Source: Alcanivoracaceae bacterium
GTDB lineage: Bacteria > Pseudomonadota > Gammaproteobacteria > Xanthomonadales > Marinicellaceae
Length of the DNA: 53,556 nt
Assembly: GCA_016744455.1 (NCBI GenBank)
Contig: JADGEI010000025.1
Span: 1 to 53,556, forward strand
Direction: 5' to 3'
Both the position numbers and the translations under genes were made by a program. Positions 1 through 53,556 of the stretch are shown here, one piece after another (position 1 is the stretch's first letter; each line of letters opens with the position of its first letter). A model generated the notes under the pieces. The model was given only the letters and a program-made list of their open reading frames with translations, searched no databases and had not been told where the DNA came from.

Positions 1-84
1 TTGACGATTTTTAAAGCTGGATTATTGAAAAAAAATCACTAATGGCTGAAAATGTCAAAATCACAATCGAGTTAAAAATTAGTT

Positions 85-741
85 ATGAATATGGCTCAAG
101 ATAATATTCTTTTATCACGGATACGAATTCCCTTTGACCCTTTAGATGGCTTTATGAATAAAGATGCATCAATTGCCTACATACAAGAAGATAATGGATC
201 AGAAATAGGAAGTTTTGATTTGATCAAAGGCAAATTAATTGAACAATCTAATGCTGGTCGTTTTTTCAAAAAAGCATTAATTCTATCGAGAAAATTATTG
301 GTAGTGGGTTTGCTGACAGATTACATCATATTCGATGTTATGCTCAAACATCTATATTCAACTAAAAGCATGATGCTCGATTATTCAGGCGAAAAACTAT
401 ACGTAATAAATGCAACAACACATGATATCTCTGTTTTTGATGCTAAAACACTTAAAAAATTGCAATCTAAAGGAACAGGTGGAAAAACATTTCTAATGAG
501 CCAGGGGTTAAACAAAGAAAGCCCTGTATTAATTATTGGAGAGAATCGAATTAGTTTGTTAGACAGTCAGGAAAACTCAATTATCTTAAAGCTAAATAAT
601 GCCAAACTTAAAGGGTTGGATAATGACAATGGTATTCTGTTTTATGAAATTGATAATATTATGTACACCTATAATATGTTTAAACAAAGGCAACTATTCA
701 CTATTGAAAATCAAAATATAATAGCAGTTTATAATAATTAA
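85..741 (+). CDS. Uncharacterised protein, possible beta-propeller-like repeat protein
   Basis: 218 residues, not recognised as a named family. The chain is rich in short beta-strand-like stretches with hydrophobic-Gly/Asp turns, for example an LYVINATTHDISVFDAKTL stretch near residues 105-123 that resembles a blade of a YVTN/WD-type propeller. There is no signal peptide or membrane segment, so a cytoplasmic location is likely. Starts at ATG 85 or ATG 91 are both possible and no Shine-Dalgarno site precedes either. Its stop codon is followed in the same frame by a remnant of a metZ-like gene, so it sits at a recombination scar and may be recently arrived or itself truncated. Function unknown. 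Confidence 0.6.
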   Translation: MNMAQDNILLSRIRIPFDPLDGFMNKDASIAYIQEDNGSEIGSFDLIKGKLIEQSNAGRFFKKALILSRKLLVVGLLTDYIIFDVMLKHLYSTKSMMLDYSGEKLYVINATTHDISVFDAKTLKKLQSKGTGGKTFLMSQGLNKESPVLIIGENRISLLDSQENSIILKLNNAKLKGLDNDNGILFYEIDNIMYTYNMFKQRQLFTIENQNIIAVYNN

Positions 742-768
742 GGTCTATGTATAATCCTTCAAAGATGT

Positions 769-972
769 GCTCTCTATCTCTCAGCAAACCTTGGTGATAC
801 GCGAACGATAGTTACACATCCAGCTTCATCAACTGATTCAAAACTTTCGAAAAGTGAACGGCTGGAAGTTAGTATCAACGATGACTTAATTCGCATCTCT
901 GTTGGCTTAGAACATGTGGATGACATTATCGAAGATTTAACTTTGGCCTTGAAGGCAGTGAAAGTGTTGTGA
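769..972 (+). pseudogene. metZ: 3' fragment of O-succinylhomoserine sulfhydrylase / Cys-Met metabolism PLP enzyme
   Basis: About 67 codons with no start of their own read ALYLSANLGDTRTIVTHPAS, then a segment ending with LIRISVGLEHVDDIIEDL. This is the C-terminal signature of MetZ/MetB-type PLP enzymes: a small-domain strand with the HPAS motif, then the LIRxSVGxExxDDxIxDL ending. The catalytic domain with the PLP lysine is absent. The fragment is in frame with the preceding ORF but separated from it by TAA at 739-741. The lack of internal stops suggests a recent deletion or insertion event. It ends 31 bases from the 3' end of the convergent WYL regulator gene. Confidence 0.75.
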
Positions 973-1003
973 TGGCGATAAATACTAGTAAAAATTTGAG
1001 TGA

Positions 1004-1960
1004 CTATGACAAATAGTTTTTCTGCATTCCATTAAGCGTGGATTTTAGTTTTTGCACTAAGGAGTCCGGACTTAAAACGGTGATGTTTTCGCCATAGCGT
1101 AAAATATCCATAACCAGTTCAATATCGTTATTGTAAGGTATTTCTAAAAACAATGAACCATCCTGCAAATAGCTAAGTTTTTGGTCTGAATGCCATTGCT
1201 CTTTGGCAACCCATTTACTGACCTTATTTGATATTTTTAAACGTGCTGTTTGTGTTGCTTCACCAGAAAATATGCCGTAAGAACCACTGAAATGATCTTT
1301 TAGCTGTTGGTGTTGAATTTCTATACACTTGTCAGAGAGAATCGTACAACTACTGATTTGCTCTAGGGCAAAGCTACGAATACCGTTGCGAAGATGGCAC
1401 CAGCTATCTAAATACCATGCATTTTTGTAATTGGTTAGCTTTAAGGGTGAAACTATACGAGTGCTACTGCTGTTGGTTGATCGTGCATCGTATTCAATCG
1501 ATATTCTATTACGGTCTTGTAACGCAGTAAAAACACTAGAAAATATTTTACGATCAGCTTTGCGGAATAGGGCATAAATGATTTGGATATTTTTTTTGTC
1601 TTTAATGCCATGTTCTTTAAGTAAATTGCTGATGTTGTCTAACAAGCGTGATAATGGCTCTTTAAGGAGCCCTGATTGAATGTCTTCTAATAAATGACTG
1701 GCCATTAATAAGGCTTCAATTTCATCTGATTGTAATCTTAAGCCAGGCAGTTCAAAACTGTCATTTTCTGCATAATAAAAGCCACCATTGTCGGTGTCGG
1801 TTTCAATTGGTGCGCCATAACCATCACGTAAGTCACTAATGGTGCGATAAACCGTAGCAATAGAACATTCCAAACGTTCAGCAATAGTTTCCTTACTGAT
1901 TGGAAATCGTGCAGCTTTGAGCATTTGGTTGAGTAAATAAATCTTGTCTTGTTTTTTCAT
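1004..1960 (-). CDS. YafY-family HTH-WYL domain transcriptional regulator
   Basis: 318 residues. Residues 1-60 form a winged HTH_11 (SKETIAERLECSIATVYRTI contains the recognition helix). Residues 140-215 are a WYL domain in which the AWYLDSW motif carries the name-giving triad, and the last 80 residues are a WCX extension. WYL proteins bind DNA and usually sense small ligands or nucleic acids. The gene is last in the leu operon, 27 bases after leuB, with no separate promoter seen. That position suggests co-regulation with leucine biosynthesis, but its target is unknown. No terminator is obvious downstream. Confidence 0.88.
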   Translation of the reverse strand: MKKQDKIYLLNQMLKAARFPISKETIAERLECSIATVYRTISDLRDGYGAPIETDTDNGGFYYAENDSFELPGLRLQSDEIEALLMASHLLEDIQSGLLKEPLSRLLDNISNLLKEHGIKDKKNIQIIYALFRKADRKIFSSVFTALQDRNRISIEYDARSTNSSSTRIVSPLKLTNYKNAWYLDSWCHLRNGIRSFALEQISSCTILSDKCIEIQHQQLKDHFSGSYGIFSGEATQTARLKISNKVSKWVAKEQWHSDQKLSYLQDGSLFLEIPYNNDIELVMDILRYGENITVLSPDSLVQKLKSTLNGMQKNYLS

Positions 1961-1987
1961 TTAATTTCCCTTGCGAGTTTGCAATAC

Positions 1988-3049
1988 TTAAAGCCGTTTT
2001 ATAAGCTCATCAGTAAACTCAATTGTCCCAACTTTAGTATCACCATTTTGAAAGATGTCTGTGGTTCTAAACCTGTCTTCTAACGTTTTAATTACCGCTT
2101 GTTCAATTTGTGTGGCTTGATTATCTAGGTCGAATGAATAACGTAGCATCATAGCTGCACTTAAGATTTGTGCTGTTGGGTTAGCAATGTTTTGGTTGGC
2201 AATGTCAGGTGCGGAGCCTCCAGATGGTTCGTAGAGTCCAAACCCATCAGGTGAAAAACTGGCCGATGGCATTAAACCTAATGAACCTGGCAAAGCACTC
2301 GCAGCATCAGAGATTATGTCGCCAAATAGATTGGCTGTGACTATGGTATCAAATTGCCCAGGGTTAAGGATGATTTGCATGGCACAGTTATCAACTAACA
2401 TGTGTTCCAACATTACTTCGGGATAGTGTTCAGCAACTTCATTGGCAATTGTTCGCCATAGCTTTGAAGTGTCTAATACATTGGCTTTGTCCACTGAGGT
2501 CAGTTTTTTATTTCTAGTCATAGCCGTTTGGAAACCTTTGTGTAAGGCTATCTTAATCTGATTCTCATCATAACGTGCTTCGTCAGTGGCAATGCGTAGT
2601 CCATTTTCTATAAATTGTTTATGCTCACCAAAATAGATGTCTCCCAATAATTCACGTATAATCATAATATCTACCCCTTGTTCGATTAATTCTGGTTTAA
2701 GAGGAGAAATATTTATTAATGATTTATACAAAGTTGATGGCCGAATATTAACATTTAAGTGTAATGCTTGACGTAATGCGAGTAACGAGTTAGCTTCACA
2801 TTTTTGCCACTTAGGTAAATGGGCATCGGCTATTGGGCCGCCAACTGATCCAAACAACACGGCATCAGAATTTTGACAAAGTTGAGCTGTTTGTTCAGGA
2901 AAATGTAACTGGTGTTTATCATAAGCCGCTCCACCGATTAAACCGTGTTCAGTTTTGAAGGATAAATTCAATCCGTCAAGTACACGTAGAGTTTGTGTCA
3001 TGACTTCTGGGCCGATTCCATCACCGGCTAGTATGGCTATTTTTTTCAT
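1988..3049 (-). CDS. leuB: 3-isopropylmalate dehydrogenase
   Basis: 353 residues, close to the usual 355-365. LeuB oxidises and decarboxylates 3-isopropylmalate to 2-oxoisocaproate with NAD+ in leucine synthesis. Visible signatures are the N-terminal ILAGDGIGPEV, the VREL-like IIRELLGDIYFGE loop that contacts the substrate isopropyl group, the ANLFGDIISDAASALPGSLG metal-binding Asp segment, and the GSAPDIANQNIANP NAD-binding loop. Its ATG overlaps the stop of the upstream GGDEF gene by four bases, implying translational coupling. The GGDEF gene separates it from leuD. Confidence 0.97.
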   Translation of the reverse strand: MKKIAILAGDGIGPEVMTQTLRVLDGLNLSFKTEHGLIGGAAYDKHQLHFPEQTAQLCQNSDAVLFGSVGGPIADAHLPKWQKCEANSLLALRQALHLNVNIRPSTLYKSLINISPLKPELIEQGVDIMIIRELLGDIYFGEHKQFIENGLRIATDEARYDENQIKIALHKGFQTAMTRNKKLTSVDKANVLDTSKLWRTIANEVAEHYPEVMLEHMLVDNCAMQIILNPGQFDTIVTANLFGDIISDAASALPGSLGLMPSASFSPDGFGLYEPSGGSAPDIANQNIANPTAQILSAAMMLRYSFDLDNQATQIEQAVIKTLEDRFRTTDIFQNGDTKVGTIEFTDELIKRL

Positions 3050-4929
3050 AGTGAGTATTTTATTTGGTTTCTGCCTTTTTCTTTTGCGATGTATAATAAA
3101 TCATCAGCGATTTTTATCATATCATCGATAGTGTTAAATGACAGTTGTTTTGTTTTATCGTAGAAACAAACGCCAGTTGATATTGAAACATTTAAATTGT
3201 CGATGTTTAATTTTATAGATAAGCTAGCAATATCAATTCGCAGTTTTTCTAACAGTTCTTTTACCTTATTGTCTGCCAAATTTGAAAAACAAACAATAAA
3301 TTCTTCGCCGCCAAAACGACCTGTAATAGATTCTTTTGGTAATAAACTTGAACAAATCAGCCCAACTTCTTTAAGGACCTTATCACCTTGTTGGTGGCCG
3401 AATATATCATTGATATTTTTAAATAAATCAAGATCAAACATTGCGATTGCAAAATTTGTTCTTTTTGTTTTATTTTGATCAAAAAGAGCAGTCAGTAATT
3501 CAAGTGATTTTGAACGGGTATAAACGCCGGTTAAACTGTCAATATTGGCTAATTTTTCAAAGTAATTTTTATTTTTACGAAACCAATAAGCATAAATTAG
3601 CAAAACAACAGAAACCAAGATTAAAAAGAATAATTTGTATTTCAAATTTTTGTTATTTCGTGCTTGTAAAATAATTTTTATTTCATTAATTTCATTATTT
3701 TTAGTCAATATCTGATTTTGTTGATCTTTGGCTTCAAGCTCGTATTTGGTTCTTAGTTTGTGTAATTGTTGAGTGCTTTGTTTTGACAAATGTTTTTTCT
3801 CTTTTAGCATTACATTCCAAAGCTTATTATAGGCTTTTTCATACTCTTGTTTGTGTGCCATAACATTTGAAACTTGTTTCAAAAGGGAAATGTATTGAAG
3901 GGGTTGTCTTTTTTCATCAATAAATTTAATGGCTTCTTCTGTATAATATTCAGCCATTTTTGGGTTGTTTTGTTTGATGGCTAATCGGCTCAAGATTATA
4001 TGTATATCAAATTGCATCAAATGATTATTAGAATTTTTAAATTCAACCAAGGATTTTTCAATTAACTCTTGTGCTTTGGAAAAATTTTCATTTTTCATTT
4101 CTAAACCAGCTAATTCTTTCCAAGCATATGCCGCACCTTGTTTGTCGTTAATTTCAACAGAAACATCTGCGGATTCTTGCAGTTCCTTGAATGCTAAATC
4201 ATTTTTACCAGTTATGCCGTGAGCTCGGCCAAGCCCATATAATGCAATGCTTAATTCAACCCAGTTGTTTTTTGCTCTGTGATAATCAGCAGCTTGCTGG
4301 TAATAGGGAATCGATAAATCATCTTCTTTTCGATACTCATAAACCAAAGCTATAATTCCTGCTATTTCCGCCGGTGCTGTGTTATTGGATTGATTGGCTA
4401 ATTGATAAGATTGATGCAATGTATCAAGAGCCGAAATGTATTCACCTAAACTGATTAATAGATAACCATAGACAATTTGAGCATCTATAGTTAACTCTAA
4501 ATCATGAGTGCTTTCAGCCCATTTTAATGCTGAAATACTGGTACTCAAGCCTTTATTGGGTTGTCCGGCACTATCAAATGATATAGATAAAGCTAATTGC
4601 AGTTTATGGAATAACCAAGGCTCTTTCTCAAAAGTCACATATTTTAAACCGGTTTTAGCATGAGATATGGCTAATTCAGAGTAAATCAGTGTGTTATAAA
4701 CCGAGCTTAATAATAAATGGTGTTGTGCTAGAATATTTTCATCTTCTTTATCGCTGGGAATGTTGGCTTTTAAATAGCTTAATACGGCATCAGGATTTGA
4801 TTGAGTTTTAAAATTTAGGTTTTTATAAACATCATCCATTTCAGTGACCCACTGTTTAGCATAAACATTTTGGCTCATGCTTATAAACACTAGAACTGTC
4901 ATTGGTATTAGATAGAAGTTTTTACTCAT
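3046..4929 (-). CDS. TPR-sensor GGDEF diguanylate cyclase
   Basis: 627 residues. A signal peptide covers residues 1-25 (ending VYA), and a predicted periplasmic region of TPR-like helical repeats runs to about 400. A coiled coil leads to one membrane segment near 430-450 (LFFLILVSVVLLIYAYWF), then a cytoplasmic GGDEF domain. The active site reads GGEEF at 540-544, so it should make c-di-GMP from two GTP. At the place of the allosteric I-site the sequence is PKES, not RxxD, so product inhibition is unlikely. The gene lies between leuD and leuB and overlaps leuB by four bases, an odd location that would tie its expression to leucine demand. The input signal is unknown. Confidence 0.9.
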   Translation of the reverse strand: MSKNFYLIPMTVLVFISMSQNVYAKQWVTEMDDVYKNLNFKTQSNPDAVLSYLKANIPSDKEDENILAQHHLLLSSVYNTLIYSELAISHAKTGLKYVTFEKEPWLFHKLQLALSISFDSAGQPNKGLSTSISALKWAESTHDLELTIDAQIVYGYLLISLGEYISALDTLHQSYQLANQSNNTAPAEIAGIIALVYEYRKEDDLSIPYYQQAADYHRAKNNWVELSIALYGLGRAHGITGKNDLAFKELQESADVSVEINDKQGAAYAWKELAGLEMKNENFSKAQELIEKSLVEFKNSNNHLMQFDIHIILSRLAIKQNNPKMAEYYTEEAIKFIDEKRQPLQYISLLKQVSNVMAHKQEYEKAYNKLWNVMLKEKKHLSKQSTQQLHKLRTKYELEAKDQQNQILTKNNEINEIKIILQARNNKNLKYKLFFLILVSVVLLIYAYWFRKNKNYFEKLANIDSLTGVYTRSKSLELLTALFDQNKTKRTNFAIAMFDLDLFKNINDIFGHQQGDKVLKEVGLICSSLLPKESITGRFGGEEFIVCFSNLADNKVKELLEKLRIDIASLSIKLNIDNLNVSISTGVCFYDKTKQLSFNTIDDMIKIADDLLYIAKEKGRNQIKYSL

Positions 4930-4972
4930 GTTTTGACTTTATTACAATAAGTAAATTTTACAACAATTCCCT

Positions 4973-5560
4973 TCAAGAGTTCAAAAATATAGTCTTGTTT
5001 TCTTGTTGTTTTTTATAAGAAGAAATCAAGTTAATATTTGACATTAAATAATCAAGCTCGTCTAAGCCATTGATTAAACAATGTTTAAAGAATGTTTCTA
5101 TATGGAATGCACTATTAATCTCATGGGTTTTTAAGATTTGACTTTCTATATCAATATTTATAATCAACTCATCTGATTCTGCTTGTTGCATTAATTTAGC
5201 AATAGTCTCTTTATTTTGTTTGATGAGCAACAAACCATTTTTTTTGGCATTATTGGTGAATATATCAGCAAATGATTCAGCGATAATGGCTTGAATTCCA
5301 AGTTCTTTAATTGCCCATACCGCATGCTCTCGAGATGATCCACAACCAAAATTACTACCAGTTATAAGTATTGGCGCACCTTGGTATTTGTTTTGATTTA
5401 AAACAAAATCAGGATCAGTTTTCAATCGGGTGAATGCATGTTTTCCATAGCCTTTTTGGGATGTGGAGGTTAAATATTGAGCAGGGATAATAATGTCTGT
5501 ATCAATGTCAGTCATATTCATGGGTATAGCCATTCCATTTATTTGTTTTATTGTATTCAT
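4973..5560 (-). CDS. leuD: 3-isopropylmalate dehydratase small subunit
   Basis: 195 residues, slightly short of the 200-residue norm. It pairs with LeuC to isomerise 2-isopropylmalate to 3-isopropylmalate. Family signatures are DIDTDIIIPAQYL near the start and the swivel-domain GSNFGCGSSREHAVWAI motif at about 68-84, which contributes substrate-binding serine and arginine. Its start overlaps the end of leuC by four bases, as expected for subunits made in equal amounts. A 43-base gap follows before the GGDEF gene. Confidence 0.97.
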   Translation of the reverse strand: MNTIKQINGMAIPMNMTDIDTDIIIPAQYLTSTSQKGYGKHAFTRLKTDPDFVLNQNKYQGAPILITGSNFGCGSSREHAVWAIKELGIQAIIAESFADIFTNNAKKNGLLLIKQNKETIAKLMQQAESDELIINIDIESQILKTHEINSAFHIETFFKHCLINGLDELDYLMSNINLISSYKKQQENKTIFLNS

Positions 5561-6954
5561 AACACTTCTCCAGTTTTATTGAAATAATTTATAGGGGACA
5601 CTATTTTGCCTGCAATAGCACTTGCGGCTACGGTGGCAGGAGAGGCCAGATGTGTGATACTTCCTGTGCCTTGTCTGCCGACAAAATTACGGTTGGTTGA
5701 TGAAATACAGCGAGAACCTTCAGGAACTTTGTCATCATTCATTCCTAAACACATGGAACAACCTGGCATACGGAATTCAGCTCCTGAAGCATTAATAATG
5801 TCTATTAACCCTTCACTTTCTGCTTGTGCCATCACTTGTTCAGATCCAGGTACTACATAAAAGGTAATATGTTCAGCTACTTGTCGATTTTTTAGTATAG
5901 CTGCAGTAATGCGCATGTCTTCAATACGTCCATTGGTACAAGAACCAACAAAAGCCCAGTCTAAATGTGTATTTTTTATGGGTTGATTAATGGATAATTT
6001 GACGTAATCTAAGGCATTATTCGACATGTCATCTTGGTTATTTGGAATGGCTTGATCAATTTCAATCGCTTGTTGTGGGTTTGTTCCCCAGGAGACCATA
6101 GGTTCTAAATTGTTAATATTGATATTAATTGTTTTATCATAACTACATCCTTCTTCACTTTTTAAGCTTTCCCAGTAGGTAACGGCTTTATCCCATTGTT
6201 TCTTTGGTGCGTATTTTCGCCCTTTAATATAGCCATAGGTTGTTTTGTCTGGAGCACATAAACCGGCAACTGCTCCGCATTCTATGCTCATATTGCATAA
6301 TGTCATGCGTGATTCCATACTCATGGATTCTACTGCATCACCTGTGTATTCAATAATGTGGCCATTTGCACCACCAATTCCAATTTCAGCAATAAGTTTC
6401 ATTATGGCATCTTTGGCAGAAACCCCAGGTTGGAATTTGCCATTAAAATCAACTTGCATGGTTTTAGGTTTGTCCATTAATAAACAACCGCTGGCAAATA
6501 CATGTCCAACAGTCGATGTACCAATACCAAAAGCAATGGCACCAAATGCACCGTGAGTAGCTGTATGTGAATCACCGCAAACGATGGTCATTCCTGGTTG
6601 CGTAATACCTAGTTCTGGGCCAACAACGTGCACAATACCTTGGTGAGATGAATCCATATCATAAAAAGGAACATTGAATTCTTTAGTGTTATCACGTAAT
6701 TTTTGCACTTGTGCTTTAGCAGACTCATCGAATATTTCATGACGATTTTTACGTGTAGGGATACTATGGTCAACTGTTGCTAATAAGCTTTGTGTATCAT
6801 AAACACTTAGCCCCTTGTTGCGTAATGTATCAAAAGCTTGTGCAGAAGTCACTTCATGTAAAAGACAAAAATCAATGGCCAATATGGCTGGATGACCTTG
6901 TGTTTTTTTTACAATGTGGGATTCCCACACTTTATCTATTATATTTTTATTCAT
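5557..6954 (-). CDS. leuC: 3-isopropylmalate dehydratase large subunit
   Basis: 465 residues, the standard length. An aconitase-family catalytic subunit carrying a [4Fe-4S] cluster. The cluster cysteines are visible in VGSCTNGR (about 336-343) and in the MPGCSMCLGMN motif (about 394-404). DHSIPT and GDSHTATHGAFGAIAFGIG are substrate-site motifs. With LeuD it forms the isopropylmalate isomerase. The gene overlaps the upstream osmC-like gene by eight bases and leuD by four, so the block is translated as one coupled unit. Confidence 0.97.
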   Translation of the reverse strand: MNKNIIDKVWESHIVKKTQGHPAILAIDFCLLHEVTSAQAFDTLRNKGLSVYDTQSLLATVDHSIPTRKNRHEIFDESAKAQVQKLRDNTKEFNVPFYDMDSSHQGIVHVVGPELGITQPGMTIVCGDSHTATHGAFGAIAFGIGTSTVGHVFASGCLLMDKPKTMQVDFNGKFQPGVSAKDAIMKLIAEIGIGGANGHIIEYTGDAVESMSMESRMTLCNMSIECGAVAGLCAPDKTTYGYIKGRKYAPKKQWDKAVTYWESLKSEEGCSYDKTINININNLEPMVSWGTNPQQAIEIDQAIPNNQDDMSNNALDYVKLSINQPIKNTHLDWAFVGSCTNGRIEDMRITAAILKNRQVAEHITFYVVPGSEQVMAQAESEGLIDIINASGAEFRMPGCSMCLGMNDDKVPEGSRCISSTNRNFVGRQGTGSITHLASPATVAASAIAGKIVSPINYFNKTGEVL

Positions 6955-7420
6955 TGTAATTGGGTTTTATGTGAATTTTTGTTTTAACTGAGTTAGCAAT
7001 AAAACAGTGCTTATGTGCGTTATGATGTATTTTGTCAATTTGTGCTGATGTTGGTTTTTTGTCACCAGAAAATACTATTTTCGGGCATAGGGTTACATCA
7101 GTCATTGCCATTTGTTTTTCTTTATTTATTTGCATGATTCCTGTGGCATTGTCACAATAACTATCGATTGTGTATTTTTTTGTTGCAGCAAAAGATAAGA
7201 AAAACAACATATGACAACTGGCTAAAGAAGCAATAAAAGCTTCCTCTGGATCGACATTTGCAGAAACAGAATAGGGCAAAGGAACCACTAGTGGTGAGGA
7301 AGAGGCAGGAATAATTTCCCCGCCATCAAACTCCCAATTGTGTGCACGAGAATACTTGTTGTCACTAAATATTTCGTTGCTCTGACGTTGCCATTTTATG
7401 GTTGCGAAATAGTTTGACAT
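6947..7420 (-). CDS. OsmC/Ohr-family protein
   Basis: 157 residues. OsmC-fold proteins are small homodimeric thiol peroxidases that reduce organic hydroperoxides using two cysteines. Here the family pattern appears as DPEEAFIASLASCHMLFFL, with the first (peroxidatic) cysteine in the SLASCHM helix, and a second cysteine in HNAHKHCFIANSV. It lies one base after leuA and overlaps leuC by eight bases, so it is firmly inside the leu operon. One possible role is protecting the oxygen-sensitive LeuC iron-sulfur cluster or removing oxidants; this is inference from position. Confidence 0.88.
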   Translation of the reverse strand: MSNYFATIKWQRQSNEIFSDNKYSRAHNWEFDGGEIIPASSSPLVVPLPYSVSANVDPEEAFIASLASCHMLFFLSFAATKKYTIDSYCDNATGIMQINKEKQMAMTDVTLCPKIVFSGDKKPTSAQIDKIHHNAHKHCFIANSVKTKIHIKPNYNE

Positions 7421-7421
7421 A

Positions 7422-9041
7422 TTAACTCGCTATTTTATGTGCTTGTATGGAAAAGTTTTTATGCACAACTGTCCGATTAACTGCATTGACTAAAGCTTTA
7501 AGTGCCGATACTTCAATATCTATGTCTTCGCCTAATCCTGTATACAAGTCATTGGAGTAGGAAATACTGATTGATGAAACACTCAGTGCTTCTTCACCTT
7601 TGTCTTTAGATTGTGAGCGAAAAGACTCAATACTAATTGGAGCAAGGTATTCTTCTAAAGCATGATGCAATGCGGTGAGAGCCGTTCCACCGATTTTACT
7701 AACAGCGTTGATGGTTTTTTCTTCTCCGTTAAAAGTGCCATCTATATTAATTTCTGTAACTTCAGCACGTTTACGGTACTTATATGTTTTGATTTTTATA
7801 GGCGCTCGGTATGCAAAATAGGCTTGCATAAATTCAGGGTCAGTTAACCCTTTTCGTCGATTAGAAAAATAATCTTTGATAAATTGCGTTAGTGTGATTT
7901 TTTCATTGTTGTCGCAGACATAGCCGTGTTCTTGAATAATCGATTGTGCATGGTTGCTGCCGCTTAATGGGCCAAAGATAAAGGTGATTTCTTTGCCCAC
8001 ATCTTTGGGGTCAAAAGGTTGATAGGCTTGTGGGTTTTTTAAAATTGCATTGGTGTGCCCTCCTGATGAATGACGTGCTGCATTTTCGCCACTAATTGGC
8101 CAATGCGCTTGCCTCGGTAACATATGAGTAGCGACGAAATCAGAGATATCTTTTATGCCATGTGTTTTGGTAGTGGTATGGTAATTTTGATTGGTGCTGT
8201 TATTCATGCCAAAGGCTTTTAAGTACATTATGCATTGTTCTAATGACACATTTCCTGCTCGTTCACCAATGCCATTGAAACAACCCTCAATTTGAGTGAC
8301 AGGCCCATCAAATATAGACTGCATAGTATTAGTTAAGGCTAAACCGTAATCGTTATGGCAATGAGCTGACCAAATAATGTTTTTATCTGGGTAACGCTGA
8401 GACATTATATCAGCATGTCGTTTCATCTTGTTGACAAAAAAATCATCGCCTTGCAAATAACAAGCTCCGCCTATGGTATCAGGGCAATTGATAATAGTTG
8501 CACCAGCCTTGATTGCTGTATCAATGACACCGGTAACAAAATCAAAGCTATCGCCCATGCGTGAATATCCTTCAGGCGAAAACTCAACTTCGCATCCTGC
8601 ATCAATTGACATGGTGATGTATTTGTATAAATCTTTATGAATTTTTTCGTGATTGTCAGCGTAACTACCCAAAGAGGCTTTCATCAATTCCGGGTCAACT
8701 GGTACATAAACATGAAGACGTGCACGACCCGATGGAATTAAGCTTTTCAATGATTCGATGGTTGTAATGATTTGTTCTTCTCGCATTTGGCATAAAGCCG
8801 CTACTTTTGGTGAAGACTTCATTTGTGCATACATTTGGGCGATGCTTTTGACTATTTTGAAATCTTCAGCACTTGCCGCTGGAAATCCTGCTTCTAAAAT
8901 ATCAATTTGAACATTGGCTGCTAATCGCGCATAGTCGAGGTTTTCTTCAAAGTTCATTCCTGCACCCGGGCATTGCTGGCCATCACGCAATGTAGTGTCG
9001 AAAATATGTACGTGTTTACTGGTTTTATTTGTTGTTGTCAT
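7422..9041 (-). CDS. leuA: 2-isopropylmalate synthase
   Basis: 539 residues. It condenses acetyl-CoA with 2-oxoisovalerate, the first committed step to leucine. The HMGL-like TIM barrel opens with FDTTLRDGQQCPGAGM, and the metal-binding SAHCHNDYGLALTNTMQ follows at about 224-240, then the GxGERAGN motif. The C-terminal region from about 400 is the LeuA allosteric domain that normally binds leucine. It heads the operon after the leader peptide. The Shine-Dalgarno-like AAGAG six bases before ATG is complementary to the leader's leucine codons (see the leader RNA entry). Citramalate synthase is less likely given the full leuABCD set. Confidence 0.96.
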   Translation of the reverse strand: MTTTNKTSKHVHIFDTTLRDGQQCPGAGMNFEENLDYARLAANVQIDILEAGFPAASAEDFKIVKSIAQMYAQMKSSPKVAALCQMREEQIITTIESLKSLIPSGRARLHVYVPVDPELMKASLGSYADNHEKIHKDLYKYITMSIDAGCEVEFSPEGYSRMGDSFDFVTGVIDTAIKAGATIINCPDTIGGACYLQGDDFFVNKMKRHADIMSQRYPDKNIIWSAHCHNDYGLALTNTMQSIFDGPVTQIEGCFNGIGERAGNVSLEQCIMYLKAFGMNNSTNQNYHTTTKTHGIKDISDFVATHMLPRQAHWPISGENAARHSSGGHTNAILKNPQAYQPFDPKDVGKEITFIFGPLSGSNHAQSIIQEHGYVCDNNEKITLTQFIKDYFSNRRKGLTDPEFMQAYFAYRAPIKIKTYKYRKRAEVTEINIDGTFNGEEKTINAVSKIGGTALTALHHALEEYLAPISIESFRSQSKDKGEEALSVSSISISYSNDLYTGLGEDIDIEVSALKALVNAVNRTVVHKNFSIQAHKIAS

Positions 9042-9047
9042 GTGTTG

Positions 9048-9143
9048 CTCTTACGTGATTTATCAGAATATGGGGTTACCTGTTTGTCCTGAGGTAATCA
9101 GGTGAACGCAGTTTTCAATAAACTGCTAGATAAGTCGTAAGAG
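9048..9143 (-). promoter_or_regulatory. leuA leader RNA: long-range pairing that can hide the leuA ribosome-binding site
   Basis: In the transcript, CUCUUACG (9143-9136), lying in the CTC-TTA-CG part of the leader peptide's leucine run, is the exact complement of CGUAAGAG (9055-9048), which contains the leuA Shine-Dalgarno region. Between them are two local hairpins: CAGTTT/AAACTG (9125-9109, loop ATTGA) and GTTcACCTG/CAGGTAAC (9107-9075). No U-tract follows either hairpin, so a classic transcription terminator is not evident. A ribosome stalled on scarce Leu codons would break the pairing and free the leuA start. The complementarity is seen; the mechanism is inferred. Confidence 0.6.
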
Positions 9144-9227
9144 TAGAAGATTTGATAAGCCAAAAGATTTGCTTTGCAAAAGAGATATGGCAAAATTTCT
9201 TGTAAATTTATTGGCTTGGTTTTTCAT
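9126..9227 (-). CDS. leuL: leu operon leader peptide
   Basis: A 33-codon reading frame starting at ATG 9227 and ending with TAG at 9126, 84 bases before leuA. The peptide ends ...SNLLLLRLI: eight of its 33 residues are leucine, five of them in the last seven codons (CTT CTA CTC TTA CGA CTT ATC). This is the hallmark of an amino-acid-sensing leader such as E. coli leuL. The peptide probably has no function beyond translation. It starts about 37 bases after the predicted transcription start. Only a weak purine-rich site precedes it. Confidence 0.85.
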   Translation of the reverse strand: MKNQANKFTRNFAISLLQSKSFGLSNLLLLRLI

Positions 9228-9268
9228 CTTGATCTTAAAGTAACAATTTTAATTTAATCAATCAAGAA

Positions 9269-9299
9269 ATTATCATGATTTTTATGTAAATATTGACAA
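9269..9299 (-). promoter_or_regulatory. Predicted leu operon sigma-70 promoter
   Basis: On the minus strand TTGTCA (9299-9294) serves as -35 and, after 17 bases, ATGATA (or the overlapping GATAAT) serves as -10. The start of transcription would be near 9264, giving a leader of about 37 bases before leuL. Its -35 overlaps the -35 of the divergent sdpR promoter. Confidence 0.5.
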
Positions 9300-9321
9300 A
9301 TAGATATTTAGATGGTAATCT
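9293..9321 (+). promoter_or_regulatory. sdpR promoter, leaderless
   Basis: Perfect -35 TTGACA at 9293-9298, 17-base spacer, -10 TAATCT at 9316-9321. The ATG of sdpR follows the -10 by only six bases, so the transcript should begin at or next to the start codon. Confidence 0.65.
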
Positions 9322-9327
9322 AATTAT
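9304..9327. promoter_or_regulatory. Candidate SdpR operator (inverted repeat)
   Basis: Arms ATATTTAGAT and ATCTAATTAT around the spacer GGTA match in nine of ten positions; the core TAGAT-GGTA-ATCTA is perfect. It covers the -10 element and reaches the sdpR start codon, the expected place for autorepression by an ArsR-type protein. Confidence 0.6.
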
Positions 9328-9621
9328 ATGAATGAAACTTATCAACAAGAATCACTTTTTAGTGCAATAGCTGATATACAGCGTCGTAAAATATTACATC
9401 TACTGCAAGCAGGTGAGATGTCGGTTTCTGAAATCAATCAGCATTTTGATTTTAGTGGGGCTACTTTATCCCACCATCTGAGTATACTAAAGAAGGCTGA
9501 TTTAGTTCGTGTAAGAAGGCAGGGTCAACACAGAATATATACATTAAATATGAGTGCTGTTGAGCAGTTGATGTTATTTATGAATAAATTATTCGGAGCA
9601 AAAGAAGATGAAAAACAATAA
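9328..9621 (+). CDS. sdpR: ArsR/SdpR-family autorepressor
   Basis: 97 residues forming one winged helix domain. MSVSEINQHFDFSGATLSHH is the helix-turn-helix and RRQGQHRIYTLN is the wing. The metal-binding cysteines of classical ArsR are missing, and the partner is an SdpI-like membrane protein. Both fit the SdpR branch, whose Bacillus member represses the sdpRI operon until SdpI sequesters it at the membrane. It overlaps sdpI by 14 bases. The operator-like palindrome over its promoter supports autoregulation. Confidence 0.85.
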   Translation: MNETYQQESLFSAIADIQRRKILHLLQAGEMSVSEINQHFDFSGATLSHHLSILKKADLVRVRRQGQHRIYTLNMSAVEQLMLFMNKLFGAKEDEKQ

Positions 9622-10264
9622 AATAGCGGTATCCATAATAGTCGTTTTAATTGCCACTTGGGTTACGGCATTGCTGTATGAGAGTAGTTTGCCGGAGAAT
9701 ATGCCTACCCATTGGAATATAAAAGGAGAAATAGACGGTTATACAGCTAAGCCATGGGCTGTTTACATGTTTCCAGTGATGTCGACAGTGTTAAGTTTTA
9801 TTTTATGGTTTCTACCCATAATTGCCCCAAAAGGGTTTAAGTTAGATACGGCTAAAAAAGCTTACTCAATTATTATATTTGTCATGTCTGTTTTCATGCT
9901 TGCAATAATGGTTATGGTATTTGAATCTGCATTAGATAATACAGTTAATACAACACAATATACCTTTGTCATAATTGGGGCTTTGCTTGTTATTATTGGA
10001 AATTATTTATCAAAAGTTCCCAAAAATTTCTTTTTTGGTATTAGAACACCCTGGACATTAGCAAGTGATAAAGTTTGGTTTAAAACACATCGGTTGGGTT
10101 CATGGGTATTTATCATGTGTGGCTTACTGGTCATATTGTTGTCTCTTCTTGGTAATTCTCAAAATGTTATTATTGCTCTATTGGTTATTGCAGGCCTAAT
10201 ACCTGTTATTTATTCGTTAATTAGTTACTATAAAATTGAAGGTTTTAGTTCAAGTTCTGACTAA
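9608..10264 (+). CDS. sdpI: SdpI-family integral membrane protein (DUF1648)
   Basis: 218 residues with about six membrane segments. The N-terminal DUF1648 signature LPENMPTHWNIKGEIDGY lies near residues 28-45, and the conserved SdpI signature KNFFFGIRTPWTLASDKVW is near 137-155. In Bacillus subtilis SdpI confers immunity to the SdpC toxin and acts as the receptor/signal transducer for SdpR. No sdpC-like toxin gene is visible here, so this is an orphan sensor or immunity pair. An internal GAAGATG-spaced start inside sdpR implies coupled translation. Confidence 0.88.
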   Translation: MKNNKIAVSIIVVLIATWVTALLYESSLPENMPTHWNIKGEIDGYTAKPWAVYMFPVMSTVLSFILWFLPIIAPKGFKLDTAKKAYSIIIFVMSVFMLAIMVMVFESALDNTVNTTQYTFVIIGALLVIIGNYLSKVPKNFFFGIRTPWTLASDKVWFKTHRLGSWVFIMCGLLVILLSLLGNSQNVIIALLVIAGLIPVIYSLISYYKIEGFSSSSD

Positions 10265-10403
10265 ATTTACATGGCTTATATATTCTTTAGAGTCTTGATT
10301 TTATAATGTAAAGCTTAACGATTTGTTTTGTATAGCCGTTTAGCTTGTTTATAGCTTGTAATAAAATTTTAGCGCATAGCCATAAAATTTAATGGTTGTG
10401 CTG

Positions 10404-10431
10404 TTTTGAAAAGTGGTATAAATGTTATAAT
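10404..10431 (+). promoter_or_regulatory. Candidate promoter of beta-helix protein gene
   Basis: TATAAT at 10426-10431 with a weak -35 (TTTTGA at 10404-10409, 16-base spacer). The ATG at 10438 is only six bases beyond the -10 and no Shine-Dalgarno site is present, which again points to a leaderless message. Confidence 0.45.
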
Positions 10432-10437
10432 ATTCGT

Positions 10438-12165
10438 ATGAATAAGAAAATAATAATGATGCTCTATTTAACAGTTTCAATTAATAGCCATGCTTTTATC
10501 ACGGTCGGGAATGACAACTGTGATTCTTCGACTATTGGAGATGCCTTGGTTCAAGCTGTAAATAATGCTGATTTTGAATTGCGAATAGCCAGTAATAAAA
10601 TCTATTTTGAAAATTTGGAATTAGATGCTATACCAGTATCACTTATTGGTGGTTATGATAGTTGTGCTGATGCAGAAGTAAATAGTTTTGGTGTAAATAA
10701 AACACAGGTTGATGGTAGTAGCCTATTTAAACCTGTGATTGTCTTAGAAAATATTGCCAATACAGCTAACACTATAAGATTTGCTAATTTAGAAATAGTT
10801 AATGGGCTGGGAAATATAATTAACCCAAGCGGCGGGATTACTATTAAAGATGTTGATGTTCAAATTGATCTAGAAAACCTTTTTATTCATACTAATAACA
10901 GTGAAAAGGGTGGAGGGCTGAATTCAACTCGATTTGATAGTACTGGTGAATTTAATCTGATTTTTATTAAGGATGTTGCCATAAACAGTAACACTGCTAT
11001 GGATGGAGGCGGGTTGTATTGTGCTGAATCACAAATACATATGTATGGAGAATCAGTTATTCAATCAAATCAAGCGTTGGGTCCAGGTAGTGGAAGTCGT
11101 GAAGGCGATGGTGGTGGCATATATGTTACAGCTAACTGTCAGTTTAACTTTTATTCGGGTAATACAAGTTCAACTTTGGGAATTGTGTCCAACACTGCTA
11201 ATGGAGATGGTGGTGGTATATACGCCAGCAATGCTGCTCAAGTGGTACTTGATGGTTATCAAGTTGAGGTACTAGGCCGAGAAATAGGTAATACGGTTAA
11301 CCCAGTTAATATCACGAATAACTTAACAAATTTTGGTGATGGTGCAGGTATTTTTGCACAAGATAATGCGACACAAGTAATGGCATATGGAACCATCATA
11401 AGTTTTAATTCTGCAGCAGGGTCCTATGGAGGTGGAGTGGCAGTTGATAGTTTTGCCGAGTTTACTCTTATTCGTAAACCAGAACCATGTTGGGATGCTT
11501 ATCTCTGTAATCAATTAGTGGCAAACAAAGTATATAGTAGTGTCTCTTTTCCTTCTTTTGGTGGTGCCGTGGCCGCAACAAACTTGTCAAATATTACCAT
11601 TAAACAGAGTATTATTTATGCAAACCAAGCAGAGTTTGGGACAAGTCTTGCCCTAGATAGCTCTTCGGCACTGATTGAATCCTCCATGATATATAAAAAT
11701 GGTCAAAATGGAATGATTAACAATTTACAAGATAAGTCTGCTGTAGACATTATAAATGGCTCCCAATTAATCATAGCTCTAACTACATTTGCAAACAACA
11801 AAATCACCCAATCTGTGATTAACAACAATGCTTCGCATGTCTCACTTTTTTCTAGTATTGTGCAAGATACAGAGGGTGTCTATGATTCGCTCTTATCTGC
11901 CTCAGAACAATTTAGGTGTTTATTAACTCATGAAGACAATTCTTTTAACGGTAATGATGTGATTGTTAGCAGTGTGGATTTTGTTGATTCTAATAACGAT
12001 GATTATCACTTGAAAACGCCCTCAATGCATAATTGTGAGAGTAGTGTTTATCAGGCTACTGTGGGAGATATTGATCACAACACTCGTACTAATCCGTATT
12101 CTCATGGAGCAGATGAATTTTTAACTATAAGCCTGATTTTCAAGAATGGATTTGAACTGAATTAA
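10438..12165 (+). CDS. Secreted parallel beta-helix protein with IFKNGFE-type C-terminus
   Basis: The frame is open from 10396, but the ATG at 10438 gives a clean signal peptide (MNKKIIMMLYLTVSINSHA) and sits behind a -10 element, so it is preferred; 575 residues. The mature part is full of N/G/D-rich turns and repeated GGGI/GGGL steps typical of right-handed beta-helix (pectate-lyase fold, polymorphic outer membrane protein-like) repeats. No catalytic residues can be assigned. The end reads LIFKNGFELN, resembling a short Phe-x-x-Gly-Phe-Glu tail I recall on many exported proteins of Marinicella and relatives. It is probably surface exposed or secreted. Its last 45 bases overlap the convergent DUF523 gene. 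Confidence 0.8.
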   Translation: MNKKIIMMLYLTVSINSHAFITVGNDNCDSSTIGDALVQAVNNADFELRIASNKIYFENLELDAIPVSLIGGYDSCADAEVNSFGVNKTQVDGSSLFKPVIVLENIANTANTIRFANLEIVNGLGNIINPSGGITIKDVDVQIDLENLFIHTNNSEKGGGLNSTRFDSTGEFNLIFIKDVAINSNTAMDGGGLYCAESQIHMYGESVIQSNQALGPGSGSREGDGGGIYVTANCQFNFYSGNTSSTLGIVSNTANGDGGGIYASNAAQVVLDGYQVEVLGREIGNTVNPVNITNNLTNFGDGAGIFAQDNATQVMAYGTIISFNSAAGSYGGGVAVDSFAEFTLIRKPEPCWDAYLCNQLVANKVYSSVSFPSFGGAVAATNLSNITIKQSIIYANQAEFGTSLALDSSSALIESSMIYKNGQNGMINNLQDKSAVDIINGSQLIIALTTFANNKITQSVINNNASHVSLFSSIVQDTEGVYDSLLSASEQFRCLLTHEDNSFNGNDVIVSSVDFVDSNNDDYHLKTPSMHNCESSVYQATVGDIDHNTRTNPYSHGADEFLTISLIFKNGFELN

Positions 12166-12618
12166 TTTATCATCTTCTTCTAGGTCTTTTTCGTTAATAA
12201 TAAGTGTTCTTGGCTTTATTTTTAATAGGCTTGTTACAAATAACCCATGGTTTAGTTTTACTGTTTTATCGTTCTCATAGTAAGGCGTGGTTTTATAGCC
12301 GCAGCTTGGCGATTTACTTTTTAGAATATACCCATTGAATTGGCTAATTGGTGTTGTATTTTTGCTAAACCAATTATTGAATTGATGGGTGAAATCTTGT
12401 TTGTAGTTATCAACTTGGACTAATCGTATTTGCTTGTCTATGAACCGCATCTCTATTGGAGGGCGTGGAATGCTTAAGCCCATTTCAATCTCTGGACAAA
12501 TTGGTGTGAGTTGGTAAATCTTTAGGTCAAAATACTGAGTTAAATTGGCAAATTTATCTTTTCCATCGTATCTTACTTTTTGCCCTAATAAACAGGCACT
12601 GACTCCTAGTTTAATCAT
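12121..12618 (-). CDS. DUF523 family protein
   Basis: The frame is open from 12648, but the family's usual first residues (MIKLGVSACLLGQKVRYDG) begin at ATG 12618, giving 165 residues and an eight-base overlap with the upstream glutamate-synthase-like gene. DUF523 proteins carry conserved cysteines (SACLLG, TPICPE, SPSCGY here) and the KSKSPSCG motif near residue 107. The function is not established. The gene runs 45 bases into the 3' end of the convergent beta-helix gene. Confidence 0.85.
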   Translation of the reverse strand: MIKLGVSACLLGQKVRYDGKDKFANLTQYFDLKIYQLTPICPEIEMGLSIPRPPIEMRFIDKQIRLVQVDNYKQDFTHQFNNWFSKNTTPISQFNGYILKSKSPSCGYKTTPYYENDKTVKLNHGLFVTSLLKIKPRTLIINEKDLEEDDKLIQFKSILENQAYS

Positions 12619-14107
12619 ATGTACTTTGTTTATCTGGGAATAAAACATTTAATGGTTTTGAAACACTATTGGAAAATACCATACGTACATGCGAACGATT
12701 GAGTGAACGTGGTTCTTTAACTCCACAAGCATGAGCAATAATGCCAACTTCTTTGATCATGTGTTCAGCAAAGTTTGCCACGCGTTTGGTCTTGTTTTCC
12801 ACTACTAAACCATCATGTAAATTAGGATTATGTGTGGTTATGCCTGTTGGACAGGTATTTTTATTACATTTTAATGCTTGAATACAACCTAATGAGAATA
12901 GAAAGCCACGAGCATTGTTGATAAAATCGGCTCCTGCACAAAGGGCCCAAGCCACTTCCGCAGGTGTGATCATTTTACCGGATGTCATTATTCGTATACG
13001 GTCTTTGAGGCCATATTCATTACGCAAATCAACTAACATTGGTAAGGACTCCTTAATAACCATACCAACATCATCCATCAAAGATTGTGGAGCAGCTCCT
13101 GTACCACCATCTCCAGAATCTAATGTGATAAAATCTGGTGCAGATTCAATACCACGTACATGAATCTCTTGAAATAATTGATGTAACCAATCATTACTAC
13201 CCATCACCATTTTAAAGCCGACTGGTAATCCACTGGCGTCTCTAATTTTGTTTATCATATCGAGTAGTTCATGTGCATTACTAATTTCTGGATGGCGATT
13301 AGGGCTAATTGATGATTCACCTGCAGGTATACCACGAATTGAAGCAATTTCTTCTGTGACCTTTTCTGCTGGAAGAATGCCTCCTTTACCTGGTTTTGCA
13401 CCTTGTGCCATTTTCAGCTCTATCATTTTTACTTGTGGGATTTTTCCAATTTCGTTGAGTTTTTCAAAATCAAAGCCTCCATCTTTGTTGCGTGCCCCAT
13501 ATTTTGCGGTGCCAAATTGATAGACAAGATCACAACCGCCTTCTAAATGATATGGAGAAATCCCACCTTCACCTGTGTTCATCCAGACTCCTGCTTTCTT
13601 GGCTCCATGGGATAGTGATTGCACAGCTGGCATTGATAAGGCGCCAAAACTCATGGCTGAAATATTGAAAAAACTAGGGCTGGCATAGGGTTGTTTTGTA
13701 TAAGGGCCGATGAGGAGTTGCTCCGCTTTTACCGCATCTTTTTTCATTACTGGAAAGGCGCAATTCATAAAAATCATCGCACCACGTCTATCTAAATTCC
13801 TTGTAGAACCAAAAGCAACTGTATTGTTGTTACCTTTAGCTGCTTTATATACCCATGTACGTTGAGCTCGGTTAAAGGGGAGTTCTTCACGGTCCATGGC
13901 AAAAAAGTATTGCCTAAAAAATTCGCCTAAATGTTCAAATAACCAACGAAAACGTCCAATAACAGGAAAATTGCGCCGAATAGTGTGTTTCTTTTGTGTT
14001 TTATCAATGATATACATAATAATGACAGCGAGAATAGCGAGCCCAATTATAAAGACCAAAAATAACACCATAATTTTTATGGCGGATATAAACCAAGAAT
14101 TTAACAT
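12611..14107 (-). CDS. FMN-binding glutamate synthase-like protein
   Basis: 498 residues. One or two N-terminal membrane segments (residues 8-32) are followed by the FMN-binding (beta/alpha)8 domain of the GltB large subunit, without the glutaminase domain. Motifs include MSFGALSMPAVQSLSHGAKKAG, GEGGISPYH, the LDSGDGGTGAAP phosphate-binding loop, and CIQALKCNKNTCPTGI, whose cysteines correspond to the [3Fe-4S] site of glutamate synthases. Standalone members occur widely and their substrate is uncertain; true glutamate synthesis would need a separate ammonia source. It forms an operon with the DUF523 gene. Confidence 0.88.
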   Translation of the reverse strand: MLNSWFISAIKIMVLFLVFIIGLAILAVIIMYIIDKTQKKHTIRRNFPVIGRFRWLFEHLGEFFRQYFFAMDREELPFNRAQRTWVYKAAKGNNNTVAFGSTRNLDRRGAMIFMNCAFPVMKKDAVKAEQLLIGPYTKQPYASPSFFNISAMSFGALSMPAVQSLSHGAKKAGVWMNTGEGGISPYHLEGGCDLVYQFGTAKYGARNKDGGFDFEKLNEIGKIPQVKMIELKMAQGAKPGKGGILPAEKVTEEIASIRGIPAGESSISPNRHPEISNAHELLDMINKIRDASGLPVGFKMVMGSNDWLHQLFQEIHVRGIESAPDFITLDSGDGGTGAAPQSLMDDVGMVIKESLPMLVDLRNEYGLKDRIRIMTSGKMITPAEVAWALCAGADFINNARGFLFSLGCIQALKCNKNTCPTGITTHNPNLHDGLVVENKTKRVANFAEHMIKEVGIIAHACGVKEPRSLNRSHVRMVFSNSVSKPLNVLFPDKQSTYD

Positions 14108-14184
14108 TTTTTACTCCAAAAATTGAAATCGAATTATAGCATTGATTAGAACACATTAATAATGGAAAAATTTCACAAAACTTG

Positions 14185-14213
14185 TTGAAATATACAAAGT
14201 CTATCCGTATAAT
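14185..14213 (+). promoter_or_regulatory. rpmJ promoter
   Basis: TTGAAA at 14185-14190, 17-base spacer, consensus TATAAT at 14208-14213. Transcription should begin near 14220, leaving about 26 bases of leader with an AGGT ribosome site before rpmJ. Confidence 0.75.
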
Positions 14214-14245
14214 CCACGACCTTAATTAATTAACTAGGTAATGTC

Positions 14246-14371
14246 ATGAAAGTATTATCATCTTTGAAATCAGCAAAAACACGTAGTCGTGACTGCAAAG
14301 TAGTACGTCGACGTGGCAAAGTATTTGTTATTTGCAAATCAAACCCAAAATTTAAAGCACGTCAAAGATAA
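14246..14371 (+). CDS. rpmJ: 50S ribosomal protein L36 (41-residue, zinc-ligand-poor type)
   Basis: 41 codons beginning [20 protein letters not shown] and ending FKARQR. L36 binds 23S rRNA late in large-subunit assembly. The canonical zinc-binding form has three Cys and one His. Here only the cysteines equivalent to the second and third remain (Cys17, Cys30), and Phe36 stands where His is expected, so zinc is probably not bound. This matches the YkgO-like form and, as I recall, the ordinary L36 of Xanthomonas relatives. It is a single gene with its own strong promoter and terminator. Confidence 0.93.
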
Positions 14372-14395
14372 TTTCTTTTGTGTGACTAAATAATA

Positions 14396-14422
14396 AAAAC
14401 CCTCTAATTGAGGGTTTTTTTG
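14396..14422 (+). terminator. Rho-independent terminator of rpmJ
   Basis: Nine-base-pair stem AAAACCCTC / GAGGGTTTT with loop TAATT, running into a T-tract. It begins 25 bases after the rpmJ stop. Confidence 0.9.
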
Positions 14423-14507
14423 TTTACTGTTTTTATATTTTGTCCTGATACCTCTAGAGCTATGTTGAGGTGTTCCTTGAGTATGCATCTTAAAGTTGTT
14501 TCTTTAG

Positions 14508-14542
14508 AAAATGAAAATGCCCGCACCATGAGTACGGGCATT
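14508..14542 (-). terminator. Probable terminator downstream of the DUF1232 gene
   Basis: Eight-base-pair stem AATGCCCG / CGGGCATT around an 11-base loop. On the minus strand it is followed by TTTTCATTTT, so it can end transcripts of the gene at 14625-15131, 83 bases away. On the plus strand no T-tract follows. The rest of 14423-14624 shows nothing else convincing. Confidence 0.55.
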
Positions 14543-14624
14543 AATGAAAATCTTGAAATCGTAAGGCTAATTCAGCAATTACATCAATTAGTTGTATAGA
14601 AAACCAGTAATAGAAGCTAAATAT

Positions 14625-15131
14625 TTAGTACCTTTTTGACCTTCTTAGTCTTCTATTTCGTACACGGCTTGTGGCTTCTTGATTTTTTATTTTACCCCAG
14701 TCTTCAAAAGTGAAATCTTGTTTTTGAGCATAAACCATTCGAGTACGACAAAAATCTTCAAACTCACTAAGTTCTTCATAGATTTCATCCATGGTGCTAT
14801 CAATTATAATACAGTCATCTAGGTAACCAATTCCTGGGATATTGTCTGGTATTACATCATCATCATCAATAAAATATTTAATTGTAGCATTTATTTTTTC
14901 CATGTTTTCTTTTTTGATTTTCCAAATTTTATCCTCAACCATTGATATCATGGCTTCTAGATTACCAACTTGGTTAAGAATATAGCCATCTTTTATGTCT
15001 AATCTAATCTGGGCAATTTCGTTCCTAGCTTGAACCATGTCATTGGGATCAACATCTATTCCATGTTTTTCAATGAAATTATTGAAATGTGCTTTTACTT
15101 GATCGTCTATATCAACAGTAATTGTTACCAT
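14625..15131 (-). CDS. DUF1232 (YkvA-like) domain protein
   Basis: 168 residues. The conserved core KYFIDDDDVIPDNIPGIGYL followed by DD lies near residues 86-107 and is the DUF1232 signature. Most DUF1232 proteins carry a membrane-linked helix, whereas this one is acidic in the middle and ends with a very basic tail (RVRNRRLRRSKRY), suggesting contact with nucleic acid or anionic lipid. The N-terminal 80 residues are helical without a recognised domain. Function unknown. It is divergent from the TPR protein at 15230, with about 100 bases between them. Confidence 0.72.
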   Translation of the reverse strand: MVTITVDIDDQVKAHFNNFIEKHGIDVDPNDMVQARNEIAQIRLDIKDGYILNQVGNLEAMISMVEDKIWKIKKENMEKINATIKYFIDDDDVIPDNIPGIGYLDDCIIIDSTMDEIYEELSEFEDFCRTRMVYAQKQDFTFEDWGKIKNQEATSRVRNRRLRRSKRY

Positions 15132-15229
15132 AATTTGAACCTTTGGAATTAATATTGTCTTTATTATAGCTAATGTTACAAACTAATCAATTGCAAATAG
15201 TAGTTTATAATGTGGAAAAAAAGTTTATA

Positions 15230-17674
15230 ATGAAAATCAAACAAGAACAAACAAAAATAATGAAAAATAAAAAGGGAATATTCTCTGAAATTATAGGTAG
15301 AAAAATACCACACATAATTGGTGTGTATGTTGCATCTGTATGGTTGGCAGTTGAAATATCAGATTGGATGAGTGGGAGGTTTGAATTACCAGAACAATTT
15401 TCAACTTATGTTTTTGTTGGTATGTTATCTTTTTTACCAAGTGTGATTTTAGTTGCATGGGGACATGGTAAACCAGGAAAAGATAACTGGTCTGTGATTG
15501 AGAAACTGTGGATACCAACAAACATTATCATTGCAATATTGACAGTTAATTACTTTATTCGACCAATGGATCAATTAGATCACGCACCTGAAAAAAATAC
15601 TTTATTAGCGACTGAAAATACAGTTGTAAAACAAGCATTAAAGCAACCCTCTATTAAAGAAATAGAGGATAGTGATAATCACCAATCTGTGGTTAGTTAT
15701 TTTTGGACGAATAAAACGGGTGATAAAGATAAAGACTGGATGAGTTATGGCTTAAATTGGTTGCTTTCTGAAGATATTAAAAGAACACCGTTAATTTCTG
15801 TAACCACGCCATATAATTCTGGTTCAATGATAGAAGAGTTAACTAAAAAAGGTTTTGAAAGAGCAATCGGAGTACCTTTATCTTTAGCTAAAAAGCTAGC
15901 CCAAAATAAATCAGCAAAATGGTTAATTAATGGATCATTTGATTTAATCCAAGACCAGATTCAATTAACAGCCAATTTATACAATGTAGAAAGTGGTGTT
16001 CAAGTAAAGTCAATAAGCGTTAAAAGCGACAATTGGTTTAAAGCGTTAGACCAAGTATCAAACGAAATAAGTTCGGTTGTATTAAAAACCTCCAATGTTG
16101 CTACAAAAGTTATACCGCAATTAGCCATAATGGAGCATACTTCAGCAAATATTAAAGCGATTGAGTTATTAATATCAGCTCAAAATACTGTCACTTTTGA
16201 AAATGATTTTCCCAAAGGTATATCACAACTTTTTGAAGCTTTGGCTTTAGATAAAACATTTGTTCAGGCACATGTATTAGCGATGAAGTACTACAGCGGC
16301 TTAGGTGACTTTAATAAAGCAGCGGAGCAAGCTCAGTTGGCATTATCTTTTGATGATAAGTTGTATGAGGAAACATCCTTTTTGGTTAAAGCAAGTTTAT
16401 TTTCACTACAAGGAGAAAATGTTAAAGCGATTAAAATTTTGGAAAAATGGGTGGAACTGTACCCGCAAAACACCAATGCTCTGTCAATTTTAGGTAGGAA
16501 TTACATTGTAGTTGGTAACCATAATCAAAAAGCAAAGAACGTTTTTATTAAACTCTATGAGAAAGAAGGAGCAGGAAACAAATCTTTATTAAACCTTGCA
16601 AAGATATACCGCTTAGAAAATGATAAAAATAATGCTTTGAAGTATTTGAATTTATATAAGGATGCACACCCTACTCAAGGTAAGTCATTTTTCAGTTTAG
16701 CCAGCACATATCAGCAGTTTGGTGAGTTAGATAAAGCAAAACAAATGTATGAGGAGGCTATCTTATACAGTAATAAAAACCTAAAAGCTGAAATTGGATT
16801 AGCGAGAATTAATGCAGCAGAAGGAAACCAAGAAATGGCGTTTTCTAAGCTTGATGAATTATTGGAGAAGAACTCGAGTAATCAGGATCAGTTTGATATC
16901 TTATCAGTTAAACAAGAATTGTATCTACAAACAGGGCAAATAATCAAGGCACTTGAAGTTAATAATAAACTTGAAGCACCAGTTAAAATGATTATGCCCC
17001 CTCTTGGAGTTTTGCTGTATGTAAAGGGCTCACGTATAAACCTCCACACACAACTACAACAATATACTGAAGTAGATAATCTATTAATTAGTGTTAAGGA
17101 AAATTTGAAACCACCATTTGATAAATTAATTGGTGCTTTTGAAAAATACAAATTTGAATACCAGAAAGATACTATTAACTATAAAAAATCATTGCAAAGC
17201 TTGGAAGAGTTTTCCAAGAGTTTCGAGTCTTCAGGGTTGAAACCTGATATCCTGCGTACAAAAGGAGTTATTGCCTATTGGGATAAAGATTATATCAGTT
17301 CAGTAGAACTTTTTACTCAGGGTATAAATGAGGCGAAAAAATCTATTGTTTCTTTGATAAGTACAGATCAAGTAGATGATTTGTTATGTGAACAAAGTAG
17401 GTCGCTTATTGCCATGAAAAAATATGATCAAGCATTTGAATCCTTAGATATAGTAACGACAAGAACACCACTATTTGCCAGTGCCTATGTATTAAAAGCA
17501 CGAGCGTATGCTGAAATGAAAGAATTCAAAAAAATGGATGAGCAACTTAAAATAGCCCACAAAATATGGCAAAATGCAGATCTGGATTTTATTCAATACC
17601 AAGATTTAATGCTTTTTGAAAAAGAGATAGATAACTTAAGAAATAGAAAAAATATACCGGGTAACAACATATAA
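15230..17674 (+). CDS. Membrane-anchored TolB/FlgO-like and TPR-repeat protein
   Basis: The frame is open from 15173. ATG 15230 is preferred because TATAAT at 15206-15211 lies upstream of it, though ATG 15260 is also possible; about 814 residues. Near the N-terminus are two hydrophobic segments (HIIGVYVASVWLAVEIS and YVFVGMLSFLPSVILVAWG). A periplasmic part with a TolB/FlgO-like alpha-beta region follows at about 170-290, then a long array of TPR helices. The same layout occurs behind HTH or adenylate-cyclase domains in Lysobacterales and Marinicella proteins; here no DNA-binding or cyclase domain precedes it. It probably scaffolds or senses at the inner membrane; the specific role is unknown. 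Confidence 0.7.
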   Translation: MKIKQEQTKIMKNKKGIFSEIIGRKIPHIIGVYVASVWLAVEISDWMSGRFELPEQFSTYVFVGMLSFLPSVILVAWGHGKPGKDNWSVIEKLWIPTNIIIAILTVNYFIRPMDQLDHAPEKNTLLATENTVVKQALKQPSIKEIEDSDNHQSVVSYFWTNKTGDKDKDWMSYGLNWLLSEDIKRTPLISVTTPYNSGSMIEELTKKGFERAIGVPLSLAKKLAQNKSAKWLINGSFDLIQDQIQLTANLYNVESGVQVKSISVKSDNWFKALDQVSNEISSVVLKTSNVATKVIPQLAIMEHTSANIKAIELLISAQNTVTFENDFPKGISQLFEALALDKTFVQAHVLAMKYYSGLGDFNKAAEQAQLALSFDDKLYEETSFLVKASLFSLQGENVKAIKILEKWVELYPQNTNALSILGRNYIVVGNHNQKAKNVFIKLYEKEGAGNKSLLNLAKIYRLENDKNNALKYLNLYKDAHPTQGKSFFSLASTYQQFGELDKAKQMYEEAILYSNKNLKAEIGLARINAAEGNQEMAFSKLDELLEKNSSNQDQFDILSVKQELYLQTGQIIKALEVNNKLEAPVKMIMPPLGVLLYVKGSRINLHTQLQQYTEVDNLLISVKENLKPPFDKLIGAFEKYKFEYQKDTINYKKSLQSLEEFSKSFESSGLKPDILRTKGVIAYWDKDYISSVELFTQGINEAKKSIVSLISTDQVDDLLCEQSRSLIAMKKYDQAFESLDIVTTRTPLFASAYVLKARAYAEMKEFKKMDEQLKIAHKIWQNADLDFIQYQDLMLFEKEIDNLRNRKNIPGNNI

Positions 17675-17826
17675 ATAGCTTCACCTCGCTATCTATTTCC
17701 AATGCTGTAATAAATCCTTTAATTAACTATCTTTTTGTCTAATTAATATTAAGACATGGTATTAGGTGAAATGTTCTTTATGAGACGCAATTTGTGATGT
17801 ATTTAGTTATTTACCAATGCCTAATT

Positions 17827-17910
17827 AATCTTGGTTTCCTTAAATCAATGATTATTGATTCTGTTTATGGTGTTTTTGTTTTCATTGTGGTATTTTAATC
17901 AACCAAGATT
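17827..17910. promoter_or_regulatory. Nested inverted repeats upstream of the di-heme oxidoreductase gene
   Basis: A perfect 10-base inverted repeat, AATCTTGGTT (17827-17836) and AACCAAGATT (17901-17910), brackets a second perfect palindrome AATCAAT-GATT-ATTGATT at 17843-17860. The inner palindrome has the size and symmetry of a dimeric regulator site; the outer arms could form a loop or a second operator pair. The rest of 17675-17928 contains no gene. Confidence 0.5.
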
Positions 17911-17918
17911 TTTAAGTG

Positions 17919-17924
17919 TATACT
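17919..17924 (+). promoter_or_regulatory. Candidate -10 element of the di-heme oxidoreductase gene
   Basis: TATACT ends four bases before the ATG at 17929. No good -35 and no Shine-Dalgarno site are visible, so if this is used the message is leaderless and activator-dependent, possibly through the palindromes just upstream. Confidence 0.4.
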
Positions 17925-17928
17925 ACCC

Positions 17929-19398
17929 ATGAATACAAAACTAATAAGTGCATATTTATTACTAACTTCTCCATTGTTATTTTCTCAAGATTTGTTAATA
18001 ACAAACAAACTAAATTCATCATTGCATCAACCTCGACTTGATCCTTCAAAAAGAATAGATCAAACTGATATTGAGGCTGGTAACCTTACGTTGTGGCAGA
18101 TAAGAAAAGCTGGATTGTTAGTTTTTTCAACTCCTTTCAATAAAGCAGATGGCTATGGAGATGGGCCTCAAGACTTAACTCAACTAGATAATCGTCAACC
18201 TGGCAATAGGCCAACATTACAAGGTAACAAGACTTTCTTACGCGTCAATGGATTGGATTCTCAGGCATGTCTTGAGTGTCATACTATTATTAGCAATGCT
18301 ACTGTGCCTGCGCGATTGGGAATAGGCGGTGTTGGTGGAATTGTCCAAAATGCAATTGTAAAACCCAGTAATATTGATGTGGCGGATATCAATAATGATG
18401 GTATTGCTGATTTTGATGGGCGCTTGATTAATCCACCTTTTTTATTTGGTTCAGGAGGGGTAGAACTGGTTGGTTTAGAAATGACTAAAGAGCTCCAAGA
18501 ATTAAAGCAAGTGGCTATAGATAATCCAACAACAACAGTAAATTTAGTAGCAAAAGGTATTGCATTTGGTTCAATAATTGCTGATAGCAATGGTCAAGTT
18601 GATACGTCAGCAGTAGTTGGTGTAAATGATGATTTGGTGATTAAACCTTTTGGGCGTAAGGGTGAGTTTGCAACAGTTAGAGGTTTTGATGTCGATGCCA
18701 TGGCATTTCATTTTGGTATGCAAGCAACTGAATTGGTTGGTTTTGATATAGACAAAGATGGAGATGGTGTCGTTAATGAAATGATGCAAGGCGATTTATC
18801 TGCCTTAAGTATTTTTAATACCACCATGAATCGACCACTAGAGTCAGTACCTGATGAAAATGAAAATCAGGGCTTTGAATTGTTTCAAAGCATTGGCTGT
18901 TCGGATTGCCATACACCACAGCAAAATACCACTACAAAATTTTTACCTTATAAACTTACTGGTGAAGCTAATAAGCCATTCGAGGACAGTTTCTATCGAA
19001 CAGATTTAAGTCTAAGCCCAGCTGCTTTCAAAGCAAATAACCAAGGTGGTATTGAGGTGAGGTTGTTTTCAGATTTGAAACATCACTATATGGGCGAGGA
19101 CTTGAAAGAAACATTTTCATTAGCCACTGAAAAACAAAATGGTGAGTATATTACAGCACGTTTGTGGGGGATTGCTGACACAGCCCCATATTTACATGAT
19201 GGGAGAGCATTAACCCTAGAAGATGCTATAGTACAACACGATAACCCAGGAAGTGAAGCTGCACTAGCAAGTCAAAATTTTAAATCCTTAGATGAGAATC
19301 AAAAACTCAATATCATTAGGTTTCTCAATACACTTCGAACACCACCTCGACCAAATTTGGATGTCATGCCACGAATTGAAATCTCCTTACCGAATTAG
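17929..19398 (+). CDS. Di-heme oxidoreductase (DHOR/DUF1111 family), exported c-type cytochrome
   Basis: 489 residues with a signal peptide over about residues 1-20. Two CxxCH heme c sites are present: CLECH at 114-118 and CSDCH near 324-328. The C-terminal RLWGIADTAPYLHDGRALTLEDAI stretch is the family's typical ending and resembles MauG/peroxidase-like cytochromes. It should be periplasmic and carry two covalent hemes, acting in electron transfer or peroxide-type chemistry; the physiological substrate is unknown. Single gene, with nested inverted repeats upstream. Confidence 0.85.
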   Translation: MNTKLISAYLLLTSPLLFSQDLLITNKLNSSLHQPRLDPSKRIDQTDIEAGNLTLWQIRKAGLLVFSTPFNKADGYGDGPQDLTQLDNRQPGNRPTLQGNKTFLRVNGLDSQACLECHTIISNATVPARLGIGGVGGIVQNAIVKPSNIDVADINNDGIADFDGRLINPPFLFGSGGVELVGLEMTKELQELKQVAIDNPTTTVNLVAKGIAFGSIIADSNGQVDTSAVVGVNDDLVIKPFGRKGEFATVRGFDVDAMAFHFGMQATELVGFDIDKDGDGVVNEMMQGDLSALSIFNTTMNRPLESVPDENENQGFELFQSIGCSDCHTPQQNTTTKFLPYKLTGEANKPFEDSFYRTDLSLSPAAFKANNQGGIEVRLFSDLKHHYMGEDLKETFSLATEKQNGEYITARLWGIADTAPYLHDGRALTLEDAIVQHDNPGSEAALASQNFKSLDENQKLNIIRFLNTLRTPPRPNLDVMPRIEISLPN

Positions 19399-19470
19399 AA
19401 TAGTTTAATGCCGTGAAAGATTTTAAAGAAGTAGTTAATGTAATAGGTTTCTATCTTGTTTCGGGGTAGT

Positions 19471-19863
19471 TTATTTATAGTCTTGATAGGATTTTTCTTC
19501 AATTAATTCCGAACCTAGGAATAAGTTAATCTCTTTTTTAACGACGGCTCGTTTGTCATTTTCATAATAAACACTTCGCGCAATTTGAATAAATTCGTCA
19601 TCAAACTCTTTGTTTAACTCTTTAATTCTTATATTATCTTCTATATCCCATAGGCTTTGATTGACGTCCTTTAGTTGGCTTTTTAGATTGGTGATTTCAG
19701 TAGTTTTTTCAACCTTTTTATCCCATGTATCTAGAAGAATTGATAATTCATGTTTAACATTTTTTACTTTTTCTTCATTAGTTATCTTTTTAGATTTGAT
19801 TTCTAATATTGTAATTTTATCTAATATTTCACCATAGGATACAGGTGTGTTGATTAAGCTCAT
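19471..19863 (-). CDS. DUF6165 family protein
   Basis: 130 residues beginning MSLINTPVSYGEILDKITIL, which I recognise as the DUF6165 start (P-S-Y-G-E-xxDKxTILEIK). It is mostly charged alpha helix with likely coiled-coil character through residues 25-90 and no membrane segment. Function unknown. It follows the DUF6524 gene by three bases, so the two are co-transcribed. Confidence 0.75.
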   Translation of the reverse strand: MSLINTPVSYGEILDKITILEIKSKKITNEEKVKNVKHELSILLDTWDKKVEKTTEITNLKSQLKDVNQSLWDIEDNIRIKELNKEFDDEFIQIARSVYYENDKRAVVKKEINLFLGSELIEEKSYQDYK

Positions 19864-19866
19864 TTA

Positions 19867-20283
19867 TTATTCCTCTATGTCGTCAGTATCAAACTGACCT
19901 GTTAGTTTTCTACGTATATGTGACCATGATATTCCGATACCAAGTATAGTTCCCAAAACGATTAACACAATCCATTTTATCGCAGTTGTATTGTCAAGAT
20001 TCATCCAACCCTGATCGATAAACAGCCATACAATTGTTACACTCACAGCAGATGCAAGAACGATTCCAAGAATACCAATTGATCGAAAAGTGGCTCTTAT
20101 AAAAATGATATATACCACCAACATGACCAATCCGGCTAGTATTTTTAATGGCAATTGATCATTGGTAAGTGGCCAAAGCCAATGATAAAATGAATAACTT
20201 GATGGGTTATAAGTAATTAAAACCAGCAAAATTGCAAATAACCATCTCAGTAAAAAACCACCTGTTTTCATTTTGCTAACCAT
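19867..20283 (-). CDS. DUF6524 family membrane protein
   Basis: 138 residues with four predicted membrane helices (about 10-25, 43-65, 68-88, 100-120) and an acidic C-terminus (FDTDDIEE). The early FLLRWLFAILLVLITYNPS motif fits DUF6524. Likely inner membrane; function unknown. The start could be the ATG at 20283 or the internal ATG four codons later. Divergent from mltF. Confidence 0.7.
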   Translation of the reverse strand: MVSKMKTGGFLLRWLFAILLVLITYNPSSYSFYHWLWPLTNDQLPLKILAGLVMLVVYIIFIRATFRSIGILGIVLASAVSVTIVWLFIDQGWMNLDNTTAIKWIVLIVLGTILGIGISWSHIRRKLTGQFDTDDIEE

Positions 20284-20394
20284 TATTCAAAGACTGTGAT
20301 TATACAATAATTATCCTAACAATTTATAAAAAGATTATTAAATTTATTCAAGACAGGTTAGACTGCTTTTATGAAATTGTGTGTGGTAACTTAA

Positions 20395-21720
20395 TTGTTA
20401 AAAAGATTGATATCGTTTTTATTGCTGCTATTGGCTGGCTATTTGTTTTTACTTAGCCCGCCAAATCACTTAACTATGTGGCAAAAGATAAAAGCTAAGG
20501 GAAAACTCATCTGGATAACAAGGCCTAGCCCTTTGACTTATTATACTGGTTTAGATGGAACAGTTGGTCTTGAGTACGATATTTTATCTAAGTTTTGTGA
20601 AAAGTATGGATTGCAACTGCAAATTATTAGTGCTAGTTCTAATGACGAACTTTTTAAGATGTTTGATAAAAACACAATCGATATAGCAGGAGCCAATCTC
20701 GCAATTACTTCTCAAAGGAAGCATAAATTTACTCCATCAGTTGCATATGACGAAACTGATATCAGGATTGTTAGCTCTACGACATATCCTGAGATTAAAT
20801 CAATTGAGGACATAGATAAGTTTAGAGGTGCGGTACTAAGTCATTCATCTTATTCACAATTGGCAAAAAAAATCCCGCTTAAAAATAGCGAGTACAGTGA
20901 TGTAAAAAGCTTATATGAATTATTGAAACAAGTTGTAGATGGTGAAATTGACTATACTCTAGCTGATTATAACAGCGTTAAAATTTTCAAATCTTATATG
21001 CCACAGTTACGAATTAGCCTTAAGTTATCCGAAGTGAATGAACTGGGTTTTCTAATGCCAAAAAGCGATGACTCTTCAGTAAAAGAAAAATTAGATGAGC
21101 AAATAGCCCATTATATTAATTCCAAACAGTTGCAATACTATAAAAAATATATAGAAAAAAATATGCCTAACAGTTTGCCTGCAGACACGGTGACTTTTCT
21201 AAAAAATTATGATAAAAGGTGGGCCTCAATTAGTTCTCTAATTTACCAAGTGGCATCAAACAATAACATAAGCCCAATACTGTTGGGTGCTATTAGTTAT
21301 CAAGAATCACATTGGAACCCAAAGGCTATCTCACCAACATTAGTTAAAGGCTTAATGATGCTAACCAAAAATGTAGCCCTTGAGCAAAATGTTTCTGATA
21401 GAAGTGATCCATTACAGAGTTTGCAAGGTGGCACAAAATATTTTATCAAAATGCTGAGTAAAGTGCCGAGTAGAATAGTTGACCCAGATAGAACAAACTT
21501 TGCTTTAGCGGGATATAATATTGGTTATGGCTTTTTAGAGAAAGCCAGGGTAATGACACAGAAAGCAGGTAAGAATCCAGATTTGTGGAGCGATGTTAGA
21601 GAATTTTTAATTAAGTTTAATTCAAATGAAAATATCAAAGCAGATGGAAAAACTGCCGTTAGGTACGTGGAAAATATCCGTGTATACCAAAATTTATTGC
21701 AATGGAAAGAGCAACAGTAG
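20395..21720 (+). CDS. mltF: Membrane-bound lytic murein transglycosylase F
   Basis: 441 residues from a TTG start, chosen because it alone keeps the full N-terminal membrane anchor LISFLLLLLAGYLFLL. Residues 30-250 form a periplasmic substrate-binding-protein-like regulatory domain. Residues 275-430 are the SLT lysozyme-like domain with ISYQESHWNPKAIS, whose glutamate is the catalytic acid, and LVKGLMMLT. MltF cleaves peptidoglycan glycan strands to 1,6-anhydro products. MltF is usually outer-membrane attached; this N-terminus lacks a lipobox, so inner-membrane anchoring is likely. Confidence 0.88.
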   Translation: MLKRLISFLLLLLAGYLFLLSPPNHLTMWQKIKAKGKLIWITRPSPLTYYTGLDGTVGLEYDILSKFCEKYGLQLQIISASSNDELFKMFDKNTIDIAGANLAITSQRKHKFTPSVAYDETDIRIVSSTTYPEIKSIEDIDKFRGAVLSHSSYSQLAKKIPLKNSEYSDVKSLYELLKQVVDGEIDYTLADYNSVKIFKSYMPQLRISLKLSEVNELGFLMPKSDDSSVKEKLDEQIAHYINSKQLQYYKKYIEKNMPNSLPADTVTFLKNYDKRWASISSLIYQVASNNNISPILLGAISYQESHWNPKAISPTLVKGLMMLTKNVALEQNVSDRSDPLQSLQGGTKYFIKMLSKVPSRIVDPDRTNFALAGYNIGYGFLEKARVMTQKAGKNPDLWSDVREFLIKFNSNENIKADGKTAVRYVENIRVYQNLLQWKEQQ

Positions 21721-21754
21721 TATACTCTTACAAAACGATATAATTAAATAATTT

Positions 21755-22459
21755 ATGAAAATAAAAATTGGTCATGGGACTCATACGGGTATAAAACGGG
21801 ATCATAACGAAGATACCTATGGTGTGAGTAATGATAACAGCCTTTGGATGGTCGCTGATGGTATGGGAGGACATGATCATGGAGAACTTGCTAGCGCTAT
21901 GGCAAGAGACTCTGTGTTACATTTCTACGCAGCAGGTGACTCTTTAAAGGATTGCATAACCAAATCAAATCAAATTATTATCGATAGTTCGTATGAACGA
22001 GGTGGCGATTTGCCAATGGGAACAACTGTTGTTATCTTGTCAATTGTCGATGACAATTTTTATGCTGCTTGGGTAGGTGATAGTCGTATCTATAAGTTAT
22101 CTGGAGATAAGCTTACAGCTATATCAACTGACCATTCATACGTACAAGAATTGGTTGACCAAAACTTAATTACCGAAGAACAAGCCCGCACTCACCCGCA
22201 TCGTAATGTGGTTACACAAGCGTTAGGCGTCACTGATAATGCAGAAATTAAAGTATCATTATCCAATGGCAATGTTAGTTCAGGTGATAAATTTTTACTG
22301 TGTAGTGATGGTTTGAGTGAAGAAGTAGATGATACTCAAATTGAAGGCATAATGAGTAAAAATCACCACCCACAAGAAATCGCCGATCAACTTATCATTA
22401 CCGCCTTAAAAGGTGGTGGCTCTGATAATATAACGGTGTTAATTTTAGAGGTTTGCTAA
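21755..22459 (+). CDS. PP2C-family serine/threonine protein phosphatase
   Basis: 234 residues, a single PP2C domain. Metal-binding signatures are RDHNEDTYG (about 17-25), the VADGMGGHDHGE motif (about 33-44), GTTVV, WVGDSRIYKL and the final GGSDNITVLIL. This is the Stp1/PrpC type that often opposes Hanks-type kinases or acts in type VI secretion control. No kinase or secretion gene is nearby, so its substrate is not indicated. TATAAT at 21739-21744 lies 10 bases before ATG with no Shine-Dalgarno site, so the leader is only a few bases long. Confidence 0.92.
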   Translation: MKIKIGHGTHTGIKRDHNEDTYGVSNDNSLWMVADGMGGHDHGELASAMARDSVLHFYAAGDSLKDCITKSNQIIIDSSYERGGDLPMGTTVVILSIVDDNFYAAWVGDSRIYKLSGDKLTAISTDHSYVQELVDQNLITEEQARTHPHRNVVTQALGVTDNAEIKVSLSNGNVSSGDKFLLCSDGLSEEVDDTQIEGIMSKNHHPQEIADQLIITALKGGGSDNITVLILEVC

Positions 22460-22711
22460 AAGAAACTTCGAAAACGTCATAAATTCTAAAATAGTTTACA
22501 ATGATCTACAAGAATAAATATCAACAGCAGAAGTTCAAGAGGTTGAAAACAACTTGAACAACTGACCAAGAAAAATACTTGGGTATTTAGCTACCCTTAA
22601 CGTTTCAAAACAATTAATCACATAATAAAATTGTGGAACAGGATTAAAGTACTGAGTCATGTAAAACTGTGTATCTTCTATCTAAATAGAGCCTACCATG
22701 AAAATTATGAA

Positions 22712-23233
22712 ATGTTGAAACTACTTGATAAAACTCAAATTATTAGAAAAAAGTATTGTGAAGTGCAAATTTCTGAAATTCAAGATGGTCATAATATCGT
22801 TTGCCATGTTATCAGTACAGGGAAATCAAGCTGCTACAAATGGAAACAAAATTTTGAAAGTGTTTATCGTGATTGCGCGATTTTAGTAGCAAAAAATTTA
22901 ATCAATCTCCCTGGTAAACGATTTTTAGTGCATCAAATAAATGAACATTCTAGAGGTGGCCACTACGAATGTGAAATCTGTTTATTAAATCTACGTGGTA
23001 AAGTCTTGAATAAGTTTGAAGGAAGATATAACAGTAAAGTTTTACTGGATGACAAATATATTTGGTTTTATATTTCAAGAAAGGAAGCCAATTATTACGC
23101 GTCCAATAGTGACTTAATAATGATAAAACTTAATTACATTACAGGTAAAGCAAAAACAGTCTCTAAAAGAGAATTACCACCATACATAAACACATGTTTC
23201 TGGAATTATATGAATTGCAAGGCTCTCAATTAA
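22712..23233 (+). CDS. Uncharacterised protein
   Basis: The frame is open from a TTG at 22631, but ATG 22712 (MLKLLDKTQIIRKKYCEVQI) is a more plausible start and gives 173 residues. The protein has alternating beta strands, aromatic residues and several cysteines without a clear metal pattern. It lacks a signal peptide and membrane helices, and I recognise no family. Upstream, 22533-22559 holds an imperfect hairpin (GTTCAAG...CTTGAAC); the rest of 22460-22711 shows nothing. Base composition is even more AT-rich than its neighbours, so it may be acquired. Confidence 0.5.
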   Translation: MLKLLDKTQIIRKKYCEVQISEIQDGHNIVCHVISTGKSSCYKWKQNFESVYRDCAILVAKNLINLPGKRFLVHQINEHSRGGHYECEICLLNLRGKVLNKFEGRYNSKVLLDDKYIWFYISRKEANYYASNSDLIMIKLNYITGKAKTVSKRELPPYINTCFWNYMNCKALN

Positions 23234-23355
23234 GGTCAAGGTAGGTCTTTTTATGAAAAAAATACGGTTTATATAGCCATTCGAATTCTGTCGATACTTA
23301 TAGAAAACAAATCTATGAGATACCTAAAGTTCTGTACTCGATAATTCGTATTGTT

Positions 23356-23886
23356 TTACTGCAAGTGAGTTAAAATTTCTTGCCAATCATCTTCTGTGTT
23401 GGCATTGAGGAAAACTGTTCCTGGGAAATGGTTTTTTATTGGTTTTGCATCAATTTTATCCAACAAGTTGCCAATAGATAATTGGTTGTTATCTAATTGT
23501 TGTTTAATTATTCTTTGATTTAATAAATTATTGTTAATAAGCAGAGGTAAGTAAGAGTTTTCAAAATAAGTTGCTGTTGGCTTTTTTTGACTAATTAACT
23601 TTAAGATGAGATACTTATTAATCAAGGGCATATCCACTGGTAAAAACAATAGGTAATCAAATTTTTGTAGGTATTCCATACAGGAAAGAATTCCAGCAAT
23701 TGGGCCTTTGTTGATGAATCTGTCTTGGATTCCATTTTTTCCACTAAGGTAAATGTTTTTGATTCCTGCCTCAGTAAGTTGTATTTTTGAGTGTTGGATT
23801 AAGGTTTTGTTGTTGATTTTTAGTTGGGATTTGTCACAGCCCATTCGGCTTGATTTACCTCCTGCTAATACAACTCCAGCAATCAT
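23356..23886 (-). CDS. mobA: Molybdenum cofactor guanylyltransferase
   Basis: 176 residues from ATG 23886 (the TTG one codon earlier is less likely). The nucleotide-binding N-terminus reads VVLAGGKSSRMGCDKSQL and the metal/GTP site LFLPVDMPLI lies near 80. MobA attaches GMP to molybdopterin to make the bis-MGD cofactor needed by NarG. It is slightly shorter than the usual 190 or so. Its start shares one base with the moeA stop, so the two are translated together, next to the nitrate reductase locus that needs their product. Confidence 0.92.
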   Translation of the reverse strand: MIAGVVLAGGKSSRMGCDKSQLKINNKTLIQHSKIQLTEAGIKNIYLSGKNGIQDRFINKGPIAGILSCMEYLQKFDYLLFLPVDMPLINKYLILKLISQKKPTATYFENSYLPLLINNNLLNQRIIKQQLDNNQLSIGNLLDKIDAKPIKNHFPGTVFLNANTEDDWQEILTHLQ

Positions 23887-25187
23887 CAAAAAATCATCTG
23901 ATTTGGAATCATAGGTGCAATTTCAACAAGTTCATCAGCCATAATGTTTTCCGACTCTTCTGGAATTATCAACCAACAGTTAGATTGAGCAAATGAGCGA
24001 GACTGGTAGGAACCTTGATCTAATAACATGTCAACACAGAGTTGACCATGAATGTCAATACTGGCATAAGCTTTGGCAAAAGTTCTGAAACCCTTTTTAC
24101 TCTTAATTGTATTTTGGAGTTTCGCTTTAATAAATTTTTCTTCTGCAAGACCTAGCATGTTATTGATAAAAGGCGTTGCAAAAAAACGCATACCTGAAGC
24201 GGCTGCTATAGGATTTCCAGGTAAGCCAAAGTAAACGGTGCCATCAGGAAGTTCAGCAAATAAAATGGGTTTTCCAGGGCGTATTTTGGCTTTGTGGAAA
24301 TGAATTTTGGCCCCGCGCTTTATTAATACTTCAGGAATAAAATCAAATTTACCCATAGATACAGCACCCGTTGAGAAAATGATTTTTACTTTTTTCAATA
24401 AGGCATAATCTATCAGGTCATTAAAGGCTTGCTTGTTATCCTTACAGCTTCCGATAAAAACAGGATCTAGGTTTATTTTTTGACAATATGCCCTTAAATA
24501 GGGTTGGTTTGAATTGAAGATTGTACCCGAATGAAGTTTGTCATCTTTGATATTAAAAAGTTCATTGCCTGTTGAAAGAATTGCAACCTTTATTGTAGGC
24601 AATACATTGATCATATTAACCCCAACTGTAGCTAGTGCCATAATATGTTGGGCTTGAATTTGCGTGTGTTTGTTTGCCACCACTTGATTGGTTTTATAGT
24701 CAGTACCAAGTTTGCGAATATTCCTGCCTTTTATTACATTTTCTTTAATAGTAATGTATTTATTGTTGCCTTCGTTGTTAATTTCTACATTTTCTATTTG
24801 AATGACAGCATCAAAACTATTTGGCACTGGAGCACCTGTCATAATATCCCATGCATTATCGTTTTTAACTTCTGCAACAGTCGTTGCTTCATCCCCTGCT
24901 TGTATACTTCCAGTTACGAGAAGTTTGACGGCACCATTGTCTTTAACTTGCTGATTGACAAATTCACTATATACCGCAAAGCCATCCATTGCAGAATTAT
25001 TAAATGAAGGGACATTAATTGGTGAGTTAATACACTCTGCCAATGTGTCTCCACTTGAGTTAATTAACAATTGATTTATAGTGTTATTAGTTGTGTGGCG
25101 GCTTGAAACAGTGCTAATTATTTCAATGGCTTGTTGGTAGTTAATGAGTATCTTGTTTGTAACTTTACTTGTTGAATTTGCAGTCAT
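23886..25187 (-). CDS. moeA: Molybdopterin molybdenumtransferase
   Basis: 433 residues. MoeA inserts molybdate into adenylylated molybdopterin. Signatures are NVPSFNNSAMDGFAV, the D-x-x-TGAPVPNSFDAVIQIE segment, the MoCF-binding VAILSTGNEL and FSTGAVSMGKFD, and GLPGNPIAA. The 5' end overlaps the regulator gene by 23 bases and the 3' end abuts mobA, so regulator-moeA-mobA form one operon divergent from the nar genes. Confidence 0.95.
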   Translation of the reverse strand: MTANSTSKVTNKILINYQQAIEIISTVSSRHTTNNTINQLLINSSGDTLAECINSPINVPSFNNSAMDGFAVYSEFVNQQVKDNGAVKLLVTGSIQAGDEATTVAEVKNDNAWDIMTGAPVPNSFDAVIQIENVEINNEGNNKYITIKENVIKGRNIRKLGTDYKTNQVVANKHTQIQAQHIMALATVGVNMINVLPTIKVAILSTGNELFNIKDDKLHSGTIFNSNQPYLRAYCQKINLDPVFIGSCKDNKQAFNDLIDYALLKKVKIIFSTGAVSMGKFDFIPEVLIKRGAKIHFHKAKIRPGKPILFAELPDGTVYFGLPGNPIAAASGMRFFATPFINNMLGLAEEKFIKAKLQNTIKSKKGFRTFAKAYASIDIHGQLCVDMLLDQGSYQSRSFAQSNCWLIIPEESENIMADELVEIAPMIPNQMIF

Positions 25188-26679
25188 GTTTATTTTTAAA
25201 TTGGCAATGTTTTTCTAGGTTAGTATCGCAATACTGACATAAAAGTTTAATGTCGTTAACTTGGATCTGATGTTTCTCTGATTTCAACCCTTTTGTTTTT
25301 AATGTTTTTAGTGAGCGCGAAAATGTTTCAGGCTTCATGTCTAATAATGAGGCGATTATGGTTTTATCGTAAGGTAATAATATTGTATTTGGGTTTTTTT
25401 GTTCAATAAATTGTTTTAATAAAAACCAACCAACACGTTCTCTAGAAGATTTTAAACGGTTATTGTCAATCTGGTTAAGATGCTCCCTTGAATGCTGCGA
25501 TTGATATTTTAACGTGTTTAATGCTAAGGTAGGATCTTTTGTTAACAAGTGACGAAAAATGGAAGCAGGAAAGGATAATAGCTTGGCATCATTACAGGCT
25601 TGAGCATTATTATAATACTTTTCACTGGCAAAAATTGATGACTCAATGACTAGATTCCCGGTTGATAGCATTTGTTTCACAGACTCGTTTCCGTCAGCAG
25701 AGCTTTTATGAATTTTAATCCAGCCACTTAAAATAACATAAATCCTACTGGCTTGTTCGCCCTGAAGAAATAATAGACTACCCTTTTTGTAATTTTTTAT
25801 ATTACTTGATTGGAATAGTTTGCTAGTTGTGTTCTCTGATAAATTTCTAAAAATTGGAAAATCCATCGCTAAGGCATAAGTTTTATCAATGGTTGTGTTT
25901 TTGTTATATGTTTCTAATTTGATTTCATTGCTAGCATATAACTGGTTAAATAAAGATGTTTCTATTTTATGCATCATTTCCATTTTTTTGGTGACAATAG
26001 TAAACCAGTTTTGTGCATTAATTTGTGGAATTTCATTTTCTTCCATCTTTTGATGAATGTTTTCTATATTCTCATGTTTGCTGTATAGTTTATTGAAGAG
26101 TTGTTTTTGTTGGTCGCTAGCAAGGGAAAGGAATGAGCGTTTATTAAGTTTTTGTTCACTAAGAATAAGACTGAAATCACGGCTAAATTGCTCAGAGTCA
26201 AATTCATTAAGGGCAAAACCGACTATGCCCAATGCGCGCGCTCTTCCAATTCGTTCTTTCCAATTGATAAAGTTTGAAATCGCACTGATTTCTGCAGGGT
26301 TATTATCGTTATCAAATAAAGCTAATTCTATTAATATATAAGTTAAATGGATAATGATACGATGAGTATATAAAGGTGTTACATCTAAGATATCTAAATT
26401 ACAATCGTCCAAATCTTTCCTAAAGGAAGTTTGGCAAATAAATCCGTTAAATATTCTATTGAGTTTGGTGAAGCTTTTTTTTTGTTCAGAAGTGGGCTCA
26501 AAATTTGATTGATTTGCCATTAATTCAAATTCTTCAATTAATCTGTTGCTGTTCTGAAAGCATGAATTAAGGCTTTGCTTGCTAAAATCATCTTTTATAG
26601 AAAGATAAAGGCATAAACTACCACGTTCTTTTTGAAATGCATGAATGATTTCACACAATAAAATTAAAAGTTGATTCAT
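25165..26679 (-). CDS. NIT-domain / CRP-FNR fusion regulator with C-terminal four-cysteine tail
   Basis: The frame is open to a TTG at 26778, but ATG 26679 (MNQLLILLCEIIHAFQKERG) is preferred because it starts at the domain boundary and leaves the FNR-like site in a true intergenic region; 504 residues. The first 200 or so residues match a NIT nitrate/nitrite-sensing four-helix domain (FQKERG early, WKERIGRARALG later). A CRP-type cyclic-nucleotide fold follows (FLQGEQASRIYVILSGWIKI), then an HTH (IIASLLDMKPETFSRSLKTL). The end carries C-x2-C-x7-C-x7-C. FNR's N-terminal cluster cysteines are absent. It probably senses nitrate directly and activates narK-narG and moeA-mobA; the cysteine tail could bind a metal or Fe-S cluster. 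Confidence 0.8.
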   Translation of the reverse strand: MNQLLILLCEIIHAFQKERGSLCLYLSIKDDFSKQSLNSCFQNSNRLIEEFELMANQSNFEPTSEQKKSFTKLNRIFNGFICQTSFRKDLDDCNLDILDVTPLYTHRIIIHLTYILIELALFDNDNNPAEISAISNFINWKERIGRARALGIVGFALNEFDSEQFSRDFSLILSEQKLNKRSFLSLASDQQKQLFNKLYSKHENIENIHQKMEENEIPQINAQNWFTIVTKKMEMMHKIETSLFNQLYASNEIKLETYNKNTTIDKTYALAMDFPIFRNLSENTTSKLFQSSNIKNYKKGSLLFLQGEQASRIYVILSGWIKIHKSSADGNESVKQMLSTGNLVIESSIFASEKYYNNAQACNDAKLLSFPASIFRHLLTKDPTLALNTLKYQSQHSREHLNQIDNNRLKSSRERVGWFLLKQFIEQKNPNTILLPYDKTIIASLLDMKPETFSRSLKTLKTKGLKSEKHQIQVNDIKLLCQYCDTNLEKHCQFKNKHDCKFNK

Positions 26680-26788
26680 TGATTTGAAGTTTATTATTTC
26701 TGAGTAATTAATACATCTTACTGATTCATTGAAAAATTCCCATAAAAAACACAGTATCGTATAGGAAAAATTCACCAAATTTCAATTA

Positions 26789-26802
26789 TTGACCTCAGTC
26801 AA
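26789..26802. promoter_or_regulatory. FNR/DNR-like palindrome between the regulator and narK
   Basis: TTGAC-CTCA-GTCAA is a perfect 5-4-5 palindrome, extended by one more A/T pair on each side (26788-26803). Toward narK, TAAAAT at 26823-26828 puts the palindrome centre about 40 bases before the predicted start, a class II activator position. On the minus strand TATACG (26763-26758) lies at a comparable distance for the regulator operon. One site may thus serve both directions. Confidence 0.7.
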
Positions 26803-26822
26803 TTTTAAAAATAGCACTATAG

Positions 26823-26828
26823 ATAAAA
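26823..26828 (+). promoter_or_regulatory. Predicted -10 of the narK-narGHJI operon
   Basis: TAAAAT with no -35 match upstream, as expected for a promoter that depends on an activator bound at the palindrome at 26789-26802. A weak GAG ribosome site precedes narK. Confidence 0.45.
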
Positions 26829-26870
26829 TACTCTCAGTAAATTTGATAAATCCATTTAAGTGAGTAGAGC

Positions 26871-28166
26871 ATGAAAAATTTAGAAAATGTGTCCAGCGGT
26901 GATCAAACCAGGGCCTTAACAACGAGTACATTGGCTTTTACAGTTTGTTTTGCTGTATGGACAATTTTTTCAATTATTGGTATTAAAATTAAAGGGGAAT
27001 TAGGATTGAGTGACACCCAATTTGGTCTCTTAGTTGCTACGCCTATTTTAACAGGGTCATTAAGCCGTATCTTTTTGGGTATTTGGACGGATCAATATGG
27101 TGGACGTATTGTGTTCACATTGCAAATGTTAACCTCCGCTTTGGCAGCTTTTTTCCTAACCTATGCAAACACTTATGAAATGTATTTAGTTGGCGCATTA
27201 GGTCTTGGTTTGTCAGGCGGTTCATTTGCAGTGGGTATTGCTTATGTTTCTTCATGGTATCCAGATCATAAACAAGGCACAGCATTAGGTATTTTTGGTG
27301 CTGGTAATGTTGGAGCTGCGGTGACTAACTTTGGTGCGCCCATACTATTGGTAGCAATGGGTGGAGAATGGCGTTCAGTTGTCTATGTTTATGCGGGTAT
27401 TTTAGCTATTACTGCTGTGTTGTTTTTCTTGTTTAGTAAAGCTGACCCTGCTCATTCTGGAACAAAACAAGAAGCACGCCCGTTTATGGAACAATTAAAA
27501 CCGCTTAAGCATTTAATTGTATGGCGTTTTTCATTGTATTATTTCTTTGTTTTTGGAGCTTACGTTGCATTGGCATTATGGTTACCACGTTATTATGTTG
27601 GAGCCTATGGATTGGAATTGGCAACAGCAGGTATGTTAGCTGCAGCTTATGCATTGCCTGGCGCGATTTTCAGGGCATTGGGTGGCTGGTTGTCAGATAA
27701 ATTTGGCGCTAGAACAATTATGTACTGGACTTTTATTGTGACGCTAATTTGCACCATTGTCATGTCTTATCCATCAACTGATTATACTGTTGCAGGGATT
27801 AAAGGCCCAGTTGAATTTAACATGACTATCCCTTTATGGCTGTTTGTTACTATGACTATAATCCTTGGTTTCTTTATGTCATTAGGAAAAGCTGCTGTCT
27901 ATAAACATATTCCTCATTACTTTCCTGAAAACGTAGGGTCTGTAGGTGGCATTGTTGGATTGATTGGCGGTTTAGGTGGGTTTATTTTGCCTATAACATT
28001 TGGCATGATGAATGATGTGATTGGCATTTGGACTAGTTGTTTTATGTTGTTATCAATTATCATTGCAGTTTCACTGACTTGGATGCATTTTGCTATATTG
28101 AGAGCAGAGAAGAAATCACATCCTGAAAAATCTAAATTCTTACCAGAATTAGAAAGTTTAAAATAA
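26871..28166 (+). CDS. narK: NarK1-type nitrate/nitrite transporter (MFS)
   Basis: 431 residues with 12 predicted membrane helices. Nitrate-porter signatures are visible: the conserved glycine-rich GIFGAGNVGAAVTNFGAP in TM5 and GGIVGLIGGLGGFILPITFG in TM11, together with the MFS loop RIFLGIWTDQYGGR. NarK1 types are thought to be proton-nitrate symporters. First gene of the nar operon, downstream of the FNR-like site. Confidence 0.93.
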   Translation: MKNLENVSSGDQTRALTTSTLAFTVCFAVWTIFSIIGIKIKGELGLSDTQFGLLVATPILTGSLSRIFLGIWTDQYGGRIVFTLQMLTSALAAFFLTYANTYEMYLVGALGLGLSGGSFAVGIAYVSSWYPDHKQGTALGIFGAGNVGAAVTNFGAPILLVAMGGEWRSVVYVYAGILAITAVLFFLFSKADPAHSGTKQEARPFMEQLKPLKHLIVWRFSLYYFFVFGAYVALALWLPRYYVGAYGLELATAGMLAAAYALPGAIFRALGGWLSDKFGARTIMYWTFIVTLICTIVMSYPSTDYTVAGIKGPVEFNMTIPLWLFVTMTIILGFFMSLGKAAVYKHIPHYFPENVGSVGGIVGLIGGLGGFILPITFGMMNDVIGIWTSCFMLLSIIIAVSLTWMHFAILRAEKKSHPEKSKFLPELESLK

Positions 28167-28235
28167 TTTACTAAAGATCAACCGTTTCTCAAAAATTGGG
28201 AAGTGGTATTTAAAAACTAAAGGAGAATATTTATT

Positions 28236-29843
28236 ATGGCTAAAGATTTAAAAAATTGGAATCCAGAAGATGCACAGCAATGGGCGTCAACTGGAAAGGC
28301 AATTGCAACTCGGAATCTATGGATTTCGATTCCTGCATTATTAGCAGGTTTTGCCGTTTGGTTGTACTGGAGTATAATTACAGTACAAATGTTAAACTTA
28401 GGTTTTTCCTTTGAGAAATCTGAGTTATTTACCCTTGCAGCCATTGCCGGTTTGTCAGGTGCAACCTTAAGAATACCTTCGACATTTTTCATTCGTATTG
28501 CTGGTGGTAGAAATACTATATTCTTTACCACTGCATTGTTAATGATACCTGCTGTAGGTGTTGGCTATGCTTTACAAACGCCTGACACCCCACTTTGGCA
28601 GTTTCAGTTATGGGCATTGTTGTCCGGCTTCGGCGGCGGTAACTTCTCATCATCAATGAGTAATATTTCCTACTTTTATCCTAAAAAGATACAAGGTTAT
28701 TCTTTAGGTATGAACGCCGGTTTGGGTAACTTTGGTGTAACTACTATGCAAATTGTAGTGCCTTTAGTGATGACTTTTGCTTTGTTTGGTGGTGATTCCA
28801 TGACATTACAAACAACCAGTGGAACTTTGATTGGTAAAATTCCAGCAGGCACTGAAACATTTATTCATAATGCTGGTTTTGTTTGGTTAATCTTGCTTGT
28901 TCCATTAGCAATTGCGACATGGTTTGGTATGAATAATATTGCAGATGAACATGTTTCCCCTGATGTAGGTAATCCAATTTCAGCCTTTGCAAAAATAAGC
29001 TTTATGCTAGCGATAGGCTTAGTAACAGCAGCATTTGGATTGTGGTTGTTGTTACCTGCTAAAATTGGTGGATCAGGAATAGAGTTAGATAAGTTCTTGG
29101 TTTTACCAATTGTCATCATAATGACTGTTTTCTTATTAAAAATGATTCCTGGGACTATTGGTCAAAATTTAACGAGACAGTATAAAATATTTAAAAATAA
29201 ACACACATGGGTAATGACGGTTATATATACCATGACTTTCGGATCGTTTATTGGATATGCTGTTGGTTTTGGCTTGTCAATTAAAGTAATATTTGGTTAT
29301 CAACATCTAATGGTTGATGGTGTTATGACACACAATACTGCAAACCCAGATGGACCAAGCGCATTGATGTATGCTTGGATGGGACCATTTATTGGAGCGC
29401 TTATTCGTCCGATTGGAGGCATGATTGCCGATAAAGAGGGTGGAGCAAAAGTAACGCAATACGTATCTGTTGCCATGATTGCTAGTGCATTAGGTGTAGC
29501 ATATTTTATGCAACAAGCTTATGCAAGTGCAACACCTCAAGATTATTTTGTACCATTCTTATTATTGTTTTTAGTACTATTTGCTGCAACTGGTATTGGT
29601 AATGGCTCAACTTTTAAAACCATTGCAACTATCTTTGATAAAGAGCAAGCAGGGCCTGTATTGGGTTGGACTGCTGCAATTGCTGCTTATGGTGCTTTCT
29701 TAATTCCTAAGATTTTAGGTGAACAGATCAAGGCTACAACACCTGAATACGCTTTATATGGTTTCGCTGTATTCTATACCGTTTGTTTGGTTTTGAACTG
29801 GTTCTACTACATGAGAAGTAGCGCGGAATTTCATAACCCGTAA
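28236..29843 (+). CDS. narK2: NarK2-type nitrate/nitrite antiporter (MFS)
   Basis: 535 residues, longer than NarK1, with extra loops between helices 5-6 and 7-8. Nitrate signatures are GMNAGLGNFGVTTMQIVVP and GIGNGSTFKTIATIFDKEQA. NarK2 types exchange cytoplasmic nitrite for nitrate. In Paracoccus the two types are fused in one protein; here they are separate neighbours, 69 bases apart. A strong AAGGAG ribosome site precedes the start. Confidence 0.93.
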   Translation: MAKDLKNWNPEDAQQWASTGKAIATRNLWISIPALLAGFAVWLYWSIITVQMLNLGFSFEKSELFTLAAIAGLSGATLRIPSTFFIRIAGGRNTIFFTTALLMIPAVGVGYALQTPDTPLWQFQLWALLSGFGGGNFSSSMSNISYFYPKKIQGYSLGMNAGLGNFGVTTMQIVVPLVMTFALFGGDSMTLQTTSGTLIGKIPAGTETFIHNAGFVWLILLVPLAIATWFGMNNIADEHVSPDVGNPISAFAKISFMLAIGLVTAAFGLWLLLPAKIGGSGIELDKFLVLPIVIIMTVFLLKMIPGTIGQNLTRQYKIFKNKHTWVMTVIYTMTFGSFIGYAVGFGLSIKVIFGYQHLMVDGVMTHNTANPDGPSALMYAWMGPFIGALIRPIGGMIADKEGGAKVTQYVSVAMIASALGVAYFMQQAYASATPQDYFVPFLLLFLVLFAATGIGNGSTFKTIATIFDKEQAGPVLGWTAAIAAYGAFLIPKILGEQIKATTPEYALYGFAVFYTVCLVLNWFYYMRSSAEFHNP

Positions 29844-29857
29844 TTATATATAATGTT

Positions 29858-29935
29858 GTCATTCCCGTGCAAGCGGGAATCTCCTGAAAGAAACGGAGAA
29901 CTAACATTAAGGTTCCTACCTTTGCAGGAACGACG
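29858..29935. repeat. Palindromic intergenic repeat between narK2 and narG
   Basis: The stretch starts GTCATTCC and ends GGAACGAC, near-perfect terminal inverted repeats. It contains three hairpins: ATTCCCG/CGGGAAT (29861-29880), CTCC/GGAG (29881-29898) and GTTCCT/AGGAAC (29912-29931). It resembles the short mobile palindromic elements (REP/MITE-like) common between bacterial genes. In the mRNA it could stabilise or partly terminate between transporter and enzyme genes. Confidence 0.65.
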
Positions 29936-29970
29936 TAAATAATAAAAACTTAAACTGAGGGGTTTAAACA

Positions 29971-32900
29971 ATGAGTCAATTTTTAGACAGGTTAACTTAC
30001 CTAACCAAGAAAAAGCCAGAAACTTTTTCAAATGGACATGGTATCACCACAGATGAAGATCGTGGTTGGGAACGTGCTTACCGTAACCGTTGGTCACACG
30101 ATAAAATCGTAAGATCAACACATGGAGTCAACTGTACAGGTTCGTGTTCATGGAAAATTTATGTGAAACGTGGATTAGTAACGTGGGAAACGCAACAAAC
30201 TAATTACCCTCGTACACGGGATGATTTACCTAATCATGAACCAAGAGGGTGTCCTCGTGGTGCGAGTTATTCATGGTATTTATACAGTGCAACACGTCTA
30301 AAGTACCCTATGATTCGTGGACGTTTAATGCGTTTATGGCGTGAAGCTAAAGCTAAAAACTCTGATCCTGTAGTGGCTTGGAAATCAATCATGGAAAATA
30401 AAGATGATTGCACTTCCTATAAATCCATTCGTGGATTAGGTGGCTTTGTTCGTGCTGATTGGGACGAAGTTAATGAACTTATAACTGCTGCGAATGTTCA
30501 CACCATTAAAGACCATGGGCCAGATAGAGTTATTGGTTTTTCGCCGATTCCTGCCATGAGTATGGTTTCGTACGCAGCAGGTTCACGTTACCTCTCTTTA
30601 ATTGGTGGTGTTTGTTTAAGCTTTTATGATTGGTATTGTGATTTACCTCCAGCTTCTCCACAGATTTGGGGAGAGCAAACTGATGTACCAGAAAGTGCTG
30701 ATTGGTATAATTCATCCTACATTATTGCCTGGGGTTCTAACATCCCTCAAACTAGAACTCCAGATGCTCATTTCTTTACTGAAGTTAAATACAAAGGTAC
30801 CAAAACAGTTGCAGTAACTCCAGATTATTCTGAAGTGGCAAAGTTGACTGATGAGTGGTTGCCTGCACGTCAAGGAACTGATGCAGCATTAGCTATGGCA
30901 ATGGGGCACGTTATTTTAAGTGAATTCCATCGAGATAATGTGAGTAATTATTTTGATGATTATACTCGTACTTACACAGATATGCCCTTCTTGGTGCGTT
31001 TAGATGAGCATAAATCAGGTTTGGTTGCTAGTCGTACGTTACGTGCTTGCGATGTCACTGAACTTGCCTCACAAAAACTTGCCGATTGGAAATCTGTATT
31101 AATAGATGAAAAAACTGGTAATCTTGTCGTTCCAAATGGCACAGTTGGATCACGTTGGGAAGAAAAATCTGAAGGTGAAAGTGGTAATTGGAACCTAGAA
31201 ACAAAAGATAATACAAACGGCTCTGAAATTTGGCCAGTTAAATCATTATTAGATAACTATGATGAAGTCGTTGATGTTTCTTTTCCCTATTTTGCTAATA
31301 AACAGCATGATCAGGAGATATTTCAACACACTGACCACGATGATATTATTAAACATAAGATACCTGTCAAAAAAGTACATACTAAAGATGGTGAAATATT
31401 TGTAGCAACAGTTTTTGATTTAATGATGGCTAATTATGGTGTTGATCGTGGTTTAGGTGATGAGAATTGTGCTCAAGATTATAGCGATGATAAACCTTAT
31501 ACACCAGGTTGGCAAGAGCAAATTACAGGAGTTGACCAAAGTACAGTTGTCCGCATTGCTAGAGAATTCGCAGACACTGCAGATAAAACCCGCGGCCGTT
31601 CCATGGTTATTATTGGTGCAGCAATGAATCACTGGTATCACATGGACATGAATTATCGTGGCATTATCAATATGTTAATGATGTGTGGTTGCGTTGGTAA
31701 ATCTGGTGGCGGTTGGGCACATTATGTTGGTCAAGAAAAGTTACGTCCTCAAACAGGTTGGTTGCCATTAGCGTTCGGTTTAGATTGGCATAGACCACCT
31801 CGTCATATGAATGGTACATCGTTTTTCTATAATCACGCAGACCAATGGCGTTATGAAAAACTTGAAGTTAATGAAATTTTGTCACCATTAGCGGATAAAA
31901 AAGAGTGGGACGGTTATTCACTTATTGATTGTAATACACGTTCTGAACGTATGGGCTGGTTGCCTTCGGCACCACAATTACAAGAAAACCCTTTAGAATT
32001 AACTAAACAAGCTGAGTCTGCAGGTAAATCATCAGTAGAGTATGTCGTTGATCAACTCAAATCTAAAGACTTAGAGTTTTCTTGTATGGACCCTGATAAT
32101 CCAGATAACTTCCCAAGGAATATGTTTATTTGGCGTTCCAATATTTTAGGTTCCAGTGGTAAAGGGCATGAGTATATGCTCAAACATTTATTGGGCACTC
32201 AAAATGCAGTAATGAGTCAAGACCTGGGCGAAAAAGGCGGACCATTACCAAAAGAAGTTAAATGGCATGAAAAAGGGTACGAAGGCAAGTTAGATTTAGT
32301 GGTCACACTAGATTTCCGTATGTCAACAACTTGTTTGTATTCAGATATCGTTCTACCAACTGCAACATGGTATGAAAAAAATGATTTAAATACCTCAGAT
32401 ATGCATCCATTTATTCACCCTTTAAGTAAAGCAGTGGACCCGGCTTGGGAGTCACGTAGTGATTGGGCCATTTTTAGAGGTTTCGCAGAAAAATTCTCAG
32501 AAGTGTGTATTGGCCATTTAGGCAAAGAAAAAGACATTGTTACATTACCTATGCAGCATGATACACCGGGTGAAATATCTCAACCATTTGGTGTGGAAGA
32601 ATGGTATAAAGGAGATTGTGACCCTGTGCCAGGAAAAACAATGCCTGCATTAATTGAAGTGGAGCGTAATTATCCAGATACCTATAAAAAGTTCACCTCT
32701 ATTGGGCCTTTATTAGAAAAACTTGGCAATGGAGGGAAAGGCATTGCATGGAATACCGATACAGAAGTTGAAAACTTGCGCAGTATTAACCGTCAAGTGA
32801 GAGATGAAGGTGTTTCAAAAGGTCAACCACGTATTCAGTCAAGCATTGATGCCACAGAAGTGGTATTAGCATTAGCGCCTGAAACCAATGGGCATGTTGC

Positions 32901-33738
32901 CGTGAAAGCTTGGGAAGCCTTAGGTAAATTTACAGGTAGGGATCATACGCATTTGGCAAAACCCAAAGCAGAAGAGAAAATTCGATTCCGTGATATCCAA
33001 GCACAGCCGCGTAAGATTATTTCATCGCCAACATGGTCAGGGTTAGAGGATGAACATGTTAGTTATAACGCAGGTTATACCAACGTTCATGAATTAATTC
33101 CATGGCGTACATTGACTGGTAGACAGCAGTTTTATCAAGATCATAAGTGGATGCGTGATTTTGGTGAAGAGTTGTGTGTATACAAGCCACCTATAAATAC
33201 ACGTACAATTGCTCCAATAAAAGGCACTAAATCGAATGGCAATAAAGAAGTGGCATTAAACTTTATTACTCCACATCAAAAATGGGGTATTCATTCAACG
33301 TATTCTGAAAACTTGATGATGTTAACCTTGTCTCGTGGCGGCCCAATTGTTTGGATATCAGAAATTGATGCTAAAAAAATGGAAGTTGTTGATAATGACT
33401 GGATAGAATTATACAACGTCAATGGTACTATCGCTGCAAGAGCGGTTGTCTCACAACGTGTGCCTGAGGGCATGAGTATGATGTATCACGCACAAGAAAA
33501 AATTATCAATACTCCAGCTGCAGAAACATCTGGTTTCCGTGGCGGTATTCATAATTCAGTAACAAGAGCCGTGGTTAAACCAACACATATGATTGGTGGT
33601 TATGTACAGCAGTCTTATGGTTTTAACTATTATGGTACTGTTGGTTCTAACCGTGATGAATTCGTATTGGTTAGAAAAATGGAGAAAATTGAATGGAAAA
33701 ATGAGCCAGTAACAAAACTTGAAAGAGGTGCGTCATGA
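29971..33738 (+). CDS. narG: Respiratory nitrate reductase alpha subunit
   Basis: 1255 residues, the normal size. The catalytic subunit of the membrane-bound enzyme facing the cytoplasm reduces nitrate to nitrite with a bis-MGD molybdenum centre. The FS0 cluster ligands are visible as H-x3-C-x3-C in HGVNCTGSCSWKIYVKRGLV, plus the later C of EPRGCPRGAS. The molybdenum-ligand Asp is in YDWYCDLPPASPQIWGEQTD. No twin-arginine signal is present, as expected for NarG. A GAGG ribosome site precedes the ATG, and the last four bases overlap narH. Confidence 0.97.
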   Translation: MSQFLDRLTYLTKKKPETFSNGHGITTDEDRGWERAYRNRWSHDKIVRSTHGVNCTGSCSWKIYVKRGLVTWETQQTNYPRTRDDLPNHEPRGCPRGASYSWYLYSATRLKYPMIRGRLMRLWREAKAKNSDPVVAWKSIMENKDDCTSYKSIRGLGGFVRADWDEVNELITAANVHTIKDHGPDRVIGFSPIPAMSMVSYAAGSRYLSLIGGVCLSFYDWYCDLPPASPQIWGEQTDVPESADWYNSSYIIAWGSNIPQTRTPDAHFFTEVKYKGTKTVAVTPDYSEVAKLTDEWLPARQGTDAALAMAMGHVILSEFHRDNVSNYFDDYTRTYTDMPFLVRLDEHKSGLVASRTLRACDVTELASQKLADWKSVLIDEKTGNLVVPNGTVGSRWEEKSEGESGNWNLETKDNTNGSEIWPVKSLLDNYDEVVDVSFPYFANKQHDQEIFQHTDHDDIIKHKIPVKKVHTKDGEIFVATVFDLMMANYGVDRGLGDENCAQDYSDDKPYTPGWQEQITGVDQSTVVRIAREFADTADKTRGRSMVIIGAAMNHWYHMDMNYRGIINMLMMCGCVGKSGGGWAHYVGQEKLRPQTGWLPLAFGLDWHRPPRHMNGTSFFYNHADQWRYEKLEVNEILSPLADKKEWDGYSLIDCNTRSERMGWLPSAPQLQENPLELTKQAESAGKSSVEYVVDQLKSKDLEFSCMDPDNPDNFPRNMFIWRSNILGSSGKGHEYMLKHLLGTQNAVMSQDLGEKGGPLPKEVKWHEKGYEGKLDLVVTLDFRMSTTCLYSDIVLPTATWYEKNDLNTSDMHPFIHPLSKAVDPAWESRSDWAIFRGFAEKFSEVCIGHLGKEKDIVTLPMQHDTPGEISQPFGVEEWYKGDCDPVPGKTMPALIEVERNYPDTYKKFTSIGPLLEKLGNGGKGIAWNTDTEVENLRSINRQVRDEGVSKGQPRIQSSIDATEVVLALAPETNGHVAVKAWEALGKFTGRDHTHLAKPKAEEKIRFRDIQAQPRKIISSPTWSGLEDEHVSYNAGYTNVHELIPWRTLTGRQQFYQDHKWMRDFGEELCVYKPPINTRTIAPIKGTKSNGNKEVALNFITPHQKWGIHSTYSENLMMLTLSRGGPIVWISEIDAKKMEVVDNDWIELYNVNGTIAARAVVSQRVPEGMSMMYHAQEKIINTPAAETSGFRGGIHNSVTRAVVKPTHMIGGYVQQSYGFNYYGTVGSNRDEFVLVRKMEKIEWKNEPVTKLERGAS

Positions 33739-35333
33739 AGATTAGAGCACAAATAGGAAAAGTCCTTAACCTTGATAAATGTATCGGTTGTCATACTTGT
33801 TCTGTGACCTGTAAACAAGTTTGGACATCAAGAGCTGGTGTTGAGTATGCATGGTTTAATAATGTTGAATCAAAACCAGGCATAGGTTTTCCAGATGACT
33901 GGGAAAACCAAGCTCGTTGGAATGGTGGTTGGCAACGTTCAAAAAATGGAAAATTAGTTCCTAAAATGGGGGGTAAACTTAAGTTGTTAAGTAAAATATT
34001 TTCAAATCCAGATCTTCCTGAAATTGATGATTACTACGAGCCATTCACCTTCGATTACCAGCATTTACAGAATGCTCCTAAACTACCTTGTCCCCCGACC
34101 GCTAGGGCGCAATCTGCAATAACTGGTGAGGTAATGGAGAAAGTAGAGAAAGGGCCAAATTGGGAAGAAATTCTTGGTGGTGAATTCTCTAAACGCTCAA
34201 AAGATTATAATTTTACCAACATAGACAAAGAAATATATGGTAAATTTGAAGAAACATTCATGATGTATCTTCCACGCTTATGCGAACATTGTTTGAATCC
34301 TTCATGTGTAGCAACTTGTCCGTCAGGGGCGATTTATAAACGCGAAGAAGATGGAATTGTGTTAATTGATCAAGATAAGTGTCGTGGATGGCGTATGTGT
34401 GTATCAGGCTGTCCTTACAAGAAAATTTACTTCAATTGGGAAAGCGGAAAATCTGAGAAATGTACCTTCTGTTACCCACGAATAGAAGCAGGTGAACCAA
34501 CAGTATGTTCGGAAACTTGTGTCGGTCGAATTCGTTATCTTGGTGTCATGTTATACGATGCGGATAAAATTTTAGAAGCGGCAAGTGTGGAAAATGAAGA
34601 AGATTTATATCAAGCACAGTTGGATATTTTCCTAGATCCAAATGATCCAGAAGTGCAGAAACAAGCATTAGCAGATGGTGTGCCATATTCTTGGTTAGAA
34701 GCTGCAAAAGAATCGCCAGTTTATAAAATGGCAATGGAATGGAAAGTCGCTTTACCATTACATCCAGAGTATCGTACATTGCCAATGGTTTGGTATATGC
34801 CTCCATTATCGCCAATTCAAACAGCGGTTCAAAAAAATCAAGTAAGTAAAGAGGGTTTCTTCCCTAAATTTGATGAGTTAAGAATTCCAATCAAATATTT
34901 AGCTAATATGTTAACAGCTGGAGAAGAAGAGCCTGTAATTCAAGCATTAAAAAATATGATTGTTTTGCGTGAATTTATGCGTAGAAAAACAGTTGATGGC
35001 GTTATAGATAATGAGCTATTGGAAGAAAATGGTGTGACTGAATATATGTTGGAAGACATGTACAGAATACTTGCAATTGCCAATTACGAAGATCGATTTG
35101 TTATACCAACCAATCACCGTGAGTATGCTGGTGAAACACCTTTTGATAATGAAATAGCTTCCGAAAATAAAGGCAGTTGTGGATTTAGTTTTGGGAATGG
35201 TTGTCATGGTGGATCAGGAGGTGGCATTAAACTTAATATTTTTGATACCTCAAAACAAAGAAATACATTTACGGCTGGTAATGTCAAAGGTAAAAGTGAT
35301 CACAGCTTAGCTAAATTGGATGAAGGAGAATAA
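33735..35333 (+). CDS. narH: Respiratory nitrate reductase beta subunit
   Basis: 532 residues, a little longer than the 510 or so of E. coli because of a C-terminal Gly/Cys-containing extension (NGCHGGSGGG near 495). Four cysteine clusters are visible: CIGCHTCSVTCK (16-27), CEHCLNPSCVATCPSG, CRGWRMCVSGCPYK, where Trp replaces a cysteine and marks the [3Fe-4S] cluster, and CTFCYPR with CSETCVGR. It relays electrons from NarI heme to NarG. Confidence 0.97.
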   Translation: MKIRAQIGKVLNLDKCIGCHTCSVTCKQVWTSRAGVEYAWFNNVESKPGIGFPDDWENQARWNGGWQRSKNGKLVPKMGGKLKLLSKIFSNPDLPEIDDYYEPFTFDYQHLQNAPKLPCPPTARAQSAITGEVMEKVEKGPNWEEILGGEFSKRSKDYNFTNIDKEIYGKFEETFMMYLPRLCEHCLNPSCVATCPSGAIYKREEDGIVLIDQDKCRGWRMCVSGCPYKKIYFNWESGKSEKCTFCYPRIEAGEPTVCSETCVGRIRYLGVMLYDADKILEAASVENEEDLYQAQLDIFLDPNDPEVQKQALADGVPYSWLEAAKESPVYKMAMEWKVALPLHPEYRTLPMVWYMPPLSPIQTAVQKNQVSKEGFFPKFDELRIPIKYLANMLTAGEEEPVIQALKNMIVLREFMRRKTVDGVIDNELLEENGVTEYMLEDMYRILAIANYEDRFVIPTNHREYAGETPFDNEIASENKGSCGFSFGNGCHGGSGGGIKLNIFDTSKQRNTFTAGNVKGKSDHSLAKLDEGE

Positions 35334-35335
35334 TA

Positions 35336-36052
35336 ATGCATACATTTAAAGTTTTAAGCTTACTATTATCGTATCCGAGAGAAGAATGGCTAGATCATTG
35401 CGATGAATTTAAACAAGTCATTGTAGAAGAGAAGCTTTTATCTAAAAAACTCATAAAGAAAGTAGTCGCATTAATAACGCGGCTTCAAAATGATGATTTA
35501 ATAGACGCACAAGAAAATTATGTGGCAACGTTTGATCGTGGAGCCTCGCATTCATTGCATTTATTTGAACATATTCATGGAGAATCGCGAGATCGTGGGC
35601 AAGCCATGATTGATTTAATGGAAATGTATAATGACAGTGGTTTAGATGTGAATACATCAGATTTACCTGATTACTTACCAGTTTTCCTTGAGTTCTTATC
35701 AACCACAAACATTAAAACTGCGTCACACTTTTTGGGTGAAACGGCAAAAGTGTTAACTTTAATAAAAGAACGCCTAGCCAAGAAGCAATTAGATTATGAA
35801 GTTGTTTTTAGTGCGTTAGTTGAAGTTGCTGGTGAAAAAGTTAATCGCAAAGAAATTAAAGAAATTGTTGCAGCTGAGAAAGACGAAGAACTACATGAAA
35901 ACATAGATGAAGAATACGAAGAGCCGGAAGCTTTTGGTAAAAATTTATTCAAGTCGAAAGATTATTTGAATGAAAAAATTGCCATGAAAATACACAGCTC
36001 TAACCCTCACTCACAACCAAAAGCAGAAGATTCTGCACAACAGGAGCAATAA
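35336..36052 (+). CDS. narJ: Nitrate reductase molybdenum cofactor assembly chaperone
   Basis: 238 residues, TorD/NarJ family. It is helical and contains the conserved Y-x-x-TFDRGASHSLHLFEHIHGESRDRG-type stretch near 62-84 and the LPDYLPVFLEFLS motif. NarJ binds NarG apoprotein until the cofactor is inserted and is not in the final enzyme. The C-terminal 40 residues are acidic and probably disordered. A GAAGGAG site precedes the ATG. Confidence 0.95.
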   Translation: MHTFKVLSLLLSYPREEWLDHCDEFKQVIVEEKLLSKKLIKKVVALITRLQNDDLIDAQENYVATFDRGASHSLHLFEHIHGESRDRGQAMIDLMEMYNDSGLDVNTSDLPDYLPVFLEFLSTTNIKTASHFLGETAKVLTLIKERLAKKQLDYEVVFSALVEVAGEKVNRKEIKEIVAAEKDEELHENIDEEYEEPEAFGKNLFKSKDYLNEKIAMKIHSSNPHSQPKAEDSAQQEQ

Positions 36053-36053
36053 A

Positions 36054-36725
36054 ATGAATGATTTTTTATTTGGAATTTATCCTTACATAGCCGTTACTGT
36101 TTTTTTGATTGGTAGTATGTTTAGGTACGACAGAGAGCAGTATTCTTGGAAAGCTTCATCTAGCCAATTACTCAGTAACAAAGGTATGCGAGTTGGTAGT
36201 AATTTTTTTCATGTTGGCATAATTTTATTGTTCTTTGGGCACCTAGTGGGTTTACTAACACCTGAAAGCGTTTATCATGTATTTATGACAGCGGGTCAAA
36301 AACAAGCCATGGCAATGATTGCAGGTGGAGTATTTGGTACCCTTTGTTTTATTGGTATGGTTATCTTGATTCATAGGCGTTTAACTAACCCTAGAGTTCG
36401 TGCTACAACAAAATTTTCAGATATTTTTATCTTGCTACTGTTGTTTGTACAATTGGTTCTGGGTTTATTAACTTTACCTGCATCCTACCAACACATGGAT
36501 GGTAGCTCAATGATTGCATTAGCAAATTGGGCACAACATATCGTCACATTTAGATCAGGTGCTGCAGATTTTATTATCCATGAACCCTTGATTTTTAAAT
36601 TGCATATTTTTCTAGGGCTAACCATGTTCTTAGTTTTCCCGTTTACTAGACTAGTTCATGTGTGGAGTGCTCCAGCAAAATACCTGTTTAGAAAAGGCTA
36701 CCAAGTCGTACGTAAACGTGGTTAA
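36054..36725 (+). CDS. narI: Respiratory nitrate reductase gamma subunit (cytochrome b)
   Basis: 223 residues with five membrane helices. It oxidises quinol at the periplasmic side and carries two b hemes. The four heme-ligand histidines are in FFHVGIILLFFGHLVG near residues 50-66 and in LHIFLGLTMFLVFPFTRLVHVW near the C-terminus. An AGGAG site precedes the ATG. It ends the nar operon. Confidence 0.96.
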   Translation: MNDFLFGIYPYIAVTVFLIGSMFRYDREQYSWKASSSQLLSNKGMRVGSNFFHVGIILLFFGHLVGLLTPESVYHVFMTAGQKQAMAMIAGGVFGTLCFIGMVILIHRRLTNPRVRATTKFSDIFILLLLFVQLVLGLLTLPASYQHMDGSSMIALANWAQHIVTFRSGAADFIIHEPLIFKLHIFLGLTMFLVFPFTRLVHVWSAPAKYLFRKGYQVVRKRG

Positions 36726-36740
36726 CAATTAAGAAATTAA

Positions 36741-36756
36741 CCCCTCGAATAAGGGG
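36741..36756. terminator. Small hairpin after narI
   Basis: CCCCT / AGGGG with loop CGAATA begins 15 bases after narI. Its stem is short and lacks a T-tract, so alone it is a weak terminator; together with the next hairpin it may stabilise or end the nar transcript. Confidence 0.35.
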
Positions 36757-36787
36757 AGCCGTTAAAAGTTAACTAAATAAACAATAG

Positions 36788-36814
36788 GTTGGGTTTCGCA
36801 TTGCGAAGCCCAAC
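36788..36814. repeat. GTTGGG...CCCAAC palindromic unit after narI
   Basis: A 12-base-pair stem (GTTGGGTTTCGC with GCGAAGCCCAAC, one G-U pair) and a three-base loop, followed by TTTACGTTTT. It resembles a widespread intergenic palindrome and may also terminate the nar operon. The rest of 36726-36912 has no other clear feature. Confidence 0.55.
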
Positions 36815-36912
36815 TTTACGTTTTATAATTTATCCTTGGAGTATTTTATCGCTATCTTTGAGTTTAAATTAGTTACACTCAATCTACACTATTCAATAAT
36901 TATATAAAAATT

Positions 36913-37470
36913 ATGTCACATAAACAAAAACAACCATTTCAACCCTTAACTATTGCTGTTCATACAGTCAGCGATACCCGTACAGAAGAAAATGATACAT
37001 CAGGTCTCGCACTTGTTAATCGTTTAAAAGAGGCTGGCCACACGTTGGTAGATAAGCAAATCACCAAAGATGATATCTTTCATATACGTAAAGTAGTCTC
37101 TGATTGGATTTATCGTGATGATGTAAATGTGGTTTTGATTACAGGCGGCACAGGTTTTACGGTACGTGATAATACACCGCAAGCAGTTACTCCTTTGTTG
37201 GAGAAAAAAGTTCCTGGTTTTGGCGAGCTATTTCGTCAAATTTCTTATACTGAAATTGGTACATCAACAGTGCAAAGCAGGGCGCTTGCTGGTATTTCTA
37301 ATGGCACGCTGATTGTCTGTATGCCAGGATCTCCCAATGCCTGTAAAACAGCTTGGGATAAAATTCTAAAAGATCAACTTGATGCCAGTCACCGACCTTG
37401 TAATTTTGTCGAGCACCTAGTTAATGCAAACCAAATTGAAGTGGATTCTAGCTGTTCTAGCAGGGATTAA
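36913..37470 (+). CDS. moaB: Molybdenum cofactor biosynthesis protein B
   Basis: 185 residues, MoaB/Mog family. It adenylylates molybdopterin before MoeA inserts molybdenum. Signatures are TVSDTRTEENDTSG, the VLITGGTGFTVRDNTPQAV MPT-binding loop and VCMPGSPNACKTAWD. It follows the nar operon by 190 bases and probably has its own promoter (TATATA six bases before ATG). Together with moeA and mobA it supplies the cofactor for NarG. Confidence 0.94.
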   Translation: MSHKQKQPFQPLTIAVHTVSDTRTEENDTSGLALVNRLKEAGHTLVDKQITKDDIFHIRKVVSDWIYRDDVNVVLITGGTGFTVRDNTPQAVTPLLEKKVPGFGELFRQISYTEIGTSTVQSRALAGISNGTLIVCMPGSPNACKTAWDKILKDQLDASHRPCNFVEHLVNANQIEVDSSCSSRD

Positions 37471-37488
37471 ATAGAGTTCTTATCAGCT

Positions 37489-37890
37489 TTAGTAATAGCT
37501 TTTGGCAATTTCATGGATTTTATCAAGTAAAGATGAAAGGCCATTGCTACGTGTTCCAGATAGGTGTTTGTCGAGGCCTATTTCAGAAATAAATTCAGGT
37601 TTAGTGGTTACTATCTCCTTGGCCGTTTTACCTGAATAAATGCTCAATACTAGGGCAACAAGTCCGGAAACGATGGCCGCGTCACTTTGGGCTTGGAATA
37701 TAACTTTTCCATCTTTTAAGTGATGAATAATCCAGACCTGAGATTGACAGCCTTGAAGTTTATTAGCATCAATTTTATCCGCATCTTCTAGTGTATCTAG
37801 TTCCTTACCTAAATCTATTATGTATTGGTATTTTTCCATCCAATCATCGAATAGTTGAAAATCTTCAATTATCTCAAGTTGACTCTTCAT
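37489..37890 (-). CDS. sufE: SufE-family sulfur acceptor
   Basis: The start at ATG 37890 (MKSQLEIIEDF) is chosen over 37908 because it overlaps the cysS stop as ATGA; 133 residues. SufE accepts persulfide sulfur from the SufS cysteine desulfurase for Fe-S cluster assembly. The acceptor cysteine is in LQGCQSQVWI near residue 48. Coupling to cysS rather than to suf genes is unusual but fits a cysteine-use theme. Confidence 0.92.
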   Translation of the reverse strand: MKSQLEIIEDFQLFDDWMEKYQYIIDLGKELDTLEDADKIDANKLQGCQSQVWIIHHLKDGKVIFQAQSDAAIVSGLVALVLSIYSGKTAKEIVTTKPEFISEIGLDKHLSGTRSNGLSSLLDKIHEIAKSYY

Positions 37891-39263
37891 TGATTTTTGA
37901 CACTCCATCTAGTACCTTTGGCGGAATCTTCTAAGACTACATTCATTGCTGCAAGTTCATTGCGAATTTGATCAGATTTCTCCCAGTCTTTATTGTCACG
38001 CGCCGTATTTCTTTGCTTAATGAGTTTTTCTATTTTATCACTGTCTATATCATCAGCTTTAAACCAACTTTCTGGGTTTTCTTGAAAGAAACCTAGTAAT
38101 AACCCGGCACTAAGTAGTTGTGACTTGTATAAAACTTTATCATTGCTTGATTTTGCTTTGGCGAGTTGTTTAGCAATTTTATTTATTTCTGCAAAAGCAA
38201 TTGGAGTGTTTAAGTCATCATCTAGCGCTTTAATTATTGATGCAGGTATGTTGTTGTGGTGAACTTCGGCTATACTGTCTTGATTTTCTCTTAATGCCGT
38301 ATAAATTCGATCCAATGTTTTTTGCGATTTATAGATAGAATCTTCTGACCAAGAGACAGATTGACGATATTGAGAGCTTAATAATAGCCATCTTATCACT
38401 TCGCCCTTATGTTTCTTAACAACATCTTTAATTAGTAAAATATTGCCTAATGATTTGGACATTTTGTGATTGTCCATGTTTATCATGCCATTATGTACCC
38501 AATAGTTAGCAAAACTTTCAGTGCTATTAGCACAGCAACTTTGTGCGGCTTCATTTTCATGGTGTGGGAAAACCAAATCACGACCACCACAATGAATATC
38601 AATAATAGTACCTAAGTGTTCTTTACACATGGCTGAACACTCAATATGCCAACCAGGTCGTCCGCGGCCCCATGGGGAGCCCCAGCCAGGGAGGCTTTCG
38701 TCAGATGGTTTCCACAAAACAAAATCTGCGGGATGCTTTTTATAAGGGGCAATTTCTACTCGAGCACCAGCAATCATATCATCAATATTTCGGTTAGATA
38801 GCCTACCATAATTTTCATAAGAGTTAACTGAAAACAGTACATGTCCTTCCGCAGCATAAGCATGACCCTTAGTTATTAAGTCATTTATCATAGCAATAAT
38901 TTGAGGAATATGCTCAGTTGCATATGGTTCTATGTCGGGTGCTTGAACGCCTAATTGCTCAATATCATGGTTGTAGATATCTGCATATTTTTTTGCATAT
39001 TTTTTGATATTTTGCCCGAGTTCCATCGCAGATTTATTGATTTTGTCATCTATATCAGTAATATTTCTAGCATAGGTTACTTTAGGGTAGTGGTATTTAA
39101 GCAAATTATTCAAAACATCAAAAACAACAGCTGGACGTGCATTGCCAATATGAGCATAGTTATAAACTGTAGGGCCACATAAGTACATCGTGATGGAGTT
39201 TTTATCAATTGGTACGAAGGTTTCTTTTTTACCCGTCTTAGTGTTGTGAAGTTGTATTGTCAT
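37887..39263 (-). CDS. cysS: Cysteinyl-tRNA synthetase
   Basis: 458 residues, the standard length. A class I synthetase that charges tRNA-Cys. HIGH appears as AHIGNARP and KMSKS as HKMSKSLGN. The zinc that recognises cysteine is held by Cys in LCGPTVY, by ECSAMC, and by the HPHHENE histidine/glutamate. Divergent from the crp-like gene. Confidence 0.97.
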   Translation of the reverse strand: MTIQLHNTKTGKKETFVPIDKNSITMYLCGPTVYNYAHIGNARPAVVFDVLNNLLKYHYPKVTYARNITDIDDKINKSAMELGQNIKKYAKKYADIYNHDIEQLGVQAPDIEPYATEHIPQIIAMINDLITKGHAYAAEGHVLFSVNSYENYGRLSNRNIDDMIAGARVEIAPYKKHPADFVLWKPSDESLPGWGSPWGRGRPGWHIECSAMCKEHLGTIIDIHCGGRDLVFPHHENEAAQSCCANSTESFANYWVHNGMINMDNHKMSKSLGNILLIKDVVKKHKGEVIRWLLLSSQYRQSVSWSEDSIYKSQKTLDRIYTALRENQDSIAEVHHNNIPASIIKALDDDLNTPIAFAEINKIAKQLAKAKSSNDKVLYKSQLLSAGLLLGFFQENPESWFKADDIDSDKIEKLIKQRNTARDNKDWEKSDQIRNELAAMNVVLEDSAKGTRWSVKNQ

Positions 39264-39390
39264 AAATTTAAGTTATATTCTATTGGTGTGTATTTTATTC
39301 TAATTTTTTAAAATCTGTAAGAAATAAAATATTAAAGAAGTAGATTGTTAATTTATATAGATATATTAAGCTTTAAATTGTAATATACTA

Positions 39391-40143
39391 ATGCTAAAAA
39401 CAAACAAGGCAATTGGAATGGGTGAGAAAATATTTAATAAGGGTTCTGGTGTAGATGAATTATATTTAGGTGAAAGGGTTCATAACACAAACTTTTTTAA
39501 GTTAGATGTTGAGGCACTTAATCGCTTCTTATCTTATTGTCATAGTAGAAAATTCCCGAAAAAGACAACCATTATTAGACCTGGCGATTTGGCTAATACA
39601 CTTTATTATATTGTATCAGGCTCTGTCACTATTTCTTATGAAAATGAGGATGGTAAAGAACTCATATTAGCCTACTTGAATGAAGGAGACTTTATTGGGG
39701 AAATGGGTTTGTTTATGAGCACGGAACGTCGAGAGGTTATGGTCAAAACCAAGGAAGAATCGGAGTTGGCTGAAATAGGATATCATCGATTAGGTCAATT
39801 AATGCTCAATGATTTAAAAGTTGATGCGGCACAAATATTGTATTATATTGGAACGCAATTAACTCATCGACTGTTACAAACAAGTAGAAAGGTTCATCGT
39901 TTAGCCTTTTTAGATGTTGCTGGTCGAATTGCAAGAACACTACTAGATTTATGTAAAGACCCTCATTCAATGACTCACCCTGAAGGGATGCAAATTAAGA
40001 TATCACGACAGGAAATAGCTAAAATAGTAGGCTGTTCAAGAGAAATGGCCGGTCGTGTATTAAAAGACTTAGAAGAACAAGGCAACTTGATTGTTAAAGG
40101 CCATACCATAGTTGTTTTGCATAATAAATTGCTGGACCATTAG
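39391..40143 (+). CDS. clp: CRP/Vfr/Clp-type global transcriptional regulator
   Basis: 250 residues from ATG 39391. ATG 39418 (MGEKIFNKG) is an alternative that would follow a TATACT at 39384-39389 at a normal distance. A cyclic-nucleotide-binding domain (about 50-150) is followed by the dimer helix and a CRP-type HTH (ISRQEIAKIVGCSREMAGRV). At the place of CRP's Arg82-Ser83 the sequence is RRE (Glu115), as in Xanthomonas Clp, where the Glu is linked to c-di-GMP instead of cAMP recognition. It could therefore answer to c-di-GMP; this is an inference from one residue plus overall resemblance. It is convergent with the DUF1631 gene. Confidence 0.85.
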   Translation: MLKTNKAIGMGEKIFNKGSGVDELYLGERVHNTNFFKLDVEALNRFLSYCHSRKFPKKTTIIRPGDLANTLYYIVSGSVTISYENEDGKELILAYLNEGDFIGEMGLFMSTERREVMVKTKEESELAEIGYHRLGQLMLNDLKVDAAQILYYIGTQLTHRLLQTSRKVHRLAFLDVAGRIARTLLDLCKDPHSMTHPEGMQIKISRQEIAKIVGCSREMAGRVLKDLEEQGNLIVKGHTIVVLHNKLLDH

Positions 40144-40179
40144 AACTTATTAATTCATTTATGAATTGATCAATAGCTT

Positions 40180-42525
40180 TTATTCCGCTTCTGTTTTTGT
40201 GTCAATTTTGTTCTCGTTATCATCAGCTTTTAGTTGTGTTGCAATAGCTGATAAGGCGCGATCAAATAGAGCGACTTGTTGTAAAACTGTTATTGATTTT
40301 TCTCGCAAACCGGCAGCTAAACCTAATTTGGTTTTATCAGTAACTTTTAATCCTCTCGAATTTACAAACAAATACTTGCCAGTAATGGGGCTAATCCATG
40401 ATAATTTTGCCCTGACAGAATCACTTTCTTCACGTTTAAACTCAAGCCAGTTTCCTGATTTTAATTTTTCAACTATTTGAAAATACTTATCTTGAATGTC
40501 TTCATGAATCTTTTGTAATTCTGAAGGTTCAATGATTTCTTGAATGAATTCAGTAATTTCATGTTCTTGTTTACGTATTTCAGAAATTTTTAAAATTTCA
40601 TCTGAAGATATGTATTCGACATCTTCAGCAGCACCATCATCACTGTTTTTAGAATTAAGGTCATGAACTTCATATAAACATTCAACTAATTTATGTGTTT
40701 TGTCAATAACTTCTTTAGGGTTATAGGCTACTAATTTTATGCCTGATTCATATAGGTCGGCGATTTTTTTGATGTTTTTCTTATTCACTACTGTATCGGG
40801 ATTAACCTGAGAAACAGCTATAATTTCATCCACAAAATTTAGTTTTTTTGTGTATTCTTTTGAATTGTTTTCATGCCTTAAAAACAACAAGACCAATACA
40901 TTGGACCATTCTCCCAATAAAATATCGCGGATTAAAATCGGCATTTTTTGATTGGTCATTTTATCAACTAGAAGTTGGGCCACTTCTTCTTTTGCATTGT
41001 TTATTTTTTCTAGGCCCTTGGTTTTTTCCTTGGTTCTTTTCTGTAGCACATCAGACTTCTTCTTGAGCTTAGCTGTAAATCTAGAAAAATCTTCATAAGT
41101 CTCAGTGAAGGTTTCTTCTTGGTATTCATCCATATCAAGAATTAACTTGGTGATTTCCTCAGTCTTATTAAGTAAGGCATTGTTTCTATCAGATTCTTTT
41201 GTCCAACCAACACAAGCCAAGGATAGTTTGTCCAACATTAATCTAGCAGGGTGTGATTTATCTGCAAATAAATTTCGATCTTGTAATGCAATTTTTAAAT
41301 AGGGAATTTGTAACTTGGCCAAAAGTACTTGCATTGTTTCAGGCAGGTTTCTATCATCAACAATAAATTGGAACAACATACCGACTAAATCTATGGTATC
41401 TTCATCGTGTTTATTGACTTTTTTATCAATCGAATTGGAGTCTAGTTCATGCAATTGTTTGATTAATCGATCTTTGATTTCAGTTGGCGACTCTACTACT
41501 GAATGGCTGCTTGGGTGCGCTAAATTTTCTCTAAAAACATCGCTTTGCAAAATAGACAGTGCATTCATTAGAGAACTCATGTCTACATTTGCAGCTTGTG
41601 AGCCATTACGTGGAGCATGATTAGTTACACTGTTTTCATTTGTTGTTGAGTTATTATGGGTAAAGTATTGTGAAATAGTGTTGTAATTTTCATCCACATT
41701 ATTTTGAGGGTTTTCAGGCATGTTTTGAATTTGATTATCAGGCGGTTGAATACTTGATTGTTCTGAACTTTGTTGTGGAAGGTCCTGAGTTTGACTAACC
41801 TGTGCAGAATTGTTGTTACCAAATTGGTATTTAATTTCTGAAATAATGCCTTCATTAGCCAAAAACTTATTTATATTTGAATAGATAGGGTTTAGTTGGC
41901 CCATGACATTACGTTCAAATAATTTATAGAGTATAAGTTTAACAGTTATATCCATCTCTATGGGTTTCAAGCATTGATTAAAGGCATTGACTATAACATA
42001 AGGCCCCATTGGTATTTGGCTAGCCTTTAACTCTGTTCCTGATGCCAATAATGAGAACCTTTTCTCTAATGCAAATAGGTTTCTATGGAATGCCATTTCG
42101 GATTTATTTATGAGGTTGGTTGTGGCCAGTGACTCATCTAGTTCTTTTTCGTCTATCAGAGAAAGGCTCAATGCTTTTGTTTCAGAATTGTAAGTTTTGT
42201 CAGTGGAAAAGTAATTGAGTTCGTTTTTTTTAAATTTTTTAAAACATGTCTGAATTGCAACAAAAAATTCTTTCAACATCTGGCTGCGAGATTTGCGTAT
42301 ATTACGCATGGATTCAAAGTAGAGTGTCTGTTTCTGATTTGACTCTGCTTTTTCTGCTAAATCAAATAATATGTCGTCTAAAGATTCGAAAAATGTGATA
42401 AGTTTAGGTTTTAAGTCTTTCGCGAATGTAGATAAGAGTGTTGGCAGTAGATTGCCTAAAGATTTATTCTCTAATTTGGTTTTTTGTTTGTCTAAACTAA
42501 TTATTTTTTCGTTTTTTTCATTCAT
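40180..42525 (-). CDS. DUF1631 family protein
   Basis: 781 residues, no signal peptide or membrane segment. The central ARLMLDKLSLACVGWTKESD-type stretch and the C-terminal WLEFKREESDSVRAKLSWIS / KYLFVNSRGLKV segment match the large DUF1631 proteins of gammaproteobacteria; the latter segment has a PilZ-like look. Residues 240-310 are Asn/Gln/Ser-rich and probably disordered. Function unknown. Co-localisation with a Clp-like regulator is suggestive of c-di-GMP signalling but unproven. Confidence 0.85.
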   Translation of the reverse strand: MNEKNEKIISLDKQKTKLENKSLGNLLPTLLSTFAKDLKPKLITFFESLDDILFDLAEKAESNQKQTLYFESMRNIRKSRSQMLKEFFVAIQTCFKKFKKNELNYFSTDKTYNSETKALSLSLIDEKELDESLATTNLINKSEMAFHRNLFALEKRFSLLASGTELKASQIPMGPYVIVNAFNQCLKPIEMDITVKLILYKLFERNVMGQLNPIYSNINKFLANEGIISEIKYQFGNNNSAQVSQTQDLPQQSSEQSSIQPPDNQIQNMPENPQNNVDENYNTISQYFTHNNSTTNENSVTNHAPRNGSQAANVDMSSLMNALSILQSDVFRENLAHPSSHSVVESPTEIKDRLIKQLHELDSNSIDKKVNKHDEDTIDLVGMLFQFIVDDRNLPETMQVLLAKLQIPYLKIALQDRNLFADKSHPARLMLDKLSLACVGWTKESDRNNALLNKTEEITKLILDMDEYQEETFTETYEDFSRFTAKLKKKSDVLQKRTKEKTKGLEKINNAKEEVAQLLVDKMTNQKMPILIRDILLGEWSNVLVLLFLRHENNSKEYTKKLNFVDEIIAVSQVNPDTVVNKKNIKKIADLYESGIKLVAYNPKEVIDKTHKLVECLYEVHDLNSKNSDDGAAEDVEYISSDEILKISEIRKQEHEITEFIQEIIEPSELQKIHEDIQDKYFQIVEKLKSGNWLEFKREESDSVRAKLSWISPITGKYLFVNSRGLKVTDKTKLGLAAGLREKSITVLQQVALFDRALSAIATQLKADDNENKIDTKTEAE

Positions 42526-42693
42526 AATAGCTTCTCACAACAGGTCTTGAGTTCATATTATCACCAAAATTTTGAAATATTGTGATAGTATGCACAAATA
42601 ATTAAATTTAATGAAAATTCTAGTCATCAGCTTCTAGTGTAATAGCCATGTATAATATGGAAGAAATAGACAAAAAAAGGTATAGTTTTATAA

Positions 42694-44004
42694 ATGATAG
42701 AGAGCAACGAATTTAGAAAAAGAAGAAAGCAAATCGCCAAGATTATAGGTCATGACTCCATAGCCATAATCGCAGCTAAAGGTACCTGTATAAGAAATGG
42801 AGATGCAGAGTATAAATATCGACCTGATAGTAACTTCTATTATTTGAGTGGTTGTCATGAACCAAATTCATTAATGGTTATCTGTCCAGAAAGCGATGAA
42901 GGCGATGATATTCTTTTCTGCCAAGAAATTAATAAAAACAACGAAACATGGAATGGTCCAATGCTAGGTCTAGAAAACGCCAAGCATAAATTAGGGTTTA
43001 ATAGAGCCTATGATATCAAATCAATTGATCGTATTATGCCTCAACTTATGCAAGGGCGCGATAAAGTGTATTTTATGTTAGGAATGGATTCTGATTTCGA
43101 TAAAAGAGTTGTGGATTGGACCCATAAGGTTTTTTCAGAAAAATGGGCAAAAAGTCAAGCTCCTCATGAGTTGATTTCATTGAAACCTTTTTTAGATGAT
43201 ATGCGAGTTTACAAAAGTAAAGAAGAGATTAAATGCCTGCAGAAATCTGCCGATATTGCAGCACTTGGACATGTGAAAATGATGCAAACATGTCAACCAA
43301 ACATGTATGAGTATCAGTTAAACGCTGAATTCATGCATACCATCACTTACCATAATTCCTCACCAAGTTATCTACCAATAATAGGAGGTGGGAGAAATGC
43401 CTGTATATTACACTATGTTAAGAACAATGAAAAACTCATTGATGGCGATTTAGTCTTAATCGATGCAGGTGCTGAGTATGATTATTATGCTTCTGATATT
43501 ACCCGTACATTTCCAGTTAATGGCACATTTTCAAAAGCACAAGCTGAAATTTACCAAATTGTGCTAGATGCTCAAACAGCAGCATTAGCAAAAGCCAAAG
43601 TTGGTTGCCATTACAATGAGTTTCATGATGCCGCTGTCAAAGTAATAACCCAAGGGTTGTTAGATTTAGGTTTATTAACAGGTGATTTGAAGACTAACAT
43701 AGAAGAAAACAGTTACATCAAGTTTTATATGCATAAAACAGGTCATTGGTTGGGACTTGATGTTCATGACTGTGGTGAGTATTCAGTAGATGGGTTGTGG
43801 GTTGAACTAGAGCCTAACATGGTAATTACAATTGAACCTGGTATTTACATAAGTCATGATGCTAAAGTTCCTAAAAAATACAGAGGTATAGGGGTGAGAA
43901 TTGAAGATGATGTTTTAATAACCAGTAAAGGAAATAAAGTTTTGAGTGAAAACGTCCCTAAATCCATTGCCGACATTGAAGAAATTATGAGGAAACCCGT
44001 ATGA
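42694..44004 (+). CDS. pepP: Xaa-Pro aminopeptidase (M24B)
   Basis: 436 residues, aminopeptidase P N-terminal domain (1-170) plus pita-bread catalytic domain. The dimetal ligands are visible: Asp in LIDAGAEYDYYASDITRTF (two Asp), His in HKTGHWLGLDVHD, Glu in ITIEPGIY and Glu in GVRIEDDVLI. It removes N-terminal residues preceding proline. Cytoplasmic. It overlaps the next gene by four bases. TATAGT at 42681-42686 lies seven bases before ATG. Confidence 0.94.
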   Translation: MIESNEFRKRRKQIAKIIGHDSIAIIAAKGTCIRNGDAEYKYRPDSNFYYLSGCHEPNSLMVICPESDEGDDILFCQEINKNNETWNGPMLGLENAKHKLGFNRAYDIKSIDRIMPQLMQGRDKVYFMLGMDSDFDKRVVDWTHKVFSEKWAKSQAPHELISLKPFLDDMRVYKSKEEIKCLQKSADIAALGHVKMMQTCQPNMYEYQLNAEFMHTITYHNSSPSYLPIIGGGRNACILHYVKNNEKLIDGDLVLIDAGAEYDYYASDITRTFPVNGTFSKAQAEIYQIVLDAQTAALAKAKVGCHYNEFHDAAVKVITQGLLDLGLLTGDLKTNIEENSYIKFYMHKTGHWLGLDVHDCGEYSVDGLWVELEPNMVITIEPGIYISHDAKVPKKYRGIGVRIEDDVLITSKGNKVLSENVPKSIADIEEIMRKPV

Positions 44005-45260
44005 AAAAAACACCTTTTTTATTATTGATTTTACCATTATATGCTAATGCACTTAGTGTGCGTTGTGGCAATTTGTTTGAAGCAGAAACAGGAAGAATGT
44101 TAAATGATATTTACGTTAAAACTGACTACGGTAAATTTACTGAAGTTGAAAAATACACAAATCAGTCAATAGATATTGATGCATCTCAACGTTATTGCCT
44201 ACCTGGATTAATTGATATGCATACTCATCTATCATTTGAGTTTAATAAAAATAGTTATAGTGAAAAATTTCAATTAAATGAAGCCGACTATGCTTTTCAA
44301 TCTGCCTTATTTGCCAAAAGAACTTTAAAAGCAGGCTTTACTAGTGTTCGTGATTTGGGAGATGTTTTTAATGTGACCATTGCCTTAAAGAAAGCCATTA
44401 ATAATGGAATAACTCAAGGCCCAAGAATATTTACCGCAGGAAAGGCACTAGCTACAACTGGTGGGCATGCTGACCCAAGCAATGGCTATAGACAAGGGTT
44501 AATGTCAAATCCAGGCCCTAAATATGGTGTTGTTAATGGAGCAGCTCAAGCAGCTCAAGCAGTTAGGCAAAGGTATCAAGATGGTGCGGATTTAATAAAA
44601 ATCACGGCAACTGGTGGTGTTTTATCACAAGCATCCAGTGGAGACAATGCACAATTTAATTCTGATGAACTTAAAAGCATCATAGCAACAGCCAATGATT
44701 ATGGCTTTAAAGTTACGGCTCACGCGCATGGAAAAGAAGGCATGAAAAGAGCTATTATTGCAGGAGTTGCAAGCATAGAACATGGCACTTACAGTGATGC
44801 TGAAATTCGCAAATTGATGAAAAAACATGGCACTTATTTAGTCCCCACATTGATAGCTGGAGATTGGGTTACAGAAAAATCAAAAGTCGAAGGTTTTTTT
44901 CCTGCTGTTGTCGCAAAAAAAGCAGCAACTATTGGCCCTGTGATAGCAGGGTCATTTGAAAAAGCCCACAAATCAGGGGTTAATATTGCATTTGGAACTG
45001 ACTCAGGAGTTAGTGCGCATGGTGATAATGGAAGAGAGTTTGCATTAATGGTCAAAGCCGGCATGTCTCCAACAGATGCTTTGAAATCAGCAACAGTAAA
45101 TGCAGCTACTTTGCTTGGGCAATTCAAAAATTTAGGGTCAATTAGTGTTGGTAAATATGCAGACATGGTTTTGGTCGATGAAAACCCGATAGATAGCATT
45201 GAAACAATGGAAAACATCAATACCGTTATAAAAGCTGGGAAAATTGAATTTTCTCAATGA
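44001..45260 (+). CDS. Exported amidohydrolase (Xaa-Pro/Xaa-Lys dipeptidase-like)
   Basis: 419 residues with a signal peptide (KTPFLLLILPLYANA). Amidohydrolase-superfamily metal site: HTH in GLIDMHTHLS, the carboxylated Lys in DLIKITATGG, His in TAHAHGKEG and IEHGTY, and Asp in FGTDSG. Close relatives hydrolyse dipeptides with C-terminal proline or basic residues. Linkage by four-base overlaps to pepP upstream and a dienelactone hydrolase downstream supports a peptide-use role, with this step in the periplasm. Confidence 0.88.
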   Translation: MKKTPFLLLILPLYANALSVRCGNLFEAETGRMLNDIYVKTDYGKFTEVEKYTNQSIDIDASQRYCLPGLIDMHTHLSFEFNKNSYSEKFQLNEADYAFQSALFAKRTLKAGFTSVRDLGDVFNVTIALKKAINNGITQGPRIFTAGKALATTGGHADPSNGYRQGLMSNPGPKYGVVNGAAQAAQAVRQRYQDGADLIKITATGGVLSQASSGDNAQFNSDELKSIIATANDYGFKVTAHAHGKEGMKRAIIAGVASIEHGTYSDAEIRKLMKKHGTYLVPTLIAGDWVTEKSKVEGFFPAVVAKKAATIGPVIAGSFEKAHKSGVNIAFGTDSGVSAHGDNGREFALMVKAGMSPTDALKSATVNAATLLGQFKNLGSISVGKYADMVLVDENPIDSIETMENINTVIKAGKIEFSQ

Positions 45261-45970
45261 AGGCATACGAGCTTGATTACTCTCTTGGAAAAAAGTGTTT
45301 TAAAGGGTTTGTCGCTGAACCAGAAAACATGTCTACTGATACTCCCGTCGTGCTAATTGTTCATATGTGGGCAGGCCGTGTTGATTTTGTAGATAAAAAA
45401 GCCAAATATTTCGCAAAACAAGGCTATATTGGTTTTGCTATTGATATGTACGGTGATGGTAAAATTGGTCAAAGCATTAATGAAAACACTAAGCTGATGC
45501 AAAACTTTATTGATGACAGGTCATTGTTACAGAAACACGTTCAGGCAGGTTTCAAAGCCATATCAAAGATAAAATATGCCAATCAAAACAAAGTTGTCGC
45601 ACTTGGTTATTGTTTTGGTGGTCTTTGTGTGCAAGATTTGGCTAGAGTTAACACTAAAGTGAAAGGTATCGTAAGTATTCATGGCTTAATGTTACAAGCA
45701 GATAATATTGATCAAGGAAAGTTTAAAGCAAAAGTGTTGTTACTTAATGGCTCAGATGATCCGATGGTGAGTGATGGTCATTGGTATAAACTACGAGACG
45801 AGTTAAACCATGCCAAATGCGATTGGCAAAAACATGATTTTGGTGGCGTAGTGCATGCATTTACCAACCCACACGCCAATGATAAAGCCATGGGAACAGT
45901 TTACAGTAAATCAGCGGATCAACGCAGTAACACCCTTATTGGTCATTTTTTAAATGAAGTTATTGGCTAA
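45257..45970 (+). CDS. Dienelactone hydrolase family protein
   Basis: 237 residues, alpha/beta hydrolase. The nucleophile is a cysteine in ALGYCFGGLC, the acid is Asp in SDDPMVSDG, and the base is His in VVHAFTNP, as in dienelactone hydrolases. No signal peptide. The substrate is unknown; many such proteins in this group have no link to aromatic degradation. Last gene of the pepP operon. Confidence 0.9.
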   Translation: MKAYELDYSLGKKCFKGFVAEPENMSTDTPVVLIVHMWAGRVDFVDKKAKYFAKQGYIGFAIDMYGDGKIGQSINENTKLMQNFIDDRSLLQKHVQAGFKAISKIKYANQNKVVALGYCFGGLCVQDLARVNTKVKGIVSIHGLMLQADNIDQGKFKAKVLLLNGSDDPMVSDGHWYKLRDELNHAKCDWQKHDFGGVVHAFTNPHANDKAMGTVYSKSADQRSNTLIGHFLNEVIG

Positions 45971-45998
45971 AACAATAACTAAAATTCAATAAATTCGC

Positions 45999-46004
45999 TA
46001 TAAT
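45999..46004 (+). promoter_or_regulatory. Predicted -10 of the cus operon
   Basis: Consensus TATAAT ends nine bases before the ATG at 46014, so the message has only a two- or three-base leader. No convincing -35 is present, which fits activation by a metal-responsive regulator; no operator was identified. Confidence 0.5.
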
Positions 46005-46013
46005 GCAGACACA

Positions 46014-46376
46014 ATGTTTGAAAATATCAATAAAGTATTACTGTTAATAACTGTATTTTTGGGTTCAATTCCAACAATGCATACGCATGCTTGTGATATG
46101 CAGGGTAGTAAAACGGATGTTACTAAAAGCCAAGTCAAAATGCCTTGTCATAACGATAATACTACTGAAGTACAAAGTGAGAAACAACAGTTGTCATGTG
46201 AATGTTTGGATTGTAACTGTCCTGATGTTTGTAGTTTGTCATTATCTTATGGCCTAGATACGACTAATAGTCTACAAAATTTTAATTTCAGTCAACACAT
46301 GATCAGATTAAATGTTGATTCAGCTATTCCTATAAAACCGCCAACACCGTTGTTACGCCCTCCAATTATTTCCTAA
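46014..46376 (+). CDS. Small secreted Cys/His-rich protein preceding CusCBA
   Basis: 120 residues. A signal peptide (KVLLLITVFLGSIPT) is followed by HTHACDM, MPCHND and CECLDCNCPDVCS, giving eight cysteines plus His and Met, and then the ending PPTPLLRPPIIS. The arrangement resembles the CopL/DUF2946 group of small metal-associated proteins that precede copper-efflux genes. It probably binds Cu(I) or Ag(I) in the periplasm or acts as a metal sensor. First gene of the operon, 82 bases before cusC. Confidence 0.72.
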   Translation: MFENINKVLLLITVFLGSIPTMHTHACDMQGSKTDVTKSQVKMPCHNDNTTEVQSEKQQLSCECLDCNCPDVCSLSLSYGLDTTNSLQNFNFSQHMIRLNVDSAIPIKPPTPLLRPPIIS

Positions 46377-46458
46377 ATTAATTATTCGTTGCCAACAACT
46401 AGTTGGTATTAACAATAAGAGAGCTTTGTATAACTCTCTATTATTTTAGGAGACTACT

Positions 46459-47721
46459 ATGTCTAATTTAAAACAAACCTGTATGATTTGTGGCTTAATA
46501 TTGAGCTATTGTGTTAATTCACTCACTTTACAACAGGCAGAAACTTTAGCCTTAAACAACTCAAACTTAGCAAAATCGGCTCATTTAAGTAGCCAATCCT
46601 ATAAGCAATTGGCTTTGGCAGCTGGGGAATTCGCTGATCCAAAATTAAATTTCGGTTTAATTAACTTACCGACAGATGATTTTTCAATAACGAAGAATCC
46701 AACCACACAAATGCGTGTTGGTATTAAACAAATGCTTCCTCGTGGATCTATACTCTCGTATAAACAAGCAGAAAAAAACAACTTGTCAAAAGTACACCAA
46801 CTTAATTCGGAGCTGATTACATTAGAGGCTATTAAACAAACCCGCCTTAATTATTTGGATTTGTACAATGGCATCAGAAAAAAACACATACTGGTAAAAA
46901 GTCGTAAAAATTTTAGTAATCTTGTTAAGTTAACTGAACAAAAATTTGCCAATGGGTTAACAAGCCAGCAAGCGGTAATTAATGCTAAGTTACAACGTAT
47001 AAATGTTGATGACAAGATTCTACAAACACAAAACTCGATTGAATTAGCACAAAACCGTTTAAGTCTTTTAATAGGAGATGCTGCTTTTGATGAAATTAAG
47101 GATGACCTACCTAGCTTAAAAATAGATAAACAATGGAGTAAGGAGCAATATAGCCAAGAAATTCTACCCAATCAACCAGCAGTACAACAAGCGACAGCAA
47201 TGATAGCTAGACTAGAAGATAAACAATCCATTCGCCAGGAGTTAAAAAAACCAGCTTGGATTGTCGGACTGGAATACCGTAAACGCTTTGGTGAAAATTC
47301 TGATTTTTCTTCACGTAGTGATATGTTGGCTTTGACGGCCTCACTTGACTTGCCTATATTTGCAGAAAAAAAACAAAACCGATTGATTGCAGCCAATCAA
47401 TTTAAAATTGAAGCTGCAGAAGAAAAAAGGATGGCAATCAAGAAAAAATTCATTCGTGATTATCAAATTAATACGCAGCAAAAGAAAATAATAAAACAAA
47501 GATTAATGTTGTACCAAGACAGTATCCAAAGTAAAACATACAATAATGCTCAAGCAGCATTACAAGCCTACCGTAATGGTAAAAGTGATTTCTCGACCCT
47601 AATCGCAGCCGAAAATTTGCAACTCAATACAGAAATAGAAATTCTAAACCTAAAGATTAGCCAATTAAAAAACGTAACACATTTGCTCTATCTAACACAT
47701 GAAGGAGGAAACAACCTATGA
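46459..47721 (+). CDS. cusC: TolC-family outer membrane efflux protein (CusC-like)
   Basis: 420 residues with a signal peptide and two outer-membrane efflux repeats rich in alpha-helical coiled coil. LTLQQAETLALNNSNLAKSA at the mature N-terminus is typical. It forms the outer channel of the CusCBA pump. No lipobox is seen, unlike E. coli CusC. A strong TAGGAG site precedes the start, and it overlaps cusB by four bases. Confidence 0.9.
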   Translation: MSNLKQTCMICGLILSYCVNSLTLQQAETLALNNSNLAKSAHLSSQSYKQLALAAGEFADPKLNFGLINLPTDDFSITKNPTTQMRVGIKQMLPRGSILSYKQAEKNNLSKVHQLNSELITLEAIKQTRLNYLDLYNGIRKKHILVKSRKNFSNLVKLTEQKFANGLTSQQAVINAKLQRINVDDKILQTQNSIELAQNRLSLLIGDAAFDEIKDDLPSLKIDKQWSKEQYSQEILPNQPAVQQATAMIARLEDKQSIRQELKKPAWIVGLEYRKRFGENSDFSSRSDMLALTASLDLPIFAEKKQNRLIAANQFKIEAAEEKRMAIKKKFIRDYQINTQQKKIIKQRLMLYQDSIQSKTYNNAQAALQAYRNGKSDFSTLIAAENLQLNTEIEILNLKISQLKNVTHLLYLTHEGGNNL

Positions 47722-48860
47722 AATTAATTACCTTACTTTGTCTCATTAGCTCTATTGTTTTTGCGCAAGAACGAGAAGTGCTTTATTGGGTGGCTCCTAT
47801 GGATGCAAATTTTAGAAAAGACTCTCCAGGAAAATCACCCATGGGAATGGACTTGGTTCCCGTATACGCCGATGAACAAGACACAGGCCCAGGCATAAAA
47901 GTAGCACCTGAAGTGATTCAAACATTAGGTGTCAGAACACAGGAAGTCGAACGTTCGCATCTCTGGCGTGCCATTCATACTATCGGAACAGTTGTTGCTA
48001 ATCCGAATAAACAACAAGCAGTGCAAATTCATACCCAAGGGTGGGTAATGAAATTACTTGTAAACGAGGTTGGAGCTGAGGTAAAAAAAGGTGATATTTT
48101 ATTCACCTTATTATCTCACGATTTAGTTAATGCAGAACAAGATTATTTGCAAATTCTATCCATGGGAAATAAAAATTCACTCATGGCTGCTAAAAATAGA
48201 TTGTTAAATTTAGGCATGAGTACTACGCAAATTAAGCAACTTAATACAAGTCGAGAAGTGGCAAATAATATCAACGTTGTGGCACCACAAGATGGCGTTC
48301 TTGCAAGCATAAACATCGCTCAGGGAACGTTTATAAAACCAGGTGATGAAATTATAGAAATTGTTGATTTATCTGAAGTTTGGGTAAAAGCAACAGTAGT
48401 TGAAAACAAAAGTAACTGGCTTAAAGTTAATCAACCAGTCGACGTGCAGCTGGTTTCATCAAGAGGTGCTCAGCTCGAAACAACAATTGATTATATTTAC
48501 CCATTTATTAACCGCAAAAATAGAACAGCCTCTGTTCGCATGAAACTGGATAATACTAAGGGTAAACTTAAGCCCAATATGTTCGCAAATTTAACCATCT
48601 ATGCTGGCAAGAAAGAAGATGTTCTTATCATACCAACCGAAGCAGTTATTCGATCAGGGCAAAACAATCGCGTCATGGTTGCGATAGGGGAAGGGCGATT
48701 TGGTGCCAAAACCATACAGTTAGGTATAGAAAGTGGTGATTATGTAGAGATTATTTCAGGTCTACAACAGGGTGACAAGGTTGTGGTTTCTGGTCAGTTT
48801 TTATTCGATTCTGAGGCGAGTCTTAAATCGTCAATCATGCGGATGTCTAAAGATGATTAA
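47718..48860 (+). CDS. cusB: Copper/silver efflux periplasmic adaptor (CusB-like)
   Basis: 380 residues. A signal peptide ends near residue 16. A heavy-metal-binding segment YWVAPMDANF...SPGKSPMGMDLVPVY with exposed methionines follows, then barrel-sandwich, lipoyl and beta-barrel domains of RND membrane-fusion proteins. It bridges CusA and CusC and passes Cu(I)/Ag(I). It overlaps cusA by eight bases. Confidence 0.93.
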   Translation: MKLITLLCLISSIVFAQEREVLYWVAPMDANFRKDSPGKSPMGMDLVPVYADEQDTGPGIKVAPEVIQTLGVRTQEVERSHLWRAIHTIGTVVANPNKQQAVQIHTQGWVMKLLVNEVGAEVKKGDILFTLLSHDLVNAEQDYLQILSMGNKNSLMAAKNRLLNLGMSTTQIKQLNTSREVANNINVVAPQDGVLASINIAQGTFIKPGDEIIEIVDLSEVWVKATVVENKSNWLKVNQPVDVQLVSSRGAQLETTIDYIYPFINRKNRTASVRMKLDNTKGKLKPNMFANLTIYAGKKEDVLIIPTEAVIRSGQNNRVMVAIGEGRFGAKTIQLGIESGDYVEIISGLQQGDKVVVSGQFLFDSEASLKSSIMRMSKDD

Positions 48861-51800
48861 AAAATTAATCTGTTGGTCAATTACCAATCGTTTATTGGTT
48901 TTAATACTATCAATAATGTTAACTATATGGGGTGTTATGGCAGTAAAGAACACACCGTTGGATGCCATTCCTGATTTGTCAGATGTACAAGTCATCGTAA
49001 AAACCTCTTTCCCGGGACAGGCTCCGCAAGTGGTCGAGGACCAAGTCACTTACCCATTAACCACTGCATTGTTGAGTGTGCCAAAAGCAGTTAATGTCCG
49101 TGGGTATTCGTTTTATGGTGACTCTTATGTCTATGTGATTTTTGATGAAGGCACCGATATTTATTGGGCGCGATCTCGGGTATTGGAGTATCTCTCACAA
49201 GTAGCAAGCAAATTACCTGCCAATGCCAAAACAGAGCTTGGCCCTGATGCCACAGGTGTGGGTTGGGTGTATGAATATGCTTTGATTGATCGATCTGGCA
49301 ACCGTGACCTAGCACAATTGCGTTCGCTACAAGATTGGTTTTTAAAATACGAGCTGCAAACTGTCACTGGAGTTTCAGAAGTGGCAACAGTTGGTGGTAT
49401 GGTCAAGCAATATCAAGTAGTGTTAAAACCCAATAAGCTACGTGAATATAATCTATCATTAGACATGATTAGAATGGCTTTAGAACAAAATAATCAAGAA
49501 ACAGGCGGTTCTGTTATTGAAATGGCCGAAGCTGAATACATGGTTCGTGCCAATGGTTACATCAATGAAATTCAGGACATTGAAGAAATTGTTGTCTCCG
49601 TGATTGAGAACATCCCCATAACCATAAAAGACATTGCTCATGTGCAAATAGGCCCACAAATGCGTAGAGGGATTGCTGAACTCGATGGTAAAGGTGAAGT
49701 CGTTGGCGGTATTGTGGTGATGCGTTATGGCGAAAATGCGCTTAAAACCATTGAAGCAGTCAAAGATAAAATTGAATTACTAAGAGATGGTTTACCTACT
49801 GGCGTGGAAATCATTGAAACCTATGACCGTTCCAAGTTAATCAACAAAGCAGTTGATAACCTCAATAACAAACTAATTGAAGAATTTTTAGTGGTTATTG
49901 TGGTTTGTGCTTTATTCTTATTTCATTTACGCTCTGCTTTTGTGATTCTTTTGTCATTAACAGTCGGAATTTTGGTGGCATTCATCGTAATGCAAAAACT
50001 AGGGATAAATGCTAATATCATGTCATTAGGTGGTATTGCAATAGCCATAGGAGCCATGGTTGATGCGGCCATTGTGATGATAGAGAATGTGCATAAACAC
50101 CTCGAAAATACGACACTTAATAAAAAGAATCATTGGCAGATAATAACTCGAGCCTGTGTCGAAGTTGGACCGGCATTGTTTTTTTCCTTACTGATTATTA
50201 CCTTAAGCTTTCTCCCTATTTTTACCTTAGCAGCCCAAGAAGGTAAAATGTTTACACCATTGGCTTATACCAAAACCTTTGCTATGGCAGCTGCAGCGGG
50301 GTTGTCAGTTACTTTAGTGCCGGTGCTTATTGGCTATTTTATTAGAGGTAAAATTCTACCAGAGCACAAAAACCCAATTAATCGAATCTTAATGCTATTG
50401 TATCAACCTTTACTGAATATGGTGCTTAGATTTCCAAAAATCACTCTCTTGAGTGCGTTGATTCTAATGTTGTTGAGTTATTTTCCTTACAGCAAAATTG
50501 GATCAGAATTTATGCCTGATTTAGATGAAGGTGATTTGTTGTATATGCCCTCAACATTACCAGCTATATCAATTGGCAAAGCCCAAGAGTTGTTACAACA
50601 AACGGACAAACTCATTGCCACCGTACCAGAAGTGAAACGTGTATTTGGAAAAGTAGGGCGAGCAGAAACTGCCACCGACCCAGCACCATTGACTATGATT
50701 GAAACCACTGTTTTATTAAAAGATAAAAGTCAGTGGCGAAAAGGTATGACCATGGCTAAGCTCAAAACTGAACTTAATCAACTAGTCAAACTTCCAGGTA
50801 TAACCAATGCGTGGGTAATGCCAATCAAAAACCGTATTGACATGTTAGCCACAGGGATAAAAACGCCTGTTGGCATTAAGGTGGCAGGCCCTGATTTAAA
50901 AGTTATCGAAACTATTGGGCAACAAATTGAAGCCGTAATAGCAGAGATTCCAGAGACTACATCAGTGTATTCTGAACGTGTTGTTGGTGGCAGGTATGTT
51001 AAAGTTGATATTAACCGTACCAAGGCCGCACGTTATGGGTTATCCATCAACCATGTGCAACAATACATCAACACCGCAGTAGGTGGCTTGAATGTCACTC
51101 AAAGTGTCGAAGGTTTAGAGCGTTACCCTATTAATATGCGGTTTCCACGAGATAACCGTGATTCACTTAATGACATCAAAAACCTTTCGATGACCACACC
51201 AACAGGTGCTCATATCACTTTGAGCGATGTTGCTGATATTTTTATTGAACAAGGGGCAGGCATGATAAAAACAGAGGATGCTCGCCTTAACGGTTGGATT
51301 TATGTTGATATTGACACCTCTGACTTGGGCAATTACGTAGCCAATGCACAAAAAATAGTTGCCAATAGTATCCAACTCCCCGTTGGTTATTCAATTGCAT
51401 GGTCTGGCCAATACGAGTCTATGCTTCGTGCTCAAGAAAAAATGATGACAGTGGTTCCAGTCACGTTATTAATCATTATTTTGCTATTGTATTTTAATTT
51501 TAAAAACATTACTGAAGTTTTGATTATCTTGGGATCCTTACCTTTAGCCTTTACTGGCGGTATATGGCTGCTTTATTGGTTAGATTATAATGTTTCTGTT
51601 GCCGTTGCCGTTGGATTTATTGCCTTAGCAGGAGTCTCTATAGAGCTTGGCGTAGTGATGTTGTTATACTTAAACCAAGCACTAAAGAACTCACAAGCTC
51701 AAGGAGAGCTCACTAAGCAAACAATTAAACAAACCGTTATTAATGGTGCGCTACTGCGCATTCGTCCTATTATTATGACAGTTGCCACTATTATTATCGG

Positions 51801-51957
51801 CCTTTTCCCCATTATGCTAGGTTCGGGAACGGGCAGTGAAATCATGAAGCGAATCGCAGCACCGATGGTAGGTGGGATGATTAGTGCAATACTGTTAAAC
51901 ATAATGGTTATACCCGCGGTGTACTATTTGTGGAAGTGCACTAGATTAAAAGTTTAA
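48853..51957 (+). CDS. cusA: Heavy-metal RND efflux transporter, Cu(I)/Ag(I) type (CusA-like)
   Basis: The frame is open from 48772, but ATG 48853 (MIKKLICWSITNRLL) gives the family start; 1034 residues. An inner-membrane proton-driven trimeric pump with 12 membrane helices and two large periplasmic loops. The TM4 motif reads GGIAIAIGAMVDAAIVMIEN, the monovalent-metal version rather than the divalent CzcA one. The three methionines of the E. coli CusA binding site are recognisable in LLYMPSTLP, APLTMIETT and NRIDMLATG. So the substrate is almost surely Cu(I) or Ag(I). Confidence 0.95.
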   Translation: MIKKLICWSITNRLLVLILSIMLTIWGVMAVKNTPLDAIPDLSDVQVIVKTSFPGQAPQVVEDQVTYPLTTALLSVPKAVNVRGYSFYGDSYVYVIFDEGTDIYWARSRVLEYLSQVASKLPANAKTELGPDATGVGWVYEYALIDRSGNRDLAQLRSLQDWFLKYELQTVTGVSEVATVGGMVKQYQVVLKPNKLREYNLSLDMIRMALEQNNQETGGSVIEMAEAEYMVRANGYINEIQDIEEIVVSVIENIPITIKDIAHVQIGPQMRRGIAELDGKGEVVGGIVVMRYGENALKTIEAVKDKIELLRDGLPTGVEIIETYDRSKLINKAVDNLNNKLIEEFLVVIVVCALFLFHLRSAFVILLSLTVGILVAFIVMQKLGINANIMSLGGIAIAIGAMVDAAIVMIENVHKHLENTTLNKKNHWQIITRACVEVGPALFFSLLIITLSFLPIFTLAAQEGKMFTPLAYTKTFAMAAAAGLSVTLVPVLIGYFIRGKILPEHKNPINRILMLLYQPLLNMVLRFPKITLLSALILMLLSYFPYSKIGSEFMPDLDEGDLLYMPSTLPAISIGKAQELLQQTDKLIATVPEVKRVFGKVGRAETATDPAPLTMIETTVLLKDKSQWRKGMTMAKLKTELNQLVKLPGITNAWVMPIKNRIDMLATGIKTPVGIKVAGPDLKVIETIGQQIEAVIAEIPETTSVYSERVVGGRYVKVDINRTKAARYGLSINHVQQYINTAVGGLNVTQSVEGLERYPINMRFPRDNRDSLNDIKNLSMTTPTGAHITLSDVADIFIEQGAGMIKTEDARLNGWIYVDIDTSDLGNYVANAQKIVANSIQLPVGYSIAWSGQYESMLRAQEKMMTVVPVTLLIIILLLYFNFKNITEVLIILGSLPLAFTGGIWLLYWLDYNVSVAVAVGFIALAGVSIELGVVMLLYLNQALKNSQAQGELTKQTIKQTVINGALLRIRPIIMTVATIIIGLFPIMLGSGTGSEIMKRIAAPMVGGMISAILLNIMVIPAVYYLWKCTRLKV

Positions 51958-51990
51958 TCTGTTGTCAAAATAATGTAGAATTAATTAACC

Positions 51991-52716
51991 ATGCCAAACC
52001 ATCAAAATCAAATTCAGATCATACATATGCAGTATATAACAATGATGCAATTGTATCGGTACATGTATTTACTCACTATCACCCAACTTTATCGAAATGA
52101 GGCAGGTAATAGTAATGTAATGGCTAATGAAAAATATGAGTATGATGCAAGTGGGAATAATTTGGATTGTGTGAGAGTTACACATGGTGCAATGAGTGCG
52201 GCCTTTAGGGTGGCGTTTAATGATAGTATCAACTCACCCAGAGGCAGAAAGTTGTGGGATAAGGCACATGGAATCAATGTGACTTCATCAGTTGATGGAG
52301 AAAACCATGAGTATGGAATTCGGGGGTTCATATGTTCAGTATCTACAAGTGGTTGTAATGAGTCATATGCTGATGAAGTATACGATTATGTTAACCGCAA
52401 TGATGTCCCATTCACGGATGATGATTTACGGACTGGAAAGCATGTTTTAAAGCCAATTTCTTGGTTGCCGTTTGGTGGCGATCCGATATTTCATCAGCAA
52501 GATACTGCTACGAGGACAAGTGTGAATATTACATTAGATGGACATCGTTTTCATCCAGGTACTGTTAGTCATAAAGTTCAATTTGAGAATGGAAAACTTT
52601 ACTATGATTTATTAGGTGACGGTCAAGGTTCTACTCCTTCTTTTAATAATGATATTGGGATTTACTTGTTTAAGCCAGGTGTAGTAAAAGCTGTTGAAAA
52701 GTTTAGGTTAGACTAA
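51991..52716 (+). CDS. YD-repeat-tipped orphan (possible Rhs-type C-terminal module)
   Basis: 241 residues. A single YEYDASGN YD-like motif lies near residues 48-55, followed by a unique 180-residue region containing HGxNV, a two-cysteine FICSVSTSGC segment and HRFHPGTVSHKVQFENGKLY. Rhs and wall-associated polymorphic toxins end in this way (YD repeat, then a variable domain), so this could be a detached C-terminal module. The first 43 residues look unlike real protein, and ATG 52120 (MANEKYEYD) is a sensible alternative start. In another frame 51967-52097 encodes a plausible stretch ending at TGA 52098, hinting at a frameshift. Activity unknown. Its stop overlaps the next start by one base. 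Confidence 0.5.
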   Translation: MPNHQNQIQIIHMQYITMMQLYRYMYLLTITQLYRNEAGNSNVMANEKYEYDASGNNLDCVRVTHGAMSAAFRVAFNDSINSPRGRKLWDKAHGINVTSSVDGENHEYGIRGFICSVSTSGCNESYADEVYDYVNRNDVPFTDDDLRTGKHVLKPISWLPFGGDPIFHQQDTATRTSVNITLDGHRFHPGTVSHKVQFENGKLYYDLLGDGQGSTPSFNNDIGIYLFKPGVVKAVEKFRLD

Positions 52717-53150
52717 TGAAAAAAATATTATTAATATTGATAGTTATTTCTCTGATTTCTTGCAGTAGTAGTACTTATATTAAGCCAGATTATTATTTTA
52801 AAGGTAAATTTGAACCCTCAATAGTTAATGTCAATGCTTTGGAAGCACAAATAAATAAAATAGCTGAAGAACAAAATTATCGAGTTTTTGAAAAGAATCG
52901 TAATCAGATGAAAAGACATACTAATGACCAAGAAGCTTTCTTTATTGTTTTATATCAAAAAAACATTAATGAATCTATATTAACGATTTCTAATGTAGGG
53001 GCTGGATCTGTTTTAACCCTTGCTTTGTACACTAATGAAGACTTTACCAAACAAGATGCTAAATTTTTATCTGAGATGGTGGTTCAACATTTGCAAACGA
53101 AGCTGAATGTTGAAATGAAGCCCATTGATCTTTCTTCAGCACAACAATAG
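52716..53150 (+). CDS. Small lipoprotein, candidate partner/immunity protein
   Basis: 144 residues with a lipoprotein signal: ILLILIVISLISC, lipobox LISC with Cys17, followed by serines (outer-membrane sorting). The rest is an alpha-beta domain of unknown family. The ATG overlaps the upstream stop as TAATG, so the two are translated together. This pairing would fit a toxin and its membrane-tethered immunity protein, but nothing in the sequence proves it. Confidence 0.65.
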   Translation: MKKILLILIVISLISCSSSTYIKPDYYFKGKFEPSIVNVNALEAQINKIAEEQNYRVFEKNRNQMKRHTNDQEAFFIVLYQKNINESILTISNVGAGSVLTLALYTNEDFTKQDAKFLSEMVVQHLQTKLNVEMKPIDLSSAQQ

Positions 53151-53184
53151 TTATAGATTCAGTTAGCTAACTCCCCCCAATCCC

Positions 53185-53218
53185 AAGCCGTTAATTCGTT
53201 AACGGCTTTTATTTTTTT
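53185..53218 (+). terminator. Rho-independent terminator with UUCG tetraloop
   Basis: Perfect 10-base-pair stem AAGCCGTTAA / TTAACGGCTT closed by TTCG, then TTATTTTTTT. It ends transcription of the lipoprotein gene. Confidence 0.93.
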
Positions 53219-53336
53219 AACCAGCAGCTCTAGCCAATCTCCTAACCTCATATTTAACAATCATCCCATCAATCATTTCACGAATGAGTGCTTGTTCATT
53301 CTCACCTAACTGCTCAACGGCTAAAAATAGTTTCAT
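53217..53336 (-). pseudogene. Decayed small reading frame
   Basis: Minus-strand ATG 53336 to TAA 53217 encodes 39 residues (LAVEQLGENEQALIREMIDG...RRLARAA). Upstream in the same frame, beyond one TAG, lies a further meaningful-looking stretch (MYRSKAYKARETGV). It looks like the 3' end of a broken helical gene; the family is not identified. The stop lies inside the terminator T-tract. Confidence 0.35.
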
Positions 53337-53408
53337 GGCTATGCACTAAACTCCTGTTTCACGGGCTTTATAGGCTTTAGATCTATACATAGCTTCAAGA
53401 ATATAAAA

Positions 53409-53443
53409 GGACACCCATAATAATATTGACATTTAGGGAGTCC
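53409..53443. repeat. REP-like imperfect inverted repeat before a transposase gene
   Basis: GGACACCC (53409-53416) and GGGAGTCC (53436-53443) pair in seven of eight positions around a 19-base AT-rich loop, 37 bases before the transposase start. REP-associated transposases recognise such foldback ends. Confidence 0.45.
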
Positions 53444-53480
53444 AACATTATAATAACAAAACTTAAAATCCATTAGGCAA

Positions 53481-53556
53481 ATGACAGTAGCACGTAGAGA
53501 ATTGGTTAGTTTAGAAGATACGCCGTATTATCACTGCTATGTCCGTTGCGTTCGTC
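53481..53556 (+). CDS. REP-associated tyrosine (IS200-like) transposase, 5' end only
   Basis: The first 25 codons before the window edge read MTVARRELVSLEDTPYYHCY and then VRCVR. The sequence S-L-x-D-T-P-Y-Y-H-C with R-C-V-R is the conserved start of Y1-type REP-associated transposases of gammaproteobacteria, in which the early HC region leads to the HUH metal site. The rest is outside the window. Confidence 0.8.
   Translation, partial: MTVARRELVSLEDTPYYHCYVRCVR

Follow-up and report, generated by a model that had tools for sequence, protein, structure and literature searches.

The leuA gene on this stretch of DNA is preceded by a short leader open reading frame (ORF) whose last leucine codons are predicted to base-pair with the Shine-Dalgarno (SD) sequence of leuA itself, and we think it likely that the leader RNA is a leucine-sensing translational attenuator of leuA, with the SD directly occluded by the leucine codons. 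The pairing is found genus-wide and a terminator was found at none of the nine same-genus loci, so that the element is best read as acting on translation rather than on transcription. The window, by which we mean the whole stretch of 53,556 nucleotides that was analysed, comes from a genome of 3.62 Mb in 47 contigs. Its leu genes, the leader ORF and the putative promoter of the leader are as follows.

7422..9041, minus strand: leuA, encoding a protein of 539 aa that is 2-isopropylmalate synthase-like by its best NCBIfam matches; the gene proposed to be regulated.
6954-5557, minus strand: leuC, downstream of leuA in the same direction.
5560-4973, minus strand: leuD, downstream of leuA in the same direction.
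9126..9227, minus strand: leader ORF of 33 codons, MKNQANKFTRNFAISLLQSKSFGLSNLLLLRLI, ending LLLLRLI-stop, with no clear SD before its start.
9237..9245, minus strand: extended -10 box TGT-TACTTT, from loci aligned on the leader ATG.
9260..9265, minus strand: -35-like hexamer TTGATT, from loci aligned on the leader ATG; putative promoter element.

The best NCBIfam matches of the LeuA protein are 2-isopropylmalate synthases, with every score below the curated cut-off, and the protein is of a divergent type. This type is rare, with relatives at E <= 1e-100 in 5 of 369 sampled genomes of the class, its own genome included; the four further genomes are gammaproteobacterial, and their proteins are 50-52% identical to that of the window. 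A plasmid search for the type at E <= 1e-60 returned no matches. Between leuA and leuC, and in the same direction, lies a gene (6947-7420) with a weak match to the peroxiredoxin (OsmC-like) family. Past leuD, an ORF at 1988-3049 is presumably leuB, and between the two lies an ORF of 627 aa (3046-4929) with what we take to be a GGEEF motif near its end, as in diguanylate cyclases.

LeuA of this type is encoded in nine of 11 genomes of the same genus, and the leader ORF stands upstream of leuA in all nine (loci L011 to L019, L011 being the window). In every one of them the leader carries a run of leucines at its C-terminus, the peptide upstream of this run being mostly divergent among the loci. 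With the loci aligned on the leader ATG, the -10 hexamer reads TACTTT, TACCTT or TAATGT, TGTTA is invariant in nine of nine, and TTGnnn is found 17-18 nt upstream of the -10 hexamer in the nine loci; a generic promoter scan of the window region did not report the -35-like hexamer at 9260..9265. The distance from the end of the -10 hexamer to the leader ATG is exactly 9 nt at all nine loci, and these 9 nt hold no clear SD by eye (GGGA is present in L019). At the usual distance from a -10 box, transcription would start some 0-4 nt upstream of the leader ATG. Because the conserved -10 box ends so close to the ATG throughout the genus, the leader ORF is probably leaderless, the promoter spacing pointing to a 5′ untranslated region of only a few nucleotides.

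Folding of the RNA between the leucine codons and leuA predicts four helices, P1 to P4, two of which form a base stem around the other two.

9136..9143, minus strand: P1 5′ strand, CTCTTACG, inside the Leu-Leu-Arg codons.
9048..9055, minus strand: P1 3′ strand, CGTAAGAG, covering the leuA SD TAAGAG (9053-9048).
9129..9133, minus strand: P2 5′ strand, TTATC, inside the Leu-Ile codons.
9060..9064, minus strand: P2 3′ strand, GATAA.
9108..9126, minus strand: P3 hairpin, GCAGTTT-ATTGA-AAACTGC, beginning in the leader stop codon.
9088..9102, minus strand: P4 hairpin, CCTGA-TTACC-TCAGG.

When the stretch from the leucine codons to the leuA ATG was folded, P1, P2, P3 and P4 were all present in the minimum-energy fold of each of the nine same-genus loci. 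P1 is 8 bp long in all except L014, where it has 6 bp. P2 lengthens the base stem to 8 + 5 bp in the window; in the relatives it is formed by GACTT, GACTTA or GACTTAT (Arg-Leu-Ile codons) on the 5′ side and TAAGTC, TAAGTT, ATAAGTT or AAGTC on the 3′ side. P4 is a CCTRA...TYAGG hairpin across the loci. The original prediction had described a 33-codon leader ending LLLLRLI before leuA, an exact 8-bp complement between CTCTTACG (9143-9136) and CGTAAGAG (9055-9048), and two hairpins enclosed by it. The leader is indeed present on the minus strand at 9227-9126, ahead of the leuA start at 9041, the complement lies where it had been placed, and the hairpins fall at 9126-9108 and 9102-9088. The pairing of leucine codons with the SD proposed there is kept genus-wide; the exact 8-bp complement, however, is unique to the window among the nine loci, the SD of the others pairing in a slid register with TTCTCTTA, CTTCTCTT, ATTCTCTT or, in L014, ACTCTT, and P2 had been missed. 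As a separate observation, an AGGA made of the end of P4 and one unpaired A (9087-9090) is kept at all nine loci, with no close start codon in the window.

The predicted fold is more stable than that of shuffled sequence. For the 108-nt stretch from the leucine codons to the leuA ATG in the window, z was -4.28 and none of 200 dinucleotide shuffles was as good. Across L011 to L019, with 200 such shuffles each, z was -4.28, -2.83, -2.57, -1.91, -3.21, -5.45, -3.21, -5.50 and -4.12, with 0, 0, 2, 4, 1, 0, 1, 0 and 0 shuffles as good; folding was weakest in L014 (z -1.91, 4/200), followed by L013 (2/200). L015 and L017 share the same letters in the aligned region. With the whole leader folded, P1 was present at eight of the nine loci, the SD of L017 pairing with an upstream part of the leader instead.

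Taken as a bare duplex, P1 is unremarkable. Six of 297 other start regions (ORFs of at least 150 aa from 20 stretches of the same genome plus the window, leuA left out) bind the leader segment of the window as strongly, and for the other eight leaders 17 to 104 of the 297 pair as well. Among synonymous recodings of the leader, 82 of 1000 pair as strongly over positions -35..+3 in the window, with 63 to 536 of 1000 across the nine loci; over a narrower interval, 5 to 409 of 1000 pair as well across loci. Within the fold, the pairing probability between the SD 6-mer and the leucine codons is 0.999 in the window, against a shuffle mean of 0.334 and with one of 300 shuffles of the downstream part as high. 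The same probability is 0.88-1.00 at all nine loci (shuffle means 0.23-0.43), and the fraction of 300 shuffles as high is 0.003, 0.017, 0.007, 0.060, 0.003, 0.007, 0.033, 0.003 and 0.013 for L011 to L019. Fisher's combination over the seven non-redundant loci (L014 and L017 left out) gives 1.2e-9, a value that overstates the case, the loci being related. The shuffle fraction for P2 is 0.003-0.150 in the same seven loci. P1 is thus predicted to exceed chance within the folded element, and hardly so as a bare duplex. By folding alone, the ribosome-binding site of leuA would be closed at all nine loci when the leader is unoccupied.

The leader codons that would take part in this closure hardly vary. 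CTC TTA CGA CTT and the stop codon TAG are identical in nine of nine leaders, the intervening ATY varying only at its last base, and it is these invariant codons that make up the 5′ strands of P1 and P2. The neighbouring leader Leu codon at -7 varies between CTT, CTG and CTC. In LeuA of the same nine genomes, used as a control, one codon is kept throughout at 1 of 22 conserved Leu and 1 of 14 conserved Arg residues, and at 46 of all 350 conserved positions that have a degenerate codon.

Covariation in related genomes, which the original prediction had put forward as its check, is found in P3 and P4, and within the genus alignment P1 and P2 show no double-sided changes. In P3, C-G/U-A exchanges alter both sides among the loci; P4 shows G-C/G-U/A-U and A-U/G-C changes. 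Together, P3 and P4 contain four pairs in which both partners change (a count reached by 29 of 500 shuffles) and eight double-change cells (0 of 500). For the structure as a whole, the covariation score is 0.177 against 0.120 +/- 0.014 in shuffles (0 of 500 as high), and 88.2% of alignment cells are paired, as compared with 84.6% in shuffled and 41-55% in slid alignments. The count of pair types does not exceed that of shuffled alignments, being reached by 350 of 500. L017, whose letters are those of L015, was left out of the structural alignments. Few double changes are possible in P1 and P2, since their 5′ strand hardly varies. P2 pairs in 66.7% of alignment cells, which we read as a lower bound and attribute to misaligned linkers. 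The alignments misplace P2 in L015, L016, L018 and the window, and P3 in L016 and L018; as they fail to line both up, the covariation test understates P2 and P3.

The sister genus Marinicella offers a comparison in which the SD itself differs. There, leuA is found in 11 of 18 genomes, ten of them with upstream DNA; L030, whose leuA is cut by the contig end and which has no upstream DNA, was left out, as were L031-L035 (weak or partial matches) and L002-L010 (duplicates of contigs already in the set). A short ORF that is Leu-rich near its end precedes leuA at all ten loci, the Leu-richest ORF having been chosen at each. The Marinicella SD differs from that of the window genus, and in several loci the leader is altered to match it: the CTCTTA:TAAGAG of the window genus has as its counterparts the leader/SD pairs TTGCTCC/GGAGCAA (L021), CCTCTT/AAGAGG (L023), CTCCTGC/GCAGGAG (L026) and TTACCC/GGGTAA (L029). 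SD pairing is in excess of 100 shuffles at six of the ten loci (p 0.00-0.08), with no excess in L020, L022, L025 and L027 (p 0.22-0.56, 100 shuffles).

Swapping SDs between loci weakened the pairing, the own SD of a leader being the better partner (16 loci, ten from Marinicella and six from the window genus, with L013, L014 and L017 left out; p 0.0003); the permutation treats related loci as independent, so that its p-values overstate the significance. The ten Marinicella loci alone gave p 0.030, 0.012, 0.0017 and 0.012 in four choices of interval, Marinicella with one same-genus locus added each time gave p 0.003-0.035, and two subsets pruned of near-duplicates gave p 0.002 and 0.021. Exceptions were L020 and L022, where the own SD ranked among the worst, and L021, where it came second of ten only with 48 nt of leader taken. 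Judged from these sequences, the swap test comes closer than any other result to covariation for P1.

These comparisons bear on the possibility that the pairing is a coincidence, in which pyrimidine-rich Leu codons merely resemble an anti-SD and the conserved codons are kept for their rarity. CTC is indeed rare (551 of the 11,644 leucine codons counted in ORFs), and coincidence would agree with a P1 duplex that by itself does not stand out from those of other start regions, with shuffled controls that often partly pair (mean 0.23-0.43) and with four of ten Marinicella loci lacking excess pairing. It sits poorly, however, with the outcome of the swap test across two genera, with four consecutive codons that are identical in nine of nine leaders, beyond the rare CTC, while Leu codon -7 varies, and with P2 as a second partner for the same leader stretch. 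We judge coincidence highly improbable, and continue with the leader as an occluder of the leuA SD.

The Marinicella leaders are not copies of the element in the window. A candidate assignment of both genera to the same element was rejected, as a covariance model of the window element matched none of the 18 Marinicella genomes. At seven of the ten loci (L020-L026), one TTCGAA directly follows the leader stop and another lies 62-72 nt upstream of leuA. The two copies could pair mutually, beside a stem near the SD, which in L020, L022, L023 and L024 reads GACGT...ACGTC. The layout of L020-L026 is possibly that of an alternative-structure attenuator of a different build. Masking by a modelled stalled ribosome (A-site codon -5) raised the unpaired fraction by at least 0.05 at six of the ten Marinicella loci, left it flat at three and lowered it at one. 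Terminator-like hits before mixed-T stretches were found at four of the ten (L020, L022, L023, L024).

Outside the window genus, the element was not detected. The covariance model gave one match in each of the nine leuA-bearing genomes of the window genus and none in the other 24 genomes of the family, including two same-genus genomes without a leuA match. Its own genome was the sole match among 274 sampled genomes of the class, a scan with stricter filters in which weak relatives may be missed. No comparable leader was seen, by eye and in ORF listings, in the four other Gammaproteobacteria with this LeuA type; in L066, L068 and L069 a reading frame appears to extend up to leuA. Membership of a known Rfam family was rejected, with no matches at gathering score in the window and none in the nine relatives scanned, out of 18 with upstream DNA; the region 8950-9300 gave three unrelated weak Rfam matches, with E up to 5.

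We propose that the element works as follows. Transcription would start a few nucleotides before the leader ATG, and the leader would be read leaderless or nearly so. With leucine plentiful, a ribosome would complete the 33-codon leader and depart, leaving the Leu-Leu-Arg-Leu-Ile codons free to pair with the linker (P2) and the leuA SD (P1), around P3 and P4; this closure, predicted by folding and conserved, would block translation of leuA. With charged leucyl-tRNA in short supply, the ribosome would stall on the CTT CTA CTC TTA codons and cover the 5′ strands of P1 and P2, which would free the SD. Both a transcription terminator and a competing anti-sequestor would be unnecessary, and leuC and leuD might, speculatively, follow via coupling or slower decay of translated mRNA. 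What the sequences show is that the element is conserved and predicted to fold; repression, release, leaderless initiation and the leucine response are our inferences.

Modelling of the stalled state gives a mixed picture of such a switch. When a ribosome with CTC in its A site was modelled and all RNA 5′ of its leading edge was masked, the SD became more accessible at eight of nine loci, its unpaired fraction rising from 0.02-0.08 to 0.41-0.92; in L012 it remained closed (0.04 before, 0.02 after). When the mRNA upstream of the ribosome was allowed to pair, the region -15..-4 opened at six of nine loci and closed further in L012, L015 and L017. P3 and P4 persist in the modelled stalled fold at eight of nine loci, P4 being replaced in L011 (the window), and the modelled stalling creates no further helix that the nine same-genus loci share. 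The erm-type mechanism invoked in the original prediction is hence not quite apt, as the modelled stalled state has no competing anti-sequestor hairpin shared by the loci. The SD opens to a similar extent with a ribosome modelled on the leader stop codon, so the switch would work only if the leader is rarely entered; a leaderless leader fits such rare initiation.

A compact, conserved structure of this kind might also be sensed by a protein or a small molecule rather than by the leader ribosome, leaving the ORF as a relic, and the authors who described the actinobacterial LEU element favoured a binding protein for it, citing Streptomyces leader mutations unlike attenuation (PMC1262725). A relic would not be expected to look as this ORF does: it is open with a C-terminal Leu run at nine of nine loci despite its divergent upstream peptide, the spacing between its ATG and the -10 box is constant across all nine, and a Leu-rich ORF recurs at ten of ten Marinicella loci (again with the Leu-richest ORF chosen). 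A sensor other than the ribosome is in our view quite improbable, and we retain the leader ribosome in that role.

The same RNA was scanned for signs of control at the level of transcription. A consensus scan from the leader ATG to position +60 of leuA reported no terminator-like site at any of the nine same-genus loci, nor was one found in the window between 8900 and 9420, in line with the lack of a U-tailed terminator in the original prediction. An intrinsic terminator within P4 was considered as a candidate and rejected, the T-run being present in only five loci and lying within the P4 loop and 3′ arm. This run, of seven T, is found in L012, L013, L014, L015 and L017 and is absent from L011, L016, L018 and L019.

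Classical transcription attenuation or Rho-dependent termination could nonetheless gate leuA, with the SD pairing as a by-product. Precedent comes from Shewanella, where leuA has been described as having a transcription attenuator with a Leu leader peptide (PMC2659441), and from Epsilonproteobacteria, whose leader RNAs, including leuL, are reported to end shortly past the stop codon, termination being proposed for these Leu leaders (PMC3847290). The seven-T run inside P4 of five loci also fits this explanation, and a translation block could expose Rho sites, Rho then acting downstream of the switch. Against a terminator-based gate, a hairpin with a U-tail was found at none of the nine loci, P4 is kept by other pairs in L011, L016, L018 and L019 without a T-run, and the near-invariant 5′ strand and its SD partner would be given no role. 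We regard gating by termination as unlikely, and direct occlusion of the SD by the leader codons as the better account.

A broader claim could be made from the two genera together: that an occlusion switch working in one step is shared across the family, with sensor codons that are themselves the anti-SD of their own gene, with a leaderless and rarely entered leader that lets the SD re-close, with leader codons and SD changing together, and with an origin independent of the actinobacterial LEU element. We advance it tentatively, as something that may well be so and whose chances we put a little below even.

Transcription termination is the step on which amino-acid leader peptides of Proteobacteria are generally assumed to act, and the enterobacterial leuL attenuator joins a Leu-rich leader peptide to terminator and antiterminator hairpins. 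In the translational attenuation of erm and cat genes, a ribosome that stalls in the leader ORF uncovers a ribosome-binding site otherwise hidden, with an antibiotic as inducer and competing hairpins as the switch. The element described here shares with leuL of enterobacteria and Shewanella the Leu-rich leader peptide before leuA and, as proposed, ribosome stalling as the sensor, whereas leuL is described with terminator and antiterminator hairpins and a terminator was found at none of our nine loci. As in erm and cat, stalling would open up a ribosome-binding site that is otherwise closed, but by the ribosome sitting directly on the anti-SD strand rather than by a switch between competing hairpins. 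A leader without an SD has a parallel in the Corynebacterium glutamicum ilvB leader, which is said to have no ribosome-binding site.

In Sinorhizobium meliloti, the trpL leader, a leaderless attenuator ORF in trp transcription attenuation, stands at the very start of its transcript (PMC7298713). Our leader would resemble it in this position, its leaderless state being deduced here only from promoter spacing, and differs in that trpL controls transcription of trp genes, unlike the translational attenuation proposed for leuA. Among the matches listed in the open-licence literature, as judged by title and abstract opening, this element was not described.

The closest published design found is the actinobacterial LEU element upstream of leuA, in which, as published, Leu codons and the leuA SD form a base stem around a pseudoknot (PMC1262725). 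Pairing between Leu codons and the leuA SD is therefore already known, and the element described here is a gammaproteobacterial case of different build. The original prediction had called its layout a variant of known leu attenuators, but the layout has a precedent in the LEU element (PMC1262725). Both have a leader ORF with Leu codons before leuA and a base stem between Leu codons and SD, predicted by folding in our case, and in the LEU element, too, other attenuator elements are missing according to its authors (PMC1262725). The LEU element encloses a pseudoknot or alternative hairpin (PMC1262725), whereas here two plain hairpins and P2 are predicted, by folding programs that predict no pseudoknots, with nested hairpins filling much of the enclosed sequence. 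The two belong to different phyla and are likened here by the published description (PMC1262725). Seliverstov et al. left the mechanism of the LEU element unsettled in 2005 and thought classical attenuation unlikely (PMC1262725), whereas in the present genus the leader ORF is conserved and lies at a fixed distance from its promoter. If our reading is true, it would represent a compact form of amino-acid-sensing translational attenuation in Gammaproteobacteria, with codons that serve both as the sensor and as the anti-SD. A second lineage with a stem between Leu codons and SD, in which leader and SD apparently change together, would also argue that the leader ribosome is the sensor in the LEU element.
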